From a virus, in IMG/VR virus record IMGVR_UViG_3300011116_000373, positions 1-25,845 of that record: a stretch of DNA of 25,845 bases; one strand, 5' to 3'. Positions within the stretch are counted from its first letter, which is position 1. Each line of letters opens with the position of its first letter. This document shows, one piece after another, positions 1 through 25,845 of this stretch. Below the pieces are notes generated by a model. It saw only the letters and a program-made list of their open reading frames with translations, searched no databases and was not told the DNA's origin. The translations under genes and the position numbers were made by a program.

Positions 1-364
1 ATGTTACGTCTGTATCTGTAATTGAGCGAGTGATGGGAAAACCGTAAGTAACTTTTGAACCAACGGGGAAGTCTTGTTCGTTTGCACCACCAGTAATGTC
101 AATATATGATTGAAGTTGTGTTCCACTCCTTACGGCAAATGCTGAATTTGTAAGATTAAAGTTATAGTCGGAAGTTTGAACGTTTCCGATTGGTGCATCA
201 CTGCGCAATACAGGTGTGTTATTAAAGAATACATCTTTGAGTAACGCCGTATTGTAGTTATCTGTGCCCCACACATAGTTACGTGCGGATGGAAAACCCT
301 CAATTTCGCCTTCGCTTAAAAGGTCAAGAATACGAATAAACTGTTTGGAATTAAGATCTGTCAT
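1..364 (-). CDS. Tail tip / host-specificity protein J-like, N-terminal part only
   Basis: This is the N-terminal 121 residues of a lambda gpJ-like central tail-tip protein; the rest lies beyond the left edge. I translated it by hand from an ATG at 364-362 and found it open to position 1. It begins [20 protein letters not shown] and continues with a segment ending LKDVFFNNTPVL. The 'LLSEGEIEG...NNTPVL' signature is typical of the gpJ N-terminus. Its start overlaps the stop of the upstream I-like gene (TAATG), and the order L-K-I-J is the classic lambda tail-tip order. In the family this protein forms the tip hub and contacts the host receptor through its C-terminus, which is not visible here. 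Confidence 0.88.
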   Translation of the reverse strand, partial: MTDLNSKQFIRILDLLSEGEIEGFPSARNYVWGTDNYNTALLKDVFFNNTPVLRSDAPIGNVQTSDYNFNLTNSAFAVRSGTQLQSYIDITGGANEQDFPVGSKVTYGFPITRSITDTDVT

Positions 365-1011
365 TAGATGTCTCCAGCATCAACACCAGCAGAAATTACG
401 ACACTGCCAGTTAGTATTTCCCCGTAGCAAATCGGTACTGCAACGCCTTGACGGCTGACATTCTGTATTCCTGAAAAGGAATAGCTTTTTGATGGGTCGG
501 TTTGATCTCCTGGCATTTTGGGCACTGGTGACAGCAGTTGTGCAACACCACTAAGCGCCAAAGATAAACCAATGGCACCAATAGCGCTTGAAACTGCTGC
601 CGAAACAAATCCAGTAGCAACTGCACCACCAGCAGCATGGGCCAATCCGGCACCTAAACCCAAAAATCCTCCACCTGCTGGAGCCAAAATAATTGCAGTA
701 GCAATTAAAGCAATTCCAGCAAGAATCTGCCCAAATCCAGATTTGGCACCTGCAATAACGGGAACAATACGAATAACGTCCGTTTTGCTTGTCGGGTAAT
801 GCAGTTGCTCAGGCTCGTCTGCAATAGCTAGATCAGTTTTGCCTACACCAACCTTGTAAAACTTGTCTGCCATGTGTTCCCGTAACTTCGGAAAATTGGC
901 AACTAAAAATCTGATGGCTTCAGCTGGCGTTTTAACAGCTGCCTTGAAGCTGCGTTGTCCCAGGAACTTAGCGAGTGATCCGTAAACCTTGATAACGCGC
1001 ATCACTGGCAC
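364..1011 (-). CDS. Tail assembly protein I-like
   Basis: A 215-residue protein in the position of lambda gpI, between the K-like and J-like genes. The first ~90 residues read as a compact alpha/beta domain (starting [20 protein letters not shown]), as in I-family proteins, where it resembles ubiquitin-like folds. Residues ~95-165 are Gly/Ala-rich and hydrophobic, followed by a polar tail with '[21 protein letters not shown]', a pattern seen in phage tail-tip assembly proteins. In lambda, I is needed for tail-tip assembly but is not found in the mature tail. It overlaps the K-like gene by 10 bp and the J-like start by one base. The ATG at 1011 is taken; a second Met is four residues in. Confidence 0.85.
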
Positions 1012-1712
1012 CTACTGGAATGACGAAGCACACGTCCGGTGTTCTTCTGATAATAACCACCGTAAACATCCCTTGAACTAAGCCTACCGGGTATGTGGTG
1101 AAGCATCAATTGTTGACCTACATAGACAGCGCAATGGTTTAGGCCGGGACTGTGCATTGAGATCAGCAGCAGGTCTCCAAACTGGATGTCATCACGGTCC
1201 ACCTCGACAAAGCCTGCTGTTTTCCAGCAGCGATCAAACATGGGATCGGCGTCAAAGTCAGCTTGTAGCGTTGGCCTGGGCCAGTCGGGCAACTCAAGGA
1301 ACCAACAATCTGCATACCATTGACGGGCTAACGACCAGCAATCCTGTACGCCCCAGACAAACTCACGCCCTAGTAATGGCGCTTTGTAGCCGCATGGCTC
1401 GCAACCATCCCATTCTTTGGTGCCTGGGTTGACGATGTGCCAGGGCAGGCCCGAGTGCTCGCAGGCCGCACGATCAGCATCGCTGGGTGCTGGTGATGCC
1501 TTGGGATGGCTGTGGACAATGGCGGCTATTTCTCCCGCGTCTTCGGCAGCAGCAAAATCCTCAGGCGATAAAACGAAGAAATCGTTGTCTTGTGCGAGGT
1601 TTTTGCAAGGCCAATACCGTTTCCGGCCTTTGACAATCACAAGCAACCCGCAAGCCTCTCGCGGCGCTTCTGCAAGCGCATGCCCAACTGCGTCATCTTG
1701 CCATTTAGCCAT
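1002..1712 (-). CDS. Tail tip protein K-like: JAB/MPN metalloprotease plus NlpC/P60 peptidase
   Basis: A 236-residue two-domain protein like lambda gpK. Residues 1-~105 form a JAB/MPN domain with JAMM-type residues visible: Glu19, the HSHP motif at 67-70, and Ser77/Asp80. Residues ~115-235 form an NlpC/P60 domain with the likely catalytic Cys125 (context VQDCWSLAR) and His193 (context [10 protein letters not shown]). In this family the tip-located peptidase is thought to help with tip assembly or with local peptidoglycan cleavage at infection. It overlaps the L-like gene by 8 bp upstream and the I-like gene by 10 bp downstream. Both catalytic sets look intact. Confidence 0.93.
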
Positions 1713-3333
1713 AAAACGCTCCTACGCTTGGGAAACTGCCAAACGGTATTTCGTTGTTGGCACCAAAGCGCGCCTTACAACTTGAAACACGCTTACCGCA
1801 TACGTCCTGCAGTGCAAGACCAGTCGAGCTGACAACCCGTGGTTCTACGCCACTGACGTAGCCCGATGCCCAGAGTGGAACATTTGCGCTGTTGTAATAG
1901 ACCAAGTTTCCATCGGACTGGAGCGCTAGGTAATTGTTGCTGTAGCCGCTTCCGGTGCGCACGTAATACACTGCCGCAACAGATTCAAACGCTCCGTAGC
2001 TTCCGGGCGATACGACTGGATCGCCATTCCTCCAGGGGTTGTTTGAGTTGACTGTGACTTCGGCATCGAAGTATTGGTTGACTCTCCACAGACCTGAACT
2101 TGCTGTGATGGTGCCCTTTGCCATTGGTACACCAGAACCACCGTAGTCATTGTCAACTACTGGTGCTCCTTGGGTCCAGCTGTAGTTGACGGTTAATCCT
2201 TTGGCAGCAAAAGCATCTTTATATTGCTGCGACAATGGCGAAGATGTAGCTGTGTAACTGATGGTTATAGATTTGTTATTAACTGTAAATAATTTGGTTG
2301 CTGTGCGGCTTTGGTTAGGGTAACTATCGGCGTTGCCTAAAACCTCATAGAAGAATGCACCGGCTCGGCCCGTATTGACAGTCGTTTGCTGTCGAAAGTC
2401 CATGTGCCGAATGGCTGTTGGAGTGCCAAGATAATCTGTATTGGTTGCCCAAATTGCATCTGGCCCTTTATAAAGTACCAAGTTGCCATCGTTTTGATTC
2501 CACAGCCTGTATGTATCTGATTCGCCACGGATTGTATTACTTGCCCAAACAACTACATTGGCTTTATTGTACACAACGATATTACCGTCAGTTTGCATAA
2601 CTGCTTTATACCAGCGGTTACTAGATGTAAGTTTTTGTTCTGGAAGTAATGCTGTTGCTACAGATAAAGTGCCTGTTCCAGCGGGAAAGTTAGGCGCGGG
2701 GATAGTATTGATGGGATTGTCGTTTTCGTCAAAGTAATTGTTACCCGCATAACCACATTCGGGACCGCGATACTTCCATTGACAAATGTTGGCAATGCAC
2801 TGACGTTTAGGACTGCGTACCCCAGCGAGGTCAAAAACTGCTGCGAGTTCAAATTCAACAACAGCTAAATTTTCATTTGCTTTTCTATCAACATAGTAAA
2901 TTTCACGAGGCATCTCAGCAGTTGGATCTGGCGTACCGTATGGATTTGTATTATTTGGAAAATTAACACTATCCAGAAATCTACTCATGGTGCGAATACG
3001 AGTAAACTTTGCACCAGTTAGATCATTGCCTGTTGTAATTTCATTGACACTCAGTAGTAATGCAGAAATACTTCCAAAAACATTAGAGATACGAACTGTT
3101 GGTCTTGGAAGTTGACCATTGCCGGAATACTCAAAACCATCTACTTCAATGGGTAAAGCTGAGTAAATTTCACCAGCCCAGTAAACATCTCCTGACGGTA
3201 GTTTTTTATTGACACCACCATGAAATCGAATGGTTTCTGCGCTTCCATGTAGATCTTGAACAAGCTGCAATTCATAAAGCTCAATGATTGCGTATGGTGA
3301 ACTCTTGAGTAATTCTTGAAATATCTCGCTCAT
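1705..3333 (-). CDS. Minor tail protein L-like with a large inserted bulb-lectin-type region
   Basis: A 542-residue protein in the L position, against 232 in lambda. Residues 1-~200 look like a normal gpL N-terminus, and the last ~35 residues like its C-terminus. Lambda gpL binds a [4Fe-4S] cluster through four cysteines spaced 9 and 7 apart; here C184/C193 and C512/C519 keep exactly these spacings, but ~318 residues separate the pairs instead of ~22. The insertion carries three bulb-type (mannose-binding) lectin motifs: [11 protein letters not shown] (~246), [12 protein letters not shown] (~279) and [12 protein letters not shown] (~471), each followed by a W-A-S or W-A-T strand. Between the second and third lies a polar Ser/Asn/Tyr-rich stretch I do not recognise. 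L sits at the tail tip; the insert may be a surface-exposed sugar-binding module. Confidence 0.88.
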
Positions 3334-3668
3334 GGTTCAAACACCTGCGTAAATGTTGCTGTAATTGTTGCTCTATTCAGGTAAGGAATGGTTTTTGCCC
3401 ACTGACTGCAAATCCATTTGTATGACGTGTTTGTGTCAGGCGGGGTCCAGTCAAACGATTCAGCACCAGCACGAGCATCTAAAAATGCCTCGATGGTGTC
3501 GGCGTCAGTTTCTGACACTTCCCACGTAAGACTCCAGCTTTTAGGGTTTTGGTTTAAGCCCACTACCAATCTTTGGCTGTAGCCATCGCCAAACTGAACA
3601 CTACGGACTCTAGGCTGACTGGTTTTTTGAGCACCGTAGGTTGGTGCGATAGTGGGAAATGTAGCCAT
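3330..3668 (-). CDS. Minor tail protein M-like
   Basis: A 112-residue protein between the tape measure and the L-like gene, the position and length of lambda gpM. Visible family features are an N-terminal 'SVQFGDGYSQR' segment and 'PKSWSLTWEVSE', typical of M-type tail-tip proteins. In lambda, M joins the tail tip complex between the tape measure/tube and L. The ATG overlaps the tape measure stop (TAATG), and the 3' end overlaps the L-like start by 4 bp, so all three are probably translationally coupled. Confidence 0.9.
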   Translation of the reverse strand: MATFPTIAPTYGAQKTSQPRVRSVQFGDGYSQRLVVGLNQNPKSWSLTWEVSETDADTIEAFLDARAGAESFDWTPPDTNTSYKWICSQWAKTIPYLNRATITATFTQVFEP

Positions 3669-5785
3669 TAGCGTGAGTATAGGAGGCCGCCGGGACGTTG
3701 TTGCTTCACCAATTCTGCCTGCACCGCAGCGGAAACTGCAAGGCCCAGTTGCTTGCCTTGTGCTTGATCGCCTTGGACGCTGGAACCGCTGGCATCCACG
3801 TTGACCACCACGCTGGTGCTGCCGCCGCCAAGCCCACCATTGGGAATTACGGTGCCACGCACACCAGGCATAAACAATTCAGGGCCACGTTCGCCCACAA
3901 TTGATGGCCTGCCTACAGGTGGTGTACCACCAGCTGCAAATTGCTTAATGCCATAATTAGGACCAAGCGTACCAAAACGACCAACCTGTCCACCACCTGC
4001 GCCAATTGGTGTTGAAGAGGAAAATGGTGTTAAAAATGCTTTGATTGCATTTACAGCTTGTTCAATAACAAAAATACGAATCAACTGATTGGCAATATCC
4101 ACTAAAACACCAGATGCAATAGATTGTAAACTCTTTGCCCAGTTGTCTGACCCCTGAATCAATGCATCAAATGCTGATGTTAATCCCTGGCCAAGTGCAT
4201 TAGAAACACTATCGGCAAGTTGCAATTGCTGTTGAATGCCAGTATTTAATTGATATTGCTTTTCAATGGCAGCTTGCAATGCGTTTAGCCGATCTTGATC
4301 CGCTGTTGCTTGTATTTGTGCCAGTTCGCGTTCCACATCGCGTTGACTAGCAACAAGTGCACTTTGGCCTTCAAAAATAATTGCCTGTTGCGCCTTGATG
4401 TCTTTTTCATTTGCCAATTCTTTTGCATATTGAAATTGAAGATCAATTTGCTTTTGCTGGCCCTGTAATCTTGCGGCAAGCATTTTATCGCCTGACATTT
4501 CAGCAGCTGAAATTTTGTCCTGCAATTCTGATTTAATACGCAGAAGCTGCCCTTCAGCAAGACGATTGCGAATTACTTCTGAAACACGTTCCGCTTCTTT
4601 GGCTGCTTCTTTTGCGGCAGTCTCAGCACTTTTAGCGCCACCCGTTTTTCCAGTCTTGCCAGTTTTGCCACTACCAAGATCAAGACCGGACAGGTCCAAA
4701 CGAGTTGGAACTTTAGGTGTAGGCGTTTTCTTGCCAGCAAGACTTTTTTCACCAGCTCTGGCCAATGACGCAAGAGCGCCAGCACCACCAAGAGTCAGAA
4801 AATTCAACATCATCATCAGACCTTGGCTTTGGCCTAAACGCGCAAATTTTCCGATGGTTTGATCAAGACGCGAATTTATATTGCCAATCCCAGCACCTAC
4901 ACCATTAAAAGCCTTGGCAAGCAAGCTAAAACCTTCATGCAGGTTAATAACGAATTGAGTTGCCTTTTTAACTGCTTCTGTAATCTGCTCAATTCCACCG
5001 ATAACAGCAGGAGCAACATCGCTTGCAACTACAATTTTGAATGTTTCCATTGCATTTTGTAAGTCTATAATTTTTTGTTGAGGCGTATTTAACGCTTCTG
5101 CAAGTTTCCCGGCACCTTCGGTCCGAATACGATCTAATGCACGAACAATGATATCAGCCGTAATTTTTCCTTCCGAGCCAAATTGCTTAATACTGCCAAC
5201 ATTGATATTCATTTCCTTAGCAATTGCCTGAGCAATGCTTGGCATCTGCTCAAGAACTGATCGCAGTTCATCGCCTTGCAACGTGCCAGATCCAAGACCT
5301 TGAGACAGTTGCAAGAATGCAGCAGATGCTGCACCAGCTTCAACGCCGCTTAGTTTGACAGCAGTATTAAAACCTTCGTAAATTGCATTGATGGCGCTAA
5401 GGTTATAGCCAACTGGGCGCAACCGTGTATAAATATCAGCAATGGCTTGTGATGCTTCTGTTTGTGAAAGACCAAACCTAGAAGAAGCATTTTGTGCAAC
5501 TTGCAAGACAAGTCGATAATCATCCAACCCTTGACTTACTAATTTGATCCGCCGTTGCGCTGCGTCTGCTGCGTTAGCTGTAGCAAAAAAGTCTTTGGCA
5601 ATGTTCAATGCATTCATGCCTGCCACTGCTACGCCAAGACCAGCAAAAGCAGTTTCAAGTTGTTTGACTGATCTATTCGTATTGTTGACTTGCCTCTCTA
5701 GTTGAGTGGCTGCCGCGTTTACATTGCGTATTGAATTGACAGCACCCTGGCTGTTGACCTGAATATCAACGGTTGCTACTGCCAC
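3668..5785 (-). CDS. Tape measure protein
   Basis: A 705-residue tape measure protein starting at GTG 5785. The N-terminal region has coiled-coil character (~20-50). A conserved tape-measure domain at ~70-250 includes 'GSGTLQGDELRSVLEQMP', typical of lambda-H-like proteins. A hydrophobic segment lies at ~320-345, a Lys/Glu/Gln-rich coiled coil at ~385-520, and a Gly-rich C-terminal region has 'IVGERGPELFMPG', common near the C-termini of such proteins. At about 0.15 nm per residue this would set a tail of roughly 100 nm, an inference from the usual rule. It follows the GT frameshift gene by 26 bp and precedes M. Confidence 0.95.
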   Translation of the reverse strand: MAVATVDIQVNSQGAVNSIRNVNAAATQLERQVNNTNRSVKQLETAFAGLGVAVAGMNALNIAKDFFATANAADAAQRRIKLVSQGLDDYRLVLQVAQNASSRFGLSQTEASQAIADIYTRLRPVGYNLSAINAIYEGFNTAVKLSGVEAGAASAAFLQLSQGLGSGTLQGDELRSVLEQMPSIAQAIAKEMNINVGSIKQFGSEGKITADIIVRALDRIRTEGAGKLAEALNTPQQKIIDLQNAMETFKIVVASDVAPAVIGGIEQITEAVKKATQFVINLHEGFSLLAKAFNGVGAGIGNINSRLDQTIGKFARLGQSQGLMMMLNFLTLGGAGALASLARAGEKSLAGKKTPTPKVPTRLDLSGLDLGSGKTGKTGKTGGAKSAETAAKEAAKEAERVSEVIRNRLAEGQLLRIKSELQDKISAAEMSGDKMLAARLQGQQKQIDLQFQYAKELANEKDIKAQQAIIFEGQSALVASQRDVERELAQIQATADQDRLNALQAAIEKQYQLNTGIQQQLQLADSVSNALGQGLTSAFDALIQGSDNWAKSLQSIASGVLVDIANQLIRIFVIEQAVNAIKAFLTPFSSSTPIGAGGGQVGRFGTLGPNYGIKQFAAGGTPPVGRPSIVGERGPELFMPGVRGTVIPNGGLGGGSTSVVVNVDASGSSVQGDQAQGKQLGLAVSAAVQAELVKQQRPGGLLYSR

Positions 5786-5811
5786 GGATCGACCACTGCT
5801 ATTGCATCAGT

Positions 5812-6344
5812 CTACCTACTACGTTGCTTGGCTTTGTCCATTTCCTCGCGTTCGCGTTTGCCCTTTATCTCGTAGTACGCAGCAAAATGGATGAACTCTG
5901 CATCCGTCAATTCTTGCCGAAGCCGACTCACCGTCATGCCTAGCTCGGTAGCTAAAAACATTTCAAAGTAAAGCCAGCTATCGGCCTCTAGTCGTTTTTT
6001 GCTTCTTCCAGCGATTCCGGTCCACCAAGACCAAACAGGAATAGTTCCAGTTCGTTCAGAACTGATTCCGGCAATTCGCGTTGCAGTTTGGCTGCATCAG
6101 CTGGTGCAAAGGCTTTCTTGCCATCTTCCAGTTCAGCCATCTGGCACAGCAGCTGCGTGCTGATATCCAGCGCTTCATCAGTACCGGCAAGACCTGTTGC
6201 GCGTTTGCGGTCAGCTCTGGTAATCGGTTTGAAATAAAGCGATAGCACCACAGTGCCGTCTTCTTTCTTGATGTTGAATTGACGCCGCTGGTTAAGGTCA
6301 AAAGCCCCGGTGAGCAGATCAACGGGGCGTGAAGAGACAGGCAT
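5812..6344 (-). CDS. Tail assembly chaperone GT fusion, made by -1 ribosomal frameshift
   Basis: The G frame (6344 to 5988) is continued in the -1 frame by a 60-codon open stretch ending at TAG 5814-5812. The shift site is the canonical heptamer A AAA AAC (minus strand, 6000 to 5994), in phase with the G frame as GCA AAA AAC, two codons before the G stop. The added segment starts RLEADSWLYFEMFLATELGM and includes 'TDAEFIHFAAYYEIKGKRERE', like the T domains of many siphophage chaperones. The shifted product would be about 177 residues. In lambda-like phages G and GT at a fixed ratio bind tape measure and tube protein to guide tail assembly. The site and continuing frame are seen directly; that shifting occurs is inferred. 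Confidence 0.88.
5988..6344 (-). CDS. Tail assembly chaperone G-like, unshifted product
   Basis: A 118-residue protein between the major tail proteins and the tape measure, where phages of this type encode the tail chaperone. It has an N-terminal beta-rich part ('KKEDGTVVLSLYFKPITRAD') and an acidic C-terminus ending in EEAKND. It ends two codons after the A AAA AAC heptamer that gives the longer GT form. The ATG at 6344 overlaps the stop of the downstream-copy tail protein gene by one base, indicating coupling. It probably binds the tape measure before the tube polymerises. Confidence 0.9.
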   Translation of the reverse strand: MPVSSRPVDLLTGAFDLNQRRQFNIKKEDGTVVLSLYFKPITRADRKRATGLAGTDEALDISTQLLCQMAELEDGKKAFAPADAAKLQRELPESVLNELELFLFGLGGPESLEEAKND

Positions 6345-6763
6345 TAGATCGAGGTAGTAATGGCACCGTTCATGGTGAAGTTAACCGTCACCACTTCAAG
6401 CTCACCAACCGTAGCACTGTAATCAGTGGATGTGATCACAATGTTGCCGGTGATTTTCTTGCCGCCGGTTTCATCAAGATACAACTCAACAAAGGCGTTA
6501 CCTTCATCAGTTGCAGTATTGACATCCTTGATCAGGTCAAGTTTGTCGCCAGCGCTAGGGGCGTCGTACATGATTTCCATGCTGCCGCTACCTGCAATAA
6601 GGCCACCGATATTTGCCTTATAGGTTGCACCTTGAGCGGTAGTCTCAAGTACATCCTTTTCAACGGTCATTGACCAGGAACGCACGGCAGCAATTTCAGA
6701 AATGCCACCACTGCTGTCCTTATCAAAAAAGACCGTACCTTGTTCGCCGCGGTAAAAAGCCAT
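6344..6763 (-). CDS. Major tail protein paralog 2
   Basis: A 139-residue protein, about two-thirds identical by eye to the neighbouring 138-residue gene. The two share their first nine residues (MAFYRGEQG), the central block 'EKDVLETTA-GATYKANIGG', and 'DYSATVGELEV' near the end, and both end ITTSI. Length, beta-rich character and position (tail terminator, tube, chaperone, tape measure) identify tail tube proteins. It is separated from its twin by two bases. The differences concentrate in residues ~10-25, ~66-80 and ~105-112, likely loops. Which copy builds the tube, or whether they mix, cannot be read from the sequence. Confidence 0.88.
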   Translation of the reverse strand: MAFYRGEQGTVFFDKDSSGGISEIAAVRSWSMTVEKDVLETTAQGATYKANIGGLIAGSGSMEIMYDAPSAGDKLDLIKDVNTATDEGNAFVELYLDETGGKKITGNIVITSTDYSATVGELEVVTVNFTMNGAITTSI

Positions 6764-6765
6764 GA

Positions 6766-7182
6766 TCAGATGGAGGTAGTGATAGTGCCGCTGGTTACAA
6801 AGTTACAGGTAATAACCTCCAACTCACCAACGGTAGCGCTGTAGTCAGCAGAAGTGATCAAACCAGTAAAGCTGATCTTTTTGGTGCCAGTGGTATCCAG
6901 GAACAGTTCAAAGGTTGCCGTACCGCCATCAGTGGCAGTATTAGCAGCTTTGATGAAGGTATTGGTTTCATCAGCGCTACTGGCCGTGTACATGAGTTCA
7001 ACGCTGCCAGAACCAGCGATCAAGCCACCGATATTGGCTTTGTAAGTAGCGCCAAGAGCAGTAGTTTCCAGTACATCCTTTTCAATGGTCATCGACCATG
7101 ATCGGGTGGATGCAATGGTGGTATTAGCAGAACCAGCATCGTCAAATTTGACGGAGCCTTGTTCGCCTCGATAGAAAGCCAT
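6766..7182 (-). CDS. Major tail protein paralog 1
   Basis: A 138-residue tail tube protein, first of a tandem pair in the direction of transcription. It shares with its neighbour the N-terminus MAFYRGEQG, the motif RSWSMT-EKDVLETTA, and the C-terminus ITTSI. It follows the tail terminator gene by two bases. In siphophages this protein stacks as hexameric rings around the tape measure. Both copies are intact and neither shows decay, so both are probably used. Confidence 0.9.
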   Translation of the reverse strand: MAFYRGEQGSVKFDDAGSANTTIASTRSWSMTIEKDVLETTALGATYKANIGGLIAGSGSVELMYTASSADETNTFIKAANTATDGGTATFELFLDTTGTKKISFTGLITSADYSATVGELEVITCNFVTSGTITTSI

Positions 7183-7184
7183 GG

Positions 7185-7610
7185 TTAGAGATCCTCGAAG
7201 GTTTCAAAGGTCATTCTGACCTGAGTTTGGAAGTACCCTTCGGGAGACGGCGTGGCCACCACCTCTGGGCCAGTTGGCGGGTCGAAATGGACGCCGCTGA
7301 TTACTTGTCTATTGTAAAGATCCCTGATCCGTTTGCCAATTGTGTAATTAGCGCCAGGGCCAACGCCTTTGGCGGTAAAGATATTGATGACAATAACACC
7401 AATAACACTATTGCTGCTACCAGTGGTAGTACCCATGGTTAGGTAGTTGTTATTGCCAAAACTCACCAGGCATTGCACCCATGAGCTTGCGGGTGTTGGC
7501 GTATAGGGTTGGTTATGAAAGACAACTGGGATAGTGGGTGCCAGTGCCAGTTCAGTAGCAAGCCGCGCCTCAACAGTGGCACGAATGGTATTTAAGTTGA
7601 TTGTTGCCAT
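7185..7610 (-). CDS. Tail terminator protein
   Basis: A 141-residue protein starting MATINLNTIRATVEARLATE, with an N-terminal helix followed by a beta-rich core and a C-terminal 'QTQVRMTFETFEDL'. This layout matches lambda-U/DUF4128-type tail terminators, which cap the growing tail tube and join it to the head. It lies between an HK97-gp10-like gene (its start overlaps that gene's stop by one base) and the tail tube genes, the expected place. The motif evidence is modest, so the call rests partly on position. Confidence 0.78.
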   Translation of the reverse strand: MATINLNTIRATVEARLATELALAPTIPVVFHNQPYTPTPASSWVQCLVSFGNNNYLTMGTTTGSSNSVIGVIVINIFTAKGVGPGANYTIGKRIRDLYNRQVISGVHFDPPTGPEVVATPSPEGYFQTQVRMTFETFEDL

Positions 7611-8011
7611 TAGTCTTGCCTCCCAATCTGATCAGCTTGCTGCCGCACATATGCGGTCATTTGACGGGCGATCAGGTCAACCCAACCAGCTGGTGCCTGC
7701 GTTGACCAACCATTAGCCAAGCGCTCTGCATAAGGCAAGCTGTTGAAAATATGGTAGATATTACCAATGCGCTCCTGCTGGTAATCAAGCCGACGTGGTG
7801 GTGTGATCGCACTAGAACCAGTCTGCGGACCAGCATTATAGCCGGGTGTACCCTGCTCACTGATGGCCCAGCTAAGGCGAAATCGTCCAGTATCGACTGG
7901 GCTGGCTTGCTTTAATCTGCTGTCAGTTTCCAGTACCGTAACACGCAGCAACTGCTCGTATTTCTCCTGCGAGAAGCTACCAATCTGCGATATGTTGATC
8001 CGCCGTGCCAT
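7610..8011 (-). CDS. HK97 gp10-like head-tail (neck) protein
   Basis: A 133-residue protein with the typical gp10 pattern: an N-terminal helix leading into 'SPVDTGRFRLSW', a central loop, 'YHIFNSLPYAERLANGWSTQAP' and a C-terminal helix ending in QADQIGRQD. The 'PVDTGxxRxSW...YAxxLExG' signature is characteristic of the HK97 gp10/minor tail Z-like family involved in head-tail joining or tail completion. It is flanked by a connector gene and the tail terminator. Confidence 0.87.
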   Translation of the reverse strand: MARRINISQIGSFSQEKYEQLLRVTVLETDSRLKQASPVDTGRFRLSWAISEQGTPGYNAGPQTGSSAITPPRRLDYQQERIGNIYHIFNSLPYAERLANGWSTQAPAGWVDLIARQMTAYVRQQADQIGRQD

Positions 8012-8013
8012 GG

Positions 8014-8370
8014 TTATGCCCTCAAGATCAGCTCATAAACGATGGCTGTATTGTCTTGCTCAATAGTTTGAACCCAAATGATGTCATGGGTTACATTATT
8101 GATCAGCACCTTATCGGCTGTATTTGGTGCTGAAGCCACATCTGCTGCGGCAATGGTTAGCTTCTTGTCGCTTGCTTGCACTAGTTCGTTGACTTCACGT
8201 GCATTGACTGCATCCAGTACACCTTTGATGCTCGCATCAGCAGTGGTTTCTGCTATCACACCAGTGTTTGCGTTATAGGCGCCAACGGTCACAATGCGGA
8301 TCGTTGCATCACCGCCAAATTTGCTAGTCAACTTACTAGCAATTTTCCGTAGCGAGGATGCAAGTGCCAT
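8014..8370 (-). CDS. Probable head-tail stopper/adaptor protein
   Basis: A 118-residue protein with an N-terminal amphipathic helix (MALASSLRKIASKLTSKFGG) followed by a beta-rich body ending 'IVYELILRA'. Position between the connector and the gp10-like protein and overall layout match small head completion/stopper proteins. I see no decisive motif. Its ATG overlaps the stop of the upstream small gene (TGATG), and it ends two bases before the gp10-like start. Confidence 0.6.
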   Translation of the reverse strand: MALASSLRKIASKLTSKFGGDATIRIVTVGAYNANTGVIAETTADASIKGVLDAVNAREVNELVQASDKKLTIAAADVASAPNTADKVLINNVTHDIIWVQTIEQDNTAIVYELILRA

Positions 8371-8621
8371 CAGAGTTTATAGGCAATACAATGACCGTTT
8401 TGCAAAAGTAAACTGGTGAAGACGCCATAAATAATGGTGCCAGCATCAAATTGATGCCCATCTAATGCTGCACCATCCCAGTTCAGGACTGTAATGGCTT
8501 GAATGGTTGAATTGCTAGTGAAGTGCAAAGCGCAAAAACGGCCAGTGGCTGTTGAGCCATTTGCCACGAAGGTTGCACCTTTGGCATAGTCAACGCCATA
8601 AACAGCCGAGTAGTCGCTCAT
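8370..8621 (-). CDS. Small structural-module protein, paralog B
   Basis: An 83-residue protein. The open frame extends upstream to 8687, but the ATG at 8621 is chosen because it forms an ATGA overlap with the preceding gene and gives an MSD start like its twin. It shares with the 76-residue neighbour the start MSD, an internal TGRF, 'G-AL', and the C-terminal block GVFTS...AYKL. The pattern suggests a small beta-rich protein. I do not recognise a named family. Its place among head-tail joining genes suggests a capsid-associated or decoration role, which is inference. Confidence 0.75.
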   Translation of the reverse strand: MSDYSAVYGVDYAKGATFVANGSTATGRFCALHFTSNSTIQAITVLNWDGAALDGHQFDAGTIIYGVFTSLLLQNGHCIAYKL

Positions 8622-8848
8622 AGCTTGTATGCCACAACAGAACCACTGGCAAGCGTGATGCTGGTAAAGACACCGCACAACTCGCAACTAGGGTCAAGTT
8701 TGACGGAAGTCAATGCATTGCCGGTGTAATCCATTGCCGTCAGGCTGGCAATCACAGTGCCAGCTTCAAGCGATACAATCTCACCAAAGCGGCCAGTATG
8801 AGCAGCTGTGTCTTTGATGTATTCAGCACCTGCGTATTCGTCGCTCAT
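8618..8848 (-). CDS. Small structural-module protein, paralog A
   Basis: A 76-residue protein, MSDEYAGAEYIKDTAAHTGR and onward, ending SVVAYKL. It is paralogous to the gene just downstream: both have MSD at the N-terminus, TGRF, a threonine-rich strand, G-x-AL, GVFTS, and end AYKL. It contains two close cysteines (CELC), which the twin lacks at that point. It overlaps the connector gene stop by 4 bp and the twin start by 4 bp. Function unknown; a small capsid-surface or neck protein is plausible from context. Confidence 0.75.
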   Translation of the reverse strand: MSDEYAGAEYIKDTAAHTGRFGEIVSLEAGTVIASLTAMDYTGNALTSVKLDPSCELCGVFTSITLASGSVVAYKL

Positions 8849-9411
8849 GATCTGCGGATAGAGAAGTTGCCTGGTCCACTGATTCTAAGGCCAGTTAGAT
8901 AGCGTTCGTACAATGGCGGAACACGATCAGCACCTGTTGCCGATGCACTGGCACCAGCGGTAGTAACACTAAGGCTGCCGATGCTGACGGATTTGTAATC
9001 TTCCAGGCCACTTAAGGCCATGCCATCTTTATTGTTGTTCAGGTAAATGGCCAATACAACTTGCGCATACTTAATGCGATCAGGGATTTCAGTATCGGTG
9101 TAGTAGTCCGTCGTAATTCGAAACGGAAAGCCAACCGTATAGGTATTGATATAGGTATCAGGTTTGCGGACACCAGTGCGGGGCCACTGCAGGGCTTGTG
9201 TATCTGTAACACGAGCACCTAGAAACCGCTCACGGTCTATCCGTTGCGTGGCAGTATAAAGTGCACGATTCTTTTGATCAGTGGTAGCAGATGCCCAAGC
9301 AGTTACATCATCATCCTCTACAAAACCATCAATGATGGTCTGTGCATCAGCCAGCGTCAGATAGGAGTTTGCGCTTGCTGACCCTACGGTTGCGTTGATT
9401 GTTACTGCCAT
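8845..9411 (-). CDS. Head-tail connector / DnaT-like family protein
   Basis: A 188-residue protein. 'GSASANSYLTLADAQTII', 'RALYTATQRIDRERFLGAR', 'LQWPRTG' and 'PDRIKYAQVVLAIYL' are the standard pattern of the phage head-tail connector family (gp6-like, often labelled DnaT-like ssDNA-binding in databases). These form the ring below the portal. The C-terminus 'VPPLYERYLTGL' also fits. It follows a small ORF with which it overlaps by 65 bp, and couples to the small paralog pair by a 4 bp overlap. Confidence 0.88.
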   Translation of the reverse strand: MAVTINATVGSASANSYLTLADAQTIIDGFVEDDDVTAWASATTDQKNRALYTATQRIDRERFLGARVTDTQALQWPRTGVRKPDTYINTYTVGFPFRITTDYYTDTEIPDRIKYAQVVLAIYLNNNKDGMALSGLEDYKSVSIGSLSVTTAGASASATGADRVPPLYERYLTGLRISGPGNFSIRRS

Positions 9412-9523
9412 CGGTTGTTACCTCTGGTTCTAGTGTAGGCGCAGGTTCTGGCATAGAAAGAGAGGCCGCCGCGCTAGCAGCAGCCTCCTTTTCACGTTGC
9501 CTGCGAAAGGCGAACAGACCCAT
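9347..9523 (-). CDS. Small protein of unknown function
   Basis: A 58-residue frame found by hand. It starts at ATG 9523, five bases after the stop of the candidate decoration protein, and ends at TGA 9349-9347, inside the connector gene (65 bp overlap in another frame). The sequence starts MGLFAFRRQREKEAAASAAA, has a Pro/Glu-rich middle and a basic tail (NQRNRRVSKRK). The close spacing and the otherwise empty 117 bp gap support it. The long overlap and low complexity count against it. No recognised family. Confidence 0.5.
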   Translation of the reverse strand: MGLFAFRRQREKEAAASAAASLSMPEPAPTLEPEVTTDGSNNQRNRRVSKRKLLSDAG

Positions 9524-9528
9524 AAGGA

Positions 9529-9915
9529 TCAGCCAGCCTTGCGGTACAGGGTAATGGCGCTACTGCTAGCAACATAGCCCACGAAGGTGCCAGAGGATGC
9601 AGCAGCCACAGTGGCGGAACCACTGACGGTGACATTAGTGCCACCGGCGACAGTCAAGGCATAGATCGAAGCAGCGAGATTTACGAAAGTAATCTCAAAG
9701 GTTTGACCGACCTTGTTATTGATGCCAAGTTCCGCAAGGATCAAGGCAGCAGTAGCAGTCGTATAGGTCCGTGCAGCCGTGGGGGTCACGGTCACGATGG
9801 ACTCAATGCACTGCGCAGCGGTCAGCGTAGTGGCCGCATCAGTACCAGCAACAATGGTCTTGGTCTGGGTAAGACGACCAAAGTTGGGATCTTGAAGCTC
9901 AAAAACAGATGCCAT
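9529..9915 (-). CDS. Candidate capsid decoration protein
   Basis: A 128-residue protein directly downstream of the major capsid gene (11 bp gap). It starts MASVFELQDPNFGRLTQTKT and is very rich in Thr, Ala, Ser, Val and Gly, with alternating hydrophobic strands and no Cys, suggesting an all-beta fold. Its position is where many siphophages encode a head decoration protein. I see no signature residues, so a head fibre or other accessory capsid protein is equally possible. Confidence 0.6.
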   Translation of the reverse strand: MASVFELQDPNFGRLTQTKTIVAGTDAATTLTAAQCIESIVTVTPTAARTYTTATAALILAELGINNKVGQTFEITFVNLAASIYALTVAGGTNVTVSGSATVAAASSGTFVGYVASSSAITLYRKAG

Positions 9916-9926
9916 GGTCAGTTACC

Positions 9927-10955
9927 TCAATCGAAGTTGGAGGCGTTAGTAGCGCGGACGATCCCAAGGTTTTTGAGTTCGTACACTTTCGACCAGTTGC
10001 CCACGGTTTCCAGTTGAGCGCGAGTCGGGTTGGTGGTGGTCACCCCCCACTTGGCGCCAACAGGATGGTAAACGTAGTGCAGGTCGATGGACATGGCATC
10101 GCTCTTGGCGAGGATGTCACGATCAGTTTCGGTCTGCATTGCCATCTGCTCACCAGAGGCAACAGCGCCTTGGGTGAAGAAGTAGGTGGCATATTTTGTG
10201 CTGCTTCCAGAACCGGAAGTTTGCACATCATCAGACACGATCACGCGCAGACCCATGTAGGTCGGCACGGTCACCTCACCGCCATAGGCAGCAACCAAGG
10301 AACCACCGGATTGGGTGGTGCTGGTGCCACGTGCTTCAGCAGTTGACACATAGTCAATTGCCTTGCGCTCAACCAAGTCGTAATAGACCTTGGAGTGCAT
10401 GCAAACAGCAGCCAGTTTGTCGCCTTGATCACCCAGCAGGCTGCGGGCTTGTGCAACGTGACGGGGGCTAAGCGTGGTAGGGGTATCACCCGAACCACCA
10501 TCAATGGTCAGGTCAAAGAAAGCAGCAGAGCTGGTGCTGCTGGCCACACCACCAAACACACCGCCAAGGCAGGACAGCAGGTCCTTTTGGCGTTGGTTGG
10601 CAACATAGTCGGCAATCTTGGCGCCAATGGCAGCCATAGGGTCAGAACCAGCAGCCAAGGCAGCCAGGTCACGAGCCTCAAAAGCACGACCACGGTGCAG
10701 GATCACGCCAACTTGCTTGTCAGCAGTGATTTTGCCGGGGATCAGGCTGCTGCTATCAGACAGCACCTCGAAGTCACCGGACAGATTGGCCTTCCAGAAA
10801 GGCACGTTAATGAAATCACCACCCTCGGTAGCGTTCAGCTCGGCCATCGGCTGCACCACACCGCTAGCCAGGAAGGCATCACGTTGGGTGGTTTGCTCGA
10901 TGACGTAAGGCGTAAAAACCTCGGGGATGATGATGTCAGAGCGAAGAGTCGCCAT
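9927..10955 (-). CDS. Major capsid protein
   Basis: A 342-residue major capsid protein. Signatures are 'SDIIIPEVFTPYVIEQTTQRDAF' at the N-terminus, 'GDFINVPFWKANLSGDFEVLSD' at ~45-67, 'KITADKQVGVILHRGRAFEARDLAALAAGSDPMAAI' at ~75-110, and 'YYDLVERKAIDYV'. This is the gp13-like major coat protein group (HK97-type fold expected) seen in siphophages with a separate scaffold gene. There is no N-terminal delta domain, consistent with the separate scaffold upstream. An SD-like GGTGAT precedes the ATG by about 6 bases. Confidence 0.95.
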   Translation of the reverse strand: MATLRSDIIIPEVFTPYVIEQTTQRDAFLASGVVQPMAELNATEGGDFINVPFWKANLSGDFEVLSDSSSLIPGKITADKQVGVILHRGRAFEARDLAALAAGSDPMAAIGAKIADYVANQRQKDLLSCLGGVFGGVASSTSSAAFFDLTIDGGSGDTPTTLSPRHVAQARSLLGDQGDKLAAVCMHSKVYYDLVERKAIDYVSTAEARGTSTTQSGGSLVAAYGGEVTVPTYMGLRVIVSDDVQTSGSGSSTKYATYFFTQGAVASGEQMAMQTETDRDILAKSDAMSIDLHYVYHPVGAKWGVTTTNPTRAQLETVGNWSKVYELKNLGIVRATNASNFD

Positions 10956-11039
10956 GATTGATCACCAGAATGGGTTAACGGATGTGGGCGCAGCCCTAGG
11001 CTCAGTGCGGCGCAGCCATCACGAGCAGACGGTTACAGC

Positions 11040-11720
11040 TTAGCGGTTAGCTGTAGCTTTCATTCTTTCATACAAATCACGATCTGTCTTAAACAATCGT
11101 GCTTGTTCAGTCAAATTAAAGCTATCTCGATTGAAGGGATTAGTCATACCAGCCGGGATGCTGCCGCCATTGCTGCCGCCAGATGGTGCCCCGCTACCTT
11201 GTGGCTTGGGTTGCTTTTGCATCCATGCAGGCAGGGTTTTTGCCCATTCCGCAACGGGTTTACGCTCATAACCATCGACCACTACAACGGTGCCATCAGC
11301 TTCACGCTCGATGGACTCTGGCTTCAGTTTGGTTTTTAGTACCATGTCAGGGTCATGCACGATCTCAGCCAATGCCGTCACCGCAGGCGTGACCAGCTCT
11401 AACTCGCGCACGCGGGATTCAAGTTCGGTGATCCTGGCATCCTTGGCGGCAGTTGCCTCCCGGAATTGCTGTTCTAGCTGCTGGCGTGCTTCGGTGTATT
11501 TACCTTGGGATTCAAGTTGCTGTTGCTCGTAGCTGCGTTTGAACTCAAGCAACTCATCTACGTTGACACCATCAGGCACTGAAGGTGCTTTTTTGGCTGC
11601 ACGTAGTTCAGCGATCAGTTCTTTGTTTTTGCGTTCCAGTGCTTCGATGCTGCGTTGCAGCATTTCATTATTGTCACCCCCGGTAGCCGCAGGCTCCTGG
11701 GTTTGTGTTTCATCAGACAT
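11040..11720 (-). CDS. Capsid scaffolding protein
   Basis: A 226-residue acidic/coiled-coil protein immediately upstream of the major capsid gene. Residues ~20-110 are a long heptad-like helix rich in Glu, Gln, Lys and Arg ('IEALERKNKELIAELRAAK', 'YTEARQQLEQQFREATAAKD'). A Gly/Ser/Pro linker lies at ~175-190, followed by 'NPFNRDSFNLTEQARLFKTDRDLYERMKA', a C-terminal motif common in phage scaffolds. Scaffolds co-assemble with coat protein and leave during maturation. An 84 bp gap with no gene separates it from the capsid gene. Confidence 0.87.
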   Translation of the reverse strand: MSDETQTQEPAATGGDNNEMLQRSIEALERKNKELIAELRAAKKAPSVPDGVNVDELLEFKRSYEQQQLESQGKYTEARQQLEQQFREATAAKDARITELESRVRELELVTPAVTALAEIVHDPDMVLKTKLKPESIEREADGTVVVVDGYERKPVAEWAKTLPAWMQKQPKPQGSGAPSGGSNGGSIPAGMTNPFNRDSFNLTEQARLFKTDRDLYERMKATANR

Positions 11721-11771
11721 GGATAAGCCGCAGGCTTAATTACGCTGCCATCGTAGTGGTTTGTTCGCACC

Positions 11772-11972
11772 GTGTCAAAACGTGAGTGGGATACCCCCAT
11801 CCGTGAGCCATGGAATCCATTGATCAAACAAGTGCTGAATGCAATTGATCGACACGAGGATTTATATCGTCAAACTGGCAGTGGCTGGCATGCGGCTAAG
11901 GCGCAGGATCTACGTTGGTATGTAGCGGAACTAAAGGATTGGATTCACCAGCAGGAACAGGTCACCATTTGA
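11772..11972 (+). CDS. Small unknown protein on the opposite strand within the head module
   Basis: A 66-residue protein from a GTG start, the only plus-strand gene supported in the left 21 kb. The sequence is protein-like rather than a shadow: Trp-rich and amphipathic, starting SKREWDTPIREPWNPLIKQV and continuing with 'RHEDLYRQTGSGWHAAKAQDLRWYVAELKDWI'. It is divergent from the scaffold gene, and its 3' end overlaps the 3' end of the minus-strand 91-residue gene by 11 bp. I see no clear promoter or SD. Family not recognised; probably helical. Confidence 0.65.
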   Translation: MSKREWDTPIREPWNPLIKQVLNAIDRHEDLYRQTGSGWHAAKAQDLRWYVAELKDWIHQQEQVTI

Positions 11973-12237
11973 CCTTGTCCGCCCAAAATGCAGCCGACAT
12001 CTTACCTTTAGCGATATTCTCGGCATGACGCGCTTTGAATGATGCCCGTCTGGCCTTCGCTGCTGCTGATTCTCCTTTTTGCGCTGGTGAGCCTGATACG
12101 CCCTGCTGGCCAAACCTAATCAGCTTGACGGTTTCACCTTCCTTGGCTAGTACCGCGTGTGATTTAGTTGGATGCGATGGCGTCCGCTTCGGCTTGTTGT
12201 AGCCGTCGAATTGTTCACCCCGATAGGTAATGCTCAT
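11962..12237 (-). CDS. Small basic phage protein (DUF6321-like)
   Basis: A 91-residue basic protein: start MSITYRGEQFDGYNKPKRTP, then 'GETVKLIRFGQQGVSGSPA', 'RRASFKARHAENIAKGKMSAAFWADKVKW'. I recognise this layout as a small protein family common in aquatic phages (DUF6321, from memory). Function is unknown; its constant association with head genes and high charge suggest a nucleic-acid- or capsid-related role. It couples by an ATGA overlap to the tiny gene upstream and meets the plus-strand gene tail-to-tail. Confidence 0.82.
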   Translation of the reverse strand: MSITYRGEQFDGYNKPKRTPSHPTKSHAVLAKEGETVKLIRFGQQGVSGSPAQKGESAAAKARRASFKARHAENIAKGKMSAAFWADKVKW

Positions 12238-12398
12238 TTGCGTTTAGGTTTTTTAGCGGTCTTGGCAGCAGCCTTAAAATCAGCGGCACTCGGGCGATCA
12301 GGATCACCTTTGCGTGACATGCGTTCCTTGCTGCCAGCTTCAATGCGTTTGCGCTTGGCGTTGATATTGGCGTAAAGACCAGGCTTTTTGGATTTCAT
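12234..12398 (-). CDS. Tiny very basic phage protein
   Basis: A 54-residue protein found by hand: MKSKKPGLYANINAKRKRIE, then AGSKERMSRKGDPDRPSAAD and a Lys-rich tail. 'KKPGLYANI-AKRKRIxAGSxExMR' is a pattern I recognise from small proteins in many aquatic phages. It has 4-base start/stop overlaps on both sides (ATGA at 12398 and at 12237), strong support that it is real. Very high Lys/Arg content suggests DNA or RNA binding; role unknown. Confidence 0.85.
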   Translation of the reverse strand: MKSKKPGLYANINAKRKRIEAGSKERMSRKGDPDRPSAADFKAAAKTAKKPKRK

Positions 12399-12586
12399 TT
12401 CTTTTTGCCTTTCTTCATTGGCTTGGCCATACCAGCTTCGCTCAATGCAATAGCGATAGCTTGCTTACGGCTTTTGACCTTTGGACCCTTGCCGGGACCT
12501 GGTTTGCCGCTTTGCAGTGTTCCCCGTTTGTACTCGCCCATCACCTTGCCCACTTTCTTCTGGGCTGCAGTCATCTTCTTGGCCAT
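12395..12586 (-). CDS. Small basic phage protein (DUF6496-like)
   Basis: A 63-residue basic protein, MAKKMTAAQKKVGKVMGEYK and then 'GPKVKSRKQAIAIALSEAGMAK' with a poly-Lys end. The 'GxKVKSRKQAIAIALSEAG' block is the hallmark of the DUF6496-type small proteins of phages and bacteria. Function unknown. It is translated in tandem with the following 54-residue gene (ATGA overlap) and lies in an overlapping frame with the end of the upstream 91-residue frame. Confidence 0.85.
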   Translation of the reverse strand: MAKKMTAAQKKVGKVMGEYKRGTLQSGKPGPGKGPKVKSRKQAIAIALSEAGMAKPMKKGKKK

Positions 12587-12740
12587 TGCCGCTAACTGGA
12601 AACTGCACTAATGCTAAGCCGCTGCGGTCATACCATCCAGCTGTGCCATCAGGGTGCTGGATGTATCGCGCTTCGATGCCGTCTTGCAGCATGAAATCAG
12701 TTGACCTGCGGCCATCGGTGTAGGTATATCTAAGGTCCAT
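12465..12740 (-). CDS. Small unknown protein with a long overlap
   Basis: A 91-residue frame whose ATG overlaps the end of the head morphogenesis gene by 11 bp. The first ~52 residues look like a true protein (MDLRYTYTDGRRSTDFMLQD, then 'IQHPDGTAGWYDRSGLALVQFPV'). The last ~40 lie within the DUF6496-like gene in another frame and are low-complexity and polar. Either the gene really ends inside its neighbour (122 bp overlap) or an ancestral stop was lost. Without it the region 12587-12740 would be empty. Function unknown. Confidence 0.6.
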   Translation of the reverse strand: MDLRYTYTDGRRSTDFMLQDGIEARYIQHPDGTAGWYDRSGLALVQFPVSGNGQEDDCSPEESGQGDGRVQTGNTAKRQTRSRQGSKGQKP

Positions 12741-13917
12741 AACGTGCCTTGAGTTGGTCTAACGTTAGCTCAGAACCATCATCACGCACCAGTTTGGCGA
12801 TGGCATTGGTTGGCCCATACTTATTGACCAGCTTGTCAAAATAAACGACCTTGCTGGCGCCTAATGCTTTGGCCTTGGTTGGCGTATCTTGCTTGGCAAG
12901 CCATTGGCCGTAGGTTTCATTAGCTGGCACCTGACCACCTGCTGCAGCACGTGTTCCTTGCGGTGGTGGTGTGAATCCTAGGGCTTTGTAATCAATAACC
13001 GGAACAGTTGTTGATCGGCAGTTGAAATGCTGCGGCGGCATTGGACCTTTGCCGTATTCAAATTCACGACCATCAAGTGCACGACAAATGCTGCTGGTGC
13101 GGGTATCCAATGTGGCCACATAGCGATAACGCGGTGTGATGTCCTGGTTAGCTTCATAAACCTGCTGACTTGCGGTATTGGCCACTTGGTTGATGCTTGT
13201 GCGAACTAGGGCCATGACTTGATTATTAGCTACTGCAGTGGCCTGCCCACCTGCTGCGATCAGTTGCTTTGTGGTTTTAGCGCGTTCACCAAATTGCAGG
13301 TTGCCTATTAGCCGCTTGGCAATATCAGGCGTCGGTTCACCCGTAAGCAGTCCCTGCCTTACTACCTGCGAAAACCGCTCAGCTTGATCAACAGCAATAC
13401 CACGAAATGCTTTAGATACAACCTCGCCATTCGGAAGCGTGATCGTTGCACCTTGAGCAGCAGTAAGGCTAAAGGTCTGCGGTGCACCTTGCACAGCAGC
13501 AAATAAGTCATCACTTAAGGCAACCACATTAAGTTGCGTTGGGTCAGTGGTAACAACTGATTGCGCAAATTGCGGGCTGATTTCAACGGTGCGCACTGCA
13601 TCACGAGCACCGGCTGGCAGGGCCTTGCGTAATTCTTCTGCTACAAATTCTGACTGCAACTGGGCAATGCCTTGCAACTCACGGGCAGTTAGTTCAGTGC
13701 TATCTCCGGCCCAGGTGGCCAGTGAATCCTTCAGTTGCGCCAAAATGGCACGCAATCTTGCAGCTTTAACTGGTGCAGCAAGTTCATCAATTGTACGCAA
13801 TTGGTTTACTGCATCAATAATGATGTCGTTATATGCATTGATGACGCGACGGCCAACGCTATTGCTAAACCTATTCAGGTCAATGGCATTGCGATATAGC
13901 GCTTCTGGTGTCGTCAT
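12730..13917 (-). CDS. Head morphogenesis protein (Mu gpF / SPP1 gp7-like)
   Basis: A 395-residue protein with an N-terminal helical part and the conserved Mu-F domain near residues 235-320: 'ALVRTSINQVANTASQQVYEANQ', 'YVATLDTRTSSICRALDGREF' and 'PMPPQHFNCRSTTVPV'. The two cysteines in CRALDG and FNCRST are typical of the family. These minor head proteins sit inside the capsid near the portal and take part in assembly or DNA ejection. It overlaps the preceding small gene stop by 4 bp. The C-terminus may carry a short extra domain ('QWLAKQDTPTKAKALGASKVVYFDKLV'), also common in such proteins. Confidence 0.92.
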   Translation of the reverse strand: MTTPEALYRNAIDLNRFSNSVGRRVINAYNDIIIDAVNQLRTIDELAAPVKAARLRAILAQLKDSLATWAGDSTELTARELQGIAQLQSEFVAEELRKALPAGARDAVRTVEISPQFAQSVVTTDPTQLNVVALSDDLFAAVQGAPQTFSLTAAQGATITLPNGEVVSKAFRGIAVDQAERFSQVVRQGLLTGEPTPDIAKRLIGNLQFGERAKTTKQLIAAGGQATAVANNQVMALVRTSINQVANTASQQVYEANQDITPRYRYVATLDTRTSSICRALDGREFEYGKGPMPPQHFNCRSTTVPVIDYKALGFTPPPQGTRAAAGGQVPANETYGQWLAKQDTPTKAKALGASKVVYFDKLVNKYGPTNAIAKLVRDDGSELTLDQLKARYGP

Positions 13918-14177
13918 CCAAGTAACCCAAGCTGATCAGGTTGATATTGAGATCGAATGCTTACATCAGCGCCACGGGCAAGTGCACCGCTCACCGCTGC
14001 TGCAAATGCATCAAAGCCATTTTGGCCATCTTCCATGATGACCATTTCGTCCACTTCATCGGCCTTTCCATGGCGGTAATACTTCATGCGCACCACTGCA
14101 AGTACCTCATCGGGTAATTCACAGAGGTGATAATCAATTCCCGGTCTGCGTGGTTTCTTGGGTTCCACCAAAATCAT
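13914..14177 (-). CDS. Small unknown protein between portal and head morphogenesis genes
   Basis: An 87-residue protein if started at ATG 14177 (MILVEPKKPRRPGIDYHLCE). The frame stays open upstream to 14234, giving 106 residues, but that part lies in the portal 3' end and reads as a frame shadow. Even the chosen start overlaps the portal gene by 44 bp. Visible parts are 'ELPDEVLAVVRMKYYRHGKADEVDEM' and a C-terminus 'DQLGLLG'. It probably has mixed alpha/beta structure. No known family recognised. It overlaps the next gene by 4 bp. Confidence 0.65.
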   Translation of the reverse strand: MILVEPKKPRRPGIDYHLCELPDEVLAVVRMKYYRHGKADEVDEMVIMEDGQNGFDAFAAAVSGALARGADVSIRSQYQPDQLGLLG

Positions 14178-15579
14178 TAGGGTTACCAACCAGTCTGTCA
14201 GGTGATCCAGCAGACGGTACATCAAGACCCGCATTGGAAGTAGCCGCCAGTTCTTCTTCTACATCAAAGTTATCGCCTAGGACATCGCCTTCGGCAAGTT
14301 CGGTCAGCAGTGTTTCTTGCGTGATGGTGCCAGCGGTGTAAAGCGCTAGTAGAGACTGGATGTCTTGCGGTTCAAGACGTGCGCCAAGGAAGTCGCGGTT
14401 GACATAAGCGCTGCCAGCTGCTGTTTCGTTGCCGAGGTACTGCGCATGGTATTGCAGACTGTTGTCAATCATGTCTTGCACGTTTTGTGCAATAACCATC
14501 ATGGTGCTGTCGCCTTGGCTGCGATCAATTTGCTTTGATGCAGCAGTTTCTGCCGTTAGCTTTTGGCCAAGCACTGCAGATAAACCGAGTTCATTGATTT
14601 GCGCTGCAAGTTGCTCAAGCCTGCGGAATTGCGCTTCAAAGCTGCGGCCAGCGGGTTCAATGTATTCAGCACGGCCATCAGCAGGAAATGCAATGGCTTC
14701 ACCAGGGCCTGCACTGACTTCCTCAGCGGCAGACGGGAAACCATAAAACGCCAGCATCGGCACGGCACTGATATGAAGCTGGTTGTCAAGATCAGATTGG
14801 ATCTGATAGGTCTTGAGATTTAGCTCGGCAATGTCTTCCAGCGGTGGCCGTGATTCCATCATGCCATGACGTTGTGCATAGGCAACACTGAATGGAATCT
14901 CGCTAAGGCTGGTGCGGCCTTCATCAACCACTTTGAAATCACCATTGTCTTGCCGTTGATGAAGACGAAATTCACCAGGCGTTAGAACACGAATCTGCTC
15001 TACTGCTTTTTCGCCATATTCACCATCAGGAACAACAACAGTTTCCTGCAACCGCAATTGGGTTAATACCTGAGCGCCTTCTTTTGTTTCAGTGCGCCAA
15101 CCAAGAATCTGCCGTGGCGTGTAGGTCACCCAATAGGGTCGACCCCCATCAGACGGTGCATCCACCAAGCAACCAATGTGGCCATAACGGACCATTTTGC
15201 GGGTTGTTTCATAGGTCCAGACATTGAGATCATTACCTTGAAGGTCAACATCAAATAACTGCTCGCGGATGATGTCAGCAGTTTCATCAAGCCGCACGGG
15301 CTTGCGAGTTAGCATGCCAGCCAACATGCGTTCTAGACGGATGTAATACGGCGGGCAAACGCTACGTGCTAGACGGTTGTCATAGGACTCATCTAGCTCA
15401 CGTGGTTCTTGGGGCAGGTAACGGCGATGCTTTTTACGCATGCCATAGGTGCCTTGCAGCAGGTCTTCAATCAGGATCCAATGCGGCTCTTGGGCATACC
15501 ATGCCGTGTTGGGATCATTGACCTGCGAAACAGTCCGCTGCGCCAGTGGCCGGTCGTAGAAGTTATATCCGGTGTACAC
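14134..15579 (-). CDS. Portal protein (DUF4055 type)
   Basis: A 481-residue portal protein from GTG 15579. Signatures are the N-terminal 'RRYLPQEPRELDESYDNRLARS', 'MLAGMLTRKPV', 'YGHIGCLVDAPSDGGRPYWVTYTPRQILGWR', and the central 'LNLKTYQIQSDLDNQLHISAVPML...GFP', followed by 'SKQIDRSQGDSTMM'. This is the DUF4055 portal family that often goes with a Mu-F-like gene. The dodecameric portal is the DNA channel and terminase docking site. No SD is evident before the GTG; the frame stays open a little further upstream but without a better start. Confidence 0.92.
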   Translation of the reverse strand: MYTGYNFYDRPLAQRTVSQVNDPNTAWYAQEPHWILIEDLLQGTYGMRKKHRRYLPQEPRELDESYDNRLARSVCPPYYIRLERMLAGMLTRKPVRLDETADIIREQLFDVDLQGNDLNVWTYETTRKMVRYGHIGCLVDAPSDGGRPYWVTYTPRQILGWRTETKEGAQVLTQLRLQETVVVPDGEYGEKAVEQIRVLTPGEFRLHQRQDNGDFKVVDEGRTSLSEIPFSVAYAQRHGMMESRPPLEDIAELNLKTYQIQSDLDNQLHISAVPMLAFYGFPSAAEEVSAGPGEAIAFPADGRAEYIEPAGRSFEAQFRRLEQLAAQINELGLSAVLGQKLTAETAASKQIDRSQGDSTMMVIAQNVQDMIDNSLQYHAQYLGNETAAGSAYVNRDFLGARLEPQDIQSLLALYTAGTITQETLLTELAEGDVLGDNFDVEEELAATSNAGLDVPSAGSPDRLVGNPNDFGGTQETTQTGN

Positions 15580-15602
15580 AGCGGACCCACTATTTGATGA
15601 GT

Positions 15603-15725
15603 TTATTTTACGTGACAGGAGTGTGCAAATGTAGCTTGATCGCGGCCATCAACGCGGCCAGCGGTGTAGACGGCAAATAGCAGCACTAAGACGCCGATGC
15701 GGTTGATCCAAGGGTTTCTGATCAT
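15603..15725 (-). CDS. Small single-span membrane protein
   Basis: A 40-residue protein from ATG 15725, four bases after the upstream gene's stop: MIRNPWINRIGVLVLLFAVY then TAGRVDGRDQATFAHSCHVK. One hydrophobic segment at ~10-22 suggests a membrane span. The frame is open upstream to 15806, but that part overlaps the previous gene and is probably not translated. A holin-like or other membrane role is possible, but nothing specific is seen. It lies between terminase and portal genes. Confidence 0.55.
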   Translation of the reverse strand: MIRNPWINRIGVLVLLFAVYTAGRVDGRDQATFAHSCHVK

Positions 15726-15729
15726 GGGT

Positions 15730-15921
15730 TCAAGCGAGCGCAAGACGCACGCGATAACGGGTGATGTTGAGCCGCTCTGCAATGCGGCGCTGGCTGTGAC
15801 CAGCACGGCGAAGAATACGAATGCGGCGATCAGTGGAAGCTGTAAGCCAGTCGATCAAGGCGACCAGAACCAGTAGCGGTAGGAGCAGCTTCCAGATCAC
15901 CAGGAATGTGGTGGAGATCAT
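15730..15921 (-). CDS. Small membrane-anchored protein with helix-turn-helix-like C-terminus
   Basis: A 63-residue protein from ATG 15921 (the frame extends to 15969; the shorter start gives a clean hydrophobic N-terminus). Residues ~2-24 (MISTTFLVIWKLLLPLLVLV) form a membrane segment. Residues ~30-63, 'RRIRILRRAGHSQRRIAERLNITRYRVRLALA', look like a resolvase/HTH-type helix-turn-helix. A membrane span plus HTH in so short a protein is unusual. It lies next to the terminase; a role in DNA docking or regulation is speculation. Confidence 0.68.
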   Translation of the reverse strand: MISTTFLVIWKLLLPLLVLVALIDWLTASTDRRIRILRRAGHSQRRIAERLNITRYRVRLALA

Positions 15922-16003
15922 GGGTGGAATGCGAGTGGTGCCCTCTCGGGCATGACCTAATAATGTCACCCCGTGCGGCCGTGATCAACCCTTGTTGCAA
16001 ACC

Positions 16004-17353
16004 TTAATAGAGCCTGATGCCGGTGCTGCGGCCAGCGCCTGCATGCAATGGGTTGAACTCACGCCACACCAGATACCCAAGCGCATCATTCATGTGGTCA
16101 AAGCCTGCATCCTTGTCCGGCTCGCCCTTGTCGGTGTAGCACTGCAGCTCTAGGCATTCGATAAGTCGCGGACACTGCGCAGCAACCTGCAACCTGACCT
16201 GGCCTTTGCCGTTTTCCAGCAACGCCTGAACAGCAGCCACTCGATCACGGACGGGAGGATTTGCCCTAGGCGACTGGTTGGACATGCCATAGGACTCAAG
16301 AATCTGCACATCGGTCTGGCTTGCGTTGGTGCTGCGGTTGCCGCCGCTGGCATCTGGATAGGCATACATCCGCCGCTCTGGATACCGCCTAACGATCTCC
16401 TGCGCCAATGCGTCGGTGTCATGAGCACCGCTGATCTCATCAATGACCAGCAGGCTGCTGCCAAGCCTGACAGCAATGACGGCACTCATATTGCCAACGT
16501 TGAAGTCAACGCCAATGCGTAACGGTTCGCGGTCAGTGTCCGGCAGCTCGCTGACCACATGCTTAGCCCGGTCAAAGCGGTCATACACCTGGCCTGTTGT
16601 CAGGTTGACGAACTCACCATCCAGATAAGCCCGCAGCAAGCTGGGGTCATAGTTGGCTTCTAGTCGTTCAATGAAGTCCGGCGGTAGGTGTGGGTTATCA
16701 GCGGTGCGCATCTTGATCAGATGCCGGTCTGGCCGCGCCCTGGCTTCATCGCTGCCGAAGGTGTTCCACATCCACCGGAACCCCTCCGGCGTCGATGCAG
16801 CGCCAAACTGACGGACATTGCCAGACCGCAAGCGGCCAAGGATCTTGGGAAATGCCTTGTTTGCAATGCTTGGCGTCACGGTGTCAATCTCATCCGCCAG
16901 CACCCAGGCAAGGTTGAGGCCAATGATGCGTGACCAATTCTCAAAACTGCGGCACAGGATCTTGGTATCACCGCCTGGCAAATGCAGCATGTATTCAGGC
17001 AACGGTGATGCTCTGAACGTGTACGGAATCTCGTACGCCTCCAAGAAAGACTCAAAGTCCGTTTGCCAAATATCCCGGATCAATGGACCTGTTGGCTCCA
17101 TCACCGCACCAATAAAACCCTGATTGGCCGCAGCCAGCATCACCGCTTTAGCGCATAGTGCCCGGGTCTTACCAGCGCCATAACCAGCTGAGATACCAAG
17201 GATCTGCGTGCTGGTGTCATCTACAAACGCAAGCTGTCCTGGATGCAGATCAGCGCGGATTCTCTCTAGCAATTCTGCTGTGTCTTGCTGCGTGGCAGTA
17301 TTCATAAACCCAAGCAAAGCGCCAGGTTCGCAGATGCCGTGAAACAGGCTCAC
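16004..17353 (-). CDS. Terminase large subunit
   Basis: A 449-residue large terminase from GTG 17353, which overlaps the small subunit stop (GTGA). The ATPase domain has Walker A GYGAGKT at 57-63 and Walker B with catalytic acids VLADEID at 151-157, and the 'GAASTPEGFRWMW' coupling segment at ~184-196. The C-terminal nuclease domain has 'IGVDFNVGNMSAVIAV' (Asp283) and 'YAYPDASGG' with a second acidic residue. It packages DNA into the prohead through the portal. A Met at residue 17 is an alternative start, but coupling favours the GTG. Confidence 0.95.
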   Translation of the reverse strand: MSLFHGICEPGALLGFMNTATQQDTAELLERIRADLHPGQLAFVDDTSTQILGISAGYGAGKTRALCAKAVMLAAANQGFIGAVMEPTGPLIRDIWQTDFESFLEAYEIPYTFRASPLPEYMLHLPGGDTKILCRSFENWSRIIGLNLAWVLADEIDTVTPSIANKAFPKILGRLRSGNVRQFGAASTPEGFRWMWNTFGSDEARARPDRHLIKMRTADNPHLPPDFIERLEANYDPSLLRAYLDGEFVNLTTGQVYDRFDRAKHVVSELPDTDREPLRIGVDFNVGNMSAVIAVRLGSSLLVIDEISGAHDTDALAQEIVRRYPERRMYAYPDASGGNRSTNASQTDVQILESYGMSNQSPRANPPVRDRVAAVQALLENGKGQVRLQVAAQCPRLIECLELQCYTDKGEPDKDAGFDHMNDALGYLVWREFNPLHAGAGRSTGIRLY

Positions 17354-17673
17354 GACATTTCAAATCGCAATAACCTTGCCTGATCCTCTAACGCTTTAAT
17401 GGCAATACTGAGATTGCCCTTTTCGCGTGCTTGGCGTTCGTAATCAGCGAGACGTGCAACAGCAGCAGCAAGCCACTGTGGACGCTCCAACTCTGCATCA
17501 AGTGCAATGAGCTGACGAGCGCGAGTCATATATAAATCAGCCTGCCGTTCAGATACGTCCCAAGTTTCTGCGGCATATCGAATAATTTGAGTGCGGCTAT
17601 GAGCACGCAAAAGGAGATCGTAAACGGTGTTTACCCGTTCATCAATCTCCACATTGGTGCTCTTTTTGGCCAC
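17350..17673 (-). CDS. Terminase small subunit
   Basis: A 107-residue protein from GTG 17673, directly upstream of and overlapping the large subunit. An N-terminal helix-turn-helix (~15-55) includes 'RTQIIRYAAETWDVSERQADLYMTRAR', and a C-terminal helical region ('LADYERQAREKGNLSIAIKALEDQARLL') probably oligomerises. Both are normal for small terminases, which recognise the packaging site. It starts four bases after the DnaN stop. Confidence 0.9.
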   Translation of the reverse strand: MAKKSTNVEIDERVNTVYDLLLRAHSRTQIIRYAAETWDVSERQADLYMTRARQLIALDAELERPQWLAAAVARLADYERQAREKGNLSIAIKALEDQARLLRFEMS

Positions 17674-17677
17674 CTAC

Positions 17678-18718
17678 TTAGTTGCGAATTTGAACTGGCA
17701 TAACGAGATATGTTTGTCCTTCTACGTTAGCTGGCGTTAACACTACAGGAGTTGTAGCGGTGTTGGCGGATAGTGTAACAGATTGATGGCCTTTGAAGGC
17801 TTTAAGGCCATCGAGGAGGTAGTGGACATTAAATGCCCAGGTGCCAGAACCAGTGGCTTCAACTTTAAGAAGCTCCTTGCCGTTGTTGGCATCAGCTTCA
17901 GCGGTAATGGCAATAGTGCTATTGACGAGTTCAAGTTTGATGACTGAGTTATGGGCTTCAGCGATCAATGCAACACGCTCTAGGGCACGGGTCAAACGGT
18001 GACGATCAGCGGTGATGGTGTTTTTGAAGCTGGCGGGGATAAGTGCTGCCACGTCAGGGTATTTGCCATCGAGGATGCGGCTGTAGAGGGTGATGCCATC
18101 TTCGGTGGTAATGACAGCCTGGCCGCGTGCGTGAGCAATGGTGACGGTTTGATCCTGCAGAAGACGCATGGTGCTGGCTGGCAGTACCAGATCAAGGCCA
18201 TCAGGCAGGTCAATCGCCATACGCATAAGGCGATGGCCGTCAGTGGCTTCCATGTAACCAGCGGCAAGGTGAATACCAGCTAGGAGCGCCTTGCTGATAT
18301 CAGTGCTGCAGCATGGAAGACAGGCACGAACACCAGCAGACAGCATCAGCTCAGTGCCATCAGCCTCGACCACTGGCAATGCGGGGTAATCCTCCGCATC
18401 CATCGCTGCAAGGCCGTACGTGCCGCTAGAGGCCGTCAAGCCCCCATCGTGGAGGGTGACCACCTCGCCATCCTCAAAGCGGCTCACAAGCCCCGCTAGC
18501 AGCCTGTGCGGTAACGCAACGGTGCCGGGTGTCTCGACTGCTGCCGGGATGGTGACGCTGATGCCAAGGTCGAGGTTGAAGCCGGTGACGGTCATAGCAC
18601 CATCGGCGGCAGCAATCAGGCAACAGCTGAGTATGGGGTGGCTGGTGTTGGTGGCAATAGCAGGTGCAATGGTGCGTAAGGCGTGAGTGAGGTCGCCTTG
18701 TGTGGTGATGAGTTTCAT
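17678..18718 (-). CDS. dnaN: DNA polymerase III sliding clamp (beta subunit)
   Basis: A 346-residue beta clamp, slightly shorter than the usual ~365-375. The three clamp domains can be followed: N-terminal 'HALRTIAPAIATNTSHPILSCCLI', middle 'AGIHLAAGYMEATDGHRLMRM' (the conserved TDGHRL motif), 'YSRILDGKYPD', and the C-terminal 'QTYLVMPVQIRN', equivalent to the YVIMPMRL end. It would clamp a polymerase to DNA and bind other partners via its hydrophobic pocket. A phage-encoded clamp lying directly before the terminase genes is unusual; it may hijack the host Pol III. No phage DNA polymerase is seen in this window. Confidence 0.93.
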   Translation of the reverse strand: MKLITTQGDLTHALRTIAPAIATNTSHPILSCCLIAAADGAMTVTGFNLDLGISVTIPAAVETPGTVALPHRLLAGLVSRFEDGEVVTLHDGGLTASSGTYGLAAMDAEDYPALPVVEADGTELMLSAGVRACLPCCSTDISKALLAGIHLAAGYMEATDGHRLMRMAIDLPDGLDLVLPASTMRLLQDQTVTIAHARGQAVITTEDGITLYSRILDGKYPDVAALIPASFKNTITADRHRLTRALERVALIAEAHNSVIKLELVNSTIAITAEADANNGKELLKVEATGSGTWAFNVHYLLDGLKAFKGHQSVTLSANTATTPVVLTPANVEGQTYLVMPVQIRN

Positions 18719-18721
18719 TGG

Positions 18722-18934
18722 TTAACGGGATCCGACACTAGCGGCTTGGGTGAGATAAAGGATGATGCGGTCGTAATCAGCTTGAAAGCTGGCGACGAGT
18801 TCGGCTGGAATTGGCACACCATCATCGGTGGCATTATCCACAACTGCAGCGGCATACGCAAGCGCATGGTCCATGGTGTCGCTCAGTCGGTTGATGACGG
18901 GTTGCTGTTTAGCTGGGATTTTGATGAGATCCAT
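18722..18934 (-). CDS. Small unknown protein upstream of dnaN
   Basis: A 70-residue, mainly helical, acidic protein (MDLIKIPAKQQPVINRLSDT, then 'AAAVVDNATDDGVPIPAELVASFQADYDRIILYL'). It starts inside the end of the RHH gene (52 bp overlap) and ends three bases before dnaN. No known family recognised. Its position in the replication block suggests a small accessory or partner protein. Confidence 0.65.
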   Translation of the reverse strand: MDLIKIPAKQQPVINRLSDTMDHALAYAAAVVDNATDDGVPIPAELVASFQADYDRIILYLTQAASVGSR

Positions 18935-19167
18935 GTAATTACAAAAGCGGTGAGCTGCTCGACCATCCGACGTGGGATGTCACCACGCAGATAGGTGGAC
19001 GCGTCGGAGACTAAACGGTGATAACCAGCAACGGTAAGTCCGTTGTTGCAATTCATAACAAGCGCCCGGCTGCGGATGAGTTCAGCGCGGGACACACCAA
19101 CCATTGCTGCCTGCTGGTCCAGGGCATCGAGATCAGCTTCATTAAAACGGACTTTCACTTCACGCAT
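18883..19167 (-). CDS. Ribbon-helix-helix protein
   Basis: A 94-residue protein from ATG 19167. The N-terminal ~40 residues (MREVKVRFNEADLDALDQQA, then MVGVSRAELIRSRAL) are a typical CopG/Arc ribbon-helix-helix fold: a beta strand with alternating residues, then two helices with the G-V-S-R-A turn. The rest is helical and may be for oligomerisation. It probably binds DNA and may regulate the replication block. It is immediately downstream of the 11-mer repeat region, a possible target. Confidence 0.78.
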   Translation of the reverse strand: MREVKVRFNEADLDALDQQAAMVGVSRAELIRSRALVMNCNNGLTVAGYHRLVSDASTYLRGDIPRRMVEQLTAFVITWISSKSQLNSNPSSTD

Positions 19168-19190
19168 CAAGCGAGCTCCAAAGGGGGCAA

Positions 19191-19460
19191 TTTAGGCCAT
19201 GTCCCACCTCAAGTGCAGGTAGGGCAGAGGTAGGGCAGGCCAAAACCCAGTGCCTGACTGGCATCTCCCTACCTACCCTACCTTCCCTACTTAGAGTAAT
19301 AAATAAAGAAAGAGAGGGGAAGGAAAGGGCGCGTAGGGGATTCTTGGCAAGAGGTAGGGCAGGGGCAGGTAGGGCAGCAAACCCGACATCAGTTGCAACG
19401 CAGCGCATCTCAGCAATTCAGAGGTAGGGCAGCTACCCCACCCAGGTAGGGCAGGTCTTG
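19191..19460. repeat. Six perfect copies of AGGTAGGGCAG with an AT-rich core; candidate origin or operator array
   Basis: Plus-strand copies of AGGTAGGGCAG start at 19217, 19228 (abutting), 19352, 19367, 19422 and 19444. Between the second and third lies a pyrimidine-rich segment (19267-19290) with two inverted CCCTACCT cores and a further CCCTAC, then an AT-rich stretch (19291-19315) and a purine-rich G-run segment. Most of it lies in the 265 bp without a credible gene between the RHH gene and the VapE/primase gene. The last copy lies inside the 3' end of the latter. Iterons plus an AT-rich unwinding patch beside a replication protein resemble an origin. Protein-binding operators or G-quadruplex-forming DNA are alternatives. 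Confidence 0.65.
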
Positions 19461-21514
19461 CGGTACTTGTATTCCCTACTCCCCCCTGTGCTGACGCGGT
19501 AACGCTTAAAGCCAAGCCGCTTGAGCACGTCGGCCACCTGCATCTGATCTTGTCGTGTTTGGCGCTCAACAGGCTTTTTAATGGCATCTGTTAGTAACTT
19601 TTCTGTGGTGATGTCATCCATTGGATGTGTTCTTAACCAGGCTTCAATTTCAGCCTGCCAGGGATTATCAACGACATAAGATTCGTTCTCGCTTGCAAGC
19701 ATTGCCTCTAGTGCAGCAGGCAATCGGCTGGTTTCACCTTTACGGTATTCAGCAACAGCAGCGGACCATATTGCATCGCGTTCTAGTAATAGCGAAGCGG
19801 TGTCGATTTGATCTGATTGAGTCTTGGTTGTGGGGATCACCCAAAAGCGGCGGTTACCAGTTTCATCAACCAAAAAGCCGGTGGTGCGGTTAGTGGTACC
19901 GACGATGATTCCACGGCGTGGGAATGCTTCAGTTGATTTGCCATAGGGCACGCGGAACATATCAACCGCCTGCGATAAGAAGGCTTTGACTTGACCGGCG
20001 TGCTTACGATTTGTCACATGGTCCAGTTCTGCCCACTCCATAATCCACGAGCGGTGTAATACCATTAGGTCATCTTTGCTGCTGATATCACCAAGCGCAT
20101 CACTGAAAAAGTCACCAGCGAGGCAGTTCCAGAATGATGATTTGTAAGCGCCTTGGTCGCCCATGATGACGCAAGCGGTGTCGTGTTTGCAGCCAGGGTT
20201 GTAGGCGCGGGCGACTGCGCCAATAAGGGTGCGCTTTAGCATCTCGTCGTAGATGGTGCCGGGCTTGTCACCGACGCGGAGATAAGCCGATGCCAGCGCT
20301 TCGATGTAGGCAGGTTCTACGGTGGCGGCTACCCGGTCGAGGTATTCGACAACGGGGTCATAGGGCGACTCATGGGCTACTTGGACGATGCAATCAAGGG
20401 CGATTTCCTTGGATACCTTGTAGCCCATCTGTGCAAGGGTGAGATAAAAGCGCTCAGCACCTTCGATGGCAGTGCCGTCAACTTCGATGCGTTGGGTGAA
20501 GGTGTTGTAACGGTATGCGCTACCACCATCACGTAGGAATGCCAGCAGTTCTGCAGCATTCATCGGTTGCAGTTGCGCCAATGGAGCGCCGCCAGTAGCA
20601 ACAGGCTCTGGCTTAGGCTTGCCGGCACCACCAGCCCGCCGCGGCTCAATTGCTTCGCGGCTACGCCAACCGTCGCGCTTGGCTAGCTGACCGAGGGTGC
20701 CAAGGGTGATGCCACCATCAGGATTGAAGCCGCGCCACTTGTGTTCGCAGTCTCCGGGCTTGAACTTAGACGACTGGGCTGACCATGAGATCCAGTCTTG
20801 CAGGAGGCTGTCATCTGCAAGGCTGTGTAGGGCCATGCCTACCTCAAGCCATTCGTCGTAGTCATCAGCCCTCGCGGGCGATAGCGCTTCAAGGTATGAC
20901 CGTGCTCTAGCGGCATCGCCACCGCTAACGGCTAACGGCAACAATGGGGCAGGCTGCACTGCCTGCCTGAGCATCCGTGCAATGAGATCTGCTGGCGCTT
21001 CGGCAATGGGCAGGTCTGACGGAGAGCGACCTGGCAGCCATGTGTAACCAGAGGTAAGAGGATGGGCGCCAGCTACGACAGACTGGCAGCCATCCCAGCG
21101 CAGTTCTACTTGCTCGGGTTTGCCTTCAACATCGACGACGCCGGTCTTAAAGCGCCGCGTGCGGATTTCGGACCAGTATTGCTTGGGTACTTGGTAGATG
21201 ACCTGAAACCGCCCGTCGCGGCCTGAGGTGACAGTCCAACTAGGCGGCAGGGAGGACACGGGCATCCCCCAGGACTCCAGCATTTGCGATGCGGACTTGC
21301 CGTCATGGTCAAGAAACAGCAGACCGCCAGACGGTGTGCCGCAGCAGACGCCAATAGCACGGGCGCGGTTGGCTTTGATTTCTTTGCCGAGTTCAGCTCT
21401 GGATATGTGGTTTTTCTGCCAGCCGTCCATGTAGGGACGCTTCTGGCCATCTACGGCGACGTAGGACCAGTGGCGCGGCAGTGCAGCTAGCTGTTGCAGC
21501 AGTTCACTGCTCAT
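19433..21514 (-). CDS. Primase-polymerase / PriCT_2 / VapE-type helicase fusion
   Basis: A 693-residue replication protein. Residues ~10-185 are a bifunctional primase-polymerase domain with the D-x-D pair in LLFLDHDG (D69, D71) and 'SVVAGAHP' (His151). Residues ~205-285 fit PriCT_2 ('YLEALSPARADDYDEWLEVGMALH', 'KFKPGDCEHKWRGF'). Residues ~390-600 form the VapE-type ATPase with Walker A GDQGAYKS (452-459), Walker B IMEWAELD (491-498), and 'GTTNRTTGFLVDETGNRRFW' (539-558). It would start and unwind phage replication. Within Walker A the residue before Lys is Tyr, not the commoner Gly. The start overlaps the RHH gene (ATGA). Confidence 0.92.
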   Translation of the reverse strand: MSSELLQQLAALPRHWSYVAVDGQKRPYMDGWQKNHISRAELGKEIKANRARAIGVCCGTPSGGLLFLDHDGKSASQMLESWGMPVSSLPPSWTVTSGRDGRFQVIYQVPKQYWSEIRTRRFKTGVVDVEGKPEQVELRWDGCQSVVAGAHPLTSGYTWLPGRSPSDLPIAEAPADLIARMLRQAVQPAPLLPLAVSGGDAARARSYLEALSPARADDYDEWLEVGMALHSLADDSLLQDWISWSAQSSKFKPGDCEHKWRGFNPDGGITLGTLGQLAKRDGWRSREAIEPRRAGGAGKPKPEPVATGGAPLAQLQPMNAAELLAFLRDGGSAYRYNTFTQRIEVDGTAIEGAERFYLTLAQMGYKVSKEIALDCIVQVAHESPYDPVVEYLDRVAATVEPAYIEALASAYLRVGDKPGTIYDEMLKRTLIGAVARAYNPGCKHDTACVIMGDQGAYKSSFWNCLAGDFFSDALGDISSKDDLMVLHRSWIMEWAELDHVTNRKHAGQVKAFLSQAVDMFRVPYGKSTEAFPRRGIIVGTTNRTTGFLVDETGNRRFWVIPTTKTQSDQIDTASLLLERDAIWSAAVAEYRKGETSRLPAALEAMLASENESYVVDNPWQAEIEAWLRTHPMDDITTEKLLTDAIKKPVERQTRQDQMQVADVLKRLGFKRYRVSTGGSREYKYRKTCPTWVG

Positions 21515-21672
21515 CGGTTGGCCGGCAACACGTTATCAAGATGCAACCGCAGTGCCTGCTCAAGTAACAGCCTGATGGCAGTTGCGCGGTTCATGCGGTC
21601 ACCACGCCAAGAATCGAGTCGTTGCAGCAGGTCTGGGCTAAGGCGTATATGAGTGGGGTGGCTAAGACGCAC
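21511..21672 (-). CDS. Short ribbon-helix-helix regulator
   Basis: A 53-residue protein found by hand, GTG 21672 to TGA 21513-21511, overlapping the primase ATG by 4 bp. Sequence begins (as Met) MRLSHPTHIRLSPDLLQRLD and goes on with 'GDRMNRATAIRLLLEQALRL'. The 'P-x-x-IRLSPxLLxxLDxW...N-R-A-T-A-I-R-LLLEQAL' pattern is a classic RHH domain. It is the first gene of the minus block and starts about 26 bp from a perfect 9+9 palindrome, which makes it the best candidate for the factor that binds there and controls both arms. Confidence 0.8.
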   Translation of the reverse strand: MRLSHPTHIRLSPDLLQRLDSWRGDRMNRATAIRLLLEQALRLHLDNVLPANR

Positions 21673-21688
21673 GGATTTTGGCTAGGGA

Positions 21689-21724
21689 CTTGCACACTGT
21701 AGCAGCGGCTGCTACACTTGCAAG
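21689..21724. promoter_or_regulatory. Palindromic operator overlapping weak symmetric divergent promoter-like elements
   Basis: A perfect inverted repeat TGTAGCAGC (21698-21706), G, GCTGCTACA (21708-21716), flanked by outer inverted arms CTTGCA (21689-21694) and TGCAAG (21719-21724). For the plus strand, TTGCAC at 21690-21695 and TACACT at 21713-21718 are 17 bp apart; for the minus strand, TTGCAA (21723-21718) and TACAGT (21701-21696) are 16 bp apart. The two promoter-like sets therefore share the same 35 bp. The -35 boxes match the consensus only partly. It lies in the 76 bp between the divergent operons. The palindrome is seen; promoter and operator roles are inferred. Confidence 0.6.
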
Positions 21725-21748
21725 GCCTGACACGGCTGCACCACGCCT

Positions 21749-21919
21749 ATGAATCCGATTTATCGCATCACATACCAACGCCCTTGGGGCGAATGTGTGG
21801 TCAACACCACTCAATTTGCTGACGAGGCAGAGTTGCATATTGGTTTTGCAAGGTCATACAAAGGATGCGAGCTTCTCAAAATTGAAGATGTAACCAAAGA
21901 GTATTTACCGGAATCATGA
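21749..21919 (+). CDS. Small unknown protein, first gene of the plus operon
   Basis: A 56-residue protein found by hand: MNPIYRITYQRPWGECVVNT, then 'TQFADEAELHIGFARSYKGCELLKIEDVTKEYLPES'. It reads as a small alpha/beta protein, probably one strand pair, a helix and a strand. Its stop overlaps the IbrA-like start (ATGA), so it could serve as a coupled leader gene. The family is not recognised. It is 31 bp downstream of the promoter-like element. Confidence 0.75.
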   Translation: MNPIYRITYQRPWGECVVNTTQFADEAELHIGFARSYKGCELLKIEDVTKEYLPES

Positions 21920-23235
21920 GCAGAACCTATCTAAAACAGAATGTGTATGACGCTTCTATGGAGCGCCTTGATTTTATCTTTGAGCATTTCACGCGGGTTT
22001 ACGTTTCGTTTTCTGGCGGCAAAGACAGCGGCGTTCTTCTGAATCTTGTCTGCGATTACATAAGAGATCGCAAGCTGTCAGTCAAGGTCGGCGTCCAAAT
22101 CATGGACAATGAAGCCAACTACAACCACAGCAAGGAGTTCATGCATCGCATCCTCGAAGCCAACCACGACATCCTGGACATCTATTGGTGCTGCCTCCCC
22201 ATCACACTGCCTTGCACTGTCAGCTCTTATGAAATCGACTGGCAATGTTGGGGCGAAGCTGATCGTCATCGTTGGATTCAACCTATGCCGCAGCAAGATT
22301 ACATTGTGAACCTGGAAAACCACCCTTTTGGCGATTTGTTTATTGAAAACATGGACTACGCCACTTTCTGGGACATGTTCGCTGAGTGGTATAGCCAGGG
22401 TGAGCCGTGCGCCAACCTAATCGGTATCCGCACTGTTGAGTCGCTAAACCGATTCCGGGCAATTCTGAACCAAGACAAGGAAACCATGCTCGGACGCATG
22501 TGGACTAAGAAAAACACGGCGCATACCTACAACTGCTATCCAATCTATGATTGGCGCACGGAAGACATTTGGACCGCTAACGCCAAGTTTGGGTGGGATT
22601 ACAACAAGCTCTATGACGTGTTTTACATGGCTGGCATCCCGATCAAAAAAATGCGAGTTGCCTCGCCGTTTATGTCAGAGTCCAAATCCAGCCTCGCCAT
22701 GTATCGGGTAATCGATCCGCAAATCTGGGCAAGACTTTGCGCCAGGGTTGGCGGTGCCAACTTTATGGCTACCTATGGCAAACAACTTGATTACAAATCC
22801 TTCAGGTTGCCGCCAGGCCATACTTGGAAATCTTTTGTTAAGTTTCTGTTGGCTACATTGCCGGACCAGTCAAACGCAAATTTTAAGCAGCGCTTCATCC
22901 AGTCAATCCGTTACTGGGGCAGGGTGGGGCGCGGTCTTCCTGAGACCATTATTGAAGCTCTTGATCGTATCGGCATTCGCTTCTACATTAATGGCATTAC
23001 GCTTCATGGTGGCAACAACCTGCGCCGTGTTGTGATCAAGGTGCCACCTGATCACCTTGATGATTTGCCATGCCACAACAGCATGGTTACATCGTGGAAG
23101 CGGTTTGCAATCACCGTGCTCAAGAACGACCACACTTGCAAATACCTTGGTTTAGCTCCAACACAAGAGCAACAGCGCCGCCAAAAATCAATCCAACGCA
23201 AGTACAGCCAAGTCCTTAACCGTTCTGCCAAATGA
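21916..23235 (+). CDS. IbrA-like PP-loop protein (PAPS reductase family with DUF3440-like region)
   Basis: A 439-residue protein. The PP-loop SGGKDS at 33-38 binds ATP/phosphate in the PAPS reductase/ATP-pyrophosphatase family. Then follow 'GIRTVESLNRFRAIL' and 'NCYPIYDWRTEDIWTANAKFGWDYNKLYDVFYMAGIPIKKMRVASPF', 'WARLCARVGGANFMATYG' and 'LPPGHTWKSFVKFLL', which I recognise from the DUF3440/IbrA group. The last 50 residues contain 'TSWKRFAITVLKNDH' and an Arg/Lys/Gln-rich end. IbrA and IbrB were described as regulators of immunoglobulin-binding proteins in E. coli, and pairs like this occur in phages and mobile elements. The reaction is unknown; true sulphate reduction is unlikely since no other assimilation genes are present. 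Confidence 0.88.
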   Translation: MSRTYLKQNVYDASMERLDFIFEHFTRVYVSFSGGKDSGVLLNLVCDYIRDRKLSVKVGVQIMDNEANYNHSKEFMHRILEANHDILDIYWCCLPITLPCTVSSYEIDWQCWGEADRHRWIQPMPQQDYIVNLENHPFGDLFIENMDYATFWDMFAEWYSQGEPCANLIGIRTVESLNRFRAILNQDKETMLGRMWTKKNTAHTYNCYPIYDWRTEDIWTANAKFGWDYNKLYDVFYMAGIPIKKMRVASPFMSESKSSLAMYRVIDPQIWARLCARVGGANFMATYGKQLDYKSFRLPPGHTWKSFVKFLLATLPDQSNANFKQRFIQSIRYWGRVGRGLPETIIEALDRIGIRFYINGITLHGGNNLRRVVIKVPPDHLDDLPCHNSMVTSWKRFAITVLKNDHTCKYLGLAPTQEQQRRQKSIQRKYSQVLNRSAK

Positions 23236-24173
23236 AAATCTTTAACGCCGCCCAGCTTTCCAGTGACCGCTTTGTTCAATGTCCTCGCGGTGGCTTTACC
23301 AGTCATCGCCTTGTCATAGAAACTGATGGCATGGGCTACAGCATGACCAAAACCGTCATTCACCCTGGCAAGCCGCATCGTTGGCATTATCAACACCACC
23401 TTGAAACCTGCTATTGCGTCAGCGGAAAAGGTTTGTTAATCAATGAAGCAACACAAGAAATCGTCGCGGTAGGCCCTGACGTGACCTACGTACTCGACAA
23501 GCACGATGCTCACACATTTGAAGCATTGGAGCCCACTACGTTGATCTGTGTTTTTAATCCACCTCTTAAGGGAGACGAGTTGCACGATGCAAACGATTCT
23601 TATCCTTGGCGATCCCCGGTCTACTCTGTACGCAGCATTCCTATCGAGAAAGTTACCGCCAACGATTACAACCCCAATTCTGTGGCGCCGCCTGAAATGG
23701 CACTACTCGAAACATCGATTTGGGAAGACGGCTACACACAACCTGTCGTTGTCGTGCATGATATCGAACGCGACCTTTATGTGGTCGTTGACGGTTTTCA
23801 CCGATACTTGACCCTTAAGAACAGCCAACGCATTCGTGAGCGCGAAGGTGGTCGATTGCCAGTTGTTGTGCTTCGCAAGGAATTGCACGACCGTATGGCG
23901 TCAACCATCCGCCACAATCGTGCTCGCGGCTCGCACAACATCGAGCTGATGAGTGTGATCGTTGCTGAGCTGATTGAGATGGGCAAGGGCGACGCATGGA
24001 TCTGTAAGCACATCGGCATGAGCCCTGATGAGCTGTTGCGCCTTAAACAAGTGACTGGCCTTGCATCCCTGTTCCTTGGCAAAGATTTCAGCAAAGCATG
24101 GGACGTAGAGCAAATTAACAACGTGACGGAGGATCTTGAGCGTGAAGCTGAAGAGGATCTGGTTGCCCATTGA
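23232..24173 (+). CDS. Fusion of ectoine-synthase-like cupin and IbrB-like ParB/sulfiredoxin-fold protein
   Basis: A 313-residue protein overlapping the IbrA-like stop (ATGA). Residues 1-~126 match ectoine synthase (EctC): DGMGYS (32-37), WHYQHHLETCYCVSGKG (51-67), LDKHDAHTF (88-96), CVFNPPLKGDELH (106-118) and SYP. Residues equivalent to the EctC metal ligands as I recall them (Glu57, Tyr85, His93) are kept as Glu58, Tyr86 and His94, as are Cys106 and Phe108. Residues ~131-313 form an IbrB-like ParB domain with DYNPN (145-149), DGFHRY (187-192), RHNRARGSH (227-235), and a C-terminal HTH-like region 'DAWICKHIGMSPDELLRLKQVTGLASLF'. No ectA or ectB is present, so the cupin probably acts on something else or as a sensor. 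Confidence 0.88.
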   Translation: MKIFNAAQLSSDRFVQCPRGGFTSHRLVIETDGMGYSMTKTVIHPGKPHRWHYQHHLETCYCVSGKGLLINEATQEIVAVGPDVTYVLDKHDAHTFEALEPTTLICVFNPPLKGDELHDANDSYPWRSPVYSVRSIPIEKVTANDYNPNSVAPPEMALLETSIWEDGYTQPVVVVHDIERDLYVVVDGFHRYLTLKNSQRIREREGGRLPVVVLRKELHDRMASTIRHNRARGSHNIELMSVIVAELIEMGKGDAWICKHIGMSPDELLRLKQVTGLASLFLGKDFSKAWDVEQINNVTEDLEREAEEDLVAH

Positions 24174-24567
24174 TACCTGGGAAGAGATCGGTTTCAACAT
24201 GTGGGGCGACGTGGCCAATCGTCGCCTCTACTTACAAAGGGCTGAGATCTTCACCGGTAATCATCGCCTTTACGGGCGTTATATGCAGCGGGTCACATTT
24301 AAGTGGCCCAACAGTTGCATCAATGCACTAACTGACTACAACCTAAACCGCAAGGCATGGATCGGGCACGCAGCTTGCGCGCTGGCCCTTCGGTGCCCTG
24401 AAGACATTACACGACAAGCCTGGGGGCTATTAACCGATGAGCAACGGATTCTGGCGAACCGCCAAGCAGAGAGAGCCATTCAGTCCTGGGAGGTGCGCTA
24501 CAGACAGAGTCTCGGAATACGTGCGGACGTGGCAAGCCCGTTGTTATTTGCACGAGATTCCCGATGA
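24142..24567 (+). CDS. Unknown protein of the IbrA/EctC-ParB operon
   Basis: A 141-residue protein. GTG 24142 is chosen because GGAGG (24128-24132) is 9 bases upstream; the TTG at 24136 is too close to it. It overlaps the previous gene by 32 bp. The sequence starts MKLKRIWLPIDTWEEIGFNM and includes 'WPNSCINALTDYNLNRKAWIGHAACALALRCPEDITRQAWGLLTDEQRILANRQAERAI'. The many Trp, Cys and His residues and the even composition indicate a folded helical protein. I do not recognise a named family, but the gene sits in the Ibr-like locus and likely works with it. Confidence 0.8.
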   Translation: MKLKRIWLPIDTWEEIGFNMWGDVANRRLYLQRAEIFTGNHRLYGRYMQRVTFKWPNSCINALTDYNLNRKAWIGHAACALALRCPEDITRQAWGLLTDEQRILANRQAERAIQSWEVRYRQSLGIRADVASPLLFARDSR

Positions 24568-24769
24568 GATACCCCCAAAAGTGGCAACGTCCGGCCGCGC
24601 ACCATCGTGGCGTGCAGTTGCCATTGCGTTGCTGCAGAACGATTTACACCTTTATCAGTTGGGCTATGCAAGACCTGCATACGACCAGCAACGCCGTGCT
24701 GTAAGCCTGGCGCAGATCGCCGTGCATGGCGCCCCGGCTGATGGCACACAATTGGAGCTACCGCTATGA
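24437..24769 (+). CDS. Small protein sharing the C-terminal motif of the IbrA-like protein
   Basis: A 110-residue protein if the ATG at 24437 is used, which overlaps the previous gene by 131 bp; a GTG at 24521 (82 residues) is a plausible alternative since recognisable sequence starts around 'YVRTWQARCYLHEIPDEIPP'. Residues 56-87, 'PSWRAVAIALLQNDL...LG...QQRR', parallel the 'TSWKRFAITVLKNDH...LG...QQRR' end of the IbrA-like protein. The C-terminus ends in TQLELPL. Its stop overlaps the helicase ATG. It may compete or cooperate with the IbrA-like tail; function unknown. Confidence 0.75.
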   Translation: MSNGFWRTAKQREPFSPGRCATDRVSEYVRTWQARCYLHEIPDEIPPKVATSGRAPSWRAVAIALLQNDLHLYQLGYARPAYDQQRRAVSLAQIAVHGAPADGTQLELPL

Positions 24770-25845
24770 ACCTCCGCCCCTACCAGCAGCAACTGATTAC
24801 CGACATCCGTTTGCAATACCAGCTAGGTCATAAGCGTGTCCTGGCGGTTCTGCCAACTGGTGGCGGCAAGACCGTATGCTTCACCCACATTGCACAGCAA
24901 GCCGCCAAGAAGGGCAACCGCGTCTGCATGCTGGTGCATCGGCAGGAGTTACTGGATCAAGCCAGTAGAGCAATGCCAATGCCCCATGGGTGCATCCGTG
25001 CTGGCAAGGCTATGGACTTAAGCCATGGCGTGCAGGTTGCCAGTGTGCAGACCTTGGCCCGAAGGCTCCATTTGATCCCAGCTGACTTCTTCCAGTTACT
25101 GATCGTGGACGAGGCGCACCACACCAACGCCGGCACTTGGCGCAAGGTGATTGAGCATTGCGCATCTGCCCACCTACTAGGCGTTACGGCGACGCCATGC
25201 CGGACTGATGGCCGCGGCCTTGGCGAGTGGTATCAGGCCATGGTGCAGGGACCAACAGCGCAGTGGCTGACCGATAACGGCTATCTAGCCAATGCCCGTG
25301 TGCTGGCACCACCTGGATTTGACGCCAAGGGACTGCGTAAGCAGATGGGTGATTACGCGCCAAAGGAGGCAGAGCAGCGGGTTGGCACAATCATGGGTGA
25401 CATCGTTGGGCATTACCGCAAGCATCTGTCAGGCCAGACGGCTATTGCGTTCTGCTGCAGCGTTGCCCATGCGGAGGCCGTGGCTGCGCTATTTACTAGC
25501 CATGGCATTGCAGCAGCCAGCATTGACGGCACCATGAGCAGTGACTGCAGGCGAGATCGGTTGCAGGCGCTTGAATCTGGCAGGCTTAAGGTGCTGACCA
25601 GTTGCGCATTGATTGGGGAAGGCGTGGACGTACCCAGCGTCGGGGGTTGCATCCTGCTAAGGCCAACGCAGTCCGAGGCGCTGCATCTGCAGATGATCGG
25701 CAGGTGCCTCAGGCCATCAGGCGCCAAGGTGGCTGTGGTGCTGGATCATGTCGGCAATACGCTCCGGCTTGGCCATCACCTAGAGCAACGCGACTGGAGT
25801 TTGGACGGTCTTAAAAAGCGTGACAGCGACCAAGCACCAAGCGTC
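24766..25845 (+). CDS. SF2 DEAD/DEAH-box helicase, 3' end cut by the window
   Basis: An open frame of 360 codons with no stop before the window edge. Motif I is PTGGGKT (30-36), motif II DEAH (115-118), motif III TATP (141-144), and motif VI QMIGRCLRP (309-317) with 'GEGVDVPSV' (motif V) at ~284-292. It begins MNLRPYQQQLITDIR, the usual start of RecG/UvsW/RadD-like SF2 helicases. Such phage helicases act in replication, recombination or branch migration. Its start overlaps the previous stop (ATGA), so it is part of the plus operon. Confidence 0.93.
   Translation, partial: MNLRPYQQQLITDIRLQYQLGHKRVLAVLPTGGGKTVCFTHIAQQAAKKGNRVCMLVHRQELLDQASRAMPMPHGCIRAGKAMDLSHGVQVASVQTLARRLHLIPADFFQLLIVDEAHHTNAGTWRKVIEHCASAHLLGVTATPCRTDGRGLGEWYQAMVQGPTAQWLTDNGYLANARVLAPPGFDAKGLRKQMGDYAPKEAEQRVGTIMGDIVGHYRKHLSGQTAIAFCCSVAHAEAVAALFTSHGIAAASIDGTMSSDCRRDRLQALESGRLKVLTSCALIGEGVDVPSVGGCILLRPTQSEALHLQMIGRCLRPSGAKVAVVLDHVGNTLRLGHHLEQRDWSLDGLKKRDSDQAPSV

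Follow-up and report, generated by a model that had tools for sequence, protein, structure and literature searches.

In phage lambda, the minor tail protein L (gpL) binds an iron-sulphur cluster through C173, C182, C205 and C212, and its Fe-S domain is exposed at the outside of the tail tip (PMC10721106). Lambda gpL (8iyk_L) and the F2 pyocin protein 25vf_7 are both made of an HDI domain and an Fe-S domain without any insert, the loop between the second and third cysteines being 22 residues long in lambda. Other hub proteins carry more in this place. In the RcGTA hub, the ion-binding segments 143-167 and 250-263 flank an oligosaccharide-binding domain at residues 168-249 (PMC7296036), and the hub of roseophage R4C has an oligosaccharide-binding domain inserted in its Fe-S domain in the same way (PMC10276861). 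The upper baseplate protein gp50 of JBD30 has cysteines 147, 156, 238 and 245, so that the pairs are spaced as in lambda, while the loop is enlarged to 81 residues; the passage on it does not call this loop a lectin (PMC11445458).

Carbohydrate-binding modules are also present in a different structural tail protein, the evolved Dit of lactococcal siphophages (PMC6669499, PMC10688798), in which such an insertion promotes adsorption to EPS-bearing cells (PMC10688798). Bulb-type lectins of the beta-prism II fold are known from plants as uninterrupted proteins of about 110 aa, for example gastrodianin and the snowdrop and garlic agglutinins (1xd5, 1msa and 1kj1). In bacteria, pyocin L1 and putidacin L1 are free tandem-lectin proteins whose QxDxNxVxY sites target sugars of bacterial LPS (PMC3916391). 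This lectin class binds D-rhamnose or D-mannose; pyocin L1 binds LPS D-rhamnose, and the monosaccharide affinities measured for putidacin L1 are weak (PMC3916391).

Here we describe a viral gpL with a bulb-type lectin, itself split by a second domain, in the Fe-S domain. The window, i.e. the whole stretch of DNA that was analysed, is 25,845 nucleotides long (IMG/VR record IMGVR_UViG_3300011116_000373). Like RcGTA g13 and the R4C hub, its gpL has a four-cysteine Fe-S domain split by an inserted, presumed sugar-binding domain. In those two proteins the insert is an oligosaccharide-binding domain of about 82 aa, whereas here it is a beta-prism II lectin of about 280 aa, a different fold, with a nested domain that is exchanged between viruses. 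The protein resembles evolved Dit in bearing a carbohydrate-binding module, but it is gpL and not Dit, and the Dit phages infect Gram-positive hosts. It has the fold and sites of pyocin L1 and putidacin L1, but these lack a nested domain and are not virion parts. The whole fold is also common to the plant lectins, which are uninterrupted, unlike that of the window. The parts and the insertion site are known, and they form a coherent combination of which no report was found; among the papers searched, none links minor tail protein L with a lectin. A known lectin fold thus occupies a known insertion site with which, as far as these papers go, it had not previously been described.

The gpL gene and its neighbours

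The ORF at 1705..3333 (-) encodes a lambda-type minor tail or hub protein L of 542 aa. It belongs to the Phage_tail_L family (PF05100; E 6e-56, 189.4 bits against a cutoff of 25) and to TIGR01600 (E 4e-63, 212.7 bits against a cutoff of 70.75), and it matches phrog_18 (E 1.7e-81). Minor tail protein M is encoded directly upstream (3330..3668 (-); PF05939, 5.8e-31). Directly downstream are tail protein K with JAB and NlpC/P60 domains (1002..1712 (-); PF14464, PF00877) and then tail assembly protein I (364..1011 (-); phrog_32, 7.7e-48; PF06805). The neighbours M, K and I are shared with lambda, the order M-L-K-I is that of lambda, and the record stops before gene J. Among cultured phages, the window is most closely related to KBS-S-2A and S-H1, two Synechococcus phages with capsid proteins 90% and 81% identical and terminases 81% and 80% identical, respectively. 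Judging from this relatedness, the virus is likely to have a picocyanobacterial host.

Insertion within the Fe-S domain

The HDI tail-tube-like domain of gpL covers residues ~1-170 (2824..3333 (-)). The PF05100 match extends over residues 32-210, and model residues 8-157 align with lambda 8iyk_L (Z 9.6). The N-terminal half of the Fe-S domain follows at residues ~171-212 (2698..2823 (-)) with C184 (2782-2784) and C193 (2755-2757); it is conserved in alignment A1, in 73 relatives and in S-H1 and KBS-S-2A. The C-terminal half, residues 508-542 (1708..1812 (-)), contains C512 (1798-1800) and C519 (1777-1779). It is delimited by a second HMM stretch, by the alignment of residues 199-227 of the F2 pyocin protein 25vf_7 and by A1.

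The gpL of the window has five cysteines (179, 184, 193, 512 and 519). As the preliminary description had pointed out, the spacings of the lambda ligands are kept, C184/C193 being 9 and C512/C519 7 residues apart like C173/C182 and C205/C212 of lambda (PMC10721106), so that both proteins have a C-x8-C and a C-x6-C pair. Its statement that about 318 residues part the two pairs also holds, against 22 in lambda and in relatives without an insert. With the family and lectin matches, chance does not account for these features. In A1 the insert starts after a conserved YFDExDN and stops before DVCGKR. This places it within the C2-C3 loop, bounded by residues ~212 and 508. Cysteines 1, 3 and 4 are aligned in all 73 insert-bearing relatives and cysteine 2 in 66 of them. 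The four shifted carriers that were inspected (L131, L136, L139 and L142) have C-x14-C at the first pair instead of C-x8-C, with additional residues around GGADGTxxG.

Full-length gpL was modelled with AlphaFold2 together with 22 relatives. The mean pLDDT was ~85-95 over most of residues 211-500 and below 50 in parts of the gpL core, namely at 149-199 and nearly all of 507-542, cysteine regions included. The conserved cysteines and flanking motifs, and the solved precedents of RcGTA and R4C, indicate that both cysteine pairs are likely to meet in insert carriers.

A split bulb-type lectin

With VIA-align, model residues 220-494 were superimposed on gastrodianin 1xd5_D with a Z of 18.2, an rmsd of 1.5 A and 40% identity. 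The snowdrop and garlic lectins (1msa, 1kj1) ranked below it (Z 14.5-14.7), and phmmer matched the window gpL to the garlic lectin and pyocin L1 at ~1e-13. All 110 of the 110 residues of 1xd5_D were covered, so the predicted insert contains a complete beta-prism II fold. Since 275 model residues span this 110-residue lectin, the lectin is split. Part 1, residues 220-301 (2431..2676 (-)), holds facets 1 and 2 contiguously (pLDDT ~85-94), and part 2, residues 465-494 (1852..1941 (-)), holds facet 3. The three QxDxNxVxY motifs noted before are intact: QTDGNIVVY at residues 247-255 (2569-2595), QNDGNLVLY at 280-288 (2470-2496) and QSDGNLVYY at 472-480 (1894-1920). A B_lectin (PF01453) profile search gave E 6e-7 and 30.4 bits, slightly below the cutoff of 32.4, probably because facet 3 is displaced and the domain split. 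Hence the earlier designation of the insert as a bulb-lectin region was right for the fold and the sugar-site residues and incomplete as to its architecture, because a second domain divides the lectin.

The facet 3 motif is lost in many distant relatives, and L097, L104, L128 and L139 are without any canonical lectin motif. Sugar binding therefore cannot be the invariant function of the insert, and from these sequences it is probably not universal in the insert-carrying group. A scan of the genome contigs for lectin relatives gave only two, both weak.

The nested domain

The second domain, residues 302-464 (1942..2430 (-)), sits between lectin facets 2 and 3. It measures about 160 aa, i.e. about half of the insert. 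Residues 302-466 modelled alone by AlphaFold2 gave a confident structure (pLDDT 87, pTM 0.84). Searches with alignment A2 of the nested domain yielded nothing better than E 0.015 in Pfam and PHROGs and a single weak match (E 0.016) among PDB sequences. When its structure was compared with the PDB, the best Foldseek E was 1.0 and the best VIA Z 4.0, and such a missing PDB match is not proof of a new fold. In BFVD there were two strong structural matches, to the unnamed viral proteins D6PHN5 and D6PFJ6 (E ~2e-6, TMq 0.65). The domain was looked for in cultured phages and was not found there. At the loci examined, 115 of the 118 ORFs with the nested domain also encode the gpL core; of the remaining three, two run off a contig end and one, in L143, is complete and stands apart from gpL.

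Relatives with, without and with other inserts

When viral contigs were scanned, a homologous insert was present in dozens of gpL proteins, of which the full-length ones are 50-85% identical; all insert carriers are metagenomic contigs. A gpL match was obtained in 1,494 phage records, none of which covered 80% of the window gpL. Close relatives lacking the insert exist (L070-L075 and L077), and that of L070 has the exact lambda pattern C-x8-C-x22-C-x6-C. The gpL of KBS-S-2A and S-H1 are also insert-less, with 235 and 233 residues.

Two other arrangements are found at the same site in more distant relatives. In L146 and L150, inserts of 718-736 residues comprise about four tandem lectin units, the nested domain, the last facet and then C-x6-C. 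In L261, L264, L265, L274 and L279-L282, a third kind of insert of ~185-196 residues occupies the C2-C3 loop, and the two that were scanned had no Pfam match. The C2-C3 loop has thus long taken up insertions and continues to do so. These features suggest that the surface-placed Fe-S domain of gpL acts as a rigid clamp that accepts inserts from none to more than 700 residues.

In the gpL tree, 34 ordinary proteins with lectin and nested domain cluster together (88/99). Repeated acquisition of the insert was considered and not adopted; the tree needs only two changes of the lectin-plus-nested label and is compatible with a single origin.

Several gpL variants differ in other ways. In L266 (424-1776 (+)) the loop has the normal 22 residues and about 200 extra residues lie between the fourth cysteine and LPFGSFPGVG, a second insertion site. 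The gpL of L155 (4414-4986 (-), Cyanophage MED4-117) and L156 (3018-4007 (-), Marine virus AG-345-A17) have lost the Fe-S domain, the PKR motif of the chain being directly joined to EFPS(V/I)GTF. In AG-345-A17 an extra segment seems to lie within the HDI region instead. Cluster-less gpL homologues had already been reported (PMC13243795, which cites Tam 2013).

Block exchange between near-identical viruses

Between contigs L002 and L008, identity is 99.7% across 3,072 nt on the upstream side and 99.5% across 2,186 nt on the downstream side, whereas their nested domains are only about 50% identical (protein ~51%). In L002 numbering, the coding sequences are identical up to codon 305 and become so again near codon 470, which puts one breakpoint where lectin facet 2 ends and the other where facet 3 begins. 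With a lectin 99% identical, the nested domain alone changes, and the reading frame is preserved. The L008 allele recurs independently in L086 and the L002 allele in L007 and L056, with flanks 98.8-99.7% identical. Because each allele is present in more than one contig, a single chimeric assembly is unlikely. A domain without known relatives is in this way exchanged as a block inside an otherwise constant tail tip.

L002/L008 is the one clean nested-only swap found. Between L049 and L052 the whole insert is exchanged: the core is 94% identical in DNA and the insert 52-67% (nt), identity falling after codon ~200 and recovering after ~475. L032 and L035 differ mainly in codons 341-400, inside the nested domain, which corresponds to a partial swap. 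Among 73 proteins binned by core identity, average conservation of the lectin and the nested domain was lower than that of the core in nearly every bin below 90%. Since L002 and L008 do not reach the receptor-binding region of J, further changes could have come with the swap.

A possible two-part adhesin

On balance, the gpL insert is probably a modular adhesin of two parts, with a lectin for sugar and an exchangeable nested domain for specificity. We propose this because of the RcGTA and R4C inserts, the JBD30 loop, the adsorption promoted by the Dit module and the D-rhamnose binding of pyocin L1. Carried in the C2-C3 loop, the adhesin would be displayed on the exterior of the cone-shaped tail tip, and by analogy with lambda three copies are probable. 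With its three intact sites, the beta-prism II lectin may provide low-affinity, multivalent and reversible binding of a cell-surface polysaccharide, and the nested domain, exchanged by phages as a cassette, may set or tune the surface recognised. The conserved lectin facets could then double as anchor and as flanks for homologous recombination. J would remain responsible for irreversible binding and for the release of DNA. The preliminary description had suggested a second, sugar-directed host contact independent of J. The insert carriers retain K, I and J, with a J of about 1,125 codons where the contig reaches it, and since this is the normal length the insert adds to J and does not replace it. 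The suggestion is partly supported, namely by the predicted lectin fold, the intact sites, the place of the insert and the retained J.

It is also possible, more tentatively, that gpL of this cyanosiphovirus-like group carries a swappable host-range cartridge, in which a lectin scaffold shows an undescribed fold, alleles are recombined via the lectin facets and tail-tip specificity is altered with J and side fibres left as they are. If confirmed, the two-part adhesin would be a host-recognition determinant outside J and the tail fibres in uncultured phages of probable picocyanobacterial hosts, with a predicted and testable ligand class.

The first alternative is that the lectin alone sets specificity, as in pyocin L1, and that the nested domain is a replaceable spacer or stabiliser. 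The three intact sugar sites of the window clade, the known binding of D-rhamnose or D-mannose by the family (PMC3916391) and the tandem lectin expansion in L146 and L150 would agree with it. However, the clearest swap leaves the lectin nearly untouched and changes the nested domain only, and this domain persists in some relatives in which the lectin motifs are gone; we regard a lectin-only adhesin as rather unlikely.

Less probable still is a structural or protective role without host contact, the insert decorating the tip, shielding the Fe-S cluster or helping assembly with K, I or J. Other phages do carry decorations in this region, and the ~185-196-aa inserts, with no Pfam match, occupy this very site. 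Against this, the insert-less relatives imply that assembly can generally do without it, and divergence faster than that of the core, with exchange between near-identical viruses, is not expected of a structural part.

The lectin might instead bind a sugar absent from the host. In a further reading, it would attach the virion to extracellular polysaccharide, mucilage or waterborne particles and not to the host cell. The weak monosaccharide affinities of putidacin L1 (PMC3916391) make broad polysaccharide binding conceivable, and the remainder of this proposal is conjecture. The tail-tip position and an allele exchange such as host matching would produce both speak against it, so that we give it little credence. 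Finally, strain mixtures in metagenomic data can give chimeric contigs, but that the nested-domain swap is an assembly artefact is hardly credible when both alleles occur in more than one contig (L008 and L086 versus L002, L007 and L056) with near-identical flanks and the frame kept.

Other genes in the window

Some further genes of the window deserve mention. At 6344-6763 and 6766-7182 (-) are two similar tandem proteins of about 139 aa, the first of which weakly matches the tail tube family PF06199 (E 0.0016); by their similarity, the pair (6344-7182) is a probable duplication of a tail tube gene. At 21916-24173 (+), a PAPS-reductase/DUF3440 gene overlaps the next gene by 4 bases, and the product of the latter is a fusion of a cupin resembling ectoine synthase (PF06339, E 9e-36) with a ParB_N domain (PF02195; E 1e-4, which does not reach the cutoff). 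We take this pair to be IbrA/IbrB-like, with an unusual EctC-like fusion. A DNA polymerase III beta clamp is encoded near a Prim-Pol/PriCT/VapE-like replication protein (17678-18718 (-) and 19433-21514 (-), respectively).

Follow-up and report, generated by a model that had tools for sequence, protein, structure and literature searches.

A conserved four-gene phage cassette built around IbrA and an EctC–IbrB fusion

Introduction

Do overlapping genes that place a PP-loop protein beside an ectoine synthase-like cupin and a ParB-like protein make up one phage system, and if so, what might that system do? The question is raised by a locus near the end of the window analysed here, a stretch of 25,845 nucleotides from IMG/VR virus record IMGVR_UViG_3300011116_000373. 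The initial annotation read this locus as a five-gene operon leading into a helicase, a candidate new phage system with possible roles in DNA or nucleotide modification, counter-defence, exclusion or regulation.

Layout of the locus

All five of the ORFs proposed in the initial annotation are present (Table 1), and from p56 to the helicase they run into one another through successive overlaps of ATGA, ATGA, 32 nt, 131 nt and ATGA, with an in-frame TTG at 24136 in the p141 frame besides the GTG start. Its domain assignments were also borne out, by matches to DUF3440 (Pfam, 1.8e-53; 181.5 bits against a cut-off of 25), PAPS_reduct (9e-9) and Ectoine_synth (Table 1), while ParB_N matches the fusion at 1e-4 and 22.8 bits, below its 26.3 cut-off. 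A promoter scan found no promoter. The small divergent ORF, which we take to be of the Arc/ribbon-helix-helix type, encodes a possible local repressor.

Table 1. Features of the locus; positions are those of the window
Feature	Position	Strand	Description
Small divergent ORF	21511-21672	-	53 aa; just upstream of the operon; phrog_4738 transcriptional repressor, 1.2e-6
p56 ORF	21749-21919	+	56 aa; ATGA overlap with IbrA; lineage-specific accessory
IbrA ORF	21916-23235	+	439 aa; PP-loop ATP-pyrophosphatase domain (SGGKDS) plus DUF3440
EctC::IbrB (EctC-ParB) fusion ORF	23232-24173	+	313 aa; EctC cupin, then ParB/Srx-like IbrB
EctC cupin	23262-23609 (about aa 11-126)	+	Ectoine_synth, 8.9e-36
IbrB, ParB/Srx-like	(about aa 127-293 of the fusion)	+	Motifs DGFHR and RHNRARGSH
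p141 ORF	24142-24567	+	141 aa; GTG start; predicted all-helical; obligate partner in classes B and C
p110 ORF	24437-24769	+	110 aa; free-standing copy of the DUF3440 C-terminal tail
p141/p110 overlap	24437-24567	+	131 nt; dual coding
SF2 helicase (ResIII/RadD-like)	24766-25845	+	Open at the window end; phrog_16, 1.4e-94

A conserved core of four genes

The conserved core of this locus consists of four genes: IbrA, EctC::IbrB, p141 and p110. Loci with IbrA and IbrB occur in three layouts, namely IbrA-IbrB (class A), IbrB-p141-IbrA (class B) and the window's own IbrA-EctC::IbrB-p141-p110 (class C). They were collected with IbrB, p141 and the fusion as the respective baits, keeping the best 80 of more matches each, such that presence of the bait is given by construction and only the remaining genes are informative. 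Among the 80 class C viral loci, p141 occurs in all, and IbrA and p110 in 79 each, both misses falling at contig ends; IbrA and IbrB occur together in 79/80 class C loci and in 80/80 genome loci. Class B loci carry IbrB in 78/80 and IbrA in 80/80 cases, and p141 is thus an obligate partner in both class B and class C.

The spacing of these genes is similarly constrained. Of the class C viral loci, 74 contain the four genes in full; in 67 of these IbrA and EctC-ParB share exactly 4 nt, in 59 EctC-ParB and p141 share 32 nt, and in 65 the p141/p110 overlap measures 128 or 131 nt. Because gene order and overlaps are kept in this way, we reject a chance neighbourhood. The class C set includes many near-copies, with its IbrA proteins forming 34 clusters at 95%, 23 at 90% and 15 at 80% identity. 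The cassette occurs in Mycobacterium and Pseudoalteromonas phages as well as in Planctomycetota and Saprospiraceae contigs, and lies near phage replication or recombination genes. Its four genes are inherited as a unit in many unrelated viruses.

Conservation of the partners in related genomes, on which the proposal of a system depended, holds for the four core genes but fails for p56 and the helicase. Of the 88 loci examined, 26 have a p56 homologue and 54 have the helicase, mostly in close relatives, so that the conserved unit is four genes rather than five plus a helicase. The p56 protein has no match in Pfam, PHROG, NCBIfam or PADLOC, and its gene overlaps IbrA by 4 nt in 22 of the 25 loci measured. 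The helicase is adjacent in 50/80 class C loci and overlaps p110 by 4 nt in 41/43 loci where this was measured, but it accompanies only 6 of the 23 class C IbrA clusters at 90% identity; it is coupled to p110 in close relatives and is not a core gene.

The core proteins

IbrA matches PHROG_2302 at 2e-107 and is 36-42% identical to class A IbrA proteins. It keeps a complete ATP-pyrophosphatase loop, with SGGKDS found in 245 of 248 IbrA ORFs longer than 300 aa and invariant in nine aligned sequences. The nearest solved folds to its structural model (pLDDT 84.4) are the PAPS domain of FAD synthase (Z 15.6) and the ATP sulfurylase CysD (Z 14.8), and its fold neighbours are adenylating or sulfurylating PP-loop enzymes and also PAPS reductases. 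No cysteine is invariant in the nine aligned sequences, C93 is the sole one in 30, and the DndC-type set is absent; the score against the DndC model is 19.6 bits, far under the 290-bit cut-off. In class A, 42/80 loci have a gene upstream of IbrA whose likeness to GNAT proteins is weak (the top Pfam match, at 0.0084, comes from one of 18 members, and the top PDB match is at 0.13), and we therefore claim no acetylation.

The second half of the fusion is, by sequence, a ParB/Srx-type protein. The fusion matches the ParB-like phrog_2159 at 2.9e-77, and IbrB aligns with Noc/ParB over the N-terminal domain and with SbnI through DGxHRY (DGVHRY in SbnI). DGFHR stands in place of the ParB-type nucleotide motif, known as G-E-R-R, with D61, G62, H64 and R65 (A1 numbering) invariant in nine sequences, and a putative helix-turn-helix is suggested by weak ParB-family matches. 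In a tree of 54 rows hand-picked from 249 loci, the class C IbrB sequences group as a single clade (support 100/99) that lies towards class A and far from class B; the locus is best read as a distinct variant of the IbrA/IbrB system. The cupin half reaches 130.8 bits against the NCBIfam ectoine synthase model, above its 128-bit cut-off, and its iron ligands E57, Y84 and H92 are kept in the window and in 84/84 class C loci, as are S23, R25, T40 and Y52 in the latter; Trp21 is replaced by Phe in 82/84 (a gap in the remaining two) and Asn38 by Thr in 80/84, with residue roles taken from excerpts of an ectoine synthase study (PMC6344544). EctC and IbrB are fused in 81 of these 84 loci and split into adjoining genes in three, and the occurrence of both forms is domain-fusion evidence that the two act jointly.

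The p141 model is all-helical (pLDDT 92.7). Foldseek gave no PDB match at E<=0.001, with a best VIA-align Z of 3.3, which does not by itself prove a new fold; BFVD holds one strong match, a 116-aa viral protein at 58% identity that is apparently the XCL1123 homologue. The possibility that p141 is a piece of IbrA was rejected, as no match was found. The neighbouring 110-residue protein had been called unknown, a description that no longer fits entirely: p110 matches the DUF3440 C-terminus, with an hhalign probability of 97.4 (E 1.1e-11) for its profile (A4) against that of IbrA and with a PSW/YK...ND motif, and PF11922 matches the p110 places of XCL1123 (1.9e-4) and of the L170 genome (2.7e-4), both below cut-off. 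It is a second, free-standing copy of IbrA's DUF3440 tail.

The p141/p110 overlap is a case of true dual coding. In 64 class C sequences, 53 of them distinct, taken from loci L010-L075 together with the window and all complete and stop-free in both frames, synonymous differences in p141 drop from 0.588 to 0.298 within the overlap. The ATG at 24437 is conserved in 53/53 distinct loci, as against 30/53 for the later GTG at 24521, which was rejected as the p110 start, both frames being constrained. As to origin, p110 occupies the place where class B has IbrA, and its profile gives higher scores on the tails of class B (median 43.7 bits) than on those of class A (29.6) and class C (23.0). Descent from a class B IbrA is nevertheless a hypothesis and not proven, because a 41-column tail tree (64 rows hand-picked from the 249 loci) sets p110 in its own long-branched clade.

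What the cassette might do

The best explanation, which we offer tentatively and with less than even confidence, is that the four products act as one ATP-dependent complex that is directed to DNA and modifies it or nucleotides beside it, with a cyclase as an addition. IbrA would use ATP to adenylate a substrate group, as PP-loop enzymes such as CysD, FAD synthase and DndC do; IbrB would bind an NTP and, through its predicted helix-turn-helix, DNA, bringing IbrA there; the EctC domain would bring about ring closure in a complex-bound substrate that is altered and non-ectoine; and p141 and p110 may be docking subunits tying the DUF3440 module to IbrB. The outcome might be an altered base or nucleotide, of benefit to the phage in replicating, controlling host genes or escaping host defences. 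Points in favour are the co-inheritance, the fused and split EctC-IbrB forms, the kept iron ligands, the intact SGGKDS, the ParB-like IbrB, the PP-loop fold neighbours, the nearby replication and recombination genes and the Dnd/Dpd precedent. Points against it are that the literature searches turned up no modified nucleoside, enzymatic activity or phenotype for this cassette, and that the helix-turn-helix of IbrB is suggested by weak matches. Dnd-like sulfur insertion by IbrA is unlikely, given its lack of the DndC cysteine set, and cyclisation cannot be the core reaction because EctC is missing from classes A and B. A more specific version, in which IbrA adenylates, IbrB targets, EctC cyclises and p141/p110 dock so as to install a new ring-closed, ectoine-like cyclic amidine on phage DNA or nucleotides, we regard as distinctly improbable; if true, p141/p110 would be a new kind of docking platform, and the cassette would, to our knowledge, be the first case of a DNA-directed use of the ectoine synthase fold.

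A somewhat unlikely, though not far-fetched, alternative is that IbrA, IbrB and their partners are transcription co-activators that turn on phage or prophage late genes through binding to DNA or RNA polymerase, with ATP/NTP binding and the cupin serving as sensors. The family name points this way, as does the activation of prophage genes (eib) by IbrAB reported by Sandt in 2002, reportedly the sole genetics of the family; such activation needs no DNA chemistry and so counts against the modification complex. The ParB-like part of IbrB with its likely helix-turn-helix would fit such a role, and E. coli YbdNM adjoins a LysR regulator (PMC9068703, in excerpt). However, the complete PP-loop and the strictly kept iron ligands argue for catalysis, and a conserved cyclase would be superfluous in a regulator.

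It is unlikely, if still plausible, that the cassette instead serves phage–phage exclusion or counter-defence, shielding the phage from restriction or other systems or blocking rivals by altering nucleotides or DNA. IbrA shows weak kinship to the DndC and BrxP models, the cassette lies close to phage early genes, and class A is widespread also in bacterial genomes and plasmids, but EctC-ParB, p141, p110 and p56 match no PADLOC family, the helicase matches are generic SF2, and domain and profile searches of the four core proteins found no toxin or nuclease domain. Production of an ectoine-like or other cyclic metabolite, serving as an osmolyte or signal with no link to DNA, is very improbable: the EctC active site is mostly kept and IbrB resembles the serine kinase SbnI, with a weak SerK match, but the ligand-stacking Trp21 is changed in nearly all loci, EctC is always tied to IbrB in class C, and no ectA/ectB-like gene stood out among the neighbours.

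ECG[LI]H is the catalytic cysteine motif of the CysH PAPS reductase. That IbrA is such a reductase boosting host sulfate assimilation beside unrelated neighbours, as database labels and a publication that assigns XCL1123 a PAPS reductase acting in the inorganic sulfur cycle (PMC10232697, in excerpt) would have it, has a negligible probability and is rejected, because ECG[LIV]H occurs in 0 of the 248 IbrA ORFs, nearly all of which have the ATP-pyrophosphatase motif, and because the neighbours are strictly co-inherited.

This matters for annotation, as 215 of 50,697 phage records carry IbrA-like genes and many among the matches listed are labelled PAPS reductase. At least one of them, that of XCL1123, a phage with the class C cassette, has been listed among auxiliary genes of the sulfur cycle (same excerpt of PMC10232697), and since the sequence evidence contradicts the label, claims of this kind should be checked again. 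In the cassette, moreover, an EctC-type protein is encoded by a phage and stands apart from any ectoine operon, a setting in which the function of such proteins is called unclear in the consulted part of PMC6344544.

Comparison with known systems

The proposed novelty of the system stands in part: full-text searches of the CC-licensed literature found no description of the cassette, the fusion or p141/p110, but IbrA/IbrB pairs are known and one phage record already names the fusion. IbrA and IbrB of E. coli ECOR-9 are known as 'co-activators of prophage gene expression'. The window's locus is like that pair, and like YbdN/YbdM of E. coli K-12, in setting a PP-loop, DUF3440-bearing IbrA beside a ParB-like IbrB; unlike class A, which is the pair alone, it has an EctC cupin on IbrB and adds p141 and p110. 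Class B, found in Microcystis phage Mwe-JY13, Pseudomonas phage Amjad_SA (gene order read from coordinates) and many viral contigs, shares p141 and a p110-like DUF3440 tail, but it lacks EctC and a free p110, has the opposite gene order and places its IbrB in a separate clade.

The cupin resembles ectoine synthase in its fold, iron ligands and most substrate contacts, and departs from it in the Trp21 and Asn38 replacements and in its fusion to IbrB. With DndC/DndB of DNA phosphorothioation the cassette shares the pairing of a PP-loop protein with a ParB-superfamily protein and weak DndC profile matches; in the excerpts consulted, the Dnd and Dpd DNA-modification systems are described as joining a ParB-like protein to a PP-loop or TGT enzyme (PMC12839542, PMC11662687). 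However, DndC needs C280 (PMC11662687, same excerpt), whereas IbrA has neither the DndC-type cysteines nor a score near the DndC cut-off, and no DndD or DndE partner stood out among the neighbours.

Closely similar cassettes are those of the Mycobacterium phage Gaia and of XCL1123, a Pseudoalteromonas phage, with the same genes in the same order; Nebkiss has matches to IbrA, the fusion and p141. In XCL1123 EctC and IbrB are two ORFs. The Gaia record annotates the fusion as an 'ectoine synthase/ParB multidomain protein', and in Gaia the fusion and p141 are separated by an additional gene, which is called a GIY-YIG-like endonuclease in Nebkiss. With the two partner families p141 and p110 now named, the problem is testable in the cultured phages Gaia and XCL1123.

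A conserved four-gene cassette

The window is a linear viral record of 25,845 bases, and all of the end-to-start overlaps that the initial annotation had claimed, from p56 (a 56-aa protein) through the SF2 helicase, are present in it. As a set of partners, the proposed operon holds for IbrA (PP-loop plus DUF3440), the EctC-ParB fusion (EctC::IbrB, IbrB being ParB/Srx-like) and the 141- and 110-aa proteins p141 and p110, which are kept together, but not for p56 (26 of 88 loci) or the helicase (54 of 88), neither of which matches the constancy of these core genes. Across the best 80 of a larger number of viral matches to the fusion protein, in which the other genes were then searched for, IbrA occurs in 79, p141 in 80 and p110 in 79, and the two loci lacking a partner (L057 and L077) are both cut by contig ends. 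Among the 74 loci with all four genes complete, the overlaps are 4 nt in 67, 32 nt in 59 and 128 or 131 nt in 65. The same order (class C) is found in the cultured phages Gaia and XCL1123, as well as in one Planctomycetota and one Saprospiraceae contig, and EctC and IbrB are fused in 81 of 84 class C loci and neighbouring ORFs in three. The Gaia cassette is otherwise kept around an extra gene, gp105, whose counterpart is annotated as a GIY-YIG-like endonuclease in the Nebkiss record.

Features of the window and of the phage Gaia locus
Feature	Location	Strand
Head, tail, terminase, primase and sliding-clamp genes	window	minus
Small repressor-like gene, divergent, directly upstream of the operon	window, 21511-21672	minus
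p56, IbrA, EctC-ParB, p141, p110 and SF2 helicase, in order	window, from 21749	plus
gp105, between the EctC-ParB gene and p141	phage Gaia (L002), 8200-8574	

A probable dual-coding overlap

In hhalign, p110 aligns with the last part of the IbrA profile (probability 97.4, E 1.1e-11), and an independent run of the Pfam DUF3440 model gave matches, both below cut-off, at the p110 places of XCL1123 and one bacterial genome (L170). In 53 distinct class C loci, dual coding was tested over the stretch of overlap that precedes codon 24521, where p141 synonymous differences fall to 0.298 from 0.588 outside the overlap; in this stretch the p141 and p110 frames have nonsynonymous/synonymous ratios of 0.35 and 0.48, respectively, and the third frame 1.31, compared with 1.37 for a non-coding frame elsewhere. 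Given this synonymous drop and the low ratios in both frames, p141 and p110 are very probably both real proteins, with the overlap used twice. The p141 model is all-helical and confident (pLDDT 92.7), with no clear match among solved structures; PHROGs, NCBIfam and PADLOC gave no family for the protein, and Pfam nothing above noise.

Three layouts

Two further layouts are IbrA-IbrB (class A) and IbrB-p141-IbrA (class B). The class B sample, the best 80 of more viral loci by a p141 profile headed by the Microcystis phage copy, contains IbrA in 80 and IbrB in 78, and the two loci without IbrB (L093 and L133) both begin just upstream of p141. EctC was found in none of these 80 and no free p110 was seen in them, the p110 profile matching only the IbrA tail. 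The best 80 of more bacterial-genome loci by IbrB profile comprise 78 plain IbrA-IbrB pairs and two of class C. In an IbrB tree of 54 loci hand-picked from 249, class C sequences group in one clade that branches from within the class A side, and class B stands apart (100/100). From this placement and the layouts, class C appears to derive from a class A pair through a single gain of EctC, p141 and p110, a direction that we infer.

Immediately upstream of IbrA, the 80 bacterial-genome loci carry a weakly GNAT-like gene (42, product 130 aa) or an SNF2-type helicase (31), together 73 and never both; one SNF2 protein (L171) seemingly lacks a normal Walker A motif. One database entry classed as 'Bacteriophage sp.' (L008, MT835983.1) shares its GNAT-like gene, IbrA-IbrB pair and neighbours with Bacteroides chromosomes, and may therefore be bacterial DNA.

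Catalytic sites and possible function

SGGKDS, the ATP-pyrophosphatase motif, is present in 245 of 248 IbrA ORFs, and ECG[LIV]H, the catalytic motif of PAPS reductases, in none of the 248. The predicted IbrA fold is nearest FAD synthase, CysD and PAPS/APS reductases, with Z scores (15.6 to about 13) that do not discriminate among them. A published survey (PMC10232697) counted the IbrA of phage XCL1123 (L003, MN313256.1) as a PAPS reductase for inorganic sulfur cycling. Scored against P. lautus EctC, the EctC domain retains the iron ligands and S23, R25, T40 and Y52 in 84 of 84 class C loci and F106 in 83; W21 is replaced by Phe in 82 (gap in two) and N38 by Thr in 80, both being substrate contacts according to PMC6344544. 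Since a second solved EctC (5bxx) aligns a His at N38, we count W21F as the sole firm departure from the site in these alignments, and we predict that the domain is still an active cyclase, though one acting on a different substrate.

The sequences establish that the genes are inherited together, that the ATP and iron sites are intact, that two domains are fused and that a tail is duplicated. We tentatively propose an ATP-dependent complex that would be brought to DNA by IbrB, in which IbrA would activate a substrate group, EctC would carry out a tailoring ring closure, and p141 and p110 would be docking subunits. To our knowledge, gene activation is the sole reported IbrAB phenotype, and because a regulator could account for it too, we regard the complex as a possibility only; a regulator in place of a DNA-directed enzyme complex seems to us somewhat less likely.

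The IbrA/IbrB pair was already known, and a GenBank record already gives the fusion a name. The openly licensed full-text literature searched yielded no account of the three-layout scheme, the p141 and p110 partnership, the dual coding in the overlap or the changes in the cupin site. IbrB, in which DG.HR and RHNRARG.H are invariant across the aligned sequences, has as its best natural solved matches Noc and ParB, followed by SbnI, with which it has the DGxHRY motif in common.

Follow-up and report, generated by a model that had tools for sequence, protein, structure and literature searches.

What does an ectoine synthase (EctC)-like cupin do when it is joined to a ParB-type domain in a phage genome? 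The window analysed here is the whole of the 25,845-base IMG/VR virus record IMGVR_UViG_3300011116_000373 (positions 1 to 25,845). An intact open reading frame in it encodes the EctC domain first and an IbrB-type ParB domain second, with the IbrA gene directly 5'; the stop codon of IbrA and the start codon of the fusion gene overlap as ATGA (Table 1). Other open reading frames of the window include replication genes, namely a VapE-type primase-polymerase and a DnaN-like phage DNA polymerase III beta clamp, the latter adjoining the terminase genes (17678-18718, minus strand). The structural region, on the same strand, contains two tandem pairs of small, similar genes at 6344-7182 (6344-6763 with 6766-7182) and 8370-8848 (8370-8687 with 8618-8848).

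The fusion is genuine. A total of 225 IMG/VR stretches matched the fusion protein, and the loci retrieved yielded 121 complete fused copies; these copies, together with the same fusion in the independently sequenced Mycobacterium phages Gaia and Nebkiss, rule out the assembly error that the earlier note had named as a possible source, as well as a chance join. In the Pseudoalteromonas phage XCL1123 the EctC and IbrB proteins are encoded by adjacent, separate genes. No plasmid record matched the fusion protein over more than 80% of its length. The combination had been thought to lack a described role; in GenBank the Gaia and XCL1123 proteins already carry the label 'ectoine synthase/ParB multidomain protein', with no function given.

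Table 1 Features of the module in the window.
Feature	Position	Strand	Remarks
IbrA	21916..23235	+	PP-loop ATPase/PAPS-reductase-like, DUF3440; SFSGGKDSG motif intact
EctC:IbrB fusion protein	23232..24173	+	313 aa
EctC-like iron-cupin domain	23232..23609	+	Residues 1-126; assigned by PF06339, fold match and residue conservation
Predicted iron ligand E58	23403-23405	+
Predicted iron ligand Y86	23487-23489	+
Predicted iron ligand H94	23511-23513	+
F22	23295-23297	+	In place of Trp21
T39	23346-23348	+	In place of Asn38
IbrB-type ParB domain	23610..24173	+	Residues 127-313
X1	24142..24567	+	141 aa, all-helical; GTG start at 24142, or alternatively TTG at 24136
X2	about 24521..24769	+	About 82 aa; in-frame ATG further upstream at 24437

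The proteins and the active site of the EctC domain

Residues 11-126 score 123.4 bits against the Ectoine_synth profile PF06339 (E 8.9e-36, cut-off 27) and only 23.7 against the generic Cupin_2 profile, and the domain exceeds the cut-off of the NCBIfam ectoine synthase model PRK13290 (130.8 against 128 bits). Among PDB sequences, the fusion protein most closely matches ectoine synthases of solved structure. The predicted fold best matches one of them, 5bxx (TM 0.93, rmsd 1.3), with the metal-site residues kept. The close resemblance of the first ~126 residues to EctC, including equivalents of the metal ligands and of C106 and F108, had been noticed from the letters of the sequence and is borne out by both profile and model.

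Active-site positions were taken from the PlEctC structures (PMC6344544) and followed through an alignment of 94 diverse EctCs from the gene module described below. The equivalents of the iron ligands Glu57, Tyr84 and His92 are retained in 94, 94 and 93 of these sequences, respectively. S24, R26, T41 and Y53, which correspond to Ser23, Arg25, Thr40 and Tyr52, are present in all 94, F108 (Phe106) in 93, and the lid residues E116, H118 and Y124 are also kept. The dN/dS ratio is about 0.05 for the EctC part and 0.02 for IbrB. In contrast, none of the 94 module EctCs has Trp at the position of Trp21, a residue kept without exception among 437 bona fide EctCs (PMC6344544) and present in 22 of 22 bona fide sequences compared here; Phe, Gly or another residue takes its place, in the window Phe22, a point absent from the earlier note. 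The Trp21Ala variant of PlEctC retains 9.7% activity (PMC6344544). At the position of Asn38, a residue in contact with the substrate carboxylate, the module EctCs vary (Thr, His, Met, Cys), and His is found in certain bona fide EctCs too. The loss of Trp21 and the variability at Asn38 argue for an altered substrate. The sampled bona fide EctCs form a clade separate from the module EctCs (tree support 1.0). Neither the 211 module loci nor the window as a whole contains a homologue of EctA or EctB, and thus no route to normal ectoine, in agreement with the earlier view that ectoine production is unlikely. Judging from these residues, the module EctC is probably an iron-dependent cyclodehydratase that is catalytic, though not on the usual substrate.

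The IbrB part matches the ParB-like family phrog_2159 with 261 bits and contains the DGFHR and RHNRARGSH motifs, which are almost invariant across the family. Its scores against PF02195 (22.8 bits, cut-off 26.3) and the ParB model TIGR00180 (17.3 bits, cut-off 58.45) fall short. Three modelled helices (237-249, 254-261 and 265-275) occupy the location of the ParB helix-turn-helix; most of the modelled part has a pLDDT of about 57-79, and the last ~30 C-terminal residues are of low confidence. Weak profile matches to SbnI and SerK, small-molecule kinases of the ParB/Srx fold, were also obtained.

IbrA scores 181 bits against PF11922, 36 against PF01507 and 360 against phrog_2302. The nearest match to a known system is DndC, by weak profile matches (E 7e-07), and comparison of the IbrA profile with the PDB gave PP-loop matches only, all insignificant (E 0.17 or worse). 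A DUF3440/PAPS-reductase protein adjoining a ParB-like protein, with overlapping genes, places the locus among the IbrA-IbrB systems, which mostly lack EctC. X1 is modelled by AF2 with a pLDDT of 91.5 and belongs to no family in Pfam or PHROG. Its fold has no Foldseek match in the PDB (best E 2.7), and VIA-align Z values did not exceed 3.5, a measure that is uninformative for a helical protein. X2 is a homologue of the C-terminal part of IbrA/DUF3440, as seen from phrog_15645 and weak DUF3440 matches; its iterated profile also matches IbrA C-termini. The X2 stop overlaps the start of a helicase gene (ATGA). None of IbrB, X1 and EctC matched a defence system in PADLOC.

A five-gene module with shuffled order

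The fusion represents one form of a phage module made up of five genes, IbrA, EctC, IbrB, X1 and X2. A scan based on EctC combined with open reading frame analysis identified nine loci with an unfused EctC beside IbrA and with IbrB elsewhere in the cluster. Independently, an IMG/VR scan with an IbrA-clade profile found EctC beside IbrA in 79 of 80 loci, a proportion to be read with the knowledge that the scan patterns LDNEANY and LDVYWCC favour the IbrA clade that is accompanied by EctC. The commonest order in these loci is IbrA-EctC-IbrB-X1-X2 (45/80), followed by X1-X2-IbrA-EctC-IbrB (9/80), IbrA-EctC-X1-X2-IbrB (5/80) and IbrB-X1-X2-IbrA-EctC (4/80), the remainder being other shuffles of the same genes. 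EctC and IbrB are fused in only eight of the 80. Thus, gene order is shuffled while the gene set is kept together, and beyond the five genes no neighbour family is present in more than 17 of 93 dereplicated loci. From these two observations it follows that the five genes travel as a set; the module is self-contained and mobile among phages of unrelated hosts. The recognisable recurrent neighbours resemble replication and recombination genes (helicases, SSB, Erf and YqaJ).

The protein that EctC follows most closely is IbrA. IbrAs accompanied by EctC are at least 60% identical among themselves and at most 48% identical to IbrAs without it, and in the IbrA tree the 95 tips with EctC form one clade (support 0.92, branch 0.75), the sole member lacking EctC being locus L279. 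Fixed differences distinguish the two groups; residue 68, for example, is Asn in the clade with EctC and Gln in IbrAs without it. X1 shares this distribution, occurring in 34 of 35 IbrA representatives with EctC and in one of 63 without; distant relatives of X1 adjoin IbrA in two phages without EctC, Amjad_SA and Mwe-JY13. Pairwise EctC distances correlate with those of IbrA (Spearman rho 0.47, permuted maximum 0.13) but not with those of IbrB (0.17, permuted maximum 0.17), and therefore the protein to which EctC is fused is not the one it co-varies with most closely. The earlier note had taken the fusion to the ParB domain as the key feature of the locus, a view that the mostly separate EctC genes of the IbrA scan and the co-variation with IbrA instead of IbrB do not support; X1 and X2 did not figure in it as module genes.

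Several loci depart from the common gene content. In L279 the module is otherwise kept and a 1-Cys peroxiredoxin gene (L279:3868-4617) stands at the place of EctC. L271 contains only a degenerate EctC-like cupin, followed, still within the module, by a 1-Cys peroxiredoxin gene (L271:5519-6181). In both cases, the peroxiredoxin is an alternative third component beside a protein of the ParB/sulfiredoxin fold. An EctC-less stretch of a Desulfuromonadales MAG contig (L153:5682-8516), which holds X1, X2, IbrA, a possible GNAT-like gene (weak match) and IbrB, may represent a parallel form of the module. GIY-YIG-like endonuclease genes located between module genes in L322 (4395-5147) and in phage Nebkiss (gene 105) are probably homing insertions.

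Four modules (L110, L237, L321 and L135), not including that of the window, contain an EctD-like dioxygenase. Against the ectoine hydroxylase model TIGR02408 (cut-off 336.5) these proteins score 173, 189, 285 and 371, respectively. The L135 protein has the exact EctD signature F-x-WHSDFETWH-x-EDG-M/L-P (PMC5924519), and the other three have Trp at its first position. An IMG/VR scan for EctD motifs yielded three relatives, all three inside EctC modules. In L110 the EctD-like gene is followed by a triple fusion of EctC, a methyltransferase-like domain (weak Pfam matches) and IbrB in a single 499-residue open reading frame (L110:6001-7500); L237 has the same methyltransferase-like domain as a separate gene. 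Of all the evidence, the EctD-like partners point most strongly to ectoine-type ring chemistry as what the module carries out. Of the two roles that the earlier note had offered, a small-molecule sensor or a new cyclising/dehydrating enzyme, the enzyme is favoured over a dead domain by the residues invariant among the 94 sequences, the low dN/dS and these partners, and the sensor is weakened by the hydroxylase-like proteins of the four modules.

Proposed function and its alternatives

The best explanation, advanced tentatively and at a little less than an even chance, is that the module EctC forms a ring of the ectoine type, not from free N-gamma-acetyl-diaminobutyrate but on a different substrate prepared by IbrA, with IbrB positioning the enzymes on DNA. 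In this scheme, we infer the catalysis itself, the order of the steps and the nucleic-acid target; the target, taken alone, is held with about the same reserve, or slightly more. IbrA, as a DndC/PAPS-reductase-like PP-loop ATPase, would use ATP to activate a carbonyl or carboxyl group and build the substrate, assisted by X1 and X2. EctC would then close a cyclic amidine ring with loss of water, and IbrB, as a predicted NTP-binding protein, would recruit or position the enzymes on DNA. This last step is suggested by the ParB/Srx fold and by the precedent of DpdB, a ParB-like ATPase that works with DpdA, and of DndB, the ParB-superfamily protein of the Dnd system (PMC12839542). In some modules the EctD-like dioxygenase would hydroxylate the ring, and methylation is possible too. 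A link to DNA is also favoured by the DndC matches of IbrA and by the helicase, SSB, Erf and YqaJ neighbours, the location by replication genes being weak evidence because the early regions of phages are rich in unrelated genes. Against the scheme as a whole stand the IbrA-IbrB systems without EctC, which are the majority, the ParB score of IbrB below the Pfam cut-off together with its modest model confidence, and L279 with a peroxiredoxin gene at the place of EctC. A more specific form, phage nucleic-acid hypermodification, appears possible but rather doubtful: IbrA and IbrB would add an amino-acid-like side chain to DNA, EctC would turn it into a tetrahydropyrimidine resembling ectoine, and the EctD-like and methyltransferase-like proteins would decorate it. 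If so, generic IbrAB pairs would make a simpler version, which would account for a system found in hundreds of phages and plasmids.

A serious rival to DNA modification, though on balance unlikely, is a product that stays free: a small molecule with an ectoine-like ring, derived from a nucleotide or an amino acid, that would serve as a signal, a superinfection factor or a counter-defence agent. The usual substrates of EctC and EctD are free small molecules, in the case of EctD free ectoine, and the L135 protein, which scores above the equivalog cut-off, also fits a free ectoine-like product. The kinases SbnI and SerK among the ParB/Srx-fold relatives point the same way, whereas the helices at the DNA-binding location of the IbrB model and DndC as the nearest known-system match of IbrA do not. 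Control by metabolite binding, in which the cupin would act through IbrB as an NTP switch on IbrA or on phage gene expression, is quite unlikely. Cupins are often sensor domains, IbrAB is annotated as 'co-activator of prophage gene expression' and many loci do fuse EctC to IbrB, but EctC is mostly a separate gene in the loci of the IbrA scan, its divergence does not follow that of IbrB, it retains every catalytic residue, those of the lid among them, and tailoring enzymes of the EctD type fit catalysis better.

Osmoprotection has been the published reading of viral ectoine genes in two 2026 virome papers (PMC13079714 and PMC13288924): EctC, with EctD in some phages, would convert host N-gamma-acetyl-diaminobutyrate to free ectoine or hydroxyectoine and shield the infected cell from salt stress. 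The high EctC profile scores and the L135 EctD score agree with it. Nevertheless it is improbable here, given the lack of EctA and EctB in all 211 loci, the absence of Trp at the Trp21 position in all 94 module EctCs, a residue whose change to Ala leaves PlEctC 9.7% of its activity, and the near-constant linkage to IbrA, IbrB, X1 and X2, which has no part in such a role. The module context also argues against the assignment of the XCL1123 IbrA as a sulfur-cycle gene (PMC10232697). Least probable is an inactive EctC scaffold that stabilises IbrA or IbrB; L279 and L271 indicate that EctC is not always essential, but the iron ligands are invariant or nearly so in the 94 sequences and dN/dS is about 0.05.

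Relation to known systems

The module EctC shares the fold, the metal-site residues, the further active-site residues listed above and the lid with the EctCs of PF06339/PRK13290, such as PlEctC and SaEctC. It differs in the Trp21 and Asn38 positions, in its separate clade and in being found without ectA and ectB and always with IbrA where the contig allows. Bacterial orphan EctCs (Czech et al. 2018, PMC5924519) likewise lack ectAB; however, they keep the Trp, sometimes shifted by two residues, and the module EctCs do not, having instead a fixed IbrA partner. In the IbrA-IbrB (YbdN/YbdM) pairs known from phages, plasmids and prophages both proteins recur, as a rule encoded by neighbouring genes that overlap; most of these pairs lack EctC, X1 and X2 and are set apart by the IbrA identity gap and by fixed differences such as that at residue 68. 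The module is a variant of this widespread phage type with a real chance of new modification chemistry. With DndB-DndC and DpdA-DpdB it has in common the pairing of a modifying enzyme with a ParB-like NTP-binding protein, a remote likeness, as those systems lack EctC/EctD-like chemistry. DndA, DndD and DndE were not seen with the module, and the neighbours in the 93 loci include no constant Dnd partner set, since no family beyond the five genes is common to them.

A search of the accessible literature, with bioRxiv and most subscription papers lying outside it, returned no description of the five-gene module, and the main text of a 2025 survey of ParB-fold fusions mentions no cupin, ectoine or IbrB (PMC12704722). 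The present findings recast viral 'ectoine synthase' genes as parts of a conserved module that is probably unrelated to osmoprotection, and the common IbrA-IbrB pair gains a biochemical lead in cyclic amidine formation and hydroxylation. The cultured carriers Gaia, Nebkiss and XCL1123 make the DNA-modification idea directly testable.

Two further candidate relationships were rejected. A screen of 401 Mycobacteriaceae genomes for a link to the orphan EctCs of that family, and to a 'cysteine dioxygenase' cupin present in M. abscessus prophages (PMC8092301), gave bona-fide-type scores only (best 121 bits) and thus showed no link. A scan of viral contigs for canonical EctC, which used two short patterns and is thus weak evidence of absence, returned one locus, itself a module. 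The sequence filed in GenBank as 'Bacteriophage sp.' (L086, MT835761.1), which served as a bona fide control, carries a bacterial ectBC fragment with an NRPS-like gene and is likely bacterial contamination labelled as phage.
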